NCBI RefSeq assembly: GCF_900117415.1
Contig: NZ_FPEI01000002.1
Span: 248,001-312,000, forward strand
Origin: Hyphomicrobium sp. CS1BSMeth3
GTDB lineage: Bacteria; Pseudomonadota; Alphaproteobacteria; Rhizobiales; Hyphomicrobiaceae
Length of the DNA: 64,000 bases
Direction of reading: 5' to 3'
Shown: piece by piece, positions 1 to 64,000 of the stretch
Layout of the letters: each line of letters starts with the position of its first letter
Numbering within the stretch: the stretch's first letter is position 1
Program-made: the position numbers and the translations under genes
Notes under the pieces: generated by a model
What the model was told of the DNA's origin: nothing
Database searches by the model: none
Seen by the model: the letters and a program-made list of their open reading frames with translations, nothing else

Positions 1-809
1 CGAGCCCGCTGATCGGGATTGCGCATCATGGTCAGCGTCGCGGTGCTGAGCAGGTTCGTCGTCGTCTCGTGACCGGCGAACAGCAGAAGCATGGCCGTTG
101 CGACCAGCTCGTCCTCGCTCAAGCGGTCCTGCTCGTCGCGCGCCGCGATCAGCAGGCTCAGGAGGTCGTCTCCCGGATCGGCGCGCCGCTTCTCGATCTC
201 CTCGCGGAAAAGACCCGCCATCTCCACGGCTCCGCGGCGCGCGCGCTCGTACTTGTCCGGCGTCGCTCGGGCCGTGCCGATGAACAGCATGATGTCGTCC
301 GACCAGCCCTTCACGTCGTAGAGGCGCTCCTCGGGCACGCCCATCATGGCCATGATGACGAGCGCCGGCAGAGGCATCGTGAAATCCGCGACGAGATCGG
401 CCTCGTCCTTCTTGGCAAGCCTGTCGAGCTGGCGCGTGACGATCTTCTCGATGAGCGGCTTGAAGCTGAGGATCGTGCCTGGGAGGAAGGCCTTGGCCAC
501 GAGACCGCGGAGCCGCGTGTGCGCGGGCGGATCGCGGAACACGATCCAGAGGTTCAGGTAGCGCATCATCTCGGCGAGCAGGCTCTGGGTCTCACCGGGG
601 AGCGCAGCATAGAAGGGCGTGAGCCGGTCCGGGCTCATGGCGGGGCCGGAAAGGGCAGCCGCCACATCCTCGTAGCGCGTCAGGATCCAGCACCTCAGCC
701 CCGGGTGCCAGTGCACGGGATCCTCTTCGCGCAGGCGCGCGTAAGTCGGATGAGGGTCGGCGCGCACGACCGGATGAGCCGGATCGTAGATCATGGTCAT
801 GACTGGCAT
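1..809 (-). CDS. Cytochrome P450, 3' part outside window
   Basis: Heme monooxygenase of the soluble bacterial P450 type. Reading the minus strand from an ATG at 809 gives an open frame to the window edge (about 269 of the usual 400 residues). Visible motifs are the C-helix HTRLRG stretch and the I-helix oxygen-binding AGHETTTN. The ExxR and the cysteine heme loop lie outside the window. ATG codons at 809 and 800 are both possible: a GGGGA lies 2 nt before the first and about 11 nt before the second. Substrate cannot be inferred. It has no ferredoxin neighbour here. A 16-bp palindromic motif at 878-893 upstream also occurs before the E1 gene at 1826. Confidence 0.9.
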   Translation of the reverse strand, partial: MPVMTMIYDPAHPVVRADPHPTYARLREEDPVHWHPGLRCWILTRYEDVAAALSGPAMSPDRLTPFYAALPGETQSLLAEMMRYLNLWIVFRDPPAHTRLRGLVAKAFLPGTILSFKPLIEKIVTRQLDRLAKKDEADLVADFTMPLPALVIMAMMGVPEERLYDVKGWSDDIMLFIGTARATPDKYERARRGAVEMAGLFREEIEKRRADPGDDLLSLLIAARDEQDRLSEDELVATAMLLLFAGHETTTNLLSTATLTMMRNPDQRA

Positions 810-877
810 TTCCCCGCGGCAGCATTGTTGTTGTCGCGATCATACAGGCTTCTGCCTCCGACGGCAGGCCGGCAGAC

Positions 878-893
878 GCATCGCGCCAATGCA
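878..893. promoter_or_regulatory. Shared palindromic motif, copy 1
   Basis: GCATCGCGCCAATGCA, with GCAT/ATGC ends, lies about 70 bp upstream of the P450 start. The same 16 bases with one change recur at 1737-1752 before the E1 gene. This could be a regulator site shared by the two promoters. It is only a sequence match within the window. Confidence 0.35.
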
Positions 894-962
894 ACGACCA
901 ATCGGCGGCGCGAGCAACGCCCGTTCGATCCTAAGGGGTCATTAAGTCGGCTGGCTGAGAAT

Positions 963-993
963 TTGTGTGATTCGTTCAGTTTCTTTCACACAA
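963..993. promoter_or_regulatory. Inverted repeat before outer-membrane barrel gene
   Basis: TTGTGTGA (963-970) and TCACACAA (986-993) form a perfect 8-bp inverted repeat with a 15-nt spacer. It ends 8 nt before the GGGGGGAG ribosome binding site of the barrel gene. It could be a 5'UTR hairpin controlling translation or a regulator operator. The half-sites resemble CRP half-sites, but CRP uses a 6-nt spacer. Confidence 0.4.
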
Positions 994-1009
994 GCCATCA
1001 GGGGGGAGC

Positions 1010-1666
1010 ATGCGCGCGCTGGTCATCGCAGGCCTGATTTTTGCTGCCTTTGCAAATGTATCGCAGGCCGCGGAGAGATCTTCCGTCTCCGGGTACAATT
1101 GGAGCGGATTTTACGTTGGCGCACATGTCGGCCGCGCCTGGGGAGAGGCTGGCAACTCGTGGCGCAACATATCGGCGGGCTATCCCAATTGGGGGCCGGA
1201 TGGAGACATTTCCTACAGCAGCACAACGGGCGGTCTCCACGCCGGCTACCTCTGGCAACAAAGCTGGTTGGCCTATGGCATCGAGGGCGATTTCAGTTGG
1301 GCGTCCCTCAAGGGCGACGACAGCCAGTTCGCAGGCTACGTGAATGCCCTGGAGATCGACTACATCGGCACCATCAGGGCGCGCGCCGGTGTGGCGTACG
1401 GTCGTTCGCTCGTCTACGCGACAGGGGGCATCGCCTTCAGCTCCATCGAAAAGAAGGATCTTACCAACGGCCGCTCCGTGTCCAACGACCTTGTCGGCTG
1501 GACGCTCGGCGGGGGCTACGAGCTCGCGCTTGGCAAGGGCCTGCGCGGGCGGATCGAGTATCAGTATGTCGATTTCGGCAGTGTCGTCTCCGCTCTCGAC
1601 TACGATCATCGCGCCGATGGCCTGAGCGTACATTCGGTCCGAGGTGGCTTGAGCTACGCCTTCTAG
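1010..1666 (+). CDS. Outer-membrane beta-barrel protein (Omp25/31-like)
   Basis: 218-residue surface barrel of the small Omp25/RopB type common in Hyphomicrobiales. It has an N-terminal signal peptide (hydrophobic LVIAGLIFAAFANVSQA, cleavage probably after AQA-like QA near residue 20), then the typical NWSGFYVGAHVGRAWG opening. Alternating aromatic and glycine-rich strands follow, and the chain ends in a C-terminal aromatic (SYAF) as needed for BAM insertion. The ATG at 1010 follows GGGGGGAG. It is probably transcribed alone. The inverted repeat at 963-993 sits in its leader. Such proteins stabilise the envelope; a specific role cannot be read. Confidence 0.85.
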   Translation: MRALVIAGLIFAAFANVSQAAERSSVSGYNWSGFYVGAHVGRAWGEAGNSWRNISAGYPNWGPDGDISYSSTTGGLHAGYLWQQSWLAYGIEGDFSWASLKGDDSQFAGYVNALEIDYIGTIRARAGVAYGRSLVYATGGIAFSSIEKKDLTNGRSVSNDLVGWTLGGGYELALGKGLRGRIEYQYVDFGSVVSALDYDHRADGLSVHSVRGGLSYAF

Positions 1667-1736
1667 GTCGGGAGCGAAATCTCCAAGGCGGCCTCCGCGA
1701 TGCGCGGCTTCATCGCCGTGCAGCACGCGCGATCGT

Positions 1737-1752
1737 GCATCCCGCCAATGCA
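1737..1752. promoter_or_regulatory. Shared palindromic motif, copy 2
   Basis: GCATCCCGCCAATGCA lies 74 bp before the E1 gene start. It matches 15 of 16 bases of the motif at 878-893 upstream of the P450 gene. A flanking GATCGTG/CACGATC inverted repeat (1731-1737 and 1763-1769) encloses it. Confidence 0.35.
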
Positions 1753-1825
1753 TCTTCCCAAATCACGATCATCGGGTACGATCGCGCCAACGAAAAAACC
1801 CTGCCTTTCCCCCGGAGGATCGCCG

Positions 1826-3820
1826 ATGGACGCCCAGACGATCGAAACCCCTCTGCTCGAGCGCTTCTACGAGCAGATGCAGCGCGTGCGCCGGTTCGAC
1901 CAGCGCGTACACGAGCTGTTCCTGGAAGGGGTCGTCAAAGGTACGGCGCATTCCTACGTCGGCGAGGAAGCCATCGCCGTCGGCGCCTGCGCGGCGCTCG
2001 AGGACAAGGACTACGTCGTCAGCCACCACCGGGGCCATGGACACTGCGTCGCCAAGGGCGCCGACCTCACGCGCATGATGGCCGAGCTGTTCGGCCGCGA
2101 CACAGGCTATTCCAAGGGCCTCGGCGGCTCCATGCACATCGCCGACATCGAGCGCGGCATCCTCGGCGCGAACGGCATTACCGGCGCCGGTCTCGGGCTC
2201 GGTTCCGGCGCCGCGCTCTCGGCCAAGCTGCGCGGCAGCGGTCAGATCTGCGTCGTCTTCTTCGGCGATGGTTCCTCCAATGAAGGCATCTTCCACGAAG
2301 CGCTCAATATGGCGAGCATCTGGAAGCTGCCGGTCGTCTTCGTTCTGGAGAACAACCAGTTCGGGCTTTCGACCCGCATCACCGACGTTGCTGCCATCGA
2401 CCGCTTCTCGCGTCGCGCCGCAGGCTACACAATGCCGGGCGAGACCATCGACGGCAACGACGTCGTGGCCGTCTACGATACCGTCAGCCGTGCCGCCTCG
2501 CGCGCGCGCAACGGCGAGGGCCCCTCGCTCATCGAATGCATCACGTGGCGGTGGGGCGACCATTCCATGCGCGCCAATCTCCCGGCCTATCGCGGCGAGG
2601 ACGAGGACCGCGTCTGGCGCGAGGAGCGCGACGCCATTCGCCGCGCCGGCGACCGCCTGAAGGAGCGCCAGGTTACGGATACGCGGCTCGCCGAGATCCG
2701 CGCAAAAGTCGAGAGTGAGCTCGAACTAGCCATCGAGACGGCCAAGCAGGCCGCCGAACCCACCATCGCCGTGTTCGAGGATGCTGTCACGGCACCTCAT
2801 CATGACTTCGGGCCCGAGCCGGGCCCGGGCCATGAATCCGCGCGCGAGCTCGGCTACGGCGAAGCCATCCGCGAGGCCATCGACCAGGAAATGGCGCGCG
2901 ATCCACGCGTCTTCGTCATGGGCGAGGATGTCGGCAAGATCGGCGGTATCTTCGCGGCTACGCGCGGTCTCATCGACAAGTACGGCAAGGAGCGGGTGCG
3001 CGACACCCCGATCTCGGAGATGGCCATTTCCGGCTCGGCGGTCGGCGCGGCCATCACCGGAATGCGGCCGATCGCCGAGATCCAGATCTTCGATTTCATC
3101 ACCCACATGATGGATCCGATCGTCAATCAGGCAGCGAAATTCCGCTACATGCTCGGCGGCGTGCCGAAGGTGCCGGTCGTCTTCCGCGGCCCGCAGGGTG
3201 GCGGCGTACGCCTCGCCGCACAGCATTCGCAATCGCTCGAGGCGTGGTTCTGCCACGTGCCCGGCCTCGTGGTGATGGCGCCGTCCACGCCATATGACGC
3301 CAAGGGCCTGCTCGCTGCCGCCGTGCGCGACGACAACCCCGTGATCTTCTGCGAGCACAAACTGCTCTATGTGCAGACCAAGGGGCCCGTGCCGGCCATC
3401 GAGTACGTCATCCCGGTCGGCAAGGCGGACATCAAGCGCCCCGGCAAGGACGTGACCGTCGTCGCGACGCTGGCACTGGTCGCACCGGCCTTGCGCGCAG
3501 CCGAGCAGCTCGCCCGCGAAGGCCTCGATGTCGAGGTCATCGATCCGCGCACGCTGCGCCCGCTCGATACCGAGACGATCATCAACAGCGTGAAAAAGAC
3601 GGGCCGCCTCGTCATTGCGCACGAGGGCTGGAAGAAATGGGGCTTCGGCGCCGAGGTCGCGGCCGTCGTGCAGGAGGAGGCGTTCGACTATCTCGACGCG
3701 CCGATCGCGCGCGTCGGCATGCGCGACGTGCCCATGCCCTACAACGACACGCTCGAGCGCATTGTCATCCCCGGTCAGGAAGACATCCAGGCAGCGATCA
3801 AGGCCGTGGCGTATCGGTGA
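1826..3820 (+). CDS. Fused E1 alpha-beta 2-oxo acid dehydrogenase (TPP)
   Basis: 664-residue single-chain E1 of the acetoin/branched-chain 2-oxo acid dehydrogenase type. It would catalyse TPP-dependent decarboxylation and pass the acyl group to a lipoyl E2. Residues 1-322 are the alpha half with the TPP motif GDG (147-149) to NN (176-177). Residues 323-340 form a Gly/Pro linker. Residues 341-664 are the beta half ([30 protein letters not shown]). The ATG at 1826 follows GGAGG at 1814; an upstream extension in the same frame has no such signal. The two halves are separate proteins in classical complexes. No E2 or E3 gene is nearby, so the acceptor must be encoded elsewhere or the enzyme acts on another acceptor. 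Confidence 0.88.
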
Positions 3821-3840
3821 TGGAGAAGTGAGGGCACGCC

Positions 3841-4872
3841 TCACTCCTCCCCCTGCTCGCCCACGGCATTCGCATCGCGCCACGTCGCCGGAGGGACGCC
3901 GACGGCGCGGCGGAAAGCGCGGCTGAAGGCGGCCTCGGATTCATAGCCCACACGCGCCGCCAGCTCGGCGAGACCGGCATTGCTTTCACGCAGCAGCCGT
4001 CGCGCGAGCTGCATCCGCCAGCCCGCGAGATACTGGATAGGCGCCTCGCCGATCAGATCGACGAAGCGCTTGGCCAGGGCCGAGCGTGAGGCTCCCGCCT
4101 CCTGCGCCAGGGTCTCCACTGTCCATGCACGCGCGGGATCGGCGTGCATGAGCGCCAGCGCGCGCCCCACGTGCGGGTCGTTCAGGCCGGCGAGCCAGCC
4201 GCCATGACCACCGCTGATGTACGTGAGCTGCCAGCGCAGAACCTCCATGAAGAGCAACTCGGACAGGCGGCCCAGGACCGCGCGATTGCCCGGCCCCGAG
4301 CGTTCGGCTTCGCGGGCCAGATGAACGATCGCTGCCCGCCACCAGTCCGGCAGCTCCGGTAGCTTGACCGGCGCGGAATAAGGCCCGCCGTCGGTATAGG
4401 CCTCGAGCCACAGCGCGCCATCGCGTGTCCGAATGCAGGTGAGTGCCGGCATGGCATCCATGAGCGGGCCAAAGCGCTGGTCCGAATGCAGGAAGCCGCA
4501 GATGAAGCGCGCCTCCTCGCCGCCGCCGCCGTGACGAAGCACGGTGACGCGATCTGCCGCCGGTCGGTAGATGTCCCTAATGGGAACGGGCGCGACGTCC
4601 TTCGCACTCGCGAGCACGTGCTGGGTGCCGCGCGCGAACACGACGACATCCCCGGCCTCGAACGCGATCGGCGCCACCTCTCCCCAGCTCAGCCAGCATT
4701 TGCCGCTCGTCGCCACATGAAAGGGCGTGATCGCTTCCGCGCCCGGAAAGAAGCGCTTGGCCAGCATCTCCGGGGGCGAGGAAAGAATGGCCCACGGGTG
4801 GGTGAACTCGGCGCAGAAATGAATCGCGCCTGAAAACCGTACAACACGCAGCACCTCGGACAGGACGTCCAT
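3841..4872 (-). CDS. AraC-family transcriptional regulator
   Basis: 343 residues. The N-terminal two thirds is a cupin-type sensor (PF12852-like AraC-binding region: HFCAEFTHPWAIL, FHVATSGKCWL, EAGDVVVFARGTQHVLAS). The last 100 residues form the double helix-turn-helix (AWTVETLAQEAGASRSALA, then VGYESEAAFSRAFRRAVGVPP). The start follows AGGGG. It is divergent from the methyltransferase at 5003, which is the most likely target; the E1 gene ends 20 bp from its stop, convergently. The cupin subclass often controls oxidoreductase genes, but the effector is unknown. Confidence 0.87.
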   Translation of the reverse strand: MDVLSEVLRVVRFSGAIHFCAEFTHPWAILSSPPEMLAKRFFPGAEAITPFHVATSGKCWLSWGEVAPIAFEAGDVVVFARGTQHVLASAKDVAPVPIRDIYRPAADRVTVLRHGGGGEEARFICGFLHSDQRFGPLMDAMPALTCIRTRDGALWLEAYTDGGPYSAPVKLPELPDWWRAAIVHLAREAERSGPGNRAVLGRLSELLFMEVLRWQLTYISGGHGGWLAGLNDPHVGRALALMHADPARAWTVETLAQEAGASRSALAKRFVDLIGEAPIQYLAGWRMQLARRLLRESNAGLAELAARVGYESEAAFSRAFRRAVGVPPATWRDANAVGEQGEE

Positions 4873-5002
4873 GGCATCCCCTCAGAATTGCGCGAGCATC
4901 GAGCAGAAATGGCGTTCCGGCAAGGATTCTGGGTGTTGCGGTCATGGCGTCAAGGGTCACGTCGGATCAGACTTGGCGCGCTGACAACCCGTGGAACCCC
5001 AC

Positions 5003-5818
5003 ATGGACGCAAGACTGCAAAAGCGCGTGCAGCGATATGGCTGGGACAGGGCTGCGCCGCACTACGAGCGCTACTGGCAGGAGCAGCTCGAGCCGGCGCA
5101 AACCGCGCTTCTGGAAATGGCCCGCCTGATGGGGCGAGAGCGCGTCGTCGATATCGCCTGCGGAACGGGGCTGGTGACGTTCAGGGCCGCCTCGGAAGTA
5201 GGGCCGCACGGAGAGGTCGCGGGCGTCGATATCTCGGAGGAGATGATCACCGCAGCCTCGGCAATGGCGCACGCGCGCGGGGCGAGCAACATCACATTCT
5301 CGCGCATGGATGCCGAGGCCCTCGAATTCGATGACGCCTGCTTCGACGTTGCGCTGTGCGCGCTCGGCCTGATGTATACGCCCGACCCGGAGCGCGCCGT
5401 CGCCGAGATGCTTCGCGTAGTACGGCCCGGCGGGCGCGCAGTTTGCGCCGTGTGGGGCGAGCGCCGCATGTGCGGCTGGGCGTCGATCTTCCCCATTGTC
5501 GACGCGCGCGTGCAGTCCGAAGTCTGCCCGATGTTCTTCCGCATCGGCACGGGCGACGCACTGCGCCTCGCGTTCGCCTCCGCGGGTTTCAAGAACATCT
5601 CGCTCCGGCGACTGCAAACGACGCTCTTCCATTCGAATGCGGCGGAAGCCTGCGCCGCAGCGTTCGTCGGAGGGCCTGTCGCACTCGCCTACAGCCGCTT
5701 CTCGGAGGACGTGAAGGCAGCGGCGCAGCAGGATTATCTGCATTCGATCGAGGAATACCGCCTGGGTGATGGCTACGCGATCCCGGGCGAGTTCGTCATT
5801 GTCGCCGGCAACACATAG
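5003..5818 (+). CDS. Class I SAM-dependent methyltransferase (UbiE-like)
   Basis: 271 residues from the ATG at 5003; a GTG four codons earlier (4991) is an alternative and neither has a clear ribosome binding site. The SAM fold shows motif I VVDIACGTGLVTF, the acidic end of strand 2 (VAGVDIS), and motif post-I DAEALEFDDACFDVALCALGLMY, with RVVRPGGRAV as motif III. Substrate is not readable. The gene runs divergent from the AraC regulator and just ahead of the OsmC gene (14-bp gap), so the two are probably cotranscribed. Confidence 0.85.
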   Translation: MDARLQKRVQRYGWDRAAPHYERYWQEQLEPAQTALLEMARLMGRERVVDIACGTGLVTFRAASEVGPHGEVAGVDISEEMITAASAMAHARGASNITFSRMDAEALEFDDACFDVALCALGLMYTPDPERAVAEMLRVVRPGGRAVCAVWGERRMCGWASIFPIVDARVQSEVCPMFFRIGTGDALRLAFASAGFKNISLRRLQTTLFHSNAAEACAAAFVGGPVALAYSRFSEDVKAAAQQDYLHSIEEYRLGDGYAIPGEFVIVAGNT

Positions 5819-5832
5819 CGAGGAGATACCCC

Positions 5833-6345
5833 ATGTCCAATTTGCGCGCCAAAGACGCTCTCGAGCGGGCGCACCGCCTCTTCCTGGAGAAACCGGCCGC
5901 AGCGAAGCGGCCCAATGCGATGGCGACGGCCGTGTGGCGCGACGGCCTGCTCTGCGAGGTCGCAGGGCCTACAGGAGAAAAAGCCACCACCGATATGCCC
6001 GAGCCTATGGGCGGCAGCGGCGCGGGCTCCAATCCTGGCTGGCTCTTGCGTGCCGGCATAGCTTCCTGTGCCGCAACCGCGATCGCCATGCGCGCCGCCA
6101 TGCTGGGCATCGAGCTTCGTACGCTCGAGGTGAATGTGCAGAGCGAGTCCGATGCGCGCGGGCTTCTCGGCATTCCTGACGCGCCAACGACGCTCGGCAA
6201 TATGCGCATGGCGATCAGGATTGCCGCTGAAGGGGCTGACGAAGCGACATTGCGAGAGTTGGCGGCATGGGGCGAAGCAAATTCACCCGTGAGCTGTACC
6301 CTTCGCGACAGCCCAGTGGTCGCCGTCGATGTCACGATAGCCTGA
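5833..6345 (+). CDS. OsmC-family peroxide-reactive protein
   Basis: 170 residues. OsmC/Ohr proteins reduce organic or fatty-acid hydroperoxides using two cysteines. The pair is visible as C79 (RAGIASCAATAIAMRA) and C155 (NSPVSCTLRD), with the family helix and the LEVNVQSESDARGLLG strand. It sits 14 bp behind the methyltransferase with GAGGAG before its ATG. It belongs to the general OsmC group rather than clearly to Ohr, so the substrate stays open. Confidence 0.87.
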   Translation: MSNLRAKDALERAHRLFLEKPAAAKRPNAMATAVWRDGLLCEVAGPTGEKATTDMPEPMGGSGAGSNPGWLLRAGIASCAATAIAMRAAMLGIELRTLEVNVQSESDARGLLGIPDAPTTLGNMRMAIRIAAEGADEATLRELAAWGEANSPVSCTLRDSPVVAVDVTIA

Positions 6346-6401
6346 AGCAGTGGGCCGAGCGAGTTTGCCCGGCCGGGCGACGGCATGAATTTTATGGATC
6401 G

Positions 6402-6435
6402 GGAGCGAGCGGTCACCAATTCAGCCGCTCGCTCC
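6402..6435. terminator. Hairpin between convergent genes
   Basis: GGAGCGAGCGG pairs perfectly with CCGCTCGCTCC across a 12-nt loop, between the OsmC gene end and the stop of the DUF937 gene. There is no T-run on either side, so termination is inferred from the position between converging genes. Confidence 0.5.
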
Positions 6436-6459
6436 GCGCGCACGCGCGCAAAGGCGAAC

Positions 6460-7491
6460 TTACTGCTTCGGTTTCTCGGCTGCCTGCGCCGCGTCCTTGA
6501 CCTCTGACTCCTTGAGCTTCAGCGTGAGGCTATCAGGCTTGACCTCCTGGATTTGGTCAGAGGTGATGCGGTAGCGCACAGCGCCGATGCCGAGGAAGTT
6601 GCCCGTGTCTATGAAAGCCTCGGTGACCTTGTTTTCAGGATCACGCCGGAGCTCGACAATCTCCCCGATCTTCTTGTTGTCGCTGCTGTAGACCGGTCTC
6701 GCGATCCAGTCCTTCACCTGATCTGCCGGCACGATGATGGTGACGCGTTCCGGCGCTGTGATGGGCGTCTCGACCTTGGTCGGCGGAAGCGTGGCAACGG
6801 TCTCGGTCGGACCCCGGAGCATGTACCAGGCAAGGCCGCCCAGCACGAGAAGTCCGAGCACGGGCAAGATCCAGCTAAGATGCCGCGAAGCCGGCTGCGG
6901 GCTCATATAAGAGGAAGGGCCGACGCGCGCCGTCGTTGCGCCGACGCGATCGAGAATGCCCGCACCGCTGAGATAGTCGGAGAAGCCAGAAGGCATGGCG
7001 CGGGCAATATTGTCCTTTTGTGAGATGAGCAGGTTTCCGAGACCTGCCGCATCGAGGCCACCTGCGCGCTGCTGTTGTCCGAGCACGCCCAACACGACCG
7101 GCCCAAGCAGGCCCATCAGGTTTCCCGAGGTCTCCGTCCCGATACCGACAAAGCGGCCGACAGCGCTCGTGAGTGCCGACATGGTCGGGGCTCCTAGAAG
7201 TGACGTCAGCGTGCTGCTGCCGCTGTCAGCAAGGGATGCTTGCCCCGAGCCGCCGAGCACGCCGGCCAGATTCGTCAGCACGCCGGGCTCTTGCTGCGCG
7301 ACGGCCTTGCCCAGCATGGACGCGCCTCCGGGCTTGGAGACGAGAGACGTGAGCGCGGCCAGCAGGCCGGGGACACCCGCTTGGAATGCTCTTTCGACGA
7401 GTGATCGGTCGATGCCGAAGTTCGAGGCGAGTCGTGCCACGACATCGGTGCCGAGGACCTGAGCGATGGTCGAGACAAGATTCGTCGTCAT
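6460..7491 (-). CDS. DUF937 - transmembrane - PRC-barrel-like protein
   Basis: 343 residues. Residues 1-185 are a DUF937 (YidB-like) helical region rich in Gly/Leu/Ser (LSSTLTSLLGAP-like repeats, GLLGPVVLGVLG). Residues 207-224 are one transmembrane helix. Residues 255-330 look like a PRC-barrel (WIARPVYSSDNKKIGEIVEL, then DTGNFLGIGAVRYRI), and the tail is charged. There is no signal peptide, so the DUF937 part is probably cytoplasmic and the PRC domain periplasmic. The start follows AGGATCC-rich sequence. Function is unknown. The domain combination is unusual to me. Confidence 0.7.
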   Translation of the reverse strand: MTTNLVSTIAQVLGTDVVARLASNFGIDRSLVERAFQAGVPGLLAALTSLVSKPGGASMLGKAVAQQEPGVLTNLAGVLGGSGQASLADSGSSTLTSLLGAPTMSALTSAVGRFVGIGTETSGNLMGLLGPVVLGVLGQQQRAGGLDAAGLGNLLISQKDNIARAMPSGFSDYLSGAGILDRVGATTARVGPSSYMSPQPASRHLSWILPVLGLLVLGGLAWYMLRGPTETVATLPPTKVETPITAPERVTIIVPADQVKDWIARPVYSSDNKKIGEIVELRRDPENKVTEAFIDTGNFLGIGAVRYRITSDQIQEVKPDSLTLKLKESEVKDAAQAAEKPKQ

Positions 7492-7673
7492 GGGATCCTC
7501 CTTGCAACTGTCCCCCGAAGACGAAACCCTCCATCAGCAGAAAGCACGATTTCGCGCCCTCGATGCTTTCACATTCGTAAGCACGGGCAATCAATTCTTG
7601 GAGAGCGGCAGGCAAACGGCGTTCCAGCCGCCAGCTACCGCCGCCCTTTTCTCGAGAACCCGCCGAGGGGCTC

Positions 7674-8345
7674 TCAGGTCGCAAAGCGGCGATGCAGCGT
7701 CTCGGGCCACTGCGCCGTCAGATAGCGGTAGAACCAGTTGCCGCGGGTCTTGAGCCGCTGATAGCTGGACTTGAGATCTAGAACGAGCGTGATCCGCCGG
7801 CTCCCGCAGTTCAGCTCGCCATGATCGTGGGTGGCGATCTGCTGGAAGCCCATGACCCGCGTATGAAAACCGAGCGGGCTGTGCGGATCATCCTCGAATA
7901 CGTCGGTGATCACGTGCGTGTAGCCGCGCAGCACCATCTCCCGCGTCGACGCGCGCATCAAGGCAGCCGCGAGCATCAGGTTGCCACGATGCTCGGGGAG
8001 CACCGCGAAGCGCCCGACTTCTGCAATGCGCGTGCCGCTGAGCAAGCGCTCGATGTCCATGCTCGGGTTGGTGAACTTCAAGCCATATTCGAGATACTGC
8101 TTCACCGGCGGATCGAAGAGCGTCCGCAGCACGCCAGCCGGTTGCCCGTCGACGCGCACGATGTACCAGGCGATGTCCCTGCGGCGCACATCGCTGCGGG
8201 GGATCTGGGCCTCGGGATCGCTCACCCAGCCCTTTTCGCCCTGATAGGTCGCAGCGAGCACGGCGAGAGCCGCGCGCCTGCCTGTTTCAGTGAAGATCCG
8301 TGCGGCTCTGATCCGCTTGCTTTCATCGGCCACGGCTCGCTCCAT
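7674..8345 (-). CDS. FeeM-like N-acyltransferase (GNAT fold)
   Basis: 223 residues. The core resembles N-acyl amino acid synthase FeeM and autoinducer-synthase-like acyltransferases: WYIVRVDGQPAGVLRT, then AEVGRFAVLPEHRG (beta4-loop acyl/pantetheine site), MLAAALMRA and GFHTRVMGFQQIA. These enzymes move a fatty acyl chain, usually from ACP, to an amino group. The gene overlaps the plsC-like stop by 23 bp; a GTG at 8333 with GGAG 8 nt before it is a good alternative start. Coupling to an O-acyltransferase suggests a two-acyl lipid route like OlsB-OlsA. A LuxI-type signal synthase is less likely because no LuxR gene is near. Confidence 0.72.
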   Translation of the reverse strand: MERAVADESKRIRAARIFTETGRRAALAVLAATYQGEKGWVSDPEAQIPRSDVRRRDIAWYIVRVDGQPAGVLRTLFDPPVKQYLEYGLKFTNPSMDIERLLSGTRIAEVGRFAVLPEHRGNLMLAAALMRASTREMVLRGYTHVITDVFEDDPHSPLGFHTRVMGFQQIATHDHGELNCGSRRITLVLDLKSSYQRLKTRGNWFYRYLTAQWPETLHRRFAT

Positions 8346-9117
8346 CGGTCCAGATCATGTTTGAAAGTCGCGCAATCTCGCCCATGATTGTCGCGTGCCA
8401 GGCACGCACCTCGCTCAGAGATGCACGCGCCTCTGCTACCTTCTCCGGAGCCATGGGCGCTCCGATCACCAGTTCCATCACTGATTTCGATCGTGTCCTT
8501 CGGCCTGCTTCGGCCTCAGGAAAGCGGATACCCATCGGAACTACGGGAACGCCTGTTTCGAGTGAGAGCCGCGCCGCCCCGTGGCGCCCGCGCAGCAAAT
8601 TTTGACTGTCCTCGTTGACCTGCCCTTCGGGAAAGATGCCGATCGAGCGCCCCGCGACGAGGTGGTCTCTGGCATCGTGGCGCGGCGCCGGGAAATGCCT
8701 GTAGAGACCCTTGAGAAAATTCAGCGCCGGCGGCCGCGCCGGCTTGCGCAGGACAGTGACCACGCCCGCGCGCCGGTAGATGAGACCGATCCCGGGCACG
8801 AGCCTGTAGTTCCAGTCCGCAAGGAAATGGATTCGCTTGCCGCCTCTGTGGAGGAAGAGCATCGACGGCACCAGCACGGACTCGTGCATGGTGCTGTGGT
8901 TGGCGGCCAGAATGAAGGGATCACGGGCGGGGAGTATGTGCTGCAGACCCTCGATCGACACGATACTGCGCGAGGCGATGAGCGCCAGCCCACGCAACAG
9001 GACGCGATCGGGCGCGCCGATATGGGGGAGATCACATCCCAGTATCTGACCGAACGCCGGGGCTTGGGCGGCGGATCGGCTGAGTGCCGTCGTCTCGGCA
9101 CTGTCGGTGGTCCACAT
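8323..9117 (-). CDS. PlsC-type 1-acyl-glycerolphosphate/lyso-lipid acyltransferase
   Basis: 264 residues. The O-acyltransferase motifs are NHSTMHES (H74, with E79 in place of the usual Asp of HX4D) and IFPEG (162-165), plus VPMGIRF. A hydrophobic stretch near 40-55 gives a membrane contact. The ATG at 9117 has GGAGG 7 nt upstream. It is the first gene of a two-gene unit with the FeeM-like gene, which it overlaps. The genomic pairing argues for a role in an amino-acid lipid rather than housekeeping phosphatidate synthesis, but this is inference. Confidence 0.82.
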   Translation of the reverse strand: MWTTDSAETTALSRSAAQAPAFGQILGCDLPHIGAPDRVLLRGLALIASRSIVSIEGLQHILPARDPFILAANHSTMHESVLVPSMLFLHRGGKRIHFLADWNYRLVPGIGLIYRRAGVVTVLRKPARPPALNFLKGLYRHFPAPRHDARDHLVAGRSIGIFPEGQVNEDSQNLLRGRHGAARLSLETGVPVVPMGIRFPEAEAGRRTRSKSVMELVIGAPMAPEKVAEARASLSEVRAWHATIMGEIARLSNMIWTDGASRGR

Positions 9118-9345
9118 GGCGGCACCTCCGGTGAGGCTTCCTCATATCCGGAGATTCCGTTGCAGGAGCATGACGTTACGGTTGCGGATTAGTGAAGGCA
9201 CGCGGCCCGCGTCACGCCGGTGACATATGCCCGTCGATACCCGGGACGTAGTGAAGACAGTGACGTAGAATCGAGCCGTCGTGCCTCTCCATCTTCCCGA
9301 TCCCGCTTCCCGATCCCGATAGGCTGTTGTCGCGAGGACGCTTCC

Positions 9346-10092
9346 TTGGACCTGAAGGCAAATGACGCCAACGCAAACGCCGCCCACTTCGACATGCGCG
9401 TCGACGACATCTTCGCGCGGATCGCGGGGCGTTACGATCTACTGTGCGATCTGTTCAGCCTCGGCCTCCACCGGCTGTGGAAGCGCCGTGTCGCCAATCT
9501 GATCGCGGTCGCGCCATGGGAGAGCATGCTCGACGCCGCAGCAGGAACCGGCGCGATCGCTTTGCGGCTCGCGAAACTCCATCCCGAGCGATGCCGGTCC
9601 GGTTCGATCGTCGTCTCGGACATCAGCCTGCCGATGCTCGCCATCGCCGAGCAGCGCACCGCCGCACTCGGCGTGCCGTTCGCCTTCCGGCGTCTCGATG
9701 CCCATGAGATGCCGGAGATTGCCGACGCGAGCGTCGATCTCTATTCGATCTCACTGGCATTGAAGATCTGCGACCGCCATCGCGTGTTCGCGGAGGCACT
9801 GCGCGTGCTGCGCCCGGGCGGCACATTCATCGCGCTCGAAGCATCGAGCATCGGAAGTGCCCGGATGCAGCAGCTCTATCTCATCTACATGCGGCTTTGC
9901 ATGCCGCTGATCGGGTGGATCGCCACGCGCGGCGATGCATCCGCCTATCTCTACCTGCTGCGTGGCATCGAAGCCTTCCCCGACGCAGCGAACCTCGCCG
10001 AGGAAATGCGCGGCATGGGCTTCGAGAATGTCACCTTCGAGCGCATGACCCTCGGCATCGTCGCCATCCACATGGCAAGGAAGCCTGGCTGA
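9346..10092 (+). CDS. UbiE-like methyltransferase
   Basis: 248 residues from a TTG at 9346 preceded by GAGG with 6-nt spacing; an ATG at 9394 is the next option, and a longer frame from a GTG at 9220 has no conserved content. The UbiE/PmtA fold is clear: DIFARIAGRYDLLCDLFSLGLHRLWKR-type opening, motif I MLDAAAGTGAIALRLA, DLYSISLALKICD, LRVLRPGG. The canonical UbiE is a different gene (57034-57813), so this paralogue probably methylates something else. It is divergent from the acyltransferase pair; PmtA and OlsG lipid N-methyltransferases belong to the same family. Confidence 0.8.
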   Translation: MDLKANDANANAAHFDMRVDDIFARIAGRYDLLCDLFSLGLHRLWKRRVANLIAVAPWESMLDAAAGTGAIALRLAKLHPERCRSGSIVVSDISLPMLAIAEQRTAALGVPFAFRRLDAHEMPEIADASVDLYSISLALKICDRHRVFAEALRVLRPGGTFIALEASSIGSARMQQLYLIYMRLCMPLIGWIATRGDASAYLYLLRGIEAFPDAANLAEEMRGMGFENVTFERMTLGIVAIHMARKPG

Positions 10093-10109
10093 AGCTGTTC
10101 AGATTAAGC

Positions 10110-11129
10110 CTATCCGTTGCGATAGGTGTAGCTGTAGCCGTTGATCGCCGGCGCCCCGCCGAGGTGCGCGTAGAGCACCTTGGATCCCTCGGGAAAGTGG
10201 CCTTTTTTCACGAGGTCGATCATGCCCTGCATGGATTTGCCCTCGTAAACCGGGTCCGTGATCATGGCCTCGGTGCGCGCGGCGAGACGGATCGCATCGT
10301 TCGTCTCCGCGCTCGGCACGCCATAGGCGGGATAGGCGTAGTCCTCGATGATGACGATCTCGTCGTCGCGCACTTTGCGGCCGAGCTCGACCAGCTCGGC
10401 GGTATTGTCGACGATCTCGCGCACCTGCGTGCGCGTCTGCGCCGGCGTCCCTGAAGCGTCGATGCCGATCACGCGGTCGGCACGGTTGTCATCCGCAAAG
10501 CCGACGATCATGCCGGCCTGTGTCGAGCCCGTGACGACACACACGATGATGTAATCGAACTTGATGCCCATCTGCTTTTCCTGGGCGCGCACTTCCTCGG
10601 CAAAGCCCACATAACCGAGCCCGCCGTACTTGTGCACGGAGGCGCCGGCCGGAATGCCGTACGGTTTGCCGCCCGCATCCTTCACGGACTGGATGGCATC
10701 CTCCCAGCTCTTGCGAATGCCGATGTCGAAGCCGTCCTCGACAATGCGGCTGTCCGCACCCATGAGACGCGTCATCAGGATATTGCCGACGCGGTCGTAG
10801 ACGGCATCCTCGTGCGGCACCCAGCTCTCCTGGATGACGACGCACTTCATGCCGATCTTGGCCGCCGTGGCTGCGACCATGCGCGTGTGGTTCGACTGCA
10901 CGCCGCCGATGGAGACGAGCGTATCGGCATTCGAGGCGATGGCATCCGGCACGATGTACTCGAGCTTGCGCAGCTTGTTGCCGCCCATGGCGAGGCCCGA
11001 GTTGCAGTCGTCGCGCTTCGCGTAGATCTGCACCTTGCCGCCGAGCGCGGCCGTCAGACGTGGCAGATGCTCGATGGGCGTCGGGCCGAAAGTGAGGGGG
11101 TAGCGTTCGAACTTGTCGAGCCTGAGCAT
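10110..11129 (-). CDS. acdS: 1-aminocyclopropane-1-carboxylate deaminase
   Basis: 339 residues, the usual AcdS length. This PLP enzyme cleaves ACC, the plant ethylene precursor, to 2-oxobutyrate and ammonia. The PLP lysine is K52 (GGNKLRK) with SNHTR after it. The residues that separate true deaminase from D-cysteine desulfhydrase are present: Y295-E296 (DPVYEGKSM) and L323 (YAHLGGAPA). In the desulfhydrase the Glu and Leu positions are Ser and Thr. It is divergent from the Lrp-type gene at 11271, the standard acdS/acdR arrangement. It suggests plant association or use of D-amino acid-like substrates. Confidence 0.93.
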
Positions 11130-11270
11130 GTCCGTCTCCTCGTCGCGCGAATGTGCCTGGAGACTAGCTCAGCAGCAGAGATAAGTGCTTTCAATATTGA
11201 GCCCCATACTACAAAATGGCCTCATACATCTCGGCGCAGACATGCATATCATCCGATCAGATCGCATAAA
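11130..11270. promoter_or_regulatory. acdS-acdR divergent promoter region
   Basis: 141 bp separates the two starts. It is more AT-rich than its surroundings (around 11180-11270). By analogy with other acdR/acdS loci, AcdR should bind here. No single clear operator could be picked by eye. Confidence 0.5.
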
Positions 11271-11750
11271 ATGAAACAATCTTCCAATAGTCCAAACCTG
11301 GATCGCCTGGATCGCCGCATCCTCCAGCGGCTCCAACGCGACGGGCGCATGACGAACGCCGACCTCGCCAAGGCCGTGAACGCGAGCCCCGCGACGTGCC
11401 ATCGCCGCACGGAGCGGCTCTTCAAAGATGGCTACATCCGCCGCGTGCGCGCCGAGATCGCGCCCGAGAAGGTGGACCGCGGCACGCTCGTCATTGTCGG
11501 CGTGGTGCTCGACCGCTCGACACCCGAAAGCTTCGGTGCCTTCGAAGCCGCCGTGCGGAAGCTTCCCTTCGTGCTCGACTGCCATCTGGTGGCCGGAGAC
11601 TTCGACTTCTTCCTCAAGATCCGCGTGCGCGACATCGCCGACTTCAATCGCCTGCACGGCGAGCAGCTCATCGCGCTGCCCGCCGTCCGCCAGACGCGCA
11701 CGTTCTTCGTGATGAAGGAAGTCGTCGACAACGCGATCCTGGACTTCTAG
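11271..11750 (+). CDS. acdR: Lrp/AsnC-family regulator of acdS
   Basis: 159 residues. The N-terminal winged helix (LDRLDRRILQRLQRDGRMTN, then NASPATCHRRTERL) is followed by a RAM ligand-binding domain (LVIVGVVLDRS, FVLDCHLVAGDFDFFLKIRV). The ATG at 11271 is the start; a much longer open frame upstream is only the complement of acdS. In Pseudomonas and rhizobia AcdR activates acdS in the presence of ACC, and the divergent arrangement here fits. The stop overlaps the end of the MocR gene by 4 bp, convergently. Confidence 0.9.
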   Translation: MKQSSNSPNLDRLDRRILQRLQRDGRMTNADLAKAVNASPATCHRRTERLFKDGYIRRVRAEIAPEKVDRGTLVIVGVVLDRSTPESFGAFEAAVRKLPFVLDCHLVAGDFDFFLKIRVRDIADFNRLHGEQLIALPAVRQTRTFFVMKEVVDNAILDF

Positions 11751-13207
11751 CGCTTCGGCCGTGGGCGCGGCCTCGGCTGCTTGCCGACAGCCTCACGCGC
11801 GGCCTGCCCAAGACGGCGCGCCGCTTCGCGCAACTCACCAAGCGGATGACCCGAATAGCCGAGGATGAACCCTTCGGGGCCTGCTGCCGTGAGGCGTGTC
11901 TCGGAAAGAAGCTTCGCGTCGACATTGGCGCTCGCGCGAATGCGTACGGCATCGTCACGCGACAGCCCGCCCGGCAGGCTCGCCACGAGATGAAGTCCCT
12001 GCACCGGCCCGTAGAGCTGAAGCGCATCGCCTGCCGCCTCGCGGAGGGTTGCAACGACGGCATCGCGCGCCTCCCGATATCGGCCGCGCATACGCCGCGT
12101 GTGACGCGCAAGCGAGCCGTCCGCGAGCAGGTCGGCGACGGCATCCTGCATGAAGCGCGGCGGGAAGCGGTCCAGCGTCGCGCGGATCGCGATCACGCGC
12201 GCAGCTATTTCGGGCGGCAGAACCATGTAGGCAAGACGCAGGCCGGCGAAGAGGATCTTGGTGAAGGTGCCGACGTAGATAACGCGCTCACCTCCGATGC
12301 CGGCCAGGGCCGTCAAAGGCGGACCAGCGAACCGATACTCGCTGTCGTAGTCATCCTCGATGATCCAGCTTTCGTTCGCCCGCGCCCAGTCGATGAGGGC
12401 TATGCGCCGGCGCATGCTCATCGTAACGCCGGTCGGGAACTGATGCGACGGCGTGACGTAAGCCGCGCGCGCCTTCACTTTCATGCAAAGCCCGGCAGCA
12501 ACGTCGATGCCTTCGTCATCCACCGCCACAGGCACGAGCTTCAGACCCGCTGTCCGCAGCGTGGCCTGCGTGGCGTAATAGCCTGGATTCTCCATCCAGA
12601 TGGCATCGCCACGCGCGAGGAGTGCCTCCACGCACAGGCGGAGCGCGTGCTGGGTGCCGCTGACGATCATGATACATTCGGGATCGCAGCGCACGCCGCG
12701 GTGGACAGCGAGATGCTGTGCAATCTCGGCGCGGAGCCGCGCACTACCGCGCGGATCGCCGTAGCCGATCTCCTCCGCGCCTGCCGTCAGCACATGATGA
12801 CGCAGATAGCCGCCGAGCCTGCGAAGTATGTCGTCCTCCACGAACGTATGCCCGAGGGCGAAGGCTCGCCGTCTCGGCGGAGCAAAACTCAGCTCAACAG
12901 GCGACGCCTCGCCGACGGGCATGGGCAGGTCCTTCGCCACGTACGTGCCGGCGCCGTGCCGCGCATCGAGGAGGCCATCGCTCGCGAGATGCTCGTAAGC
13001 CGCGACGATCGCATTTCGCCGCACGCCAAGCTGCTCGGCCAGGCTCCGGCTCGATGGCAGTTGCAGGCCCGCCTGAAGGCGCCCCTCCACGATGGCCGAC
13101 CTCAGCGCAGCGTGCACGCGGGCGCTCTGGTTGCGGATGGAGCTGTCGAGCGCGATCGGCAGATCGGATATACGGCTGCCGCCGCGCGAAGTGGTTGCTG
13201 ATTTCAT
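11747..13207 (-). CDS. MocR/PdxR-family regulator (GntR + aminotransferase fold)
   Basis: 486 residues from the ATG at 13207. Residues about 20-90 are a GntR winged helix (LRSAIVEGRLQAG, LPSSRSLAEQLGVRRNAI). The rest is a fold-type I aminotransferase-like domain with IIEDDYDSEYRF and the PLP lysine in YVGTFTKILFAGLRLAY. MocR proteins sense PLP or a PLP adduct and usually control the gene next door. Here that is the divergent flavin split-barrel gene 71 bp away. Confidence 0.9.
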   Translation of the reverse strand: MKSATTSRGGSRISDLPIALDSSIRNQSARVHAALRSAIVEGRLQAGLQLPSSRSLAEQLGVRRNAIVAAYEHLASDGLLDARHGAGTYVAKDLPMPVGEASPVELSFAPPRRRAFALGHTFVEDDILRRLGGYLRHHVLTAGAEEIGYGDPRGSARLRAEIAQHLAVHRGVRCDPECIMIVSGTQHALRLCVEALLARGDAIWMENPGYYATQATLRTAGLKLVPVAVDDEGIDVAAGLCMKVKARAAYVTPSHQFPTGVTMSMRRRIALIDWARANESWIIEDDYDSEYRFAGPPLTALAGIGGERVIYVGTFTKILFAGLRLAYMVLPPEIAARVIAIRATLDRFPPRFMQDAVADLLADGSLARHTRRMRGRYREARDAVVATLREAAGDALQLYGPVQGLHLVASLPGGLSRDDAVRIRASANVDAKLLSETRLTAAGPEGFILGYSGHPLGELREAARRLGQAAREAVGKQPRPRPRPKR

Positions 13208-13278
13208 GGCAAAGTGGACCTCGATTTCGACCACTCTGCGCATTCATTCTAAGGAGGTCAACGCCCAAGGAGCCCACC

Positions 13279-14004
13279 ATGGCTGACGGCCAGAGCTATC
13301 CCGTCGATGAGGTCAACAAGGTCAAGCGGCGGCACGACCGCGGTCACTACGACCACGAGACTGTCCATGCGCTGCTCGATTCAGCCGTGCTCTGCCACGT
13401 CTCGTACGTGATCGACGGCCAGCCGTTCTGCACGCCGACCCTGTACTGGCGCGAGGGTACGCGCCTCTACTGGCACGGCAGCAGCGCGAGCCGGATGCTG
13501 CGCAATCTCTCCGAGGGCGAGCCCGCCTGCCTGACCGTCACGCATCTCGACAGCCTCGTTCTCGCGCGGTGCGGCTTCAATCACTCGGCCGACTACCGCT
13601 CGGTCATGGCCTTCGGCAAGGCGCGCATCGTCGAGGATCAGGCGGAGAAGGAACAGGCGCTCGTCATGATGGTCGACCGCATCTTCCCAGGCCGCACGGC
13701 GCAGCTCCGCCAGAGCGACAAGCAGGAGATCAAGGCGACGGCCGTCATCTACATGGATATCGAGAAGGCCTCGGCGAAGATCCGCGCCAAGGGCGTCGCG
13801 GATGACGACGAGGATTATCTCCTGCCCATCTACGCCGAGCGCCTGCCCATCTACACGGTCATTGGCAAGCCCGAGCCCTGTCCGCGCCTCATGGATGGCG
13901 TCGCGCGGCCGGCCAATCTGGCGCCCTACGCTACGGGACGTCTGCTGGAAGAGGCCGCAAAGGAATCGTACGCCGCAGCGTATGCGGTGACGGAGAAGGC
14001 CTGA
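13279..14004 (+). CDS. Pyridoxamine 5'-phosphate oxidase-like flavin protein
   Basis: 241 residues with the FMN split-barrel fold: HALLDSAVLCHVSYVIDGQPFCTPTLYWREG, and YWHGSSASRMLRNL as the flavin-binding strand. This resembles the NimA-like branch (5-nitroimidazole reductase-type) more than PdxH. The ATG at 13279 has AAGGAG 6 nt before it. It is divergent from the MocR regulator, which likely controls it. The native substrate is unknown; B6 metabolism is possible because MocR senses PLP. Confidence 0.8.
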   Translation: MADGQSYPVDEVNKVKRRHDRGHYDHETVHALLDSAVLCHVSYVIDGQPFCTPTLYWREGTRLYWHGSSASRMLRNLSEGEPACLTVTHLDSLVLARCGFNHSADYRSVMAFGKARIVEDQAEKEQALVMMVDRIFPGRTAQLRQSDKQEIKATAVIYMDIEKASAKIRAKGVADDDEDYLLPIYAERLPIYTVIGKPEPCPRLMDGVARPANLAPYATGRLLEEAAKESYAAAYAVTEKA

Positions 14005-14019
14005 GCCACCGAGGTGCTT

Positions 14020-14049
14020 GTCCAGCGGAGCCAAAAAACCCCGCTGGAC
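14020..14049. terminator. Bidirectional terminator hairpin
   Basis: GTCCAGCGG (14020-14028) pairs with CCGCTGGAC (14041-14049) between two converging genes. The loop contains an A-run. Confidence 0.55.
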
Positions 14050-14058
14050 TCAGACCTT

Positions 14059-14592
14059 TTACGCCGGCAGGCGCCGCTCGTATTCCTTCTGCAGGCGGTT
14101 GTAGGCCGACCAGAAGGTCGTGGGCTTGCCGCCTGAAGCACGCAGAACCAGCACATCGAGATGGCTGTGCCAGCCTGGGGCGACCTTGAGCAGCACGTCG
14201 CGACTCGGAATGCCGCGGTGCGTAACCGTGAGCAGCACGCGCTCGCCGCGCGGCGCGAGCTCGAAGGTCACGCTGCCGCTGCTGAACCAGGTGAACGTGA
14301 TCCGATTGGGCGGATCGAGCTCGGTGATCCGGCTCTCCATGCTGTGCTCTTCCGACTGGCCGGGCGGCCTGACTTCAGGCGGGTCCGTCAGCTCGCTGTT
14401 GCGCCACGTCAGCGTGAACGGCGCGCCGACCTCCATCTTCATGTCGCCTGCCGCGAGCCACTGACGGCGCAGGTCGCTCTCAGTCAGGAAAGCCCACACG
14501 CGCTCGATGGGGCCGGGCAGAAAGCGCTGGATGACCAGCGTCGAAGGCTCCGTCAGGACACCGTATCCGTCGTTGGGTGCGAGATCACTCAT
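14059..14592 (-). CDS. SRPBCC/AHSA1-domain protein
   Basis: 177 residues of the START-like hydrophobic-cavity fold (VIQRFLPGPIERVWAFLTES, MKMEVGAPFTLTWRN, PPNRITFTWF, LLTVTHRGI). Proteins of this kind are typically paired with ArsR repressors in 'ArsR-SRPBCC' couples. The start ATG overlaps the regulator's stop (ATGA, 14589-14592), so translation is coupled. Ligand is unknown. Confidence 0.88.
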   Translation of the reverse strand: MSDLAPNDGYGVLTEPSTLVIQRFLPGPIERVWAFLTESDLRRQWLAAGDMKMEVGAPFTLTWRNSELTDPPEVRPPGQSEEHSMESRITELDPPNRITFTWFSSGSVTFELAPRGERVLLTVTHRGIPSRDVLLKVAPGWHSHLDVLVLRASGGKPTTFWSAYNRLQKEYERRLPA

Positions 14593-14978
14593 GACTTAAC
14601 TCCTCTCTTCGGGGCAGGTGATTTGCGGGCAGGCGCGGATTGTTTGCGGGCGTCGTCCTCGCGAAGAAGACGTTCGAGGGCGTCGAGATGATCCGTCCAG
14701 AATCGCTCGTAGAAGCTCAGCCAGTCGTGCGCGCCGGCCAGCGGCGCCGGGGCAAGGCGACACATGTGCGTGCGTCCGCGCACCTCGCGGTGGATGAGCC
14801 CGGCGCTCTCCAGGGCCTTGATGTGCTTCGAAGCTGCCGCGAGCGACATATCGAAGGGCTCGGCGAGCTGGCTCACAGTGCGTTCGCCTTGGGTCAACGC
14901 GCGAAGCATCTTCCGGCGCGTGGCATCGCCAAGAGCGTGGAAGACAGCGTCGAGCTGAGCGGGATTATGTTCAACCAT
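14589..14978 (-). CDS. ArsR-family repressor
   Basis: 129 residues from the ATG at 14978. Winged helix: LDAVFHALGDATRRKMLRAL, then VSQLAEPFDMSLAAASKHIKALESAGL, followed by REVRGRTHMCRL. It has no metal-binding CxC, so it is the SRPBCC-associated type rather than a metal sensor. The start is chosen because an upstream in-frame extension would run through two operator-like palindromes. The first of these overlaps this start codon, which predicts tight autorepression. Confidence 0.88.
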   Translation of the reverse strand: MVEHNPAQLDAVFHALGDATRRKMLRALTQGERTVSQLAEPFDMSLAAASKHIKALESAGLIHREVRGRTHMCRLAPAPLAGAHDWLSFYERFWTDHLDALERLLREDDARKQSAPARKSPAPKRGVKS

Positions 14979-14986
14979 GAGGTTGA
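14971..14986. promoter_or_regulatory. ArsR operator, site 1
   Basis: TCAACCATGAGGTTGA is a TCAAC-N6-GTTGA inverted repeat that contains the start codon of the ArsR gene (14976-14978, minus strand). Repressor bound here would block transcription into the gene pair. Confidence 0.65.
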
Positions 14987-15010
14987 ATGTAGAGGCGCGC
15001 GCAGCAATAG

Positions 15011-15026
15011 TCAACCACATAGTTGA
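15011..15026. promoter_or_regulatory. ArsR operator, site 2
   Basis: TCAACCACATAGTTGA has the same TCAAC-N6-GTTGA form, exactly 40 bp from site 1 centre to centre, close to four helical turns. Two such sites before one gene are unlikely by chance. Confidence 0.65.
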
Positions 15027-15194
15027 ATATTATCGCGGCGCTCGAAGAAGCCGCCGAAATGCCCGCATCTGCGGCCTTTGCGGAGGGCCCGTAGGTAGTT
15101 GCGACCTCGAATACGGGGGTTGCCCCGAATTCTGAGCCGGCGCCCCGATGACACTATTCGTGCTCGGCCTGCTCACAACGAGGATTGCCAAGCC

Positions 15195-17546
15195 ATGAAG
15201 CGCAAACTCTCGCATCCGGGGTCAGGAACGCAGGCAAACAGCGGCACGCCCAGCGTCCTCCCCCGAGCCGATTTCCATTTTCCCGGAGAGGTCGGACGCA
15301 CCTATCTCGAGTCCGATCCGGCACAGTTCCCGAAGCCCGTGCAGGCGCCCAAAGGCGCACCCAACATCCTGCTGATCCTCATCGACGACTGCGGCTTCGG
15401 CCAATATGGGACGTTCGGCGGCGGCATACCCTCGCCCACCATGGACAAGCTTGCCGCTGAAGGACTTCGCTACAATCACTTTCACACGACCGCCCTTTGC
15501 AGTCCGACGCGCGCCGCGTTGATCACGGGCCGCAATCATCATTCGGCATCGTTCGCCGGCATCACGGAGCTCGCCACCGGATACGACGGCTATACCTGCA
15601 TCCTTCCGCGAAGCTGCGGCACGGTCGGCGAAGTCTTGCGCCAGAACGGCTACATGACCGCGTGGATCGGCAAGAACCACAACACGCCGACCTGGGAGAC
15701 GAGTGCTGCTGGTCCGTTCGATCGCTGGGCCAATGGTCTCGGGTTCGACTACTTCTACGGATTCAACGCCGGCGATATGAACCATTGGAATCCGGTGCTG
15801 TATCAGAACCGCGATCTCGTGCCGGCTTCGACCGACCCGAACTATCACCTCACGACCGACCTTGCCGACAAGGCGATCGCCTGGGTGCGGCAAGCGAAGA
15901 GCATCGCGCCTGACAGGCCGTACTTTCTCTACGTGGCGACCGGCGCGACACATGCGCCCCATCACACGCCCAAGGACTGGATCGAGAAGTTCAAGGGCAA
16001 ATTCGACGGCGGTTGGGACAAGTATCGCGAGGAGACGCTGGCGCGGCAGAAGAAGCTCGGCGTGGTGCCGAAGGATACCAAGCTCACCGTGCGCTCGAAG
16101 GGACTGCCTGCGTGGGACCAGCTCAATGCCGAGCAGAAGCGCCTCTATGCGCGCATGATGGAGGTGTTCGCGGGGTACGCCGCACACTGCGACCACGAGC
16201 TCGGGCGCGTTGTCGAGGCTTGCAAGGAGATGCCCGACGCCGACAACACGCTCGTCATCTACATAGCAGGCGACAACGGCGCGAGCGCCGAGGGCGGTCT
16301 CGAAGGATCGCTGTGCGAGAACATGTTCTTCAATGGCTTTGCCGAGAAATGGCAGGACAACATCAAAGCCATCGACGAGCTCGGCGGCCCGAAGCACTTC
16401 AACCACTTCCCTTCGGCTTGGGCCCACGCCATGAACACACCCTTCCAGTGGACGAAGCAGGTCGCGAGCCATTTCGGCGGCACGCGCAATCCGATGATCA
16501 TTTCATGGCCCACGCACATCAAGGACAAGGGCGGATTGCGCAGCCAGTTCCTGCATACGATCGACATCGTGCCGACACTGTACGAAGTCTGTGGCGTCAC
16601 ACCGCCGACCGAGCTCAACGGCGTGCAACAGAAGCCGATTGAAGGGCTGAGCTTCGCCCATACATTCGACGATGCAAATGCCGAGAGCCGGCGCAAGACA
16701 CAGTACTTCGAGCTGGCCTGCAATCGCGGGCTCTATCACGAGGGCTGGATGGCCTCATGCCCATCCTTCGTGCCCTGGGATCCGAACCGTGGCGATTGGG
16801 ATCCCGACAAGGCGCCGTGGGAGCTCTACAAAGTCGACGAGGACTTTTCACAGGCGAACGATCTCGCCAAAAAGCACCCGGAGAAGCTGCGGCAGCTCCA
16901 GGACATGTGGTGGGTCGAGGCCTCGAAGTACAACGTCCTGCCGCTCGACTGGCGCGGCACGATCCGCATGAACGCCGAGGCCATGGGCCGCCCGAGCCTC
17001 ACGCGTGGACGCACCAAGATGACGTACTATCCGGGCACCGTCGGCCTGCCGGACGCGGCCTCTCCACCCATGTGCAACAAGTCCTGGACGATCACCGCCG
17101 AGATCGAAGTGCCTGCCGGCAAGGCGGAAGGCATGATCATCACGCACGGGGGACTCGAAGGCGGCTACGGTCTCTATCTGCGCGATGGCAAGCCGACGTT
17201 CGTCTACAATTTCCTGTCGGTCGAGCGCATGACGTTCGCCAGCACCGATCCCCTCCCCAAGGGCAAGACGAAGCTCGTCGTGGATTTTGCCTATGACGGC
17301 GGCGGCATCGGCAAGGGCGGCGACATCACGATGAAGGCCAACGGCAAAAAGATCGCCGGCGGCCGCTTGAAGCGCACCATCCCGATTCAATTCTCGCTCG
17401 GCGAGGGCATCGACATCGGCATGGACCTCGGCTCGCCCATCGACTTCACGTACGAGCTGCCCTTCGCGTTCACGGGCAAGATCGAGAAGGTCACCATAGA
17501 ACTGAAACCTGCCCATGCGGCCGGCATGGCCGAAGCGGCCGAATAG
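15195..17546 (+). CDS. Arylsulfatase, cytoplasmic type
   Basis: 783 residues. The sulfatase signature is C102-S-P-T-R (TTALCSPTRAALITGRN), where C102 is converted to formylglycine. The metal ligands are in ILLILIDDCGFGQYG (D64, D65), and IAGDNGASAEGG supplies the second metal site. No signal peptide is present. The last 180 residues (from about 600) form a beta-rich extra domain (WTITAEIEVPAGKAEGMI, GGYGLYLRDGKPTFVYNF), which explains the length above the usual 500-550. It releases sulfate from organic sulfate esters. A formylglycine-generating enzyme is not in the window. Confidence 0.92.
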   Translation: MKRKLSHPGSGTQANSGTPSVLPRADFHFPGEVGRTYLESDPAQFPKPVQAPKGAPNILLILIDDCGFGQYGTFGGGIPSPTMDKLAAEGLRYNHFHTTALCSPTRAALITGRNHHSASFAGITELATGYDGYTCILPRSCGTVGEVLRQNGYMTAWIGKNHNTPTWETSAAGPFDRWANGLGFDYFYGFNAGDMNHWNPVLYQNRDLVPASTDPNYHLTTDLADKAIAWVRQAKSIAPDRPYFLYVATGATHAPHHTPKDWIEKFKGKFDGGWDKYREETLARQKKLGVVPKDTKLTVRSKGLPAWDQLNAEQKRLYARMMEVFAGYAAHCDHELGRVVEACKEMPDADNTLVIYIAGDNGASAEGGLEGSLCENMFFNGFAEKWQDNIKAIDELGGPKHFNHFPSAWAHAMNTPFQWTKQVASHFGGTRNPMIISWPTHIKDKGGLRSQFLHTIDIVPTLYEVCGVTPPTELNGVQQKPIEGLSFAHTFDDANAESRRKTQYFELACNRGLYHEGWMASCPSFVPWDPNRGDWDPDKAPWELYKVDEDFSQANDLAKKHPEKLRQLQDMWWVEASKYNVLPLDWRGTIRMNAEAMGRPSLTRGRTKMTYYPGTVGLPDAASPPMCNKSWTITAEIEVPAGKAEGMIITHGGLEGGYGLYLRDGKPTFVYNFLSVERMTFASTDPLPKGKTKLVVDFAYDGGGIGKGGDITMKANGKKIAGGRLKRTIPIQFSLGEGIDIGMDLGSPIDFTYELPFAFTGKIEKVTIELKPAHAAGMAEAAE

Positions 17547-17581
17547 CAAGCGCCCTATTGCGACGAGCAACCGATAGAACG

Positions 17582-17614
17582 GCGGCGCCTTCTTCGAGAT
17601 GAGGAAGGCGCCGC
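17582..17614. terminator. Hairpin after arylsulfatase
   Basis: GCGGCGCCTTC pairs with GAAGGCGCCGC (11 bp) across an 11-nt loop, 35 bp after the stop. No T-run follows, so it may be a processing or weak termination site. Confidence 0.4.
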
Positions 17615-17767
17615 ATTACCTCCTGAGGTTTTGCGCCCGATCATTCCGGGTTCTCCCCCATTCTCCGACGCGCCCATTGCAGCAACCATCCGACGCTGCA
17701 GCAACGGCTTCACGTTCGCGGCCTCAAACAGGCCTCCGCGCAGGCTCGAGCCAAAGGAGACTTTGCC

Positions 17768-18823
17768 GTGAGAGTTCTCAACACACACTTGCTGGCAACG
17801 GCGCTGATGACGGCGGCAACTTCAATCGCGCTGGCACAAGCGCCCACCGGGAAGGCCGTTCCTGTCACGGTCGATAACTTCCCGCGCGCCGAGTCGGACA
17901 TGTACATGGGCCGGACTGTGAAGGACGGCGGCTTCGGCAAGTTCATGCATTACCGCACGCCGACGGAGATCGACAAACAGACGGTCATCCGCATGAACCG
18001 CGACACGCTCTATTCAGCAGCCGTGTTCGATCTTGATGCCGCCCCGGTGACGGTCACCCTGCCGAATGCCGGCAAGCGCTTCATGTCCCTGCAGGTCATC
18101 AACGCGGATCACTACGTGCCGCTCGTCGTCTACGGGATCAAGCCTGTAACCCTGACCAGGGACTCCGTCGGCACGCGGTACGTGATGGTCGCCGTGCGAA
18201 CGCTCGTCAATCCAACGGATCCCAAAGATCTCGATCAGGTCCATGCGCTGCAGGACGGGATCAAGGTCAACCAGAAGAGCACTGGCACGTTCGAGGTGCC
18301 GAACTGGGATGAGGCATCGCAGAAGCAAATTCGCGATGCGCTGTTGGTGCTCGCATCAAAGATCGACGGGTTCAAGAATGCGTTCGGGCCGAGAGGAAAA
18401 GTCGATCCCATCCGGCATCTCATTGCTACGGCAGCCGGCTGGGGCGGCAACCCCGACAAGGACGCGACGTATTTGAGCTTCGTCCCGGCTCAGAACGATG
18501 GTGCGACCGTCTACAAGCTCACCGTCGGTCAGGTTCCGGTCGACGGGTTCTGGTCCATCAGCGTCTATAACAGCGAGGGATACTTCGAGAAGAACCCCTA
18601 CAATGCCTATTCGATCAATAATCTGACCGCCGCGAAGGACCCCGGCGGTGCGGTCACGGTCCAATTCGGAGGATGCGACGGACGCACGCCGAATTGCCTG
18701 CCGACCATGAAGGGGTGGAACTACACCGTGCGGCTCTACCGCCCGCGCCCCGAAATCCTGGCCGGAAAGTGGAAGTTCCCCGAGGCGCAGCCGATCGAAT
18801 TCACATCGCGCGCTCTTCAGTAG
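17768..18823 (+). CDS. DUF1254/DUF1214 exported protein
   Basis: 351 residues from a GTG at 17768 with AAAGGAGA ahead. A signal peptide (TALMTAATSIALAQA) is followed by a DUF1254 region (VDNFPRAESDMYMG, VIRMNRDTLYSAAVFDLDA) and a C-terminal DUF1214 region (PVDGFWSISVYNSEGYFEKNPYNAYS). It is predicted periplasmic. Members of this group are widespread, beta-rich and of unknown role. It follows the sulfatase by 221 bp, probably with its own promoter. Confidence 0.85.
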   Translation: MRVLNTHLLATALMTAATSIALAQAPTGKAVPVTVDNFPRAESDMYMGRTVKDGGFGKFMHYRTPTEIDKQTVIRMNRDTLYSAAVFDLDAAPVTVTLPNAGKRFMSLQVINADHYVPLVVYGIKPVTLTRDSVGTRYVMVAVRTLVNPTDPKDLDQVHALQDGIKVNQKSTGTFEVPNWDEASQKQIRDALLVLASKIDGFKNAFGPRGKVDPIRHLIATAAGWGGNPDKDATYLSFVPAQNDGATVYKLTVGQVPVDGFWSISVYNSEGYFEKNPYNAYSINNLTAAKDPGGAVTVQFGGCDGRTPNCLPTMKGWNYTVRLYRPRPEILAGKWKFPEAQPIEFTSRALQ

Positions 18824-18934
18824 GCCCGTCGTGCGGCCAGCGCGCAACTGGCAGGTCGTGCAGGACGATTGCAATCACATTCGGATGTGCGAATATCCGA
18901 ATCCACCTGTCAGACGTCCCCAGCGGAGCGGCCC

Positions 18935-20224
18935 TTGTCCTGCCTGAAGAAAGAGATCGCGCTCCCCTCGCGGGCTGGCATCGGCGGCCTCGACTTCAAC
19001 CCCTATGATGTCATGGCGCCGCGCAAGCCTGGTGCGACGCCGGCCGCTGCGAAAAATGGCGCGCGCGTGAAGCACAACAATGTGCCGCCCGAGGGCGTGT
19101 ACCTACCGAACAACAACCGGCTGGCGCCGCACATGCGCTCGCCGGACTACGTGCAGATGTCGACCGCCGCGGCCATCACGCTCGGCGTCATGCCGGGCAA
19201 GATGCACCGCTGCTCCTGCACGCGCTGCCTGAACCTGCTGCTGACCTATCCCGAAGGTTGCCGCGCGAACTGCGCCTACTGCGGACTCGCCCGCCATCGC
19301 GAGGCCGACCGCGACTACGCCGACCGCAATTTCATCCGCGTGGACTGGCCCGCCGTGCCCATGGATCAGGTCGTGGAGATCGTCGCGGAGCAAGGCGAGG
19401 CGACGCCCTTCCACCGCATGTGTATTTCCATGATCACGCACCCGCGCTCCGACGAGGACACGGTGACGGTGCTGCGCAATTGGACGAACCGCATTGATCC
19501 GGCGACCGTGCCCGTCTCGATCCTCTCGAATCCGACGACCATGACGCGCGCCGACGTGCAGCAGCTCCGCGATCTCGGCGCGGACATCTTCACGGTCGCG
19601 CTCGACGCAGCGACGCCTGACCTCTTCGATCGCACGCGCGGCAAGGGCGTCGCGAGCCCGCATTCCTGGGCCAAATACTGGGAGATCCTGGAGGACGCGC
19701 GCGACATCTTTGGCGCTGAGAAATTCGGCGCGCACATCATCGTCGGCATGGGCGAGACGGAGCACGACACGCTGACACTGATCCAGCGCCTCGTGGACAT
19801 GGGCGGGCACAGCCACATGTTCTGCTTCTTCCCGGAGAAGGGGTCGCTCATGGACCACCTTCCGGCAACGCCGCGCGACCAGTGGCGGCGCGTGCAGCTC
19901 GCGCGCTATCTCATCGACTACCGTGGCGTGCGCGTCGAGCACATGCGCTTCGACGAGCAGGGCCGCGTCGCCGACTTCGGCGTTCCCAAGACTGAGCTCG
20001 ATTCAACCATTGACGAGGGCGTTGCGTTCCGCACGTCGGGATGTCCTGGCAAAGTGCGCGAGGACATCTCGGCGTGCGATCGCCCATACGGCGACAGCCC
20101 GCCTTCGAACATCGCGAGCTATCCCTTCCAGCCCGTCGCGGTGGACATCCGCAAGATCCGCCACCAGCTCGACATGGAAAAGCCGGGCGAAGCCTACGTC
20201 GAGGGCGAGGAGTTGGAGGTGTAG
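18935..20224 (+). CDS. Radical SAM enzyme, biotin-synthase-like, with extra cysteine cluster
   Basis: 429 residues from a TTG at 18935 with GGAG 6 nt before it. The [4Fe-4S] site is C109-x3-C113-x2-C116 (CRANCAYCGLA). Three more cysteines come before it (C93, C95, C98: HRCSCTRC), and the tail carries TSGCPG and SACDRPYGDSPPSN, which could hold an auxiliary cluster. The middle (ILSNPTTMTRADVQQL, HIIVGMGETEHDTL, FCFFPEKGSLMDHLP) resembles the BioB/LipS-type barrel. The exact reaction is unknown. A sulfur-inserting LipS-type lipoyl synthase is one possibility, but no lipoate genes are near. It stands alone in its transcription unit. Confidence 0.78.
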   Translation: MSCLKKEIALPSRAGIGGLDFNPYDVMAPRKPGATPAAAKNGARVKHNNVPPEGVYLPNNNRLAPHMRSPDYVQMSTAAAITLGVMPGKMHRCSCTRCLNLLLTYPEGCRANCAYCGLARHREADRDYADRNFIRVDWPAVPMDQVVEIVAEQGEATPFHRMCISMITHPRSDEDTVTVLRNWTNRIDPATVPVSILSNPTTMTRADVQQLRDLGADIFTVALDAATPDLFDRTRGKGVASPHSWAKYWEILEDARDIFGAEKFGAHIIVGMGETEHDTLTLIQRLVDMGGHSHMFCFFPEKGSLMDHLPATPRDQWRRVQLARYLIDYRGVRVEHMRFDEQGRVADFGVPKTELDSTIDEGVAFRTSGCPGKVREDISACDRPYGDSPPSNIASYPFQPVAVDIRKIRHQLDMEKPGEAYVEGEELEV

Positions 20225-20246
20225 GGGAGTCACCGGCGACGCCCAC

Positions 20247-20369
20247 TTCCCCTTCTCCCCGTCCTTCACGGGGAGAAGGTCGGGATGAGGGGCGGGAGCT
20301 GGTTGAAACGTCGGCGTTTGCCGCCGCCCCTCACCCTAACCCTCTCCCCGCACGCGGGGAGAGGGGACA
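20247..20369. repeat. RIME-like intergenic palindrome, copy 1
   Basis: A CCTTCTCCCCG...CGGGGAGAAGG hairpin is followed by GGATGAGGGGCGGGAGCT and a second CCTCTCCCCGC...GCGGGGAGAGG hairpin. It lies between the converging radical SAM and creatininase genes. The layout matches Rhizobium intergenic mosaic elements (RIME). Other copies are at 28259, 40190 and 43791. Confidence 0.8.
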
Positions 20370-20397
20370 GGTCGCGTTCGTTGCGAGCGCTTCCTCA

Positions 20398-21156
20398 CTA
20401 CCCCTTCCACGTCTCTGGATCGCGGACCGCGTCGACGAGCGCATCGCGGCACACGTCCATGAGACGTTTTCCCTTGTCGGCCGTCGATCGGCGGGCGTCG
20501 CCGACGACGCCGGTGGGTGTGAACTCGCCATAAGAGCGATGGCGCAACACCTGCAGCGGCAAAGGCGTCTGCCGCGCAGGCCCGACAGCCTCGGGAAGCT
20601 TCTCGGCGCGCACGAGATCCGGCGCCACGGCCATCATCATGGAGGTCTCGCCTTCGCAGGCGTGCCGCACGCGTTCCTGATCCTCGAGGATGGCCGGCAT
20701 ACCCGGCTGCGCGAGCTCGAAATACGTCGTCACGCGGATGGTGAGGCCCGTCTCGCGCACGAAGTCCGGCAGGAAGGCCGAGAGCGCGCTGATGTTGCCG
20801 CCGTGACCGTTCACGATGAACACGCGCTTGAAACCGTGCCGCTCGATGCTCTTGAGGAAGGCGAGCAACACCGCGCGATAGGTCGGGATGTCGAAGGTGA
20901 AGGTGCCGCCGCGCGGCATGTGGTGCTCGGCCATGCCGCACCAGAGCGTCGGCGCGACGACGATCGGCATCTCGGCTGCGAGCGCCTCGGCCGCGCGCTG
21001 ACACACGGCCTCGCAGAGCACAGTGTCCACGCCGACGGCCATGTGCGGCCCGTGCTGCTCCATGGAGGCAACGGGCATCACGACCAGCGCGCCGGCCTTG
21101 GACTTCTCGACCAGCTCCGGCGCCGTCAGCTCCTTCCACATCACCGACTTCGCCAT
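20398..21156 (-). CDS. Creatininase-family amidohydrolase
   Basis: 252 residues. Metal-dependent amidohydrolase of the creatininase/MftE group. Metal ligands appear as ASMEQHGPHMAVGVDT and VNGHGGN, with the late Glu in ACEGETSMMM. The ATG at 21156 lies 7 bp after the transaldolase stop with GGAG before it, so the two are cotranscribed. The substrate is unknown: family members act on creatinine, formamidopyrimidines or peptide-like amides. Confidence 0.87.
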   Translation of the reverse strand: MAKSVMWKELTAPELVEKSKAGALVVMPVASMEQHGPHMAVGVDTVLCEAVCQRAAEALAAEMPIVVAPTLWCGMAEHHMPRGGTFTFDIPTYRAVLLAFLKSIERHGFKRVFIVNGHGGNISALSAFLPDFVRETGLTIRVTTYFELAQPGMPAILEDQERVRHACEGETSMMMAVAPDLVRAEKLPEAVGPARQTPLPLQVLRHRSYGEFTPTGVVGDARRSTADKGKRLMDVCRDALVDAVRDPETWKG

Positions 21157-21163
21157 CGCCGCA

Positions 21164-21823
21164 TTACTCCTTGATGACCTGGCCGGTCTTCTGCCAATCC
21201 GCCATGAAGGCTTCGAGGCCCTTGTCGGTGAGCGGATGCTTGATGAGCGCCTGGAGGATCTTCGGCGGGATGGTCGCAACGTCCGCGCCGGCGAGCGCCA
21301 CCTGCTTCACATGCTCTTCCGAGCGGATCGAGGCCGCGAGGATCTCCGTCCCGAGTTCCGGGTAGTTGTCGTAAATCGTGCGGATGTCCTGGATGAGCTC
21401 GACGCCGTTCTGACCGATGTCATCCAGGCGGCCGATGAAGGGCGAGATGAACGTTGCGCCGGCTTTGGCGGCGAGCAGCGCCTGGTTCGCGGAGAAGCAC
21501 AGCGTCACGTTGACCATGATGTCGTCGTCGGTCAGCGCGCGGCAGGCCTTGAGGCCGTCCCACGTCAGCGGCACCTTCACAGCGACGTTGTCGGCGATGT
21601 CGGCCAGGATCTCGCCCTCGCGGATCATGCCCGCGGCATCGAGCGCCGTGACCTCGGCCGAGACCGGCCCCTCCACGATGTCGCAGATCTCCTCGATGAT
21701 GGTCTTGAAATCACGCCCCGTTTTCGCCACCAGGGAGGGGTTCGTGGTCACGCCGTCGAGGAGGCCCAAGGAGGCCAGCTCACGGATTTCGGCGACATCC
21801 GCCGTATCGACGAAGAACTTCAT
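21164..21823 (-). CDS. tal: Transaldolase, short type
   Basis: 219 residues of the TalC/FSA-size family, cytosolic, non-oxidative pentose phosphate route. The Schiff-base lysine is K83 ([12 protein letters not shown]). SAEVTA has Glu at the position where fructose-6-phosphate aldolase has Gln, and GRLDDIGQ lacks the FSA tyrosine, so a transaldolase reaction is more likely than aldolase. It is first in a two-gene unit with the creatininase gene and divergent from priA. Confidence 0.88.
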
Positions 21824-21951
21824 GGGTACTCCTCCTGGGGACCAGCCGGGACCGCCCTCGGATCGCCGCCCGTGAGCGGCTAAAGTGGCGGGCTGATTCG
21901 AGCTGTAGTCCTAGTCTGAGTGTAGGGTCTTTGGAAGACTTGCTTGCAACG

Positions 21952-24156
21952 ATGCTTGGTCCACCCGCCGTCGCGCGCCCGCGCGTGCCGGTGCTGCTGC
22001 CCGTTGCCCTCGACCAGACCTACGACTACGCCGTACCCGCCGGTTTGGAGATCGAGCCCGGCGATTTCGTGATCGTCCCCTTCGGGCCGCAGACCCGCAT
22101 CGGCCTCGTCTGGGACCAGCCGGTCGGGGACCAGGGCAAGCCCGTCGACGAGAAGAAACTCAAGGCCATTATCGAGCGGATGGACGTGCCAGGCCTGCCG
22201 GCCATCTCGCTGCGCTTTGCCGAGTGGGTCGGGCGCTACACGCTGGCGCCGCTCGGTATGGTCGTGCGCATGATGATGAGCGCGCAGGCGGCCTTCGAGC
22301 CGGCCAAGCCGCGCCTCGGCGTCGCGCGCGTCGAAGGGGCCGCCGAACCGCCACGCATGACGCCGGCCAGGAAGCGGGCACTGGACATTGCGGCCGACGG
22401 CCTGATCCGCGCCAAGAGTGCGCTGGCTTCCGAGGCGGCGTGCAGCGCGGGCGTGATCGATGGACTAATCGAAGCGGGCTGTCTCGTCGAGGTCGTGATC
22501 CCGGAGCGGCGCTTTCCACGTCCCGATCCCGCGCACGCGACCGTCACGTTCACGGATGCCCAGCAGGAGGCAGTCGAGACGCTGGCCGCTGCCGTCGAGG
22601 CCGGGACGTTCTCCGTCTCGCTGCTCGATGGCGTGACCGGCTCGGGCAAGACGGAAGTCTATTTCGAGGCCGTCGCGCGCACGCTCGATCAGGGACGGCA
22701 GGCACTGATCATGCTGCCCGAGATCGCGCTCACCAGCCAGTTCATGGACCGCTTCAAGGCGCGCTTCGGTGCGCCCCCGGCGGAGTGGCACTCGGCCCTT
22801 TCCGGCCCCGAGCGCGGGCGCGTGTGGCGCGCCGCAGCGACCGGCGAAGCACGCGTGATCGTCGGCGCGCGCTCGGCATTGTTCCTGCCCTATGCGGACC
22901 TCGGCCTCATCGTCGTCGACGAAGAGCACGACCCGGGCTTCAAGCAGGAGGATCGCGTTCACTACCAGGGCCGCGACATGAGCGTCGTGCGCGCGCATCT
23001 CGGCCGCGCGGCCGTGGTGCTGGCCTCCGCGACGCCTTCCATCGAAAGCCACGTGAATGCCCGAACCGGGCGCTATCGCCATCTGATCCTGCCGGGTCGC
23101 TATACCGGCGTGGATCTTCCCGAGATCACGCCGATCGACCTGCGCTCAGCGCCGCCGGAAAAAGGCCGTTGGCTTTCGCCCGTGCTGGTCGAGGCCATGG
23201 CCGAGACCATGGCCAAGCGCCAGCAGACGCTGCTCTTCCTCAACCGGCGCGGCTATGCCCCGCTCACGCTCTGCCGCTCGTGTGGCCACCGCATTGAATG
23301 CCCGCAGTGCACGGCTTGGCTCGTCGAGCACCGCTTCCGCAATCGGCTGAACTGCCATCACTGCGGCTTCTCCATGCCGCTCCCTTCCAAATGCCCGAAG
23401 TGCGGGGAGGCCGACAGCCTCGTTGCCTGCGGTCCCGGCGTCGAGCGCATTGACGAGGAAGTGCGCGAGCGTTTTCCCGAGGCGCGCATTGCGCTCCTCT
23501 CCTCGGACCTCATTCCCTCGCTCACCGAGATGCGCGACATCATCAAGCGCATCGAGGGCGGCGAAATCGACATCATCATCGGGACGCAGATCGTGGCCAA
23601 GGGCCACCATTTCCCGGATCTCTCGATCGTCGGCGTGATCGACGGCGACCTCGGCCTCGCCCAGGGCGCCGACCCGCGCGCCGCCGAGCGCACCTTCCAG
23701 CTCCTCCATCAGGTGACGGGCCGCGCCGGCCGCGCGCTCGCCAAGGGCGCCGGCTACATCCAGACGCACATGCCCGAGCACCCGGTCATGGACGCCATCG
23801 TGCGCGGCGACCGCGAGGCCTTCATCGAGCGCGAGATCCGCACGCGCCAGCTCGCCATGCTGCCGCCCTTTGGCCGGCTGGCCTCGCTGATCGTCTCGGC
23901 CCGTCATAAGGAGACCGCAGAGAGCGTCGCCCGCGACATTGCCCGGCGCGCGCCCGCCGCCCCCCGCATCGAGGTGCTCGGCCCCGCGGAGGCCCCTATC
24001 TCCGTGATCCGGGGGCGCTACCGCTGGCGCCTCTTGCTGAAGGCCCCCCGCGAGCTGGACATCCAGGCCTATCTCCGTGCCTGGCTGGCCGAGATCCCCG
24101 AGATCAAGGGCGACCTGCGCCTCACGGTCGATATCGACCCCTACAGCTTTCTCTAG
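21952..24156 (+). CDS. priA: Primosomal protein N' (replication restart helicase)
   Basis: 734 residues. The Walker A motif is GVTGSGKTEVY, DEAD-like motif VVDEEHDPGFKQED, and the zinc-binding cysteines run CRSCGHRIECPQC...CHHCG...CPKCG. The N-terminal 3'BD domain starts with VPVLLPVALDQTYDYAVP. It reloads the replicative helicase at stalled forks. The ATG at 21952 is used; a TTG at 21931 (AGGG ahead) would add seven residues. A double-palindrome element starts 3 nt after the stop. Confidence 0.95.
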   Translation: MLGPPAVARPRVPVLLPVALDQTYDYAVPAGLEIEPGDFVIVPFGPQTRIGLVWDQPVGDQGKPVDEKKLKAIIERMDVPGLPAISLRFAEWVGRYTLAPLGMVVRMMMSAQAAFEPAKPRLGVARVEGAAEPPRMTPARKRALDIAADGLIRAKSALASEAACSAGVIDGLIEAGCLVEVVIPERRFPRPDPAHATVTFTDAQQEAVETLAAAVEAGTFSVSLLDGVTGSGKTEVYFEAVARTLDQGRQALIMLPEIALTSQFMDRFKARFGAPPAEWHSALSGPERGRVWRAAATGEARVIVGARSALFLPYADLGLIVVDEEHDPGFKQEDRVHYQGRDMSVVRAHLGRAAVVLASATPSIESHVNARTGRYRHLILPGRYTGVDLPEITPIDLRSAPPEKGRWLSPVLVEAMAETMAKRQQTLLFLNRRGYAPLTLCRSCGHRIECPQCTAWLVEHRFRNRLNCHHCGFSMPLPSKCPKCGEADSLVACGPGVERIDEEVRERFPEARIALLSSDLIPSLTEMRDIIKRIEGGEIDIIIGTQIVAKGHHFPDLSIVGVIDGDLGLAQGADPRAAERTFQLLHQVTGRAGRALAKGAGYIQTHMPEHPVMDAIVRGDREAFIEREIRTRQLAMLPPFGRLASLIVSARHKETAESVARDIARRAPAAPRIEVLGPAEAPISVIRGRYRWRLLLKAPRELDIQAYLRAWLAEIPEIKGDLRLTVDIDPYSFL

Positions 24157-24159
24157 CTC

Positions 24160-24323
24160 GTGTGATGATCGAGAAATTCGCCAGATCTCGGGGCGCGGTA
24201 CCGAGCGAATTTCTCGATCTGAATCACACGAGCAAGATTATGATTCTAGTGTCCCTTTTGATTCCGAAGTTCGCTCGGGACGCCAGCATCGAGGTGGGGC
24301 GAACTTCGGAATCGGGACACTAG
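24160..24323. repeat. Double-palindrome element, copy 1
   Basis: 164 bp made of two long hairpins. Hairpin 1 has arms GTGTGAT-ATCGAGAAATTCGC and the complement, with a 23-nt loop. Hairpin 2 runs from CTAGTGTCCC to GGGACACTAG with inner arms ATTCCGAAGTTCGC/GCGAACTTCGGAAT and a 24-nt loop. Other copies are at 25212-25371 and 58166-58329. An ATG-initiated frame of 52 codons crosses this copy and ends in its terminal TAG, but is probably fortuitous. Confidence 0.9.
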
Positions 24324-24465
24324 CGGCCATCTGTCCCAGCCCTGCGGCGAACGGCTCAACGAGCGGGCCCAATACTGCCGTATTGAACGGAATTATGGCG
24401 CCGCAACAAGCATTGTTGCTCCGGGCTAAGATATCAGAATTGCTCGGAAATTATGCTTAACATAG

Positions 24466-24550
24466 CTGTCATTCGGGAGCAGTATTGTGCAACGCAATAG
24501 AGAACCCGATATGACAGTGTGAGACCGGTGCCGCCAAAGAGCACCGGCTC
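24466..24550 (+). promoter_or_regulatory. Structured 5' leader of GNAT gene (two hairpins)
   Basis: CTGTCATtCGGG (24466-24477) pairs with CCCGATATGACAG (24505-24517) and encloses an inner TATTG/CAATA stem. A second stem, CCGGTGC (24525-24531) with GCACCGG (24541-24547), follows at once. The GNAT start is 27 nt further on. This could be a cis-regulatory RNA or an operator pair. Confidence 0.45.
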
Positions 24551-24576
24551 GCGTGTGCCAACTCAAGGGGTACATC

Positions 24577-25212
24577 ATGAGCAACACAACATCGCGCGCC
24601 GTCATAGACCCTGACGACGCACCCGAGGCGCTGCAGCCCGGAACCCGCGCGATCTCGGCCGCGACCGTGCGCAAGCTTTGGCCGACCGAGGCCGAACTCT
24701 TTCGCAACCATCTGCTTCGGCTCGACAAAGACAGCCGACGGCTGCGCTTTGCGCATGGCGTGTCGGACAGCTTCATCGAGGACTATGCCGCGCGCATGAA
24801 CGACATGGGCTCGATCGTCTTCGGCTACTTCGTCGATGGCGAGATCCGCGCGGCGGCAGAGTTGCGCAAGCTCGCCGATGACTGGGGCGTGGAGGCGGAG
24901 GCCGCTTTCTCGGTCGAGCGCACCTATCAGGATCAGGGCATCGGCTCGGCCCTCATGGGCCGCGTCATCCGCTCGGCGCGCAATCGCGGCATCAGGCTCC
25001 TCTTCATGAGCTGCCTCGCCGAGAACGCGAAGATGCAGGCCATCGCCAGAAAGCACGAGGCGGATCTGCGCTTCGAGTACGGCGAGGTGATCGGCGAGAT
25101 CATCCCCGATGGGCCGGACTACTTCTCGCTCCTCGCCGAGGCCGCCGACGACCGCGTCGGCTACATGATGGCGGTTCTGGATCTCTCCTCGCGCCTCGTG
25201 AAGGCCGCCTAG
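24577..25212 (+). CDS. GNAT-family N-acetyltransferase
   Basis: 211 residues from the ATG at 24577 (AAGGGG ahead). Acetyl-CoA binding motif A is visible as AAFSVERTYQDQGIGSALMGRVIRSARNRGI, with motif B LLFMSCLAENAKMQAIARKHE. The opening (RAISAATVRKLWPTEAELFRNHLLRL) resembles protein acetyltransferase-like GNAT domains. The substrate is unknown. The stop codon TAG is the left border of a double-palindrome element, and another copy lies upstream, so the gene is bracketed by direct repeats. Confidence 0.87.
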   Translation: MSNTTSRAVIDPDDAPEALQPGTRAISAATVRKLWPTEAELFRNHLLRLDKDSRRLRFAHGVSDSFIEDYAARMNDMGSIVFGYFVDGEIRAAAELRKLADDWGVEAEAAFSVERTYQDQGIGSALMGRVIRSARNRGIRLLFMSCLAENAKMQAIARKHEADLRFEYGEVIGEIIPDGPDYFSLLAEAADDRVGYMMAVLDLSSRLVKAA

Positions 25213-25371
25213 TGTGATGATCGAGAAATTCGCCATATCAGGCGGCACGGTACCGAGCGAATTTCTCGATCTGAATCACACGAGCAAGATTATGATTCTA
25301 GTGTCCCGATTCCGAAGTTCGCCCCACCTCGATGCTGGCGTCCCGAGCGAACTTACGGATAGGGACACTAG
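25212..25371. repeat. Double-palindrome element, copy 2 (second hairpin inverted)
   Basis: 160 bp. Hairpin 1 has the same orientation and size as in copy 1. The 24-nt loop of hairpin 2 and its left arm are the exact reverse complement of the corresponding part of copy 1. The left border overlaps the stop codon of the GNAT gene. The right end reads GGGACACTAG. Confidence 0.9.
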
Positions 25372-25508
25372 TTACTGAACCGGGGATACTCGGACAATCG
25401 TCACAGGTTTGACCTGTTCCGACGCGATGGAATGTGCTGGCCGTGGTTGCCTCGCGAGGCACTGCGCGCTAGCACAACTACGAACGCACGGACCGGCGGC
25501 ACCTGCGG

Positions 25509-25931
25509 ATGACCGAAAGCCTCACACAGCTCATCAAGGAGAACCGCACGCTCGCCGTGGTCGCGGTGATCCTGCTGCTGCTCGTCTTCGTGCCGCCCGT
25601 GCGCGCGGCGACCAAGGTCGCACTGCGCATCCTGGCGCGAATTCTCCTGCTGCTGGCGCTCATTGCGCTCGTTAGTGACGGCACGCGCACAATCGCCAAT
25701 GACAGCGGCATCGTGATCACCTCCGCGCTCCAGTACTGGAACGAGGCTGCCCCGACGATGCTCGAGAACCTGAAGCGGACGCTTTCGCTGAAGATCCATC
25801 CGCTTTTCTGGGACGGGTTGCTGGTGCCATTGCTGAGCCTGCCGGCCTGGCTCGTTCTCAGCGGGACGGCGCTCCTTATCCTCTATCTCGCCCGCAAGCG
25901 GCGCGAGACGAACATCTTCGCAAATGCCTGA
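25509..25931 (+). CDS. Small integral membrane protein, unknown function
   Basis: 140 residues. Transmembrane helices are at about 14-33 (LAVVAVILLLLVFVPPV), 40-57 (ILARILLLLALIALVSD) and 105-126 (LVPLLSLPAWLVLSGTALLILYLA), with a basic C-terminal tail. It has no recognised domain. It lies 12 bp ahead of the SDR gene on the same strand and is probably cotranscribed with it. Confidence 0.7.
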   Translation: MTESLTQLIKENRTLAVVAVILLLLVFVPPVRAATKVALRILARILLLLALIALVSDGTRTIANDSGIVITSALQYWNEAAPTMLENLKRTLSLKIHPLFWDGLLVPLLSLPAWLVLSGTALLILYLARKRRETNIFANA

Positions 25932-25943
25932 ACGAGGCGACCG

Positions 25944-26981
25944 ATGAAGGTCCTGGTGACGGGCGCCAATGGCCATGTGGGGTTCGGCGTGTGCAAGGCC
26001 TTCGCTGCCGCTGGCCACGAGGTTCGCGCCTCGATCCGCTCGGCCAACGACGCGGCGAAGTCTGCGCCGCTGCGTGCGCTCGGCGTTGACGACATCGTCG
26101 GCCTCGACGTGCGGACGTTCGATCCGTTCGTCGAGGCCTGCCGCGGCGTCGATGTGCTGGTCCACGTCGCGGCGACGTACGCCATGCATGTTGCCGGCCC
26201 TGCCGAAACAGATGCCATGCTGCGCGACAGCACCGAAGGCGCCGCGAATGCGGTCCGTGCCGCCGCGAAGGCCGGCGTACCGAAAGTTGTGCTCACATCC
26301 TCGGTGGCGACGCTCCCGCGCGTCAGTCCCGATGCCGCGCCCGTGACCGAAGCCGATTGGGCGACCGACCTCGGCGTTCCCTACTTCCGCGCCAAGACCG
26401 AAGGCGAGCGCGCCGCCTGGAAGGCCGCCGAGGACACCGGCATCAAGCTCGTCACACTGCTGCCAGGCACGGTCGGCGGCCCCGATTTCCATCGCCGCAC
26501 ACCATCAATCGGCATGATCGAGAGCATCATGCTCGGCTCCATGCGGCTCGGCGCGCCGAACACGAACATTGCCTACGTCGACGTACGCGATGTTGCCGCC
26601 GCCCACGTGCTCGCCGCCGAGCGCGACGTCACGGGCCGCTTTATCATCGCCAATGATCATGCGCCCGAAATGCGCGAGCTGAGCCTGCTCATGCACTGGT
26701 CGGACGCGTCCATTCCGGCAGCGCCCGCCGTGCTCCCCGACTTCGTCATGAGTGCCGGCCCAGCTCTCGACTGGCTGCGCGCGAGCCTCACCCGGACACC
26801 CCGCATGGTGAGCCCGGAGCTCGTCGCGACCATGCGCGGCAAGGTCACCAAGCTCAGCAACGAGCGCGCCAAGAGCGAGCTCGGCTGGCACCAGGCCATT
26901 GGCCTCGACCGCAGTCTCTCCGAGACCATGGCCGCCATCCGGGCGCTCAGGCGCCGGGAAGGTCACAGGCGCGTCATCTAG
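25944..26981 (+). CDS. NAD(P)-dependent epimerase/dehydratase (extended SDR)
   Basis: 345 residues. The Rossmann nucleotide site is VTGANGHVGFG, followed by VDVLVHVAATYAMH and the catalytic tyrosine-lysine pair in PYFRAKTEGE, with the Ser in LTSSVATL. It resembles dihydroflavonol reductase-like and epimerase-like extended SDRs. Substrate is unknown. It is the second gene after the small membrane protein. A CGAGGA-N5-TCCTCG hairpin (26994-27010) follows 13 bp after the stop. Confidence 0.85.
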   Translation: MKVLVTGANGHVGFGVCKAFAAAGHEVRASIRSANDAAKSAPLRALGVDDIVGLDVRTFDPFVEACRGVDVLVHVAATYAMHVAGPAETDAMLRDSTEGAANAVRAAAKAGVPKVVLTSSVATLPRVSPDAAPVTEADWATDLGVPYFRAKTEGERAAWKAAEDTGIKLVTLLPGTVGGPDFHRRTPSIGMIESIMLGSMRLGAPNTNIAYVDVRDVAAAHVLAAERDVTGRFIIANDHAPEMRELSLLMHWSDASIPAAPAVLPDFVMSAGPALDWLRASLTRTPRMVSPELVATMRGKVTKLSNERAKSELGWHQAIGLDRSLSETMAAIRALRRREGHRRVI

Positions 26982-27048
26982 CATTCCCGCATTCGAGGAC
27001 ATTCTCCTCGGAATTCGTTCGCCATTGACATTCGGGGGGCACTTCATC

Positions 27049-27123
27049 ATGTTCCCGCGCATGAGCAACGGTTTCGCCCTCATCCGACGTATGCGCGCGC
27101 GCCCCCTGGCGCGGCAGCGATGA
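27049..27123 (+). CDS. Arginine-rich leader peptide before argC (predicted)
   Basis: 24 codons starting at an ATG with a GGGGGG tract 9 nt before it. Seven of the 24 residues are arginine, six of them in the last 13 codons, including an adjacent CGA CGT pair at codons 13-14. The gene ends 32 nt before a perfect terminator hairpin that precedes argC. Position and composition fit a ribosome-mediated attenuation leader peptide. The high GC raises the background rate of arginine codons, so this is a prediction. Confidence 0.5.
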   Translation: MFPRMSNGFALIRRMRARPLARQR

Positions 27124-27183
27124 CGGCTTGTTGTCCGAAGAAGCCCGTTAATCGTAAGCCGCGCCCTTGACGCGGCTTTTTTT
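27098..27183 (+). promoter_or_regulatory. Candidate argC attenuator (1:2, 2:3, 3:4 hairpins)
   Basis: Region 1 CGCGCC (27098-27103) pairs with GGCGCG (27108-27113). Region 2 GGCGCGGC (27108-27115) can instead pair over 8 bp with region 3 GCCGCGCC (27158-27165). Region 3 is the left arm of terminator 3:4, AAGCCGCG (27156-27163) with CGCGGCTT (27171-27178) and seven T residues. A ribosome stalled on the arginine codons would free region 2 and prevent termination. Confidence 0.5.
27156..27183 (+). terminator. Rho-independent terminator 40 nt before argC
   Basis: An 8-bp perfect stem with a 7-nt loop and a TTTTTTT tract, located 175 bp after the SDR stop and 40 bp before the argC start codon. 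It can be read either as the attenuator's terminator or as the late terminator of the upstream unit. Confidence 0.85.
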
Positions 27184-27222
27184 GCGCCTTCGCGCACCTG
27201 CTCTCTGAATAGGACGACGACC

Positions 27223-28200
27223 ATGGCCACCATGACCGCTGCCAAAACCAGCAATCCCGCCGGCATCAAGGGCAAAGTCCCGGCCGTCTTCATCGACGGC
27301 GAGGCCGGCACCACGGGCCTCGAAATCCGCCAGCGGCTCGCGGGCGCCAAGGGCATCGAGATCAAGTCGATCGATCCGGAAAAGCGGAAGGACCCGGCCG
27401 CGCGCAAGGCGCTCATGGCCGAGACCGATGTCGTCATCCTCTGCCTGCCCGATGACGCCGCGAAGGAGGCTGTGGCCCTCGCCGACGAGCTTGGCGGCAA
27501 GAGCCCCCGCATCATCGATGCCTCGACCGCGCACCGCGTCGCGCCCGGCTGGACGTACGGCTTTCCCGAGCTGACCAAGGGCCATGCCGAAGCCGTCGCG
27601 GCAGCGAAGCGTGTGACGAATCCCGGCTGCTATCCGACCGGCGCCATCGCGCTCATCCGCCCGCTCGTCGAGGCAGGGATCATGCCAGCCGACTATCCTG
27701 TGACGGTCAATGCCGTGTCGGGCTACTCGGGCGGCGGCAAGTCCATGATCCAGGCCTATGACGCGGGCACCGCGCCGTCCTTCGAGCTGTACGGCCTCGC
27801 CCTCACACATAAGCACGTGCCCGAGCTGCAGAAGTACAGCGGCCTCACGCGGCGGCCGATCTTCGTGCCCTCCGTCGGGAACTTCCGGCAGGGCATGCTC
27901 ATCAGCATCCCGCTCCACCTCGACACGCTGCCCGGCAATCCGTGCCCCAAGGACTTGGAGCTGGCGCTCGACAAACACTACCAGGGACTGAAGCTCGTCA
28001 GCGTCCTCAAGGAGCCGGTCGCCACACTTCCGAGGATCGAGGCCGAAGCTCTGAATGGCACGGATCAGCTCGAGCTCTACGTGTATGGCAGCTCGGCGCT
28101 GCATCAGGCCGTGCTCGTCGCGCGGCTCGACAATCTCGGCAAGGGTGCGTCCGGCGCAGCCGTGCAAAGCCTCGGGCTGATGCTCGGGCTGAAGTTCTAA
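27223..28200 (+). CDS. argC: N-acetyl-gamma-glutamyl-phosphate reductase
   Basis: 325 residues, cytosolic, third step of arginine synthesis (NADPH reduction of N-acetylglutamyl phosphate). The catalytic cysteine is in [18 protein letters not shown]. The glycine motif is [11 protein letters not shown], and [11 protein letters not shown] and the HKHVPEL histidines are present. Length and the short opening mark it as the ArgC type-2 form. The ATG at 27223 has AGGAC 7 nt before it. It is monocistronic and preceded by the candidate attenuator. Confidence 0.95.
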
Positions 28201-28258
28201 GCCTGCCACGCGTTCGCGCCTTCGGCGCGACGAGGGGTTAGCCGCGATCGCCCCGGCG

Positions 28259-28378
28259 TCCCTTCTCCCCGTCCTATACGGGGAGAAGGTTAGGATGAGG
28301 GGCGGGAGCTTGTGCGACGTTGGCATATGCCGCCGGCCCTCACCCTAACCCTCTCCCCGCAAGCGGGGAGAGGGGACA
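28259..28378. repeat. RIME-like intergenic palindrome, copy 2
   Basis: Same two-hairpin layout as at 20247. The first about 70 bases, including the flanking CGATCGCCCCGGCGTCCC, are almost identical, in opposite orientation, to the element at 40190-40298, which suggests recent copying or gene conversion. Confidence 0.8.
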
Positions 28379-28420
28379 GCGGCACGCTCGCGGCTCGCTC
28401 CAAATCTACAAAAGACGGGG

Positions 28421-28482
28421 GTGCGGGGGTGTCCCCCGCGCGGGGCGTGGGGCCTGCGGCCCCACTCGCGCCGGAGGCGCGA
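28421..28482. repeat. GC-rich hairpin cluster downstream of hemW
   Basis: Contains GTGGGGCCtgcGGCCCCAC and CGCGCCggaGGCGCG, immediately after the hemW stop on the minus strand. A related stretch (GTGTCCCTCCCG) occurs at 40140 and 40355. It may end hemW transcription, but there is no T-run. Confidence 0.45.
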
Positions 28483-29820
28483 TCAGCTCACGGTAATCGG
28501 CGCGAAGCTCGCAGAAAGCTGCAGCACCAGTTCGTTGAGCACAAAGCGGCCGGCGCGCGTCGCGACAAGGCGATCGGGTGCGTGGTGCTCCACAAGCCCG
28601 AGCTTCTCGAGACGCTCGATAGCTACACGGGACGGCCGCACCCCGCCGAGGGCTTCGAGGCGCCGGAGATCGATGCCTTCGGCGAGTCTCAAGCCCATGA
28701 GCAGCATCTCGTCGGCCTCTTCGGATCGAGCGAGCGTCGTATCCTCGATGATGCCGTGGCCGTGCTGCTCCACGGACGCGGCCCACGCTTCCGGCTGGCG
28801 CTCCGTCACGAGCGCGTGGCGCACACCATCGATGACCAAGCGGCCGTGCGCGCCTGGGCCGACGCCGGCATAGTCGCCATAGCGCCAGTACGTGAGGTTG
28901 TGCCGGCTCTCAGCGCCCGCGCGTGCGTGATTGGAAATTTCGTAGGCAGGAATGCCGGCGGCTTCGGTCAGCTCCTGCGTGATCTCGTAGAGTGTGTCGG
29001 CCAGTTCGGGATCCGGCACGGCGAGCTTGCCCGCGCGATGCAGGCCGGCGAACGGCGTACCTTCCTCGATGGTGAGCTGATAGAGCGAGAGGTGATTGCG
29101 CATCATGGCGAGCGCTTCGGAAAGCTCCGCGCGCCAGGCATCGGGCGTCTGCGCCGGCCGCGCGTAGATCAGATCGAAAGAAAAGCGCTCGAAGGTGCGC
29201 GCGGCGATGTCGATGGCGCGACGCGCTTCGGCAACCGAGTGCAGGCGGCCAAGCGTTTTCAGGTCGCCATCATTGAGCGCCTGCACGCCGAGCGAGACGC
29301 GATTGATACCGGCAGCGCGATAGCCGGCGAAGCGTTCGGCTTCGACGCTCGACGGGTTCGCTTCCAGCGTGATCTCGGCATCGGACGCGATGGACCATGA
29401 CGCGGCGATGCGGTCGAGAATACCGCCGACCGTCTCCGGCTTCATGAGCGACGGCGTGCCGCCGCCGAGAAAGATGCTCGTCACGGTGCGCCCCGGCGCG
29501 AGCGCGGCCATATGCGCGATCTCGCGCGCGAAGGCGGCGGCAAAGCGCGGCTCGTCGATGCCGGCCATGCGGACGTGGCTGTTGAAGTCGCAGTAGGGGC
29601 ACTTGGACGCGCAGAACGGCCAATGGACATAGATGCCGAAGCCGGGATCTGCGGTTACCGGGCGATCCGCATCGCGATCGCGCGACGCCTGTCCCCCTCC
29701 CCCTTGTGGGGAGGGGTTAGGGGTGGGGGGAATCCCGACCGCAGATGTTCTGCGATCCCCCCCTCCCTTACCCTCCCCCACAAGGGGGGAGGGGATTGCG
29801 GAGCGGCCAGCCCTACCCAT
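28483..29820 (-). CDS. hemW: Heme chaperone HemW (radical SAM)
   Basis: 445 residues from the ATG at 29820, compared with about 380 for E. coli HemW. The catalytic site is [14 protein letters not shown] (CxxxCxxC), followed by [17 protein letters not shown] and RVSLGVQAL. HemW delivers heme in the cytoplasm and was earlier misnamed HemN-like oxidase. Residues 1 to about 45 are translated from a RIME-like palindrome (29691-29795); the core begins near residue 58 ([12 protein letters not shown]). No other in-frame start has a convincing signal. The ATG overlaps the rdgB stop by 8 bp, so the genes are coupled. Confidence 0.93.
29691..29795. repeat. RIME-like palindrome inside the hemW frame
   Basis: CCCCTCCCCCTTGTGGGGAG and its inverted partner CCCTCCCCCACAAGGGGGGA, with a 28-nt centre, read through without a stop in the hemW frame. 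The repeat is a CCCCTTGTGGGG variant of the family at 20247. Confidence 0.8.
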
Positions 29821-30436
29821 CGCTTCGATCCAGACAGGCGGCGACGAAGAGTGCGAAGGCGCGCGCGCGGTGGCTGATGGCGTGCTTGGCCTCGGCTTCC
29901 ATCTCGCCAAAAGTCAGCGTCTCACCGTCGGCCAGGAACATCGGATCATAGCCGAAGCCCTTTTCGCCGCGCGGCGGCCAGACCAGATGGCCGAAGACCT
30001 TGCCCTCGAAGACTTCGGCCTCGCCATCCGGCCATGCGAGGCAGAGCGTGGCGGTGAAATTGGCACGGCGGCTCTCGGGATCGCGCGCGAACTTCTCCTG
30101 CAGCTCACTCTCCACACGCTGCATGGCGTAGTTGAAATCCTTCGCGGGACCGGCCCAGCGCGCGGAGTACACGCCCGGCGCGCCGCCGAGCGCCTCCACT
30201 TCGAGACCGGAGTCATCCGAGAGCGCAGGCAGGCCGCTCGCCTTCGCACTGTGCAGCGCCTTGAGGCGCGCGTTGCCGGCGAAGGTCGTCTCGGTTTCCT
30301 CGGGCTCACTGATGTTGAGCTCGCCCGCAGAAACAGCGCTCATGCCATAGGGGCGAATGAGATCGTTGATCTCGCGGATTTTGCCGGGGTTGTGGCTCGC
30401 GACCACGAGGCGGGTCCCGGCTTCGAGTTTGCGCAT
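29813..30436 (-). CDS. rdgB: XTP/dITP diphosphatase (Ham1/RdgB)
   Basis: 207 residues. House-cleaning pyrophosphatase that removes non-canonical purine nucleotides. Substrate and metal motifs are [13 protein letters not shown] at the start, [21 protein letters not shown] and [16 protein letters not shown] lies 8 nt before the ATG. It is the third gene of a minus-strand run argG, VOC, rdgB, hemW and overlaps hemW. Confidence 0.95.
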
Positions 30437-30447
30437 CAGCAGAATCC

Positions 30448-30888
30448 TTAAGAGTCCAGGCCCCAGATCTTGGGCTCAGCAAACTCGAGACAGTTGCCCG
30501 CAGGATCGCGGAAGTAGATGGAGCGCCCGCCGCTCGGCCAGATGAAATCCGCTTCGATGGCGACGCCCGCCGCTTCGAGGCGCCGCTTCCAATCGTCGAT
30601 CTCATCGCGGCTCGCGCGGAAACAGACGTGCCCTTCACCTGTCGCGCCATGCGGCGGCACGGGGAGCTTCGCATCCGCATGCGGCGGCACGACCGTCGCC
30701 TTTGGATTGAAGATCAGCAGCACCTGATCGCCGCAGCGGTAGAAGAGCTGGCGCCCCGCGAGCTTGGAGAAGGGCACCATGCCGAGCACATTCGCGTAGA
30801 AGGCCTCTGCCGCGTCGAGGTCGATCGCGTACATGACGGTTTCGAGAATGCCGGACGGTGGTGCCTTCTCGCGCAAGTTCTCTGGCAT
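30448..30888 (-). CDS. VOC-superfamily metalloprotein (glyoxalase-like)
   Basis: 146 residues with two beta-alpha-beta3 modules. The first starts [26 protein letters not shown], the second [22 protein letters not shown] and ends [15 protein letters not shown]. Likely metal ligands are the His of GHVCF and the Glu of CLEFA. The reaction (lyase, dioxygenase or thiol transferase) cannot be told. It lies between argG (27-bp gap) and rdgB (11-bp gap) in one run. Confidence 0.83.
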
Positions 30889-30915
30889 GGGGCGGTCCCC
30901 AACTACTGCAACTCC

Positions 30916-32154
30916 TTAGCTCTTCTGCCCGCGATTGCGCTGTGCGAGCGTGCGCAGGCGAAGCGCGTTGAGCTTGATGAAGCCCTGAGCGTCCTTCTGA
31001 TCGTACGCGCCCTGGTCGTCCTCGAAAGTGACGAGCGTCGAGGAATAGAGCGACTTCGGGCTCTCGCGGCCAGTGACGATCACATTGCCCTTGTAGAGTT
31101 CGAGCGTCACTTCGCCTTCGACGTGCTCCTGGCTCTTGTCGATCAGTGCCTGCAGCATCTCGCGCTCGGGGCTGAACCAGAAGCCGTAGTAGATCAGCTC
31201 CGCATAGCGCGGCATCAGCTCGTCCTTGAGATGGCTGGCGCCGCGATCGAGCGTGATGCTCTCCATGGCACGATGCGCGGCGAGCAGAATGGTTCCGCCC
31301 GGCGTCTCGTAGATGCCGCGCGACTTCATGCCGACGAAGCGGTTCTCGACGAGGTCAAGACGGCCAATGCCGTTGTCGCGGCCGAGATCGTTGAGCGCCT
31401 TGAGCAGCGTCGCCGGGCTCATCTTCTGGCCGTTGAGCGAGACGGCATCGCCCTTGGAGAAGCCGATCTTGATGGTCGTCACCTTGTCGGGTGCCGCCAT
31501 GGGCGAGATCGTGCGCTGATAGACCATCTCCGGCGCCTTCTGCGCGGGATCTTCCAGCACCTTGCCTTCGGACGAGGAGTGCAGGAGGTTCGCGTCGACG
31601 GAGAACGGTGCCTCGCCCTCTTTGTCCTTGGCGATCGGGATCTGGTGGCTGCGTGCGAAGTCGAGCAGCTCCGTGCGGCTCTTGAACTCCCACTCGCGCC
31701 AGGGCGCGATGATCTTGATGCCCGGCTCGAGCGCATAGTAGCTGAGCTCGAAGCGCACCTGATCATTGCCCTTGCCGGTAGCGCCATGGCAAACGGCGTC
31801 CGCGCCCGTCTTGCGCGCGATATCGATCTGCGCCTTGCTGATCAGCGGCCGCGCGATCGACGTGCCGAGCAGGTACACACCCTCGTACACCGCATTCGCG
31901 CGGAACATGGGGAAGACGAAGTCGCGGACGAACTCCTCGCGCAGATCCTCGATGAAAATGTTCTCGGGCTTGATGCCGAGCATGAGCGCCTTCTCGCGCG
32001 CCGGTCCGAGCTCCTCGCCCTGGCCGAGATCGGCCGTGAATGTCACGACCTCGCAGCCGTACGCCTCCTGCAGCCACTTCAGGATGATCGAGGTATCGAG
32101 GCCGCCCGAGTAGGCGAGGACGACTTTCTTTACGGACTTCGGCGCAGACGACAT
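30916..32154 (-). CDS. argG: Argininosuccinate synthase
   Basis: 412 residues. ATP-dependent joining of citrulline and aspartate in arginine synthesis. The ATP pyrophosphatase loop is [17 protein letters not shown], followed by TADLGQGEE and [15 protein letters not shown]. The ATG at 32154 with GAGAGG upstream is used; a longer in-frame extension lacks conservation. It heads the minus-strand run and is separate from argC, about 4 kb away, on the opposite strand. Confidence 0.95.
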
Positions 32155-32267
32155 GGCAGCTCGACCTCTCGGGCGCGGATATGGGTTTGCGCCGGCACTA
32201 TAGGGAGCGGCGCGGCTACCGCAAGAGCCGCGGCAGGCGGCCAGTTCAATGGAACAGCCTGAACGAT

Positions 32268-32558
32268 TTACCCTGAAGCGCGCGACGGGTGCTTCCTGAG
32301 CGATGGGTTGTCCGCGAGAACCTCGGCGAACCAGGGCACGAGCACTTCGGCGGATTTGTAGGCCTCCTCCGATGAGGCATAGACCGCACCGGAGAAATAC
32401 TGGACCGGTGTCCACACTCCGCCGTCCTCGACGTCGCGTCTGAACTCTTCGAAGCCGAACGTCTGGTCAGGCCGCCAGAACACATCGACGCATCTGCTGT
32501 GGTCGTCGTTCTCGACGCTGGCGAAGACCACCCATGACTTGTCGATGCGCTGCGACAT
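32268..32558 (-). CDS. Small conserved protein of unknown function
   Basis: 96 residues from the ATG at 32558, starting 9 bp after the DedA stop on the same strand, so probably cotranscribed. The sequence ([22 protein letters not shown], then [20 protein letters not shown]) is soluble, acidic and aromatic, with no recognised motif. A much longer in-frame extension overlapping DedA is not credible. Confidence 0.65.
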
Positions 32559-32566
32559 CGCTTGGC

Positions 32567-33115
32567 TCAGCCACCCCCGACGGACTGGCGGAAATAGTTC
32601 AGGCCCTGTCCTATGACATCGCCGAACATCAGGAGCACGAACGCCCAGAGAAAGGCCGAGGACCAGTTGGCGAGCTGGAATTTGGCGCGCGGCATCTCGA
32701 CGATGCCGGCAACCAGCGGCACCGAGGCCCGGAGCGGCCCGGAGAAACGGCCGAGAACCACCGCCCAAGGCCCCCACCTTTCGAAGAAGGCATGACCTTT
32801 GGGAATGAGGTCGGGGTAGTTCCTGAGTGGCCACATGGCCGCGATCTGCTCGTGGTAGTGCCGCCCGAGCCAGTAGGAGACCCAGTCACCGAGCGCGGCA
32901 CCAATCGCGGCCATGCTCAGAATGAACCAGAAGTCGAGGCCGCCGCTCGCGCCGATGAGCGTGCCGATCGTGACCAGGATGGCCCAGAATGGCAGCACGA
33001 GCGAGATGAATGCGAGGGACTCGCCGAATGCGAGCACGAAGACGGTCGGTCCCGCCCAAGCCTTGTGCTCTTTCACGAACGCGATGATGGCGTCCGCATA
33101 AGCTTCCAGTCCCAT
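32567..33115 (-). CDS. DedA-family membrane protein
   Basis: 182 residues. Members are inner-membrane transporters or scramblases for lipid carriers and phospholipids. Visible features are helices at about 19-50 (VFVLAFGESLAFISLVLPFW) and 62-80, and the family motif GDWVSYWLGRHYHEQI...FFERWGPWAVVLGRFSGPLRASVPLVAG, with the essential arginine and GRFxGPxR pattern. It is followed by the small protein at 32268-32558. Confidence 0.88.
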   Translation of the reverse strand: MGLEAYADAIIAFVKEHKAWAGPTVFVLAFGESLAFISLVLPFWAILVTIGTLIGASGGLDFWFILSMAAIGAALGDWVSYWLGRHYHEQIAAMWPLRNYPDLIPKGHAFFERWGPWAVVLGRFSGPLRASVPLVAGIVEMPRAKFQLANWSSAFLWAFVLLMFGDVIGQGLNYFRQSVGGG

Positions 33116-33130
33116 TCGCCCTCCCGAGAT

Positions 33131-33158
33131 CTCCCCCTCCCCGCGCGCGGGGAGAGTG
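33131..33158. repeat. RIME-like fragment
   Basis: CTCCCCGCGCGCGGGGAG, a single hairpin of the RIME-like family, upstream of dedA. Confidence 0.6.
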
Positions 33159-33206
33159 GATCAAGTAAGGCAACGCTGATTTGACCGCAACTGATTGCGC
33201 GCCGTG

Positions 33207-33671
33207 TCACACCCGGACCCGGCAGCCGCGCCGGCGGATCTCCGCGCCGAGCTCCTTGGAGACCTCGGCCGCGAGCATGGTGCCGCGGGACTTCTGAGCG
33301 GGCGAAAGGCCGCCCGAGTACGGACCGTTCAACACCGTCGGCGCCGCATCGGCCTCGCGCTTGCCGTGTGCAAGCTCGTCGCAGGAAAGCTCGCGCTTGC
33401 GGCTTCTGAACGCAAAGAGTCGCACGCCTGCCGCATAGGAATGTGCGCTCGCCGGCTCGCGGATCCAGGTCCGCTTCGGATCGGCCAGCATCTGCTTGAG
33501 GGCTTCACCGCGCCGCTGAACGCACGGCGGGCTGTCATCCACGCAATCCGCCCGCGGAGGCTCGGTCGCCGCGGTCTCGAGGTTGATCCCGGCACAGGAA
33601 GCAAGCGCGCTCGCGAGCACGGCCACCGAAGCTGGCATGAGAAGGCGCCCTGTCGGGCGTCGGACGGTCAT
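33207..33671 (-). CDS. Putative lipoprotein of unknown function
   Basis: 154 residues from the ATG at 33671. A lipoprotein signal (LMPASVAVLASALASC, lipobox LASC near residue 26) is followed by a region with paired cysteines (DCVDDSPPCVQ, LSCDEL, RRGCRV) and MLADPKRTWIREPASAHSYAAGVRLFAFRS. It is predicted to sit in the envelope. No named domain is recognised; the pattern looks like a lineage-specific conserved protein. Confidence 0.7.
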   Translation of the reverse strand: MTVRRPTGRLLMPASVAVLASALASCAGINLETAATEPPRADCVDDSPPCVQRRGEALKQMLADPKRTWIREPASAHSYAAGVRLFAFRSRKRELSCDELAHGKREADAAPTVLNGPYSGGLSPAQKSRGTMLAAEVSKELGAEIRRRGCRVRV

Positions 33672-33863
33672 GGATGGCCCTCTTGTAAGCAATGCGGTGC
33701 GGGCATAGAAGCCTCAGAAATGCGGCCATCTGAGCACCGGCCGCCGCGGAAATATCACAATTCAGTAACCGGAGTAACGGAATTCGGGCTAGGTCGCTAA
33801 ACTTGGTAGGAAAAGTAGCCTAGCAGCCACCACTCATCATCACATTCAGGGAGAACGCTCTTC

Positions 33864-34838
33864 ATGGCGCACGCCATTCGAGTTCACAAGTACGGCGGCC
33901 CCGAGGCCATGAGCTATGAGGCCGTCGACGTCGGCGCACCGGGTGCCGGTCAGGTCAAGCTCAAGCAGCACGCGATCGGCGTCAACTTCATCGACGTTTA
34001 TCAGCGCACGGGTCTCTACCCGCAGCCATCCATGCCATTCACGCCGGGCAACGAGGGCGCGGGCGAGGTCACGGCCGTCGGCGAAGGCGTCACGGACCTC
34101 AAGGTCGGTGATCGCGTCGCCTATGCCGGTGCGATCGGCGCCTATGCCGACGAGCGCCTCGCGCCCGCCGACAAGCTCGTCAAGCTTCCCGACGCGATCC
34201 CCTACGAGACGGGCGCGGCCATGATGCTGCAGGGCATGACCGTGCAGTATCTGCTTCGCCGCACCTACAAAGTGGGTCCCGAGACGACGCTGCTGATGCA
34301 CGCCGCTGCGGGCGGCATCGGCCTCATTGCATGCCAGTGGGCGAAGCATCTCGGCGCGACGATCATCGGCACGGCAAGCTCGGACGAGAAGTGCGCGCTC
34401 GCCAAGGCGGCTGGTGCGACGCACATGATCAACTACAAGACCGAGAACTTCGTCGAGCGCGTGAACCAGATCACGGGCGGCAAGAAGTGCGATGTCGTCT
34501 ACGACTCGATCGGCAAGGACACGTTCCCGGCCTCGCTCGACTGCTTGAAGCCGCTCGGCCTGTTCGTGACCTTCGGCAATGCCTCGGGTCCGATCGATGC
34601 CTTCAACGCGGGCATTCTCGCGGCGAAGGGCTCGCTCTACATGACGCGGCCGACGCTCAACACCTACACGGCGACGCGCGCCGATCTCGTCGCGACGGCG
34701 AAGGACCTCTTCGATGTCGTGGCCTCGGGTGCGGTGAAGATCAACGTGAACCACAAGTTCGCGCTGAAGGACGCGGCGCAGGCACACAAGGATCTCGAGG
34801 GCCGCAAGACCACAGGCTCGATCATCCTGCTGCCTTGA
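33864..34838 (+). CDS. qor: NADPH:quinone oxidoreductase (MDR family, zinc-free)
   Basis: 324 residues, the size of E. coli QorA. NADPH-dependent one- or two-electron reduction of quinones. The GroES-like half has YQRTGLYPQPSMPFTPGNEGAGEV, and the Rossmann half LLMHAAAGGIGLIACQWAK. It lacks the catalytic-zinc His/Cys pattern of alcohol dehydrogenases. A GGGAGAACG leader precedes the ATG. A palindromic repeat starts 9 bp after the stop. Confidence 0.9.
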   Translation: MAHAIRVHKYGGPEAMSYEAVDVGAPGAGQVKLKQHAIGVNFIDVYQRTGLYPQPSMPFTPGNEGAGEVTAVGEGVTDLKVGDRVAYAGAIGAYADERLAPADKLVKLPDAIPYETGAAMMLQGMTVQYLLRRTYKVGPETTLLMHAAAGGIGLIACQWAKHLGATIIGTASSDEKCALAKAAGATHMINYKTENFVERVNQITGGKKCDVVYDSIGKDTFPASLDCLKPLGLFVTFGNASGPIDAFNAGILAAKGSLYMTRPTLNTYTATRADLVATAKDLFDVVASGAVKINVNHKFALKDAAQAHKDLEGRKTTGSIILLP

Positions 34839-34847
34839 TTTTTGCTT

Positions 34848-34909
34848 GCCGCGGGCTGCTGGGAAGAGGTGCTGTCGCCTTCCTTCGCAGTGCCATGCCC
34901 GCGGCGGCC
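34848..34909. repeat. GCCGCGGGC palindrome, copy 1
   Basis: 62 bp bounded by GCCGCGGGC and GCCCGCGGC (then GGCC). It starts 9 bp after the qor stop. The sequence between includes TGCTGGGAAGAGGTGCTGTC, shared with the copies at 43609, 43695, 55546, 55631 and 55716. Confidence 0.85.
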
Positions 34910-34953
34910 AGATCGACAGGACAGAGCAAGAGGCCACGGGCTGCTGCCTCCCG

Positions 34954-34983
34954 TCCCCTCTCCCCGCGTGCGGGGAGAAGAGG
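34954..34983. repeat. RIME-like fragment
   Basis: CCTCTCCCCGCGTGCGGGGAG, one hairpin of the RIME family, lying between two direct repeats of AGGACAGAGCAAGAGGCC (34917-34935 and 34995-35012). Confidence 0.6.
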
Positions 34984-35007
34984 GACAAATCGATAGGACA
35001 GAGCAAG

Positions 35008-35036
35008 AGGCCGCGGGCTTGTTCCGCGGCCTTTGT
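35008..35036. terminator. Terminator between converging qor and methyltransferase genes
   Basis: AGGCCGCGG (35008-35016) pairs with CCGCGGCCT (35024-35032), followed by TTGTTT on the plus strand. Confidence 0.75.
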
Positions 35037-35813
35037 TTATGGGCGCGCAACGATCAGGCGCAGCGAGCCATCGAACTCAGGCGCCGCGCGCAGATGACCG
35101 TGCTTGCGATCCCAAGTGCCGGACTGAAGATCACTGCGCAGGTGATCGACATAGCCCGCGGCGGTCTCCTCGCTCACGAAGCTCCACGCCGAGCACGCAA
35201 GGCGCGCCGCCGGCTCGAGCAGCCGCTCGGGTCGGCCGTAGTAAGCCTCGTTGAAACCATCGCGGCACATGAGCGGAATGGGGACCGGCACGATCTCCAC
35301 TGAGCCACCGATGATTGCCGCCATGCGATCGCGCGCAGGATAGCGCCGCGCCTCGGCCGCAAGCACACCCGGCGCGTAGTCGTTCAGCCAGAAGCGCTGC
35401 ACGAGATCGGGATCGCAGGAAAGAATAGCCACAGGTCCGCGCGTCACACGGCGCATCTCGCGCAGACCATCCTCGAGGCGCGTCCATTGATGCACGGAGA
35501 AGGTCGTCATCGATGCATCGAAATACCCATCCGGGAAGGGAAGGCTTTCGGCCACGGCATCGATTGCGGACGCAAGATGCGGCGGGCGCTGCGCGCGCAT
35601 GGAAGCGGACGGCTCGACGGGCGTGACATCGCGATCGGTCGGTTCGTACGAGCCCGCGCCCGCACCGACATTCAGCACCGTCCGCGCCGCGCCCAGCACG
35701 CGCGCGATCAGCGCAGCAATGGCGGGGTCGGGCTGCCTGTAGCTCGCATAGTCGCGCCCGATCGTGCCGTAGTCGGCATCCCCGGCGCTGCCGTCGGCTT
35801 TCCGCTGCACCAT
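35037..35813 (-). CDS. SAM-dependent methyltransferase
   Basis: 258 residues. Motif I is TVLNVGAGAGSYEP, the acidic end of strand 2 VTPVEPSASM, and AESLPFPDGYFDASMTTFSVHQW gives motif II. It belongs to the Methyltransf_11 group; small-molecule substrate unknown. Its start lies 41 bp downstream of the nuoE stop on the same strand, so it may be read from the nuoE transcript. Confidence 0.83.
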   Translation of the reverse strand: MVQRKADGSAGDADYGTIGRDYASYRQPDPAIAALIARVLGAARTVLNVGAGAGSYEPTDRDVTPVEPSASMRAQRPPHLASAIDAVAESLPFPDGYFDASMTTFSVHQWTRLEDGLREMRRVTRGPVAILSCDPDLVQRFWLNDYAPGVLAAEARRYPARDRMAAIIGGSVEIVPVPIPLMCRDGFNEAYYGRPERLLEPAARLACSAWSFVSEETAAGYVDHLRSDLQSGTWDRKHGHLRAAPEFDGSLRLIVARP

Positions 35814-35854
35814 GCTTCTCTCGAATGATTGGAGAGCAACGGCGCAGCGCGCCG

Positions 35855-36460
35855 TCAGACCTTTTCCTTGAGCGTCGTCGGCCCGCCGAGCGGTGCGGAA
35901 GCCTGCCGGCCGATCTGCGAGCCGGGCTTGGGCGGATTGCCGGAAGCAAAACCGTCGAGCACCTTCTCGAGAAGCTCAGGCGTCAGGTCCTCGTAGGTAT
36001 CCTTGAAGATCTGCACCATGGGCGCATTGGCGCAGCTTCCGAGACACTCGACTTCTTCCCAGGAGAAATTGCCGTCCTTGGAAAGATGGTGCGGATCGTG
36101 GTGGATGCGCCGCTTGCAGACTTCCTTCAGCGCCTCCGAGCCGCGCAGCATGCACGGCGTCGTTCCGCATAGCTGGACGTGCGCCTTCTTCCCCACCGGC
36201 GCGAGCTGGAACATCGTATAGAAGGTCGCGATCTCGTAGACACGGATGTAGGCCATGTCGAGCATGTCGGCGACGTAGCGGATCGCCGGCTCCGGGAGCC
36301 AGTTGTCGTGCTGCTCCTGCGCCCGCCAGAGCAGCGGGATCACGGCCGATGCCTGCTTGCCTGCCGGATAGCGCTTGATGACCTCCTCGGCCCAGGCAAG
36401 GTTCTCGGGCGTGAAGTCGAACGTAGCCGGCTGATCGGGATACAGTCTGCGGACGGCCAT
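35855..36460 (-). CDS. nuoE: NADH-quinone oxidoreductase subunit E (24-kDa type)
   Basis: 201 residues. [2Fe-2S] thioredoxin-like subunit of the complex I peripheral arm. The ligands are C98 and C103 (LCGTTPC), C139 and C143 (ECLGSC). The C-terminal tail ([19 protein letters not shown]) is the usual alphaproteobacterial form. It is normally inside the nuoA-N operon between nuoD and nuoF, but here neither is adjacent: the neighbours are a methyltransferase and a small membrane protein. It could be the only nuoE after an operon break, a second copy, or a partner of another NAD-dependent complex such as formate dehydrogenase. Confidence 0.92.
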
Positions 36461-36557
36461 TGGATTCCTGCTCGCTCGGTCGGTTGCTGCGACGCGACAC
36501 GGTGAATGCCACGCCGGCGCGCCCAGGGCAACGGTTACGCGGCCGCGGCAGCCCCGC

Positions 36558-36893
36558 TCAGGCGACGAACCAGCTCCCCAGCAAGAGCACGACGGCGCCG
36601 GGTGCCAGCAGCAGGGCGCTCTGCGCGCCGACCTTGAACAGCACGACCCAGATGAATGCGCCGATCAGACCGAGCAGCATCACGAGCGGCACCGAGGCGC
36701 CGCCGAGAGCGAAGGCGACAGCGAGCGCGACGGCGATGGCGCCGAGGCCGATCAGAAGCGGTAGCAGCGGCCGCTGGGCCTGCCATGCGCCCATGGGCCA
36801 GGCATTCTGGAGTGCGATCCACCGGTAGGACGCGAGCGAGAGCCCCCAGGCAAAAGCTGCCACAGCGAGTACGAACACCATCACGCTGTACAT
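36558..36893 (-). CDS. Small membrane protein, unknown function
   Basis: 111 residues from the ATG at 36893 (GGACGGAGC just before it). Three to four hydrophobic helices: about 3-22 ([20 protein letters not shown]), 40-62 ([21 protein letters not shown]), 66-84 and 90-108. It has no recognised domain. It lies 97 bp upstream of nuoE on the same strand. Confidence 0.6.
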
Positions 36894-37344
36894 GCTCCGT
36901 CCTCTGATTCGTCCCATCATGCCACGACACGCCGCGCCTGTGCATGCCGCTGCACGTCGTTAATCCGCGCGCGTCATAACTCGCCCTGTCGCAAGGCGCC
37001 AGCAGCCTCGACAACCATGTGGACAACTCCCACGTCCGGTCGCAGATCAGGCTCGGCGTGGCAAGAGATATCCGCATCCTTCGAAGGCGGCCACCGCGTC
37101 TCATGCGCGCGCCGCCATCGCGGGAATAATCATTTGATTTCAATCAATGATGGCAATTTGTCGCCAGCACTCTGCGCGGCCCATTTGGGGCCTCCAGGCA
37201 CCATGCCGCGGCAAAATCTGTGACCTTTGCGCAACCCAAAGGCGCGGCCATGCAGTTTGACGGTCGCAAGAGGACGAACTAACCCTGACTTTGGCGTAAA
37301 CCATATTAGTCTCCGGCGCGATGCCGCTTCGAGGTTCGCGAGCC
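36894..37344. other. Gene-free stretch before the EipA-type gene
   Basis: 451 bp with no supported reading frame. A locally AT-rich patch (37120-37150) and a TTGACG at 37257 with TAACCC 17 nt further on offer a weak promoter candidate for the gene at 37345. No stable hairpin or repeat stood out. Confidence 0.5.
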
Positions 37345-38646
37345 ATGCTTATACGTGTGCTGACTGCCATAGTGGCGACAGTGGCCCTTTCGGGCAGCGC
37401 CCTCGCTCAGCAGGAGCAGAGCTGCGGCCGGGAGACCTTTTCGAAAGCGGTGGACGATGCTGCCGCCGTGCTCCGCCGGCACAGCAGCGAGACACAGCCG
37501 CGTATCCAGGCCGGCATCCGTCAGCTCAAGACCCGTCACGGCTGGCGGGACGAGGAAGAGGCGGAGCGCGCGCGCGAGCTGCTGGCGAATCCGGAGTCCG
37601 AGGCGCTCGATCACAAGGCGGCTCAGCTCCTGGCCGCCATGGACCGGCTCTCCGAAGAGGGCAATCAGCGCCCCGGCGACTGCGCGAAGCTCGCCGAGCT
37701 GCGCGCGACAGCGTCAGCGCTGAGCACCACGGTCCGCAGGAAGAGCGATCTCGCCCTCATGCGCATCGATGCAGCCCTGGCGCTCCCTCCCGGGGGGCGC
37801 CTGCCGAGGCCGTCGGAAACCGCGCAGCCAAAGGCGCCGTCTCTCAGCGCGGCGCCGCGGATCCCTTCTGCGGCCCAGCCCATCGATGCGGTGCGCCCCA
37901 TCGTCGAGACGCGTGCGCCCGAGACCGCGAGCGCTGCCGCCAGTGCACCTTGGACAGCCCCGTGGGCCGCACCTTTGGTGCCACCGCCGGCTGCCGCAGT
38001 GCCGCCCCTCGGCCAGTGGACCGTGACGACGACGCCTGAAGCGACGACGCCACCTGCGGGCGCCGTACCGCCACTGCCGGAGCCTCGCAGAGTTGCAGCC
38101 ATCGCGCCAACCGTCGCAGCCATCCCGCCGACCGCGAAGCCCGGCAACGGCAAACCCGCCGGCGAGACCTATTCAATCGACGAGATCAAGACCGTCGCGC
38201 GTGGCGGCCTCCCCAATTGGTCGGCGAGTGTCGGGAGCGTGATCGAGCACGCCTTCTCCAACTATGGCCGCCCGACCGCCTACGTGATCGGTGAGGAGGG
38301 CGGCGGCGCCTTCATCGCCGGCGTCCGCTACGGCAAGGGCAAGCTCTACATGAAGGGCAAGCCGGTGGCGAAGATCTACTGGCACGGCCCCTCGGTCGGT
38401 TACGACTTCGGGGCCGCCGGCTCACAGACGCTCTTCCTGATCTATGGAATGCGCGAGGCGCGAGACCTGTACCGCGGCTTTTCGGGCATCGACGGCTCCG
38501 CCTACTTCATCGGCGGTGCCGGCATCACGTTCCTGAGCAACCAGGAAATCATCATGGCGCCGATCCGCACGGGGCTCGGCTTCAGGCTCGGCGCCAGTGT
38601 CGGCTATCTCCGCTTTTCGTCCAAGTCGACCTGGAACCCCTTCTGA
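37345..38646 (+). CDS. DUF1134 (EipA-type) envelope protein with long N-terminal extension
   Basis: 433 residues from the ATG at 37345 (GAGG ahead). A signal peptide (TAIVATVALSGSALAQQ) leads to a helical domain with two cysteines (SCGRETFSKAVDD, GDCAKLAEL). An Ala/Pro-rich linker (about residues 155-265) follows, then the DUF1134 domain (about 270-433: YSIDEIKTVARGGLPNW, GYDFGAAGSQTLFLIYGM, GAGITFLSN). EipA is a periplasmic beta-barrel-like protein needed for envelope integrity in Brucella, about 200 residues long. The extra N-terminal half is therefore notable. Confidence 0.85.
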   Translation: MLIRVLTAIVATVALSGSALAQQEQSCGRETFSKAVDDAAAVLRRHSSETQPRIQAGIRQLKTRHGWRDEEEAERARELLANPESEALDHKAAQLLAAMDRLSEEGNQRPGDCAKLAELRATASALSTTVRRKSDLALMRIDAALALPPGGRLPRPSETAQPKAPSLSAAPRIPSAAQPIDAVRPIVETRAPETASAAASAPWTAPWAAPLVPPPAAAVPPLGQWTVTTTPEATTPPAGAVPPLPEPRRVAAIAPTVAAIPPTAKPGNGKPAGETYSIDEIKTVARGGLPNWSASVGSVIEHAFSNYGRPTAYVIGEEGGGAFIAGVRYGKGKLYMKGKPVAKIYWHGPSVGYDFGAAGSQTLFLIYGMREARDLYRGFSGIDGSAYFIGGAGITFLSNQEIIMAPIRTGLGFRLGASVGYLRFSSKSTWNPF

Positions 38647-38694
38647 GGGCCGCTCAGCTCATCGGGCAGGCGTGCGCGAACGAGCTTTGCGCAG

Positions 38695-39969
38695 TCACTG
38701 GTTGTCGTATTCCGGCGCTTCGAGCGCCGGCGGTGAAAGCGCATCGATCTCCTCGAGAGCCTTGCCCGCGATGCCCTGCAGGTCTCCGTACATGCCGACA
38801 GTGGCCTCGACGACGCCGCGGATCTGGGCTTCCCGCTTCGCCCACAAACGCGTGGTTGCCTTGCGCTCCTTGTCCAAGTCGGACTGCATGTCGGAGAACT
38901 TCTCGACGATCGCCTCGATGCGATGGCGGAAGCGCGGGCCGGTCAGGTACTCATAGACCAGCTCCATCTTGGTCTGCTGGCCATTGCCCGCCTGCCGCAC
39001 CTTCGCGATCTCGATTAGCGACTGCCGCAAAGCGATGGCGACGGGGATCGCGCAGCGGTGCTCGGCAACCCAGATGCCATCCACATGGTCGAACGCTGTC
39101 ACGCCCTTTGGCAAGGCGTTGGAGATCAAGAGCGCCAGCTCCGCATTGGCGGACCTTTGATCGTCACGAAGCTTGGCGAGCCAGCCGTCGCTCCAGTTCT
39201 TCGTCCGCTTGGATTCCCACAGTATGGTTCCGCAATGCTGGCCTGAAACGCCGAGGACGCGCTGCAGCACGTCACCGCCGAACTCGCCCTTCGGCACAGG
39301 TTCGATCGAATCCAACGGAAACTTGGAGCGTAGCAACGACTCGAGCTCCAGCTCCTGAACCTCGCCCTGGAGCTGCTGTGATCCCTGCTCGGCTTTGCGC
39401 TTCAACTCCTCGATCTGCCGCTGCATGGAGGAAATCTGCTCCTCCTTCTCCAGCACGCGCAGCTTGAGCGCCTCTTCGCCTTCCTGCCTCGCCTTGTCGC
39501 GCACGGCGATGAGGGATTCCTGCACCTTCTTCTCGATGGTGAGGTCCATCTCGCGCTTGGCATCGTCGAGCTCGCGCTGCTTGCGGATGAGCTCGGCCTG
39601 CGCCTTCTGCGCATCGGCCAGCTTGGCGTCCCGCTGCTTCAGCACTTCCTGCAGCTCGCCGAGCTCTTTCGTCTTCTGCTCGAGATCCGACGCTGCCAGA
39701 AGCTTGGCCTTCTTTGCCTCCTCGGCCGCGATGGCGGCGCGCTCGGCTTTCACCTTCGCCGCGACCTGCTCATCCATGGATGCCTTGGCCGCTGCAAGCT
39801 CACCCTCTCTCGTCTTGAGCGCGGCCTCGCGCTTCGCAACCTCGGCATCTTTGGCTGCGAGGGTCTGCTCGAACTGCCGGCGCGTCTCGGCAATAAGCGG
39901 CGCCGCAAGGGATTCGGTGAGCTTGATCTCGGTGCTACACGTTGGGCAGTGGATGACGGGTTCGTTCAT
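38695..39969 (-). CDS. DUF2130 protein: zinc knuckle, coiled coil, nuclease-like domain
   Basis: 424 residues. An N-terminal HCPTC pair (C8, C11), an uninterrupted charged coiled coil (about 28-205), then a conserved globular part with D233 (GGDVLQRV) and E252-x-K254 (ILWESKRTKNW). This is the D...ExK pattern of PD-(D/E)XK nucleases. DUF2130 has no proven function that I know of. No toxin, methylase or helicase partner is near, so a defence role is not indicated by context. Confidence 0.85.
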   Translation of the reverse strand: MNEPVIHCPTCSTEIKLTESLAAPLIAETRRQFEQTLAAKDAEVAKREAALKTREGELAAAKASMDEQVAAKVKAERAAIAAEEAKKAKLLAASDLEQKTKELGELQEVLKQRDAKLADAQKAQAELIRKQRELDDAKREMDLTIEKKVQESLIAVRDKARQEGEEALKLRVLEKEEQISSMQRQIEELKRKAEQGSQQLQGEVQELELESLLRSKFPLDSIEPVPKGEFGGDVLQRVLGVSGQHCGTILWESKRTKNWSDGWLAKLRDDQRSANAELALLISNALPKGVTAFDHVDGIWVAEHRCAIPVAIALRQSLIEIAKVRQAGNGQQTKMELVYEYLTGPRFRHRIEAIVEKFSDMQSDLDKERKATTRLWAKREAQIRGVVEATVGMYGDLQGIAGKALEEIDALSPPALEAPEYDNQ

Positions 39970-40189
39970 AAGCTCCCATCCGGTGGGACCACCAGGAAAG
40001 CGGTGGTCACGTTCGTTATTTCAAAGCTGATCCACCCTAACACATGTTCTCTAATTGTTCTACGGAAATTTCGCAATTTTCCCCCGGCAATTTGGCCGAG
40101 GCGGCGAGCCAGAAAATCAATGGGGGATGGGTCCGGGGGGTGTGTCCCTCCCGGTGGAGGTTTGAGCAAATCGCGATTGCTCCGGCAAT

Positions 40190-40298
40190 CCCGCTCGCGG
40201 GGAGAGGGCTAGAGTGAGGGGCAGCGGCATACGCTGACGTCCACACAAGCTCCCGCCCCTCATCCTAACCTTCTCCCCGTATAGGACGGGGAGAAGGG
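40190..40298. repeat. RIME-like intergenic palindrome, copy 3 (inverted)
   Basis: Reverse-complement copy of the element at 28259, with its inner hairpin CCTTCTCCCCGTATAGGACG identical to that copy in reverse complement and the outer half diverged. Confidence 0.8.
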
Positions 40299-40409
40299 AC
40301 GCCGGGGCGATCGTGGCGAATGGCGAAGTCATAAAGGCGGGTGGGTTCGGGAGGGTGTCCCTCCCGATGGGGGATCGGGGGCTAGCCCCCGTCGCGCCGA
40401 AGGCGCGAG

Positions 40410-40439
40410 CCCTCTCCCCGCAAGAGCAGGGAGAGGAGG
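40410..40439. repeat. RIME-like single hairpin
   Basis: CCCTCTCCCCGCAAGAGCAG and GGAGAGGAGG form one imperfect stem, just after the stop of the aminotransferase gene. It may act as its terminator. Confidence 0.55.
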
Positions 40440-40453
40440 ATTTAGGAAGCGAA

Positions 40454-41671
40454 CTACCGTCCGACGTTCGCAATACGCGTCGGTACGCCGAACTCGCGAT
40501 TGCAGATCTCGGCGAGCTTGGCCACACCCTCGCGGATGGTCTGCTCGGTCGGATTGGCGAAGCAGAGACGCAGCCGCGACTGGCCGTACGCGGGATCGAC
40601 CGACCACTCCGCCCCGGGGTTCAGTGTGACGCCTTCCTTGCTCGCCGCCTGGAAGAGCTTCGCCGTATCCACGCTATCCGGCAGCTTGATCCAGAGGAAG
40701 ATGCCGCCGTCCGGATAGTCGAACTCTGCCGCCGTGCCGAAGTTCGCACCAACCGCCTCGACCATCGCGTCGAGCTTGCGTTTGAGCGTCTTGCGCAGCT
40801 TCACGACGTGATTGTCGAAGTGGGCCTCGCAATACTCCGCGATGACCATCTGATCGATGGCGCCGGTGCCGGAATCCGTTTTCAACGACAGCAGCCGGCT
40901 CATGAGCGGCCAGCCCGCGACGATGTAGCCGAGCCGCAGCGCAGGCGCGATCGACTTCGAGAACGAGCCGACGTAGATCACGCGATCATCGCCTGTGATG
41001 CCGCGCATGGCCTGCGGCCGCTTGCCGTCCCAAACGAGATCCGAATAGCACTCGTCCTCGAGGATCGGCACGCCGTAGCTCTCGCAAAGCTTGATCAGCG
41101 CGTGGCGCCGCTCCAGCGGCAGGATGCTCGCCGTCGGGTTCTGCACGGTCGGGATGGTGTAGAGATACTTCGGCCGGATGCCTTTGCTCTTCAGGTCGGC
41201 CAGAGCGCGCCCCACCGCCTCGATGTCGAGCCCCTGCTTGTCGAGCGGCAGCGGGACCATATTGACCCCGAAGCGCTTCACGCGGGAGAGAAAGCCGCCG
41301 TAGCTCGCCTCTTCGACGACGATCGTATCGCCCTTCTCGAGCAGCAGCGAGTTGACGAGTTCGAGCGCCTGTTGCGAGCCGCCGGTGATGAGGATGTCGT
41401 CGGCGGCGCAGGCGATGCCGGCGTCCCGGCCGAGCTTCTTGACGAGGAACTCGCGCAGCGCGCGATAGCCCTGCGGGCCGCTCTGCAGGCCGTACGTCGC
41501 GAGCGTCGAGCCTTCGCGCTTCAGGACATTGCTCGCCGCCGCGATGAGATCGTCGACCGGAACGCTCCCCGCATCATTGTGGCCGCCGACGAAGTTGTAT
41601 TTCGGAAAGCCGTTGTACTTGACGGCAGCCGCCGGCAGGTTGGCGCGGAACAGCGTGGTGTAGTCGATCAT
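40454..41671 (-). CDS. PLP-dependent aminotransferase, class I/II (LysN/AlaA-like)
   Basis: 405 residues, fold-type I. PLP lysine in VGSFSKSIAPALRLGY; ILEDECYSDLVWDG holds the aspartate that pairs with the pyridine N; YTIPTVQNPTASILP and the late arginine RLRLCFA are also seen. Closest in pattern to 2-aminoadipate or aromatic/branched aminotransferases. The amino donor and keto acid are unknown. It lies 48 bp downstream of the ICL-family gene on the same strand, so the two may be one unit. Confidence 0.87.
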   Translation of the reverse strand: MIDYTTLFRANLPAAAVKYNGFPKYNFVGGHNDAGSVPVDDLIAAASNVLKREGSTLATYGLQSGPQGYRALREFLVKKLGRDAGIACAADDILITGGSQQALELVNSLLLEKGDTIVVEEASYGGFLSRVKRFGVNMVPLPLDKQGLDIEAVGRALADLKSKGIRPKYLYTIPTVQNPTASILPLERRHALIKLCESYGVPILEDECYSDLVWDGKRPQAMRGITGDDRVIYVGSFSKSIAPALRLGYIVAGWPLMSRLLSLKTDSGTGAIDQMVIAEYCEAHFDNHVVKLRKTLKRKLDAMVEAVGANFGTAAEFDYPDGGIFLWIKLPDSVDTAKLFQAASKEGVTLNPGAEWSVDPAYGQSRLRLCFANPTEQTIREGVAKLAEICNREFGVPTRIANVGR

Positions 41672-41719
41672 GCGAGCATTTCCTCGGTTGGTTTGATTTT
41701 CGGGTTTTCTGGATCGGGC

Positions 41720-42613
41720 CTATTCGGCGGCATCCTTGCGCGCGCCGGCATAGCGGCTCTCGGCATCGTAGTAGGCATCGAAACCGACGGTGCGCTTCAG
41801 GTCGTCGAAGCTCATGAGCTGGTCCGCGGGATGGCGCTCCGTCTTCATGGCGGCGAGGCTTGTCGCGATCGCGCGCATGGAGGCCGAGAACAGGGTCAGC
41901 GGGAAGATCGCGAGATTGAAGCCGAGCTCGCGCAGGCGGCCCATGGGCGGGATCGGTGTCTTGCCGCCCTCGACCATGTTGGCCATGTGGATGCCCGGCG
42001 CTTCCTTCGTGATGCGCACCATCTCGGCCTCGGACTGCGGCGCTTCGACGAAGAGGATGTCGGCGCCGGCATCGCGGAAGGCATTGGCGCGCCAGACGGC
42101 CTCATCGAGGCTGTCGACACCACGCGCGTCGGTACGCGCCAGGATCAGGATGTCGCCCCCTGCACGCCGCACCTCGTCGCGGGCGTGGGCGGCAGCACGA
42201 ATGCGATCGACGGCCTCGGCACGGTCGACCACCAGCTTGCCCTTGGTGTGCCCGCAGCGCTTCGGCGCGAGCTGGTCCTCGATCATCACGCACGCCGCGC
42301 CGGCCTGGGCATAGCCCCTGACGGTGCGCTCGACGTTGAGCGCGTTACCGTAGCCGGTATCGCCGTCGCCGATGACCGGGATTGGTGTCGCCGCGCAGAT
42401 GTCGCGAAGCTGGCCAGCCATCTCGGCGTAGGAAATGAGGCCCGTATCGGGAAGCCCGAGGCGGGCCGCCGAGACCGCAAATCCCGACATGAATGTGAAC
42501 GGAAAACCGGCATCGCCGATCATCTTGGCCGACAGGGCATCCCAGCAGCAGGGCACCATGTGGCAGCGATCCTCCTTCAGGCTCGCACGCAATTTTTCCG
42601 CCTTCGAGGCCAT
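41720..42613 (-). CDS. Isocitrate lyase/PEP mutase-family enzyme
   Basis: 297 residues from the ATG at 42613 (GGAGGA 10 nt ahead). TIM-barrel with PVIGDGDTGYGNALNVERT (metal-binding Asp) and the active-site loop PKRCGHTKGK, the KKCGH cysteine motif of lyases. The set fits methylisocitrate lyase, 2,3-dimethylmalate lyase or oxaloacetate decarboxylase-like members; choosing between them needs more than motif reading. It is divergent from the glutaredoxin-DinB gene. Confidence 0.85.
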   Translation of the reverse strand: MASKAEKLRASLKEDRCHMVPCCWDALSAKMIGDAGFPFTFMSGFAVSAARLGLPDTGLISYAEMAGQLRDICAATPIPVIGDGDTGYGNALNVERTVRGYAQAGAACVMIEDQLAPKRCGHTKGKLVVDRAEAVDRIRAAAHARDEVRRAGGDILILARTDARGVDSLDEAVWRANAFRDAGADILFVEAPQSEAEMVRITKEAPGIHMANMVEGGKTPIPPMGRLRELGFNLAIFPLTLFSASMRAIATSLAAMKTERHPADQLMSFDDLKRTVGFDAYYDAESRYAGARKDAAE

Positions 42614-42799
42614 GCCCCCGCTTCCTCCTGACCGTCTTCTTTCTGAGCGGCTCGGGCCAACATCGCAGACGCCGGCCAGAGCGGCAAGCCGATGACCGGG
42701 GCCGATCTGCCATGCGCCGGCAAGGGTCTCCCGCACCTTGCCTCCCTACCAAGTCGGCCGCTATTGTCCAGACAATCATAACGAACCGGGAGAACGCTC

Positions 42800-43600
42800 A
42801 TGGCCTCTGAAAATGCCGCCCCCGAGATCCGTGCCTTCTGGCAGCCGGGATGCACGAGCTGCCTGCGCATGAAGGAATTCCTCCAGCGCCATGGCGTGCC
42901 GTTCACCTCGGTGAACGTGCTCGAGGAGAAGGGCGCCATGGAGGAGCTCGCCTCGCTCGGCTACCGGACCGTGCCGATCATCCGTCGCGGCAATGACTCG
43001 GCCAACGGCCAGGTGCTGCGGGATGTGGCCCGTGTCGCCGGCATTCCCTATGGCGGCACCAAGATTCATCCGCCGGCAGAGCTGATGCGGCGCCTCAACG
43101 AGGTGCAAGGCGCGGCCCGCCGCTTCCTCGCGCAGCTTCCCGACGAGAAGATCAACAACTTCCTGCCGAACCGGCCGCGCACGTACGCGCAGCTCACCTA
43201 CCACATCTTCAATATCGCCGATGCCTGGCTCGAGCATGAAGTGGATGGCGAGCCGCTCAAGGAAGGCGCTTATAATCGCGTGCCGCCGCCCGAGATGGAC
43301 AGCAAGGCCAAGATCCTTGCTTACGGCGAAGGCGTGCAGCGCCGCCTCGACGACTGGTGGAAGGCGAAGAGCGCGACGACGAACTTCCAGGACAAGGCCA
43401 AGGTCTATTACGGCGACCAGTCGAAGCACGAGTTCTTCGAGAGGACGACGTGGCACTCGGGCCAGCATGTGCGCCAGTACAGGCTTCTCCTGGAGACGCT
43501 CGGCATCGCGCCGGATAAGCCGCTTCCCGATTCGATCTGGGAAGGCCTGCCGATGCCGGTGAAGGTCTGGGACGACGAGAAGCCCTTCGTAGCGGCTTGA
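42800..43600 (+). CDS. Glutaredoxin-DinB fusion protein
   Basis: 266 residues. Residues 1-85 form a glutaredoxin domain with C18-T-S-C21 (WQPGCTSCLRMKEFL) and the cis-proline in YRTVPII. Residues 95-260 form a DinB/YfiT four-helix domain with the metal triad H135 (LTYHIFN), H219 and H223 (WHSGQH). DinB proteins include thiol-dependent S-transferases, so a glutathione-linked transferase or isomerase is plausible. GGGAGAACG precedes the ATG. A palindromic repeat starts 8 bp after the stop. Confidence 0.85.
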   Translation: MASENAAPEIRAFWQPGCTSCLRMKEFLQRHGVPFTSVNVLEEKGAMEELASLGYRTVPIIRRGNDSANGQVLRDVARVAGIPYGGTKIHPPAELMRRLNEVQGAARRFLAQLPDEKINNFLPNRPRTYAQLTYHIFNIADAWLEHEVDGEPLKEGAYNRVPPPEMDSKAKILAYGEGVQRRLDDWWKAKSATTNFQDKAKVYYGDQSKHEFFERTTWHSGQHVRQYRLLLETLGIAPDKPLPDSIWEGLPMPVKVWDDEKPFVAA

Positions 43601-43608
43601 TTCTACTT

Positions 43609-43671
43609 GCCGCGGGCTGCTGGGAAGAGGCGCTGTCGCATTCCTTCCGCGGTGCTCTGCCCGCGGCGGCC
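43609..43671. repeat. GCCGCGGGC palindrome, copy 2
   Basis: 63 bp with the same arms and the shared GGCTGCTGGGAAGAGG core. It starts 8 bp after the stop of the glutaredoxin-DinB gene. Confidence 0.85.
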
Positions 43672-43694
43672 ATATCCACAGCGGTCAGGTGGGA

Positions 43695-43757
43695 CCGCGG
43701 GCTGCTGGAAAGAGGTGCTGTCGCATTTCCCTCCGCGGTGCTCTGCCCGCGGCGGCC
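43695..43757. repeat. GCCGCGGGC palindrome, copy 3
   Basis: Tandem neighbour of copy 2, 23 bp further on, same orientation. Its first base pair has changed (ACCGCGGGC). Confidence 0.85.
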
Positions 43758-43790
43758 ATGCGGACAGCGCGGCGCATGAGGCGCCCTACT

Positions 43791-43910
43791 TCCCCTTCTC
43801 CCCGTTCTGACGGGGAGAAGGTCGGGATGAGGGGCGGCACACATGCCGACGCTCGCGTATGCCGCTGCCCCTCACCCTAGCCCTCTCCCCGCAAGAGCGG
43901 GGAGAGGGGA
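43791..43910. repeat. RIME-like intergenic palindrome, copy 4
   Basis: CCTTCTCCCCGttctgaCGGGGAGAAGG-type hairpin, a GGATGAGGGGCGG centre, then CCTCTCCCCGCAAGAGCGGG. Same orientation as the copy at 20247. Confidence 0.8.
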
Positions 43911-43936
43911 TGAGATGGGCGCTTACGACAAAGAAA

Positions 43937-43965
43937 AAGGCGGCGCACTCAGGGTGCGCCGCCTT
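43937..43965. terminator. Strong bidirectional terminator
   Basis: AAGGCGGCGCAC pairs with GTGCGCCGCCTT (12 bp) around a 5-nt loop. T-runs flank both sides (CTTGTTTTC on plus, CTTTTTCTTT on minus). It lies 26 bp after the stop of the gene at 43991-44776. Confidence 0.9.
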
Positions 43966-43990
43966 CTTGTTTTCAACCGTCTGGCGCGGC

Positions 43991-44776
43991 TTAGTGCACG
44001 CCGTAGATCTCGAGCGTCGCGGCGCCGCGGAAGTTCGGGCGAGCGCGGTACACGAACTCGATGCGGTCGATCACGCGGGCCTCGTTGCCCCTGAGATCGA
44101 TCGGCTCCGAGCGCTGGCCGGCGCGCAGAACGCGACGGAGCTGGATGTCATCGGGCGGGCCACCACGGCCGTAGAACACCTTCATGTCCAGGATCTCGAT
44201 GTCGTTATCGAGCGCGCGCAGGGCGATCCGGCGGAAGCGACCTTCCTTGCGACCGACCCGAAGCACATCGCGGTCAACGGCGAAACCGATCTTCTGAGAG
44301 CCGAGCAGCTCGACCTGCGGGCCGGGGCCCGGGCCTGGGCCTGGCGGGCCGCGACGCGCTGCGAGCGCCTCGACGCGCAGCCTTGCCTCGCCCTTGAAGT
44401 TCAGCCGCGAACGATAGACGAACTCGATCTGCCGCAGAAAGCTCCGGTCACCACGCAGGTCGAGAGTGAAGCTCTGCCGCTGGCGGAGAAGCTGATCGAT
44501 GCGGAAGTCCTCCGCAAAACCATTGAGGTACACGACCCGCACATTGATCATGTGGATGTCGTTGCCCTCGGCCGTGAAGCGGAGGGTGCTGAACGGCCCC
44601 TCGCGGCGGAACCAGTCCTCATTCTGGTTGATCCGCAGCACATCGCGATCGACCAGAAACCCGACGCGCTGCTCGCCCAAGGGCACCCAGCGATCACCGC
44701 CCGGCCCGCGCTGCGCCACAGACGGCCCAGCCAACAGCATCAACAGGAGTGCTGCTGCACTCGCAATGCGGAACAT
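43991..44776 (-). CDS. Secreted protein with two DUF2541-like repeats
   Basis: 261 residues from the ATG at 44776 (GGGAG 8 nt ahead). Signal peptide ASAAALLLMLLAGPSVAQ, then two copies of a roughly 95-residue beta domain joined by a GPPGPGPGPGPQ linker. Both share VxFxVDRDVLR, a central NDI, an RQ/GQ..xDLRG strand and IEFVYRxRxNFxGxA. The pattern resembles DUF2541 (E. coli YaaI). It is predicted periplasmic; function unknown. A perfect 20-bp palindrome lies about 180 bp upstream. Confidence 0.72.
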   Translation of the reverse strand: MFRIASAAALLLMLLAGPSVAQRGPGGDRWVPLGEQRVGFLVDRDVLRINQNEDWFRREGPFSTLRFTAEGNDIHMINVRVVYLNGFAEDFRIDQLLRQRQSFTLDLRGDRSFLRQIEFVYRSRLNFKGEARLRVEALAARRGPPGPGPGPGPQVELLGSQKIGFAVDRDVLRVGRKEGRFRRIALRALDNDIEILDMKVFYGRGGPPDDIQLRRVLRAGQRSEPIDLRGNEARVIDRIEFVYRARPNFRGAATLEIYGVH

Positions 44777-44952
44777 TGCCGAACTCCCTTCCTTGCGTTC
44801 TTCCCAGGAAATGCGGGCTGGCAGAGCCCGCCGAAAAGCCAAATCATAGAGACCACGCCCGAAGTACAGACGTGCCGGCATCGTGGCCGAGCTCATTGAC
44901 ACGCGTTAGACGACCCCCGCCCCGACGCCGCACCAGTACGGTCCAAATAAGG

Positions 44953-44972
44953 TTAAGTGGTGTACCACTTAA
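44953..44972. promoter_or_regulatory. Perfect 20-bp palindrome, operator candidate
   Basis: TTAAGTGGTGTACCACTTAA has 9-bp arms around GT. Its TGGTGTACCA core is typical of GntR-family operators. It lies 177 bp upstream of the DUF2541-like gene and 34 bp after the gluQ stop, in an AT-richer patch. No GntR regulator gene is adjacent. Confidence 0.5.
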
Positions 44973-45005
44973 GTCAACAGGAAGAAGGTCCTTCTAATAA
45001 TAACA

Positions 45006-45887
45006 TCATAATAGGCCGATCATCCGGCGGATGTCGGCTGGCGTAGCCCCAGCCGCCCGAAGCTCAGCGAGACTCGTATCGCGTGCACTCTTGGCGAGCT
45101 TGCGCCCCGCCTCGTCGACGATGAGGCGGTGGTGCGCATAGAGCGGCTCGGGCAGATCGAGCAGCACCTGAAGCAGGCGATGGATGTCGGTCGCCGCGTA
45201 GAGATCGCACCCGCGCGTTACGTGCGTGATGCCCTGGCAGGCATCGTCGACAACTACGGACAGGTGATAGCTCGTTGGGACATCCTTGCGCTGGATCACG
45301 ACGTCACCCCACCGCGCAGGATCACAGAGAATACGCTGCGCGGCCCCCTCCTCATCGAGCTCGACAAAATCGAGCGGCGCGCCATCGAGCCGCTCCGCTG
45401 CTATCGCGAGCGCGCGCTTCATGTCGAGACGCATGACGTGCGGCTCCCCGCGCCGGCGTCGCGCGGCAACCTCCTCGGCCGGCATGGCGCGATGCAGGCC
45501 GGGATAAAGCGGGGCACCATCAGGATCACGCGGCGCACCTTCGGCGGCGCTCGCCTCGGCAATCTCACGGCGGCTCGCAAAGCAGGGATAGAGAAGGCCA
45601 AGCCCGGCGAGCCGATCGGCGGCGGCTTCATAGCGATCGAGATGTTGCGATTGGCGCAGCACCGGCTCCTCCCAGGGTACGCCGAGCCAAGCGAGATCGC
45701 GGAAGATCCCCTCGATATGGGCCTCGCTCGAGCGCTCCGGGTCGATATCCTCGATGCGCACGAGAAAACGGCCGCCGAGGCGCTGCGCCCAGGCCCAACC
45801 CGTCAGCGCGGAGAGCGCATGGCCAAGATGCAGCGGCCCATTCGGGCTCGGGGCAAAGCGCAGCACCGGGCGGCTCGTCGTCGGCAT
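45006..45887 (-). CDS. gluQ: Glutamyl-Q tRNA(Asp) synthetase
   Basis: 293 residues from the ATG at 45887. A truncated class I GluRS paralogue that puts glutamate on queuosine-34 of tRNA(Asp). The class I signatures are FAPSPNGPLHLGHALSA and the KLAKS equivalent of KMSKS. The anticodon-binding half of GluRS is missing, as expected. GDVVIQRKDVPTSYHLSVVVDD is the family active-site block. It is divergent from the methyltransferase at 46062. Confidence 0.92.
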   Translation of the reverse strand: MPTTSRPVLRFAPSPNGPLHLGHALSALTGWAWAQRLGGRFLVRIEDIDPERSSEAHIEGIFRDLAWLGVPWEEPVLRQSQHLDRYEAAADRLAGLGLLYPCFASRREIAEASAAEGAPRDPDGAPLYPGLHRAMPAEEVAARRRRGEPHVMRLDMKRALAIAAERLDGAPLDFVELDEEGAAQRILCDPARWGDVVIQRKDVPTSYHLSVVVDDACQGITHVTRGCDLYAATDIHRLLQVLLDLPEPLYAHHRLIVDEAGRKLAKSARDTSLAELRAAGATPADIRRMIGLL

Positions 45888-46061
45888 TCTGCTCGTCTCA
45901 TCCCTGCTCGAGCCTGCCTGGAAAAACTCCAGCATTCTCCGCCGTTGCCATGCCCGCGGCAGCTACCTACAAAGCCTGCGAACGAGATCGGCCTCAGCGC
46001 TCTGCTTCTCGACCATCACAAGCGCGCGGATCATAAGCGCACGCGAGGGCTCCGACATATC

Positions 46062-46709
46062 ATGATCGACCGGACTGGCTTCATCCTCGCCAACACGCGG
46101 CTTCTGGCGCCGCCATTGGTGCCGGAGATCCGCCTGCACCTTGCCGAGGAATCTCTTCCGATCTGGCGCAAGACGGAAGAGGAGCTTGGCGAGATGGGGC
46201 TGCCGCCGCCGTACTGGGCCTTTGCCTGGGCGGGCGGGCAGGCGCTCGCGCGCTACATTCTCGACAATACCAGCCAGTTTGCAGCAAAGCGCGTCCTCGA
46301 CATCGGCGCCGGCTCCGGCATCGCGGCCATCGCCGCTGCGAAGGTCGGCGCGGGGCAGGTCACGGCTGCCGACATCGATGCGCTTGCCGTCGCCGCCATG
46401 GGCCTCAACGCGACGGCCAATGACGTCGAGATCGCAGCCACAACCGACGACTGGCTGAGCGGCGCGGCGCCGTCGGGCGATATCGTGCTCGTCGGCGATC
46501 TCTTCTATGAGCGGCCGCTTGCCAAGCGCGTCATGGCATTCGTCCGCCAGCAGGCCGAAAAGGGCAGCCTCGTACTCGTCGGCGATCCGCGGCGGAGCTA
46601 TTTTCCGACGGATGATTTCGCGCCTGTCGCGCACTACGAGGTGCCTGTGACGCGCGAGCTCGAGGATGCCGAGATCAAGCGCGCCGCCGTCTGGCAGCTT
46701 CGGAAGTGA
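46062..46709 (+). CDS. ETF-beta lysine methyltransferase-like protein
   Basis: 215 residues from the ATG at 46062; a very long upstream extension of this frame is the complement of gluQ. SAM site VLDIGAGSGIAAIAAAKVGA, strand-2 ADIDALAV, and the family stretch PPPYWAFAWAGGQALARYI with VLVGDLFYERP. This is the METTL20/PrmA-like group, whose alphaproteobacterial members methylate lysines of electron-transfer flavoprotein beta. No etf gene is adjacent. Nicotinamide-N-methyltransferase-like naming is an alternative. Confidence 0.8.
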   Translation: MIDRTGFILANTRLLAPPLVPEIRLHLAEESLPIWRKTEEELGEMGLPPPYWAFAWAGGQALARYILDNTSQFAAKRVLDIGAGSGIAAIAAAKVGAGQVTAADIDALAVAAMGLNATANDVEIAATTDDWLSGAAPSGDIVLVGDLFYERPLAKRVMAFVRQQAEKGSLVLVGDPRRSYFPTDDFAPVAHYEVPVTRELEDAEIKRAAVWQLRK

Positions 46710-46727
46710 TGGAGGAGGGCAAGGACC

Positions 46728-47150
46728 ATGCACGTCACAGGGATCAGCTACACGGCCGTTCTGGTCGCCGCAGTTGCGAGCTTCATCTTCGGCGGCATCT
46801 GGTACGGCATCTTCGCGCGGCAGCGCATGAGCGCCGCGAATGGTGCGGAGCGCGGGCCGCGCGCAGGCGGCCTGACGCCCATGCAGTTCGTCATCACGTT
46901 CATTGCGCAGCTCGTCATGGCTTGGATGCTCGCCGGCATCCTGCTCCACGTCACGCGCGGCGGCATTCCCTTGACGATGCGGAATGCACTCATCTCAGCC
47001 ATCTTGATCTGGGTCGGCTTCGTGATGACGTCGCTGGCTGCGAGCAACGCGCTGCAGGGTACGCGTTTCAGCGTCACGCTCATCGACGGCGGGCATTGGC
47101 TCGGCGTGCTGCTGATCCAGAGCGCCGTGCTGGTGGCGATGGCGACCTAG
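46728..47150 (+). CDS. DUF1761 membrane protein
   Basis: 140 residues, four predicted helices: about 8-27 (YTAVLVAAVASFIFGGIWYG), 52-75 (FVITFIAQLVMAWMLAGILL), 83-105 and 122-139. FGGIWYGIFA is the family hallmark. Function unknown. It begins 18 bp after the methyltransferase stop and is probably cotranscribed with it. Confidence 0.82.
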   Translation: MHVTGISYTAVLVAAVASFIFGGIWYGIFARQRMSAANGAERGPRAGGLTPMQFVITFIAQLVMAWMLAGILLHVTRGGIPLTMRNALISAILIWVGFVMTSLAASNALQGTRFSVTLIDGGHWLGVLLIQSAVLVAMAT

Positions 47151-47178
47151 CCGAAGCCGGTCGCCCACCGGAACGCGA

Positions 47179-47991
47179 CTAGAGAGGCTCCCCGCCAAAG
47201 GCCGACACGCCGCATGTCACGCGCCGCGCGCGCAGCTCGCCGCACACGCGGTTCGCGGCCGTGGTGCTATCGATCGGCCCGGCGATCAGGCGGTACGCGG
47301 GACCGCTGCCGCTCGTCGAAGGCACGAAGCGCGGCTCGTAGCCACCGAGGATCTCCTTGTGCCGATCGGCAAGCAGCATCCAGCTAATGCGAAGGGCATC
47401 GACCGACGGACCGGTCGCGATCTGAATGCCCCTCGGTGTTTCGGGTGCGGCGGCCGCCGGCTTGACCTGCGGCGCACTGAACGTGATGCGTTCAGTCTCG
47501 CGTGGCGGTGGTGGACGACGCGTCGGAAGCTCGGCAGCCCGCGGAGGCTCCACGATCTGTCCCTCGATCGCGCTACCTGCCCCGTCGCTCGGCCCCCGAT
47601 TGACGCTGGCTGTCGCGAGCGGCACCCCCTGCTCGCTCACGCGCTGCGCCTCGACGGCCGCTAGGCGCGCCGCAAAAGCCTGCTCCCGCTCATCGCGCGT
47701 GGCAATCTGCGTGCGAAGCGCGGTGATCTCACGCTGCAGGCCCTCGACGCCTTGGCGCAGTGCGGCAATGTCCGTGCGCACGCGCTCGTCACCGGCATCA
47801 CCGGAGCGGCCCTCCACGCCGACGAGCGCCGCGACCTGATCGCCGACCCCTTCGGCAAGGTCTGGGCGAACAGAGAGCATGACAAGATACGTCAGCGCCA
47901 TGCTCGATAGCACGACCCACACTGCAACATACGGACGCGGCAGACCGCTTCGGCGCCGCGACGATGCATGGCTGGCCGGACTACGTTCCAC
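47179..47991 (-). CDS. Bitopic protein with coiled coil and SPOR-like C-terminus
   Basis: 270 residues from a GTG at 47991 (GGGGG 5 nt ahead). One transmembrane helix at about 21-39 (VAVWVVLSSMALTYLVMLSV), a coiled coil (about 65-115), a Pro-rich linker, then a C-terminal beta-alpha domain (EPRFVPSTSGSGPAYRLIAGPIDSTTAANRVCGELRARRVTCGVSAF). This has the RxxxGPF-like pattern and two-repeat look of a SPOR peptidoglycan-binding domain. Septal localisation is an inference. Confidence 0.68.
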   Translation of the reverse strand: MERSPASHASSRRRSGLPRPYVAVWVVLSSMALTYLVMLSVRPDLAEGVGDQVAALVGVEGRSGDAGDERVRTDIAALRQGVEGLQREITALRTQIATRDEREQAFAARLAAVEAQRVSEQGVPLATASVNRGPSDGAGSAIEGQIVEPPRAAELPTRRPPPPRETERITFSAPQVKPAAAAPETPRGIQIATGPSVDALRISWMLLADRHKEILGGYEPRFVPSTSGSGPAYRLIAGPIDSTTAANRVCGELRARRVTCGVSAFGGEPL

Positions 47992-48196
47992 GATAACCCC
48001 CAATACTCCCCCGGAGAGCCTGCCGACCCCTCGGCAAGCCCGCCCCTCACGTAGCCGATCGCAACCCGAGTCGGGGGTGGGGGTCAACGAGGCCCCGGGC
48101 AGGATAGGGGGGCGGATTGTGGATTGTGGGCTGATCGATACACTTCGCAGCCGCTGCGTTGCATATCGGCCATTAGCGCGGCGGCCGGCATAAGTT

Positions 48197-48466
48197 TCAA
48201 TTCAAATGGAAGTCGCCGGCGGCAATCCGCAGCTCCCGGGGAGAGATCAGCGCTTTGTGGGCCACGGTTATGCGGAAAAGCCGCCCTTCGAGATTGGCCG
48301 TCCAGAACCCGAGAAAAGCCATGAGCCGTGGAAAACGCGGGTGGAGATCATACTCCTGCCAAACATAGGTCTGCAGCAGGGAAGGATGATCGGGCAGGCG
48401 ATAGAGTATTTCTGCCGTCGTCAGACTGAAGCCCTGCAATTGCGCGAGCGCATCACGATCCGCCAT
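48197..48466 (-). CDS. usg: Usg-family protein
   Basis: 89 residues. Matches the small Usg proteins of alphaproteobacteria, first seen next to trp genes: FSLTTAEILYRLPDHPSLLQTYVWQEYDLHPRFPRL and the basic end AHKALISPRELRIA. GGAGG lies 6 nt before the ATG. There are no trp genes here. The molecular function is unknown. Confidence 0.88.
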   Translation of the reverse strand: MADRDALAQLQGFSLTTAEILYRLPDHPSLLQTYVWQEYDLHPRFPRLMAFLGFWTANLEGRLFRITVAHKALISPRELRIAAGDFHLN

Positions 48467-48964
48467 GCTCGGCCTCCATATGCCGTCGCTGCCGTCTCAC
48501 CATCAGAATATCCAGGCCTACGGCGGCCGCAATCCCATTATCCAGGCATTTCAGCGTGTTAGCAGCGGATATTTGTGACTGCTAACACTGCCCGAAGCAG
48601 GTCCGCTCGACCCGATTTTACGAGGCCTGCAAACCGGCGAGCCGCCATTTCCGCTTCCGACAGGTCGCCATTCGCCATTGCGCGAGCATGGGTCATTTCG
48701 TCGAATGCGAACGTACTAAGACGGCGACAAATGCTCCGCGCGGTGAATGCACGCCGTTCGCATAGAGAGAAACAGCGCGTTACTCCGGGCAGTGATTGTC
48801 AATATATCTGTGGCGCCCGCGGCATATCCCATCGCACAACGCGAACCATCGCCAAAAATAACCGCAATTCGTATTGCGTGGCGCCCAAATTAGAAATAGA
48901 AAGCGGCAACAACCCGAGTTTCGGCATGACCCCAATCCGCACAAAGGGAGCGCGAGGTAAGAAG
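48467..48964. other. Gene-free stretch upstream of the H-NS gene
   Basis: 498 bp with no supported protein gene. It becomes AT-rich from about 48790 and carries GTCAATATAT at 48796-48805. The H-NS-family promoter should lie in this part. No hairpin of note was found. Confidence 0.5.
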
Positions 48965-49291
48965 ATGGCGACCGTGAATTACGATAAGATGCCCCTCAAA
49001 GAGCTGCTGGATCACGAGGCTCGGATCGCGAAGGCCATCGTCGCAGCTCGCCGCAACGAATTCAGCAATGCCCGCCAGAAGGTCATCGCGATGGCCGAAA
49101 GTCTCGGCTACAAGATCGAGGAGCTGGCTGGCGCGGCGCGTACCGGAAAGCGCGGGAACAGCTCGAAAGTTGCTGTGAAATATCGCAACAAAGACAATCC
49201 GGAAGAAACCTGGACGGGCCGTGGTCGCCAGCCGAAATGGCTCGCCGCAAAACTGGCCAAGGGCTCAAAGCTCAGCGATTTCGCCGTCTGA
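48965..49291 (+). CDS. H-NS-family nucleoid protein (HvrA-type)
   Basis: 108 residues from the ATG at 48965 (GAGG ahead). An N-terminal helical dimerisation part (LKELLDHEARIAKAIVAARRNE) is followed by the DNA-binding C-terminus VAVKYRNKDNPEETWTGRGRQPKWLAAKLAKG, with the H-NS loop TWTGRGRQPKW. It silences AT-rich DNA by minor-groove binding. It is monocistronic, with a GTGGGC...GCCCAC hairpin 17 bp after the stop. Confidence 0.93.
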   Translation: MATVNYDKMPLKELLDHEARIAKAIVAARRNEFSNARQKVIAMAESLGYKIEELAGAARTGKRGNSSKVAVKYRNKDNPEETWTGRGRQPKWLAAKLAKGSKLSDFAV

Positions 49292-49307
49292 AGTTTGCAA
49301 ATTGGGG

Positions 49308-49331
49308 AGTGGGCCAGAGTTTAGCCCACTT
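49308..49331 (+). terminator. Hairpin after the H-NS gene
   Basis: AGTGGGC and GCCCACT around a 9-nt loop, 17 bp after the stop; only two T residues follow. Confidence 0.5.
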
Positions 49332-50108
49332 GCGATAAATACCTTGAACGTGGCCGCCGGATGATGCGCGTTTCGCGCGGAATCTTCGGCGGCCATTTGC
49401 TTTTCGGCCGCCGCTGGCAGCCAAACACTTCTCCGGCCAGACAGGTCCCCTGGAGCGGGCACCGTAGCACCCCGGCATCATCGCCCGGAAAAGCGGCGTT
49501 CGCGCCTGAACTCGCGGCAGGAAGCCGGCTATCCGAATGTCATACGAATCACCTATCATCCTAGAGAAAGCAGGGGTTTTTCTGCTTTCCACGATCCGGT
49601 CACAGGCCGGGGCGTTGGGTTGGTTGCGTCGCTTACCTGCAGCCGAGGTGGAAACCACCCCTGGCTAGGCAATGAGCGAGGGCATGCTGGCGAGTTACTC
49701 GAACAGCGCGACTGAGATCCGGCGGACATGGATGGGGCCGCCCCCGGATCTTCCCCCGTCTCGGACCAAGAAGCCCATCCTCACCAGCCTTCATTGCACC
49801 CGATACGACGGAAACTGCCGTCCGACCGAGGCCGTTACGCGCGCGTCGCGTGGCGCCAACCCCGTTCGGGCGTCTGGACTTTCTCGGCAGGGAAAGGTGG
49901 GGCTTCGCAACGACGATGGAGTGGCCAATGCCGACACGCCGTCTTCCACATCGCAGTCGCTCGGGTCCGACAACCGGCAAGTCCGGTTGGAACGGGCCCC
50001 GAAGCCGTAGGCTTTTCGAGTTCGAAGATCTGCGCTGGCGTGTCAAACCACAGCATCCGCCAACTAGGCCCTAGTCACGTACCCGCCGTTACGACGGCCA
50101 CAAGTCAA
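49332..50108. other. Long gene-free stretch, possible non-coding RNA region
   Basis: About 780 bp with no supported protein frame on either strand. A hairpin GAAAGCAG-ggttttt-CTGCTTTC lies at 49565-49590. The stretch ends in a strong plus-strand terminator although no plus-strand gene precedes it after the H-NS gene. The sequence did not match a tRNA, tmRNA or RNase P layout that I could recognise. Confidence 0.5.
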
Positions 50109-50137
50109 AAGCCGGCCCGTAGGCCGGCTTTTTCTTT
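50109..50137. terminator. Strong bidirectional terminator downstream of metH
   Basis: AAGCCGGCC pairs perfectly with GGCCGGCTT around a 4-nt loop, followed by TTTCTTTTT on plus. On the minus strand it lies 105 bp after the metH stop, followed by TTGAC only, so the better T-run belongs to a plus-strand transcript. Confidence 0.85.
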
Positions 50138-50241
50138 TTATGACCGCGGGCTTCGTTGATTTTCTGTACGGCCTAGCGGCCGGCGCGCGGTCGCACGCTC
50201 ATGAAGCAGGTGCGGAACGGAGGCCCCGCAACGGCGCAGGC

Positions 50242-52932
<2,691 letters not shown>

Positions 52933-53109
52933 GATGAGGAGCGGGATCCGCCGATGCTGCATCGAGGCCCGGACCAATTGGCGGTGCGGGCGGGCTGGCG
53001 GCTACGTGTATATGAAATCACCGGAAACTCAAGGACAGGGAACGCGGCCAATGGACCGATACGAGTCCGTCACACGGGCGCGCTGAGCCAACCGCGCATC
53101 GAAGCGCAC

Positions 53110-53147
53110 AAAAAAGCAGAACGCCCGCTCCGGGGAGGGAGCGAGCG
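53110..53147 (-). terminator. Terminator after the Flp pilin gene
   Basis: On the minus strand GCTCGCTCC pairs with GGAGCGGGC (one G-U) around 6 nt, followed 7 nt later by TTTTTT, about 60 bp after the pilin stop and before metH. Confidence 0.65.
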
Positions 53148-53207
53148 CACTGTTCGGTGATATCTGCTTCTGCCGGCCGCGCAAAATGCCGCTAGGCCAG
53201 CCAGAAA

Positions 53208-53402
53208 TCAGCCGCCGCCGGCGCCGGCGCCGGCGGCACCCTTGTTGAGCTCCGTCGAGACGTTGGTGAACACGCTCGTCAGGCTGCCGCTCACCAGGTT
53301 GAGCGACGCAATGATGGCAACCGAGATGAGGGCGGCGATCAGGCCGTACTCGATGGCCGTGGCGCCCGACTCGCACTTCGCAAAACGAACGAGGGTCTTC
53401 AT
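53208..53402 (-). CDS. Flp/Fap-type IVb pilin
   Basis: 64 residues from the ATG at 53402 (GGGAGAG ahead). Short leader MKTLVRFAKCESG, then the prepilin processing site G/ATAIEYGLIAALIS with the family Glu-Tyr pair at +4/+5, a single hydrophobic helix, and a Gly/Ala-rich tail. It would be processed by a TadV-type peptidase and assembled by the Tad system. No tad secretion genes are adjacent. A TadD-like lipoprotein gene lies 2.4 kb away. Confidence 0.92.
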   Translation of the reverse strand: MKTLVRFAKCESGATAIEYGLIAALISVAIIASLNLVSGSLTSVFTNVSTELNKGAAGAGAGGG

Positions 53403-53906
53403 GACAATTACTCTCCCACTCTGACTAACTCCGCGACCCCGTAGGTCGAAGCCCGCCGTCCATTGTGTACCCGGCTGAACTTGAGGCCACACTACGCCGC
53501 CCGAATTAATGACAAGTAAAAATGACATATTTTCGCGAAAGAAATCCACATTGGCAAACAACGCATTAAATCTATGAGCGATGTTCTTTAGTAAACATCA
53601 CCAATATCCACTCAAATATCATGGATTTTATTTTACACTACATCCTATGATTGGCAGTCACTCCGCGTATATCGTGGTTTATTACCAGTTAATATGATCA
53701 TACAGAAAGTCATATGCGAGCATTTCGCCCACGCAGCACCCGAGCGGCCTGCTCGCTAGCCTGCCCAGACTGCCCCGGCGCACCAGATCTGCAGGAATGG
53801 CGGGCGCGCGCGCCAAGCGGATGCTTGGCCGGCTGCCGGCAGCGTGCTTCCATGCCCATCAAGAGTGCAAGAGCTGCTCGCCGACAGACAGGGAAGGAAC
53901 GCCTCA
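53403..53906. other. AT-rich intergenic region upstream of the pilin gene
   Basis: 504 bp without a supported gene. 53490-53710 is strikingly AT-rich for this genome (runs such as ATTTTATTTTACACTACATC). It probably contains the pilin promoter and may be a target of an H-NS-like silencer, since such a protein is encoded at 48965. Confidence 0.55.
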
Positions 53907-55535
53907 ATGAAATTGGGAGATGCCATAGCGACGATCCTCAAACAGGAGGGCGTCGAGTACATCATCGGTTATCCCGTCAATCACCTCCTCGAGCACGTAG
54001 CGAAGTTCGATATCCGCCCGATCATCGTCCGCCAGGAGCGGGTCGGCCTCCATATGGCCGACGCCGTGAGCCGCGTGACCTCGGGCAAAACCATCGGCAT
54101 CTTCGCCATGCAGCACGGCCCTGGCACGGAGAACGCCTATGGCGGCGTCGCACAGGCCTGGAGCGAGAGCGTCCCCATCCTCGTGCTGCCCATGGGCTAC
54201 CCGCGCCGCCTGGCTTGGGTCGAGCGCAACTACAATGCCTCGGTCTCCATGCGCTCCATCACCAAGACCGCCGAGCCGATCACCTCCGCCAAGGAGATCT
54301 CGAACATCTTCCGGCGCGCCTTCCAGAACCTGAAGTCAGGGCGCGGCGGCCCGGTGCTCGTCGAAATCCCGACCGACCTCTGGAATGAGGAATTCGATCC
54401 CAAGGACTACATTGTGCCGCAGCGGATCCGCACCGGCACCGACCTCTCGGCCGTTGCCGAGGCCGCCAAGATGCTCGTCGCCGCCAAGCGGCCGGTCATC
54501 TACGCCGGGCAGGGCGTACACTGGGCCGAAGCCTGGACCGAGCTCAAGGAGCTCGCCGAGCTCCTCGCCATCCCCGTCACGACGAGCCTCGAAGGCAAGA
54601 GCGCCTTCCCCGAGACGCATCCTCTGTCACTCGGCTCAGGCGGCCTCGCGATCCCCCAGGCCGTGCGCACATTCCTCGACAAGTCGGACCTCATCTTCGG
54701 CATCGGCTGCTCGTTCACCGAGACGAGCTTCGGCGTGAAGATGCCGGCCGGCGCGCGCATCATCCAGGCGACGCTCGATCCCGGCGACATCAACAAGGAC
54801 GTGCCCGTCGTGCTCGGCATTGCGGGTGACGCCAAGATCGTGCTCGAGGCCATGCTTGCGGAAGTGCGCAAGCTCCACGGCAACAAGCCAAAGGATGCGA
54901 AGGCCGTCGCCAAGGAGATCAGCGACACGAACGAGCCCTGGCTTGCGAAGTGGATGCCGAAGCTCACCAGCAACGACGCGCCGCTCAATCCTTATCGCGT
55001 GCTCTGGGAGCTGCAGAAGACCGTCGATGTCGCGAACACCATCATCACGCACGACGCCGGCAGCCCGCGCGACCAGCTCTCGCCCTTCTGGAAGGCGATC
55101 ACGCCGCTCTCCTACATCGGATGGGGCAAGACCACCCAGCTCGGCGCCGGCCTCGGCTTCGCGATGGGCGCAAAGCTCGCCAAGCCCGATAAGCTCTGCA
55201 TCAATGTGTGGGGCGATGCGGCCATCGGCTTCACGGGCATGGACTTCGAGACTGCGGTGCGCGAACGCATCCCGATCCTTTCGATCCTGCTCAACAACTT
55301 CTCGATGGCGATCGAGCTCAAGGTGATGCCGGTCTCGACCGAGAAGTACCGCGCGACGGACATCTCCGGCGACTACGCGGCCATGGCCCGCGCCTTCGGC
55401 GGCTACGGCGAGCGGGTGGAGAAGCCGGGCGACATCGTCGCCGCCATCAAGCGTGGCGTTGCCGCCACCGAGAAGGGCCAGCCGGCGCTGCTCGAGTTCA
55501 TCACGTCTAAAGAAGTCGAGGTCTCGCGGCTTTGA
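53907..55535 (+). CDS. Thiamine pyrophosphate-dependent enzyme (acetolactate synthase-like)
   Basis: 542 residues from the ATG at 53907 (GGGAAGGAA ahead). Three-domain POX/AHAS fold. The PYR domain has the catalytic Glu in RQERVGLHMADAVSR and GPGTENAYGG, a central domain has IPTDLW and IYAGQGVHW, and the PP domain has the TPP motif WGDAAIGF...LLNNFSM (GDA variant of GDG). Substrate is unknown; related enzymes act on pyruvate, oxalyl-CoA, benzoylformate or sulfopyruvate. It stands alone. Palindromic repeats start 10 bp after the stop. Confidence 0.87.
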   Translation: MKLGDAIATILKQEGVEYIIGYPVNHLLEHVAKFDIRPIIVRQERVGLHMADAVSRVTSGKTIGIFAMQHGPGTENAYGGVAQAWSESVPILVLPMGYPRRLAWVERNYNASVSMRSITKTAEPITSAKEISNIFRRAFQNLKSGRGGPVLVEIPTDLWNEEFDPKDYIVPQRIRTGTDLSAVAEAAKMLVAAKRPVIYAGQGVHWAEAWTELKELAELLAIPVTTSLEGKSAFPETHPLSLGSGGLAIPQAVRTFLDKSDLIFGIGCSFTETSFGVKMPAGARIIQATLDPGDINKDVPVVLGIAGDAKIVLEAMLAEVRKLHGNKPKDAKAVAKEISDTNEPWLAKWMPKLTSNDAPLNPYRVLWELQKTVDVANTIITHDAGSPRDQLSPFWKAITPLSYIGWGKTTQLGAGLGFAMGAKLAKPDKLCINVWGDAAIGFTGMDFETAVRERIPILSILLNNFSMAIELKVMPVSTEKYRATDISGDYAAMARAFGGYGERVEKPGDIVAAIKRGVAATEKGQPALLEFITSKEVEVSRL

Positions 55536-55545
55536 TTTCTTTTTG

Positions 55546-55607
55546 CCGCGGGCTGCCGGGAAGGGGTGCTATCGCCTCCTACCGTGGTGCCATGCCCGCG
55601 GCGGCCA
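55546..55607. repeat. GCCGCGGGC palindrome, copy 4
   Basis: 62 bp, starting 10 bp after the TPP-enzyme stop. First of three tandem copies. Confidence 0.85.
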
Positions 55608-55630
55608 CACGGACAGGTCCGCACTCGGGG

Positions 55631-55692
55631 CCGCGGGCTGCTGGGAAGAGGCGCTTCGCAACCCTTCCGCAATGCTATGCCCGCGGCGGCCA
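55631..55692. repeat. GCCGCGGGC palindrome, copy 5
   Basis: 62 bp, same orientation, 23 bp after copy 4. A truncated ACCGCGGGCTC fragment follows at 55695. Confidence 0.85.
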
Positions 55693-55715
55693 GACCGCGG
55701 GCTCATAGTTTGCTG

Positions 55716-55775
55716 CCGCGAGCTGCTGGGAAGAGGTGCTTTCGCCTCCCCTCTTGATGCCGTGCCCGCGGCGGA
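55716..55775. repeat. GCCGCGGGC palindrome, copy 6
   Basis: 60 bp; the left arm has one change (GCCGCGAGC). It ends 35 bp before the stop of the converging TPR gene. Confidence 0.8.
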
Positions 55776-55809
55776 CTTGCGGGCAGCTTGGCATTAGCCG
55801 CTGCGGGCG

Positions 55810-56844
55810 TTACTGCCGCGGCACGCTTGACGTGGTGATACGCGAGCGCTCCTGCTCATGAGCCACCTCGGCCGCGATGGCCTCGCGGATCAACACATCG
55901 GGATCCGCCTCGGCCACGGGAGCAGCAGGCACCCGCGGCCGGGCAGCAACGGCGCGAACGGGCGGAAGCTCGTTGCGCGCAACGGCCTGCTGCGGGGCCG
56001 GCATTGTACGCTCGGCCGTCGGCGCAGGCGCGACCACTCGCTGAGCGGCCGGCGCGGCGGACGCCACGTTCGCGGGCGCTGGCCGCGCTGCAATCGACAC
56101 CGGTGCGGCCGCCGGCGGCAGCGGCTGGTCATATCCCATGGCCACCCGCGTCGCCTCCTCCTTCTTTCCCTGGAGCTGCAGGACCAGAGCGAGGTTCTGG
56201 CGCACGCGCGGATCGGCGCCCGTGCTGGCATTGGCCTGCCTCAGCATAGGCTCGGCCTGCGTTGCCTGCCCGTCCATGGTGTAGACGAGCGCGAGGTTGT
56301 TGATCACGCTCGGCTGGTTCGGCGCCAGGGCGCGCGCGCGCTCAAGGAACGGGACCGCCGCCTTGTAGTGCCCCTGCTGGGCAAGCGCGACGCCACGCGC
56401 TGAGAGAACGCGCCAGTCCGGCTTCGCAGGGTCGTCGGCCCGTTCCAGAAGCTGCTGCGCCATCGGGGCGTGGCCCTGATCCAGCGCCAGTCGTCCGAAC
56501 TCCGAAAGGTACTCGCGATCCTGCGCATTATAGAGGTAGGACGACTGGAGCACCGCGAACGCCTCTGCCTTGCGATCGAGCGCCTTCAGGCTGCGGGCGT
56601 AGTTGAGCGCGGCCTTCCCGTTGCGCGGCTGGCCGGCATGCGCCTTGCCCCAATGCTCGGCGGCCTTCTCGGCTTCGGAACGCGGCACCTCAGCACCCGC
56701 GACCTTGGAGGTTCCAGGGACTTCAGGCTCGCTCGTGAGCAGACCGCTCGATTGTGAGCAGGCTCCCAGTGACAGCGCCAGCCCGGCGACCAGCGCCACC
56801 CGCGCCGCTGACGCGCGCGCCCGCAACGACAACCCGTACGTCAT
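55810..56844 (-). CDS. TPR lipoprotein, TadD-like
   Basis: 344 residues. A lipoprotein signal (VALVAGLALSLGAC) is followed by tetratricopeptide repeats at about 75-235 (GKAALNYARSLKALDRKAEA, APMAQQLLERA, VINNLALVYTMDGQATQAEP, VRQNLALVLQLQGKKEEA) and an Ala/Pro-rich C-terminal 100 residues. TadD is the outer-membrane-associated pilotin-like TPR protein of Tad pili. The Flp pilin gene 2.4 kb away supports that reading, though the gene is outside a tad operon. Confidence 0.78.
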   Translation of the reverse strand: MTYGLSLRARASAARVALVAGLALSLGACSQSSGLLTSEPEVPGTSKVAGAEVPRSEAEKAAEHWGKAHAGQPRNGKAALNYARSLKALDRKAEAFAVLQSSYLYNAQDREYLSEFGRLALDQGHAPMAQQLLERADDPAKPDWRVLSARGVALAQQGHYKAAVPFLERARALAPNQPSVINNLALVYTMDGQATQAEPMLRQANASTGADPRVRQNLALVLQLQGKKEEATRVAMGYDQPLPPAAAPVSIAARPAPANVASAAPAAQRVVAPAPTAERTMPAPQQAVARNELPPVRAVAARPRVPAAPVAEADPDVLIREAIAAEVAHEQERSRITTSSVPRQ

Positions 56845-57033
56845 CGAAATTCATGCTCCCTGCCCAAGCCCGCGCATCGACCCCGCACGGACCGCCCTGG
56901 CGCGATATTTCGGCACAGCCGTCAATAAACATTTAAAGGATTCGGAGCACAACTGGAGGTTTAAATATAGAAGGGGATACACGCCATTGAGACGTCCCGA
57001 GAGCATCGAGAAATGCTCTTTGTCATCAATGTG

Positions 57034-57813
57034 CTAAATGCGCCAACCCGAGTGAATGGCAGCAACGCCGCCCGTCAGGTTGCGGACGCTGATATTTGCA
57101 AATCCGGCCGCCTTCACCAGCTCCGCAAAAGCTTGCTGATTCGGGAAATTGCGAATGCTCTCGACGAGATAGCGATAGGGCTCAGCAGCTCCGGCAGCGA
57201 GGGCGCCGAGGCGGGGAATGACCTCGAACGAGTGGAAATCATAGAGCTTGTCGAGGATCGGCACGTCGACGTGCGAGAACTCGAGACAGAGGAAGTGCCC
57301 GCCCGGCTTCAGCACACGATAGGCTTCCGCCAGCGCCCGATCGATGTGCGTGACGTTCCGAATGCCGAACGCGATCGTATAGGCGTCGAACGACCGGTCG
57401 GCGAAGGGGAGCGCCTCGGCATTGCCAAGGACAGTCCCGATGCGCTCCGCGTAGCCGGCTTCGGCGATCTTGCGCTTCCCAACGGCCAGCATTTCGGGAC
57501 TGATGTCGCACACGACCGCGCTGACGCCCGTCCCGCCCGCCGCCAGGGCCTTGAGCGCAATGTCGGCCGTACCACCCGCCACGTCGATGAGCCGGAAGGG
57601 CGTCGCACTCTTGGGCGGATTGAGGCGGACGATGAGGTCGTCCTTCCAGAGCCGATGCAGGCCCCCAGACATGAGGTCGTTCATGAGGTCGTAGCGCTCG
57701 GCGACGCCACTGAAGACCTCGTTCACGAGCCCCTGCCGTTCGCCCTCCGCGACCTCGCGGAAGCCGAAGGTGGTGCGCGCCGCGTCAGTTGATTTCTCTT
57801 GAGGGCCGTTCAT
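57034..57813 (-). CDS. ubiE: Demethylmenaquinone/2-polyprenyl-6-methoxy-1,4-benzoquinol methyltransferase
   Basis: 259 residues, canonical UbiE. C-methylation step in ubiquinone synthesis. The family opening is [27 protein letters not shown]. Motif I is [18 protein letters not shown], with [12 protein letters not shown] and the signature [21 protein letters not shown] at the C-terminus. The start ATG faces away from the mutM side of the locus, as in many Hyphomicrobiales, where mutM and ubiE are divergent neighbours. Confidence 0.95.
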
Positions 57814-57879
57814 CCGCGGGACACTAGCGCCGCAGCGCGGGCCGCGATAGCCACTAAACCGCCGCGGCCCGCACGCTGC

Positions 57880-58062
57880 TCAGGTCTCGCGCGGGCCCTG
57901 CATTAGGCGCAGCGCATTCTCGATCCGGCGCCAGTCCGAGGCCCCGGCTTTGTCGCCGGACTGCTCACAGTCCTTGGCCTTCTTGTTGGCCTCGACGATC
58001 GCCCGTGCGCCGTGGGCTTCAAAAAGCATGCGCGCTTGCGTCTGAATCTCGACTGCCTGCAT
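57880..58062 (-). CDS. Small conserved protein, unknown function
   Basis: 60 residues, charged and helical (TQARMLFEAHGARAIVEANKKAKDCEQ, then DWRRIENALRLMQG). GGAG lies 9 nt before the ATG. The Lys/Glu-rich helix composition and codon pattern look like a real short gene. No function is known. Confidence 0.65.
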   Translation of the reverse strand: MQAVEIQTQARMLFEAHGARAIVEANKKAKDCEQSGDKAGASDWRRIENALRLMQGPRET

Positions 58063-58165
58063 TCGGGTATCTCCTCACGCTGTTTCTTTCCGATGCATTC
58101 CAGTCCCCAACACCCAAAGTTGCATATGGAGCCTGCGCGGGATGTTTCAACCGCAGGGCGCGCTA

Positions 58166-58329
58166 GTGTGATGATCGAGAAATTCGCTACCCCTCGCGGC
58201 ACGGTATCGAGCGAATTTCTCGATCTGAATCACACTAGCAAGCCTATGATTCTAGTGTCCCTTTTGATTCCGAAGTTCGCTCGGGACGCCAGCATCGAGG
58301 TCATGCGAACTTACGGATAGGGACACTAG
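58166..58329. repeat. Double-palindrome element, copy 3
   Basis: 164 bp, bounded by CTAG on both hairpins. It has the same orientation of both modules as copy 1. The right arm of hairpin 2 matches copy 2 (GCGAACTTACGGATAGGG), making copy 3 a mosaic of the other two. It lies between the divergent starts at 58062 and 58402. Confidence 0.9.
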
Positions 58330-58401
58330 CAGCAAGCCTCGCGCCCGTGCGCTGAGTGGGCTAGAAGAGGCGGTCTCATTGCTCCAAAGGAGTGCTGCTC
58401 C

Positions 58402-58827
58402 ATGAAGCTCGCCGTGGCCCAGGGCATGGTCGAAGCCGCCCGCGCTCACGCCCGCCAGAAGGGCATGAACCCGCTCGTGATCGTCGTTCTCGATGCGCGC
58501 GGCGTGCTGAAGGTCGGTATTGCCGAGGATGGCACGAGCCTCCGGCGCGCCGACGTAGCCACGGGAAAGGCGCACGGCGCACTCGCCATGGGGCTCGGCT
58601 CGCGCACACTGCACACCCGCGCGCAGAACCAGCCCTATTTCATCGCGGCCGTAACGCACGCCGTTGGCGGCTCGCTCGTGCCTGTGCCCGGCGGCGTTCT
58701 CATCCGCACGAAAGAGGGCGAGCTTCTCGGCGCCATCGGCATCTCCGGCGACAGCTCCGACAATGACGAGGAAGCCGCCATGGCGGGGATCGCCGCTGTC
58801 GACCTCGTCGGCGATCCAGGAAGCTGA
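58402..58827 (+). CDS. GlcG/HbpS-family heme-binding protein
   Basis: 141 residues, DUF336 fold: AVAQGMVEAARAHARQKGMNPLVIVVLD opening, ADVATGKAHGAL, and the Gly-rich VPVPGGVLIRTKEGELLGAIGISG. Streptomyces HbpS binds heme and signals redox stress; GlcG members occur in glycolate operons. There is no signal peptide. It begins 72 bp after the double-palindrome element and ends 7 bp before mutM, so both are likely on one transcript. Confidence 0.86.
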   Translation: MKLAVAQGMVEAARAHARQKGMNPLVIVVLDARGVLKVGIAEDGTSLRRADVATGKAHGALAMGLGSRTLHTRAQNQPYFIAAVTHAVGGSLVPVPGGVLIRTKEGELLGAIGISGDSSDNDEEAAMAGIAAVDLVGDPGS

Positions 58828-58834
58828 ACCGCAC

Positions 58835-59707
58835 ATGCCCGAGCTGCCCGAAGTCGAAACCATCCGGCGCGGCCTCGAGCCCGTGCTCGTCGGCCAGCGT
58901 ATTGCCCGCGTCGAGCAGCGCCGCGCGGATCTGCGTTTTCCTTTTCCGGAGAACTTCGGCAAGCGGCTCACGGGCCGCACGGTCGTCACGCTTCAGCGGC
59001 GCGCCAAATACCTCCTCGTGCATCTCGACGACGGCACGGTGCTCATCATCCATCTCGGCATGAGCGGGCGTATCAGCATCACAGGCCAGGGCCAACTCGG
59101 CGAGTTCACGCACAATCAAGGCAACCGCAACATCCACGATCATGTCGTGCTGCGCCTCGGGAGCGGCACCGAGATCGTCTACAACGACCCGCGTCGCTTC
59201 GGTCTCATGGATCTTGCGAGCGCCACCACGCTCGACACGCATCCCCTGCTTGCGGGCATCGGCATCGAGCCCCTCGGCCCGGACCTCACGCCCGAGTACC
59301 TTGCTCGCCATGCGGCCGGCCGCCGCAGCGACCTCAAGAGCTTCCTGCTCGACCAGCGCATCATTGCAGGGCTCGGTAACATTTATGTTTGCGAGGCCCT
59401 TTTCCGCACGCACCTGAAGCCCTCGCGCGCCGCGGCCTGTCTCGCAACGCCGACCGGCAAGCCGAATGCGCGCACCAGCGCCCTCATTCCGCTTATCAAG
59501 GCCGTTCTTGCCGACGCGATCGAAGCCGGCGGCTCGACGCTGCGCGACTATGCGCAGGCCGATGGTTCGCTCGGCTATTTTCAGCACAGCTTCCAGGTCT
59601 ATGGGCGCGAAGGAGAGCCTTGCCTGACGCCGACCTGCCGGGGCATGGTGCGCCGCACTGTCCAGGGCGGACGCTCGACATTCTTTTGTCCCGTCTGCCA
59701 ACGCTGA
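58835..59707 (+). CDS. mutM: Formamidopyrimidine-DNA glycosylase
   Basis: 290 residues. Base-excision repair of 8-oxoguanine. The mature N-terminus is PELPEVET, with the catalytic Pro2 and Glu3. YNDPRRFG and the C-terminal zinc finger CLTPTC...FFCPVC follow. The ATG at 58835 must be the start because Pro2 is catalytic. It is 7 bp after the HbpS-like gene. Confidence 0.96.
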   Translation: MPELPEVETIRRGLEPVLVGQRIARVEQRRADLRFPFPENFGKRLTGRTVVTLQRRAKYLLVHLDDGTVLIIHLGMSGRISITGQGQLGEFTHNQGNRNIHDHVVLRLGSGTEIVYNDPRRFGLMDLASATTLDTHPLLAGIGIEPLGPDLTPEYLARHAAGRRSDLKSFLLDQRIIAGLGNIYVCEALFRTHLKPSRAAACLATPTGKPNARTSALIPLIKAVLADAIEAGGSTLRDYAQADGSLGYFQHSFQVYGREGEPCLTPTCRGMVRRTVQGGRSTFFCPVCQR

Positions 59708-59764
59708 CCACAATCGCGAGCGCCGACGCGCCGTACCAAATCACCGAGAGAAGAGGAAGCTCCC

Positions 59765-60538
59765 ATGGCCTACACGAACATCATGGTCGAGACGCGCGGC
59801 AAGGTCGGCCTTATCACGCTCAATCGGCCGAATGCGCTCAACGCACTCAACGCCGCGCTGATCTCGGAGCTCTCTCACGCCATCGACGGCTTCGAGGCCG
59901 ATGACAACATCGGCTGCATGGTCCTCACCGGCAGCGAGAAAGCCTTCGCCGCCGGCGCCGACATCAAGGAGATGCAGTCCAAGACCTACATGTCCGCCTA
60001 CAAGGAGGACTTCATTGGGAGCTGGGATCGCGTCGCGCGTGCGAGGAAGCCCGTCGTCGCCGCGGTCGCCGGCTATGCTCTCGGCGGCGGCTGCGAGCTC
60101 GCCATGATGTGCGACTTCATCATTGCCGCCGACACCGCGAAGTTCGGCCAGCCCGAGATCAACCTCGGCGTCATGCCGGGTGCGGGCGGCACGCAGCGCC
60201 TCGCCCGCTTCGTCGGCAAGGCCAAGGCCATGGACATGTGCCTCACGGGCCGGATGATGGACGCCGACGAGGCCAACAAGTGCGGGCTCGTGAGCCGCGT
60301 CGTCCCGGCCGACAAGCTCATCGACGAAGCCCTCAAGGTGGCCGATGTCATCGCCGGCAAATCGACTGTGATCGCCATGATGACCAAAGAATCCGTCAAC
60401 CGGGCCTTCGAAACCACCCTCGGCGAGGGCATCCGCTTCGAGCGCCGGGTCTTCCACGCCATGTTCGCGACCGAGGATCAGAAAGAGGGCATGACCGCTT
60501 TCGTTGAAAAGCGTAAACCCAACTTCAAGAATGCTTGA
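59765..60538 (+). CDS. Enoyl-CoA hydratase
   Basis: 257 residues, crotonase fold. The oxyanion-hole stretch is [10 protein letters not shown] and the catalytic glutamates lie in [15 protein letters not shown] and [18 protein letters not shown], as in short-chain hydratase of beta-oxidation. GAGAGAAGAGG precedes the ATG. The mutM-enoyl-CoA hydratase order is typical of Hyphomicrobiales. Confidence 0.94.
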
Positions 60539-60684
60539 GCGGCGCTTATCCCTGGAATTCCACGCTTTTTTGCACGCTGCACTGCGAGATTTCCAGGCAA
60601 GCCGCCGTTCAATCCTGCAGAAGGCACTTGCAAGGCCGTCCAAGGCTCGCTATCTTGTGATCGCTCATGATCATCTCAACTCTG

Positions 60685-60719
60685 AGAGTGGGCCCGCAGG
60701 GTCCGCTCTTTTTGTTTTT
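60685..60719 (+). terminator. Terminator/attenuator hairpin upstream of rimP
   Basis: AGAGTGGGCCC pairs with GGGTCCGCTCT over 11 bp (two G-U) around a 3-nt loop, followed by TTTTGTTTTT. It lies 44 bp before the rimP start and 147 bp after the enoyl-CoA hydratase stop, the place where a rimP-leader attenuator is known in other proteobacteria. It may therefore regulate the rimP-nusA-infB operon rather than only end the upstream transcript. Confidence 0.8.
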
Positions 60720-60762
60720 GTAGCTCTGATCTGGCATTATCGGAAATCGTCATCGGGCACGG

Positions 60763-61416
60763 ATGGAGCGCTTGAGCGGTCCGGCTGAAGAAGCACGTTT
60801 TGTTGTCGAGAACGGTGTAGCGGCGCGCGTGGCAAGCCTCATTGAGCCGGTTCTCGAAAGCATGGGCTATCGCCTCGTGCAGGTTCGCCAGATGGGCGGC
60901 ACCGACGCCATTCTCGAGATCATGGCCGAGCGCTTGGACGGAACGATGACGGTCGAGGATTGCGAGGCTGTCTCGCACGCGATATCGCCGCTGCTCGACG
61001 TTCACGATCCCGTCGAGGGCAGCTACCGGCTCCAGATTTCCTCGCCCGGCATTGACCGTCCGCTGGTCCGCCCCGCTGACTTCGAGCGCTGGGCCGGCTA
61101 TGAGGCCAAGATCGAGCTGAAGGAACCGGTCTCGGGGCGCAAGCGCTTCCGGGGACCGATCGAGGGATTTGCCGACGGCGAGGCGCGCATCGAGATCGAG
61201 GTGCCGGACGCCGGCCGACAGATCGTCGGGCTGCCGCTCGCGCTCATCGGCTCGGCGAAGCTCGTGCTGACCGACGAGCTGGTACGGGACACGCTCCGGC
61301 GCGCCAAAGGGAATGACACGACGGCCGAAAAGACCGACAAGCCGGCCCGGAAAGATGCACGAAGCAAAGACGCACGAAAAGATTCGAGACGAACTGACGT
61401 CACCAAAGTGAAGTGA
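60763..61416 (+). CDS. rimP: Ribosome maturation factor RimP
   Basis: 217 residues. 30S subunit maturation. N-terminal alpha-beta domain (ARVASLIEPVLESMGYRLVQVRQMGG, MTVEDCEAVSHAISPLLD) with SSPGIDRPLVRPADFERWAG, then the SH3-like C-terminal domain and a basic Lys/Arg tail (from about residue 185), longer than in E. coli. First gene of the rimP-nusA-ylxR-infB operon. Confidence 0.95.
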   Translation: MERLSGPAEEARFVVENGVAARVASLIEPVLESMGYRLVQVRQMGGTDAILEIMAERLDGTMTVEDCEAVSHAISPLLDVHDPVEGSYRLQISSPGIDRPLVRPADFERWAGYEAKIELKEPVSGRKRFRGPIEGFADGEARIEIEVPDAGRQIVGLPLALIGSAKLVLTDELVRDTLRRAKGNDTTAEKTDKPARKDARSKDARKDSRRTDVTKVK

Positions 61417-61429
61417 AGGGTGCCAAAGC

Positions 61430-63085
61430 ATGGCTCAGGCAGGCATCAGTGCGAACAGGCTGGAGCTTCTCCAGATCGCGGACGCGCTCGCACGTGAAAA
61501 GTCCATCGACCGCAAGATCGTCATCCAGGCGATGGAAGAGGCGCTGCAGAAAGGCGCCAAGGCCCGCTATGGCGCCGAGAACGATATCCGCTGCGAGATC
61601 GACCCGCGCACAGGCGAGACACATCTCTCACGCGTCATGACCGTCGTTGATGTGGTCGAGAACGAATCCCAGCAGCTCACGGTCGACGACGCCAAGCGCC
61701 GCAAGCCCGATGCTCAGGTCGGCGATCTCCTCGTCGACAAGCTGCCCCCGCTGGAGTTCGGCCGCGTCGCGGCGCAGAACGCCAAGCAGGTGATCGTGCA
61801 GAAGGTCCGCGAGGCCGAGCGCGAGCGCCAGCACAACGAATACAAGGATCGCATCGGCGAGATCGTCAACGGCACGGTGAAGCGCGTCGAGTACGGCAAT
61901 GTCATCGTCGACCTCGGTCGTGCGGAAGGCATCATCCGCCGCGACGAGATGATCCCGCGCGAGAACGTGCGCCTCGGCGACCGCATCCGCGCCTATATCT
62001 ACGACGTGCGCCGCGAGCAGCGCGGCCCGCAGATCTTCCTCTCGCGCACGCGCCCTGAGTTCATGGCCAAGCTCTTCGCCATGGAGGTGCCGGAGATCTA
62101 CGACGGCATCGTGCGCATCATGGCGGTCGCCCGCGACCCCGGCTCGCGCGCCAAGATCGCCGTTATTTCGCGCGACAAGTCGATCGATCCCGTCGGCGCC
62201 TGCGTCGGTATGCGCGGCCAGCGCGTGCAGGCCGTCGTCGCCGAGCTGCAGGGCGAGAAGGTCGACATCATCCAGTTCCCCGAGAACAACGACGCCGCGA
62301 CGCTGGTCGTGAACGCGCTCGCGCCGGCGGAAGTGTCGAAGGTCGTGCTCGACGAAGACTCCAACCGCATCGAGGTCGTGGTCGCGGAGAGCCAGCTCTC
62401 GCTCGCGATCGGCCGGCGCGGCCAGAACGTGCGTCTCGCTTCTCAGCTCACGGGCTGGGACATCGACATCCTCACGGATCAGGAAGAGAGCGAGCGCCGC
62501 CAGAAGGAATTCACCGAGCGCTCGCAGATGTTTATGGAAGCGCTCGACGTCGACGAGGTCATCGCGCAGCTCCTCGCGACCGAGGGTTTTGCCTCCGCCG
62601 AGGAAGTCGCGTTTGTCGATCCTTCGGAGATTGCCCATATCGAGGGCTTCGACGAGGATACGGCGACCGAGATCCAGACCCGCGCGCGTGAATATCTCGC
62701 CCGCATCGAGGCCGAGCGTGATGCACGCCGCGTCGAGCTCGGCGTGTCCGATGATCTCGCGAAGATCGAGGGTGTGACGACCGCGATGATGGTCGCCCTC
62801 GGCGAAGCCGGCATCAAGACGCTCGAGGACTTCGCCGACTGCGCGACCGACGATCTCGTCGGCTGGACCGAGCGCAAGAAGGACAAGGACTCCGAGCCCG
62901 TGAAGCACAAGGGCGCGCTCGACGGCTTCGAGGTCGGGCGCAAGGAGGCCGAGGCCATGATCCTTGCTGCCCGCGTCGAGGCGGGATGGATCAAGGCCGA
63001 GGACATCGCGCCGCCGGAGCCGGCGACCGAGGAAACTGCACCGGAAAGCGCTGAGGCCGGGGCTGACGCCCCCGCCAAGGCCTGA
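61430..63085 (+). CDS. nusA: Transcription termination/antitermination factor NusA
   Basis: 551 residues. N-terminal RNA polymerase-binding domain ([23 protein letters not shown]), S1 domain ([29 protein letters not shown]), KH1 and KH2 ([48 protein letters not shown]), and two C-terminal acidic repeats as in alphaproteobacteria. It starts 13 bp after rimP. Confidence 0.97.
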
Positions 63086-63119
63086 TCCGGATTATGAGGA
63101 CGGAGCGAACAGACTGGGT

Positions 63120-63860
63120 ATGGGCGCCGAAGCGGCACCAGAGCGTGACATGGACGCAGGTCCTGCCGACAAGGCAGCGGCCGAGCGCACATGCGCGCTC
63201 ACGCGCCAGCCGCTGACGCCTGACGAGGGTCTGCGCTTCGTCGTCGCACCGGACGGCAGCATCGTCCCTGATGTGGGGCGTCGCCTCCCGGGCCGCGGCG
63301 TCTGGCTCTCCAACAGCCGTTCCGTCGTCGCCGAGGCGGCCCGCAAGGGCGTCTTCCAGCGGAGCTTGAAGCGCCCCGTAACGGTGCCGGAAGACCTCCC
63401 CGACCTCATCGAAAACTTGCTGGTCAAGCGGGTGATCGAGGCGCTGAGCCTCGCCAACAAGGCGGGTCTCGTCACGACCGGCTTTACCAAAGTCGAGATC
63501 GCCGTTCAGCGGGGGACCTGCGCCTTTCTGCTGCATGCCAGCGATGCGGCCGAGGATGGAGTGTCCAAGCTGGACCGCAAATTTGCGGCAATCCAGGCGA
63601 GCTCGGAGGCCGGAAGTGCGGAGAATAGCCTCGAGAAGCCCAATACGGAGCAATTGAGGCAACTGGTTTGGGATTGCCTGTCATCGGCCGAATTGAGCTT
63701 GGCCATGGGGCGTTCGAATGTGGTACACGCTGCACTGGCACGTGGCGGTGCGGCCACCAGGTTTTCTCGCGAGGCAGAGCGGTTGAGGCGCTATCGGGCG
63801 CCCACTTCCGCTCATGCAACGCGCGAACCGGGTTCAAGGGCGAGATCGGAACAGGCATGA
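63120..63860 (+). CDS. YlxR/L7Ae fused RNA-binding protein
   Basis: 246 residues from the ATG at 63120; the next ATG (63150) is also possible. The N-terminal YlxR (DUF448) domain carries RTCALTRQPLTPDEGLRFVV and GRRLPGRGVWLS. A C-terminal L7Ae/YlxQ-like domain (about 105-205: KRVIEALSLANKAGLVTTGFTKVE, LSLAMGRSNVVHAAL) follows, and a basic tail. The fusion is the alphaproteobacterial form of two genes that are separate in Bacillus. Its TGA overlaps the infB ATG. Confidence 0.92.
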   Translation: MGAEAAPERDMDAGPADKAAAERTCALTRQPLTPDEGLRFVVAPDGSIVPDVGRRLPGRGVWLSNSRSVVAEAARKGVFQRSLKRPVTVPEDLPDLIENLLVKRVIEALSLANKAGLVTTGFTKVEIAVQRGTCAFLLHASDAAEDGVSKLDRKFAAIQASSEAGSAENSLEKPNTEQLRQLVWDCLSSAELSLAMGRSNVVHAALARGGAATRFSREAERLRRYRAPTSAHATREPGSRARSEQA

Positions 63861-64000
63861 GTGAGACCAAGGAAACCCCGGATAAGGCCCCCGCGGCCGG
63901 CGCCCGCAAGCCGCTGAGCTTGAAGCGCACTGAGTCTTCCGGGCACGTCCAGCAGAGCTTCAGCCATGGCCGCAAGAACGTGGTCGTGGTCGAGCGCAAA
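63857..64000 (+). CDS. infB: Translation initiation factor IF-2, N-terminal fragment
   Basis: First 48 codons only; the gene runs off the window. ATGA overlap with the preceding stop gives translational coupling. The SLKRTESSGHVQQSFSHGRK stretch is the characteristic start of the alphaproteobacterial IF-2 N-terminal region. Confidence 0.93.
   Translation, partial: MSETKETPDKAPAAGARKPLSLKRTESSGHVQQSFSHGRKNVVVVERK

Follow-up and report, generated by a model that had tools for sequence, protein, structure and literature searches.

Among the repeat families that invite comparison with the element described here, BIME and REP sequences are high-copy, paired, inverted imperfect hairpins associated with RAYT proteins, and the RIME palindromes of Rhizobium are double palindromes of 100-odd bp from the alphaproteobacteria, likened to the present element by description only. 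The IS5, IS481 and IS701 types are DDE families that duplicate a 4-bp CTAG. For IS630 and Tc1-mariner elements, the sections of PMC2170065 dealing with ISY100 describe duplication of TA, and a study of 1991 cited there reportedly, to go by its title, describes preferential insertion at the TA in 5'-CTAG-3'. RUP of Streptococcus pneumoniae, as presented in the portions of PMC3049150 that concern it, is a short element with 110 copies in one genome and is linked to IS630-Spn1. IS630 is not mentioned in the main text of the review PMC10969869.

The present element was met in a window of 64,000 nucleotides (contig NZ_FPEI01000002.1 of Hyphomicrobium sp. CS1BSMeth3, positions 248,001 to 312,000); the genome to which the window belongs (6.02 Mb) is denoted G000, and other genomes, contigs and loci carry the prefixes G, C and L. 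RUP may be regarded as the nearest described case met with, being likewise high-copy and short with IS630-like ends and a tight fold, but in the same portions of PMC3049150 it is about 107 bp long and simple, with end repeats that pair with each other, whereas here each end folds on itself, giving a pair of hairpins joined by a linker, and scans of the element-bearing genomes found no helper in most of them. In contrast to the IS630 and Tc1-mariner insertion sequences the element lacks a transposase gene and has, in its inner arms, an insertion that alters spacing, and in contrast to BIME and REP sequences it inserts at CTAG and no Y1 enzyme was found in the element-rich genomes named below. 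The hairpins are also longer than REPs. A literature search at the level of titles and the openings of abstracts, covering part of what is in print, found no description of these repeats. By its anatomy and target the element would be filed as a non-autonomous IS630/Tc1-mariner-type MITE, a reading that is given a probability of roughly 0.8; a helper was looked for in the same genome and not found.

Structure of the copies in the window

The preliminary description recognised three copies of a double-hairpin element in the window, and all three stand, with the correction that the starts given then lay 3 bases too late (Table 1). Each copy is made up of a hairpin 1 of 76 nt, a linker of 13 nt and a hairpin 2 that measures 78 nt, or 74 nt in the case of copy 2, and a linker motif like CAAG..TATG.TT is also present in further copies. 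In copy 1, which lies behind priA (Pfam PriA_C) and has an extra CTAG immediately 5' of it at 24153-24156, hairpin 1 has a paired foot of 10 bp and a further 15 bp that enclose a 23-nt loop, the inner strand having TGA in excess, and hairpin 2 mirrors this plan with TTTT (4 nt) extra on the inner strand. When folded in silico, copy 1 is far more stable than its shuffles, none of 200 being as good, and z is -8.9 for RNA and -11.8 for DNA. The co-ordinated change of outer bases noted between copies, CTCG/CGAG in one and CTAG/CTAG in another, is real and recurrent: at the pair concerned (3-74) the 63 full-length copies considered below have A-T in 37 cases, C-G in 14 and G-C in 2, and are unpaired in 10. 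The suggestion that copy 3 combines the left side of copy 1 with the right arm of copy 2 holds only in so far as the right-arm variant TACGGATA is common to copies 2 and 3; a unique hybrid it is not, as the variant occurs at several loci, including the genomic copies L125 and L153, while L010 has TACGGATT.

Table 1. Positions in the window of the element copies, the parts of copy 1 and the gene that ends in copy 2
Feature	Position	Strand	Length	Remark
Copy 1, whole double-hairpin element	24157..24323	+	167 bp	directly 3' of priA TAG stop
Copy 1, hairpin 1	24157..24232	+	76 nt	
Copy 1, hairpin 1, outer arm	24157-24181	+		
Copy 1, hairpin 1, loop	24182-24204	+	23 nt	
Copy 1, hairpin 1, inner arm	24205-24232	+		
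Copy 1, hairpin 1, inner-arm bulge	24220-24222	+	3 nt	TGA
Copy 1, linker	24233..24245	+	13 nt	CAAGATTATGATT
Copy 1, hairpin 2	24246..24323	+	78 nt	
Copy 1, hairpin 2, inner arm	24246-24274	+		
Copy 1, hairpin 2, inner-arm bulge	24256-24259	+		TTTT
Copy 1, hairpin 2, loop	24275-24298	+		
Copy 1, hairpin 2, outer arm	24299-24323	+		
GNAT acetyltransferase ORF	24553..25212	+		stop codon is the TAG of copy 2
Copy 2	25209..25371	+	163 bp	
Copy 2, hairpin 2	25298-25371	+	74 nt	loop inverted, no bulge
Copy 3	58163..58329	+	167 bp	both hairpins with CTAG feet

Copy number and distribution

The hairpin-1 arm GATCGAGAAATTCGC has 98 + 106 matches in the genome with no more than one mismatch, while the reversed pattern, used as a control, has 0 + 0, and the genome therefore holds about 100 copies. 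A similarity search, in which the best 40 of 149 candidates were scored, gave at least 41 long matches in the same genome. From the DNA fetched, 63 distinct full-length copies were recovered and these form the set for the per-copy counts given here, a set that leaves out copies split by BLAST; window copy 2, in which hairpin 2 is inverted, is one of those left out. The left foot is CTAG in 39 of the 63 (CTCG in 14) and the right foot in 52. A length of 167 bp, about 100 copies, no transposase gene and ends of the form CTAGTGT../..ACACTAG are together what is expected of a MITE. The closest pair of copies is 95.2% identical and the median nearest neighbour 90.5%, and since even the closest copies reach only 95% identity no recent movement is evident.

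The three copies first noticed have thus become about 100 in the genome, and the search among relatives found the element in 47 of 103 genomes of the bacterial family (34 of 76 if only those of good quality are counted). In a wider sample of relatives, which included the genome itself, 20 of 60 had the element and other families of the order had none (0/24). No match was found in the phage and plasmid sequences searched, nor in viral contigs, where the search was for exact 25-mers only. For this repeat family, members of which often lie on stop codons, a target rule and a probable helper are now available.

Insertion sites and target

The preliminary description took the repeats for a mobile family, and empty sites, patchy presence and reconstruction of the target all back this view. 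Copy 1 is missing from the orthologous place in G003 and G004, and G002 has a longer stretch of unaligned DNA at that place. Copy 2 is missing from its own orthologous place in G001, G002 and G004, where TGA closes the acetyltransferase gene; the TAG that does so in the window is supplied by copy 2. When the joined flanks of 40 own copies were searched against four genomes of the same genus, 114 matches were obtained, and 70 of these loci, picked by hand and mostly spanning the junction, were inspected. The script scored 62 of the 70 as readable empty junctions, 1 as filled and 7 as unusable, so that an uninterrupted site was found in same-genus relatives at 26 of the 40 queried insertion sites. 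The element is present at a shared site in L397, the one scored as filled, and, on reading, in L398, L399 and L401. From the empty and filled orthologous sites it follows that the insertions are partly common to members of the genus and partly private, and a natural set of filled and empty alleles is available. At L371 (G004:C4, about 480482-480619) the site of L204:16914 has only ..AATCGGGACACTAG, which resembles a right-arm remnant.

The preference for CTAG is a statistical signal across junctions. CTAG was the best of the 256 tetranucleotides as a junction word, with a mean rank of 0.22 (0.215 per site) where chance would give 0.5; its rank was worse than the chance level in 11 of the 62 junctions, and the fit was better with CTAG added in 51. 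The tetranucleotide itself is retained in just 9 of the 62 empty junctions (8 of the 26 sites), and the net length difference is most commonly +4 (14/62) and is negative in 15. At the site of L139, G003 and G004 have CTAG and G002 has ATAG; at that of L028, G003 has CTAG. Copy L013 has GTAG as its left foot and CTAG as its right, the same place being GTAG in G001, G002 and G003 and CTAG in G004, and at L236 a CTAG foot has been entered by a member of a second double-hairpin family, with feet CTAA/TTAG, so that the junctions read C-TA...TA-G. By L013 and this nested insertion only, TA within C-TA-G is favoured as the duplicated unit over a 4-bp CTAG, which could fit most copies too. No target duplication outside the feet was found in the 63 copies. 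CTAG is depleted on contig C4, with 150 observed against 1158 expected from base composition. Beside the 63 copies 46 gene 3' ends were called, of which 27 lie no more than 10 bp away or are open into the element (17 open); ordinary CTAG sites on contig C4 have flanks that are broadly alike, and no preference beyond CTAG is claimed.

Relationship to IS630 elements

IS630-family transposase genes from the same bacterial family were examined at 19 loci for TA-flanked inverted ends. Accepted ends were found at 7 of these, all flanked by C-TA-G; four pair at 14 of 16 bases, and those of G006, G009 and G114 pair at 11-12 of 16, which is no more than some chance pairs attain. The G006 element has ends of the form C-TAG-TGTCC.. 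and that of G003 has C-TAG-TGTCG../C-TAG-TGTTC.., and both transposases have DDE_3 and HTH (helix-turn-helix) domains; the IS630 elements of G010, G031, G009 and G114 likewise lie at C-TA-G. IS630 ends, among them those of G006, G003, G010, G031 and G009, were compared with 155 MITE outer arms over the 18 positions beyond the shared TAGTGT, with 1000 shuffles. For the left end of the G006 element the best arm is a hairpin 2 outer arm, of the type found in copy 1, with 16 of the 18 positions alike, and for its right end a hairpin 1 outer arm with 14 alike; for the left end of the G003 element it is that of hairpin 1 in G028, with 15 alike. In none of the three cases was any of 1000 shuffles as good. 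Weaker matches were obtained with the right end of G003 (11/18, 21 of 1000 shuffles as good) and the left end of G009 (12/18, 4 of 1000), and the seven remaining ends tested were at chance against the 155 arms. The elements of G010, G031 and G009 were accordingly set aside as end matches, their ends being at chance level except for the left end of G009. In ungapped comparison with the G006 and G003 ends the outer arms match at 15-22 of 24 positions and the inner arms at just 8-12 of 24, the low value for the inner arms being due to the inner-strand insertion.

An IS630-type transposase was thus probably the mover of these copies, as judged from sequence likeness, and the best-matching element, that of G006, belongs to a different genus. 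A profile search (control positive in 3 of 14 genomes) gave no DDE_3 match in the own genome, and DDE_3 was not found in 9 of 10 element-bearing genomes scanned, the own genome included. In the own genome no IS630 transposase exceeded the cut-off, the only match being to HTH over 38 positions (E 5e-4), and no relative of the G006-type enzyme was found at E 1e-20. That enzyme occurs in 11 of the 103 family genomes. The MITE is present in 8 of these 11 and in 39 of the 92 genomes that lack the enzyme, an association that is positive but not significant (Fisher p = 0.11). The simplest reading would be that a helper arrived, moved the elements and was then lost.

On the reading as an IS630-type MITE, a transposase acting in trans would recognise the outermost 24 bp or so of each end, that is the outer arms of hairpins 1 and 2, excise the whole 167-bp unit and insert it at the TA of a C-TA-G-like site, and duplication of the TA would leave both feet reading CTAG. 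With CTAG rare in the genome and TAG serving as a stop codon, copies would come to gather between genes and on stop codons, often providing a new stop. The two hairpins would have arisen by duplication of each end inward as an inverted copy, and an insertion of 3-4 nt in the inner copies would alter their spacing relative to an IS630 end, a shift by which probably only the outer arms function as ends. Occasional copying of an arm within a hairpin, by template switching, may then have given rare flipped hairpins that have no bulge. That ordinary MITEs need no double hairpins counts against this reading.

Conservation of the folded shape

Two traits of the element are unusual: each end is folded back as a hairpin whose inner strand has a bulge of 3-4 bases, and such a geometry outlasts changes in the letters of the stem. 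In an alignment of 18 divergent members from 14 genomes, which were picked by hand and include two of the second (CTAAAGC) family, with the structure taken from one sequence, 36 of 50 base pairs have changed on both sides. Cells changed on both sides number 119 against 24.9 in shuffles, with 0 of 500 reaching 119 and relatedness uncorrected. If the partners are slid, at most 26 such cells are obtained, and with the real pairing 94.8% of cells pair. Within the 63 own copies, 54 cells are changed on both sides and 39 on one side, and 100 are broken. A script found the bulge on the inner side only in 60 of 63 hairpins 1 and 48 of 63 hairpins 2, the other 15 being unmatched by the pattern. Correction of quasi-palindromes could give rise to paired changes, but it would be expected to erase the inner bulge too, and the bulge is kept. 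Retention of the bulge in spite of paired changes in the stem suggests either that the shape is under selection or that a few master copies were amplified.

It is possible, if doubtful, that the element represents an IS630-type MITE superfamily in which the folded shape and not the letters is conserved, with two hairpins built on a plan of 10 bp, an inner-strand bulge, 15 bp and a loop of about 23 nt, stems rewritten to suit the ends of each transposase, and a bulge that disables the inner ends. Were this so, the element would depend on a structure with which classical cut-and-paste MITEs can dispense, and its use might lie in transposition from a folded strand or in silencing of the element in transcripts. 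Shape is here kept through compensatory change across many lineages in what is apparently a derivative of a DNA transposon, and the concrete question raised is whether the hairpin serves transposition or shields host transcripts from the insertion.

Flipped hairpins

The preliminary description reported that hairpin 2 of copy 2 carries the exact reverse complement of the loop and adjacent arm of copy 1. The outer arm and loop of copy 1 are indeed present there as their reverse complement, but it is not a clean inversion, as the TTTT bulge is absent from both sides and both arms are of the outer, bulge-less type. Hairpin 2 of L235 is like that of copy 2, with an inverted loop and no bulge, and the degenerate hairpin 1 of L127 is reversed and also bulge-less; hairpin 1 of L030 is the opposite case, with two arms of the inner type. 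Among the 63 full-length own copies, the loop of hairpin 1 is forward in 53, inverted in 1 and undecided in 9, and that of hairpin 2 is forward in 59, inverted in 1 and undecided in 3. A general ability of hairpins to flip as units, which had been proposed, does not emerge from 1 + 1 inverted loops in 63 copies together with window copy 2. The one-sided copying of arms instead suggests template switching within the palindrome.

Alternative explanations

That hairpin 2 is a programmed invertible module, flipping as a phase switch, is scarcely credible. It would account for the reversed hairpin 2 loops in window copy 2 and L235 and the reversed hairpin 1 in L127, but inverted loops make up only 1 + 1 of the 63 copies (12 loops being undecided, and the full-length rule behind this count itself excluding certain inverted copies, window copy 2 among them), and the flipped hairpins of L235, window copy 2 and L127 are without the inner bulge that a reciprocal inversion would keep. 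Movement as REP/BIME-like palindromes, with a RAYT or other Y1/HUH enzyme reading bulged hairpins on a single strand, is very improbable even though the element, in its two inverted hairpins, its conserved foot and its asymmetric bulge, has a BIME-like outline and the shape is held while stem letters vary. The preliminary description had considered such an enzyme; there was no Y1_Tnp match in the own genome or in G001-G004, G006, G010, G011, G018 and G029, and a search of 36 genomes (control positive in 5 of 14 genomes) did not find a Y1 transposase in 31, the element-bearing G007 having one match. The CTAG target and the match to IS630 ends do not fit such a mechanism either.

A mover from one of the DDE families with a 4-bp CTAG duplication (IS5, IS481 or IS701 type) in place of IS630 is quite unlikely. 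CTAG feet on both sides, taken alone, look identical under either model, and the failure to find an IS630 helper in the own genome would agree with such a mover; however, the GTAG/CTAG feet of L013 and the nested CTAA/TTAG element fit TA better, and the IS630 ends match the element, each end to a different hairpin. It is also unlikely that the hairpins are kept primarily for a role in RNA, as terminators, RNase III sites or protection of 3' ends, with mobility secondary. The strong covariation, the very stable RNA fold and the 27 of 46 called gene 3' ends close to or open into the element would all be in keeping with this, but the CTAG target accounts for the location at stop codons, ordinary CTAG sites on C4 being similarly flanked, and an Rfam scan of the window gave 0 matches above the gathering score. 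Copies 1 and 2 contain no terminator-like site, and no promoter or terminator beyond chance was found near them.

Related forms

Hairpins were also thought to move as modules, which is true in part: in the own copy L024 (803-969) hairpin 1 is of the standard kind, but the hairpin 2 joined to it matches, over its first 28 bases, that of L042 from another genome, and forms with a single hairpin exist. These single-hairpin forms, of 73-74 bp, occur at L045, L047, L056, L060, L063, L068, L079, L093, L114 and L153, and consist mostly of a left outer arm and a right outer arm, some having two hairpin-1 outer arms. The copy at L060 lies on a contig of a Brevundimonas-labelled MAG and may reflect a binning error.

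Tandem direct copies with a common CTAG foot were read directly at L201:1926-2254 in G011. They have one CTAG in common, like the two tandem copies of the IS630 element in G006, which have one CTAG between them. At G068:C70:70-496 and C39:16621-16950 tandem arrays are suggested by match coordinates that overlap by 4 bases. The second double-hairpin family, whose members are 165-166 bp long, have the feet CTAAAGC/GCTTTAG and resemble the first in their linker, is represented at L236:1587-1751, L195:11928-12093 and L198:15678-15842, and one of its copies is nested within an element of the first family. A separate repeat is found in the window at 20251-20365, 28261-28374 and 43794-43908 and elsewhere on contig C4. 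It consists of short G+C hairpins, CCCTCTCCCCG..CGGGGAGAGGG and CCTTCTCCCCG..CGGGGAGAAGG, two or three per set, and some sets have a TGAGGGGCGGCG... hairpin in between.
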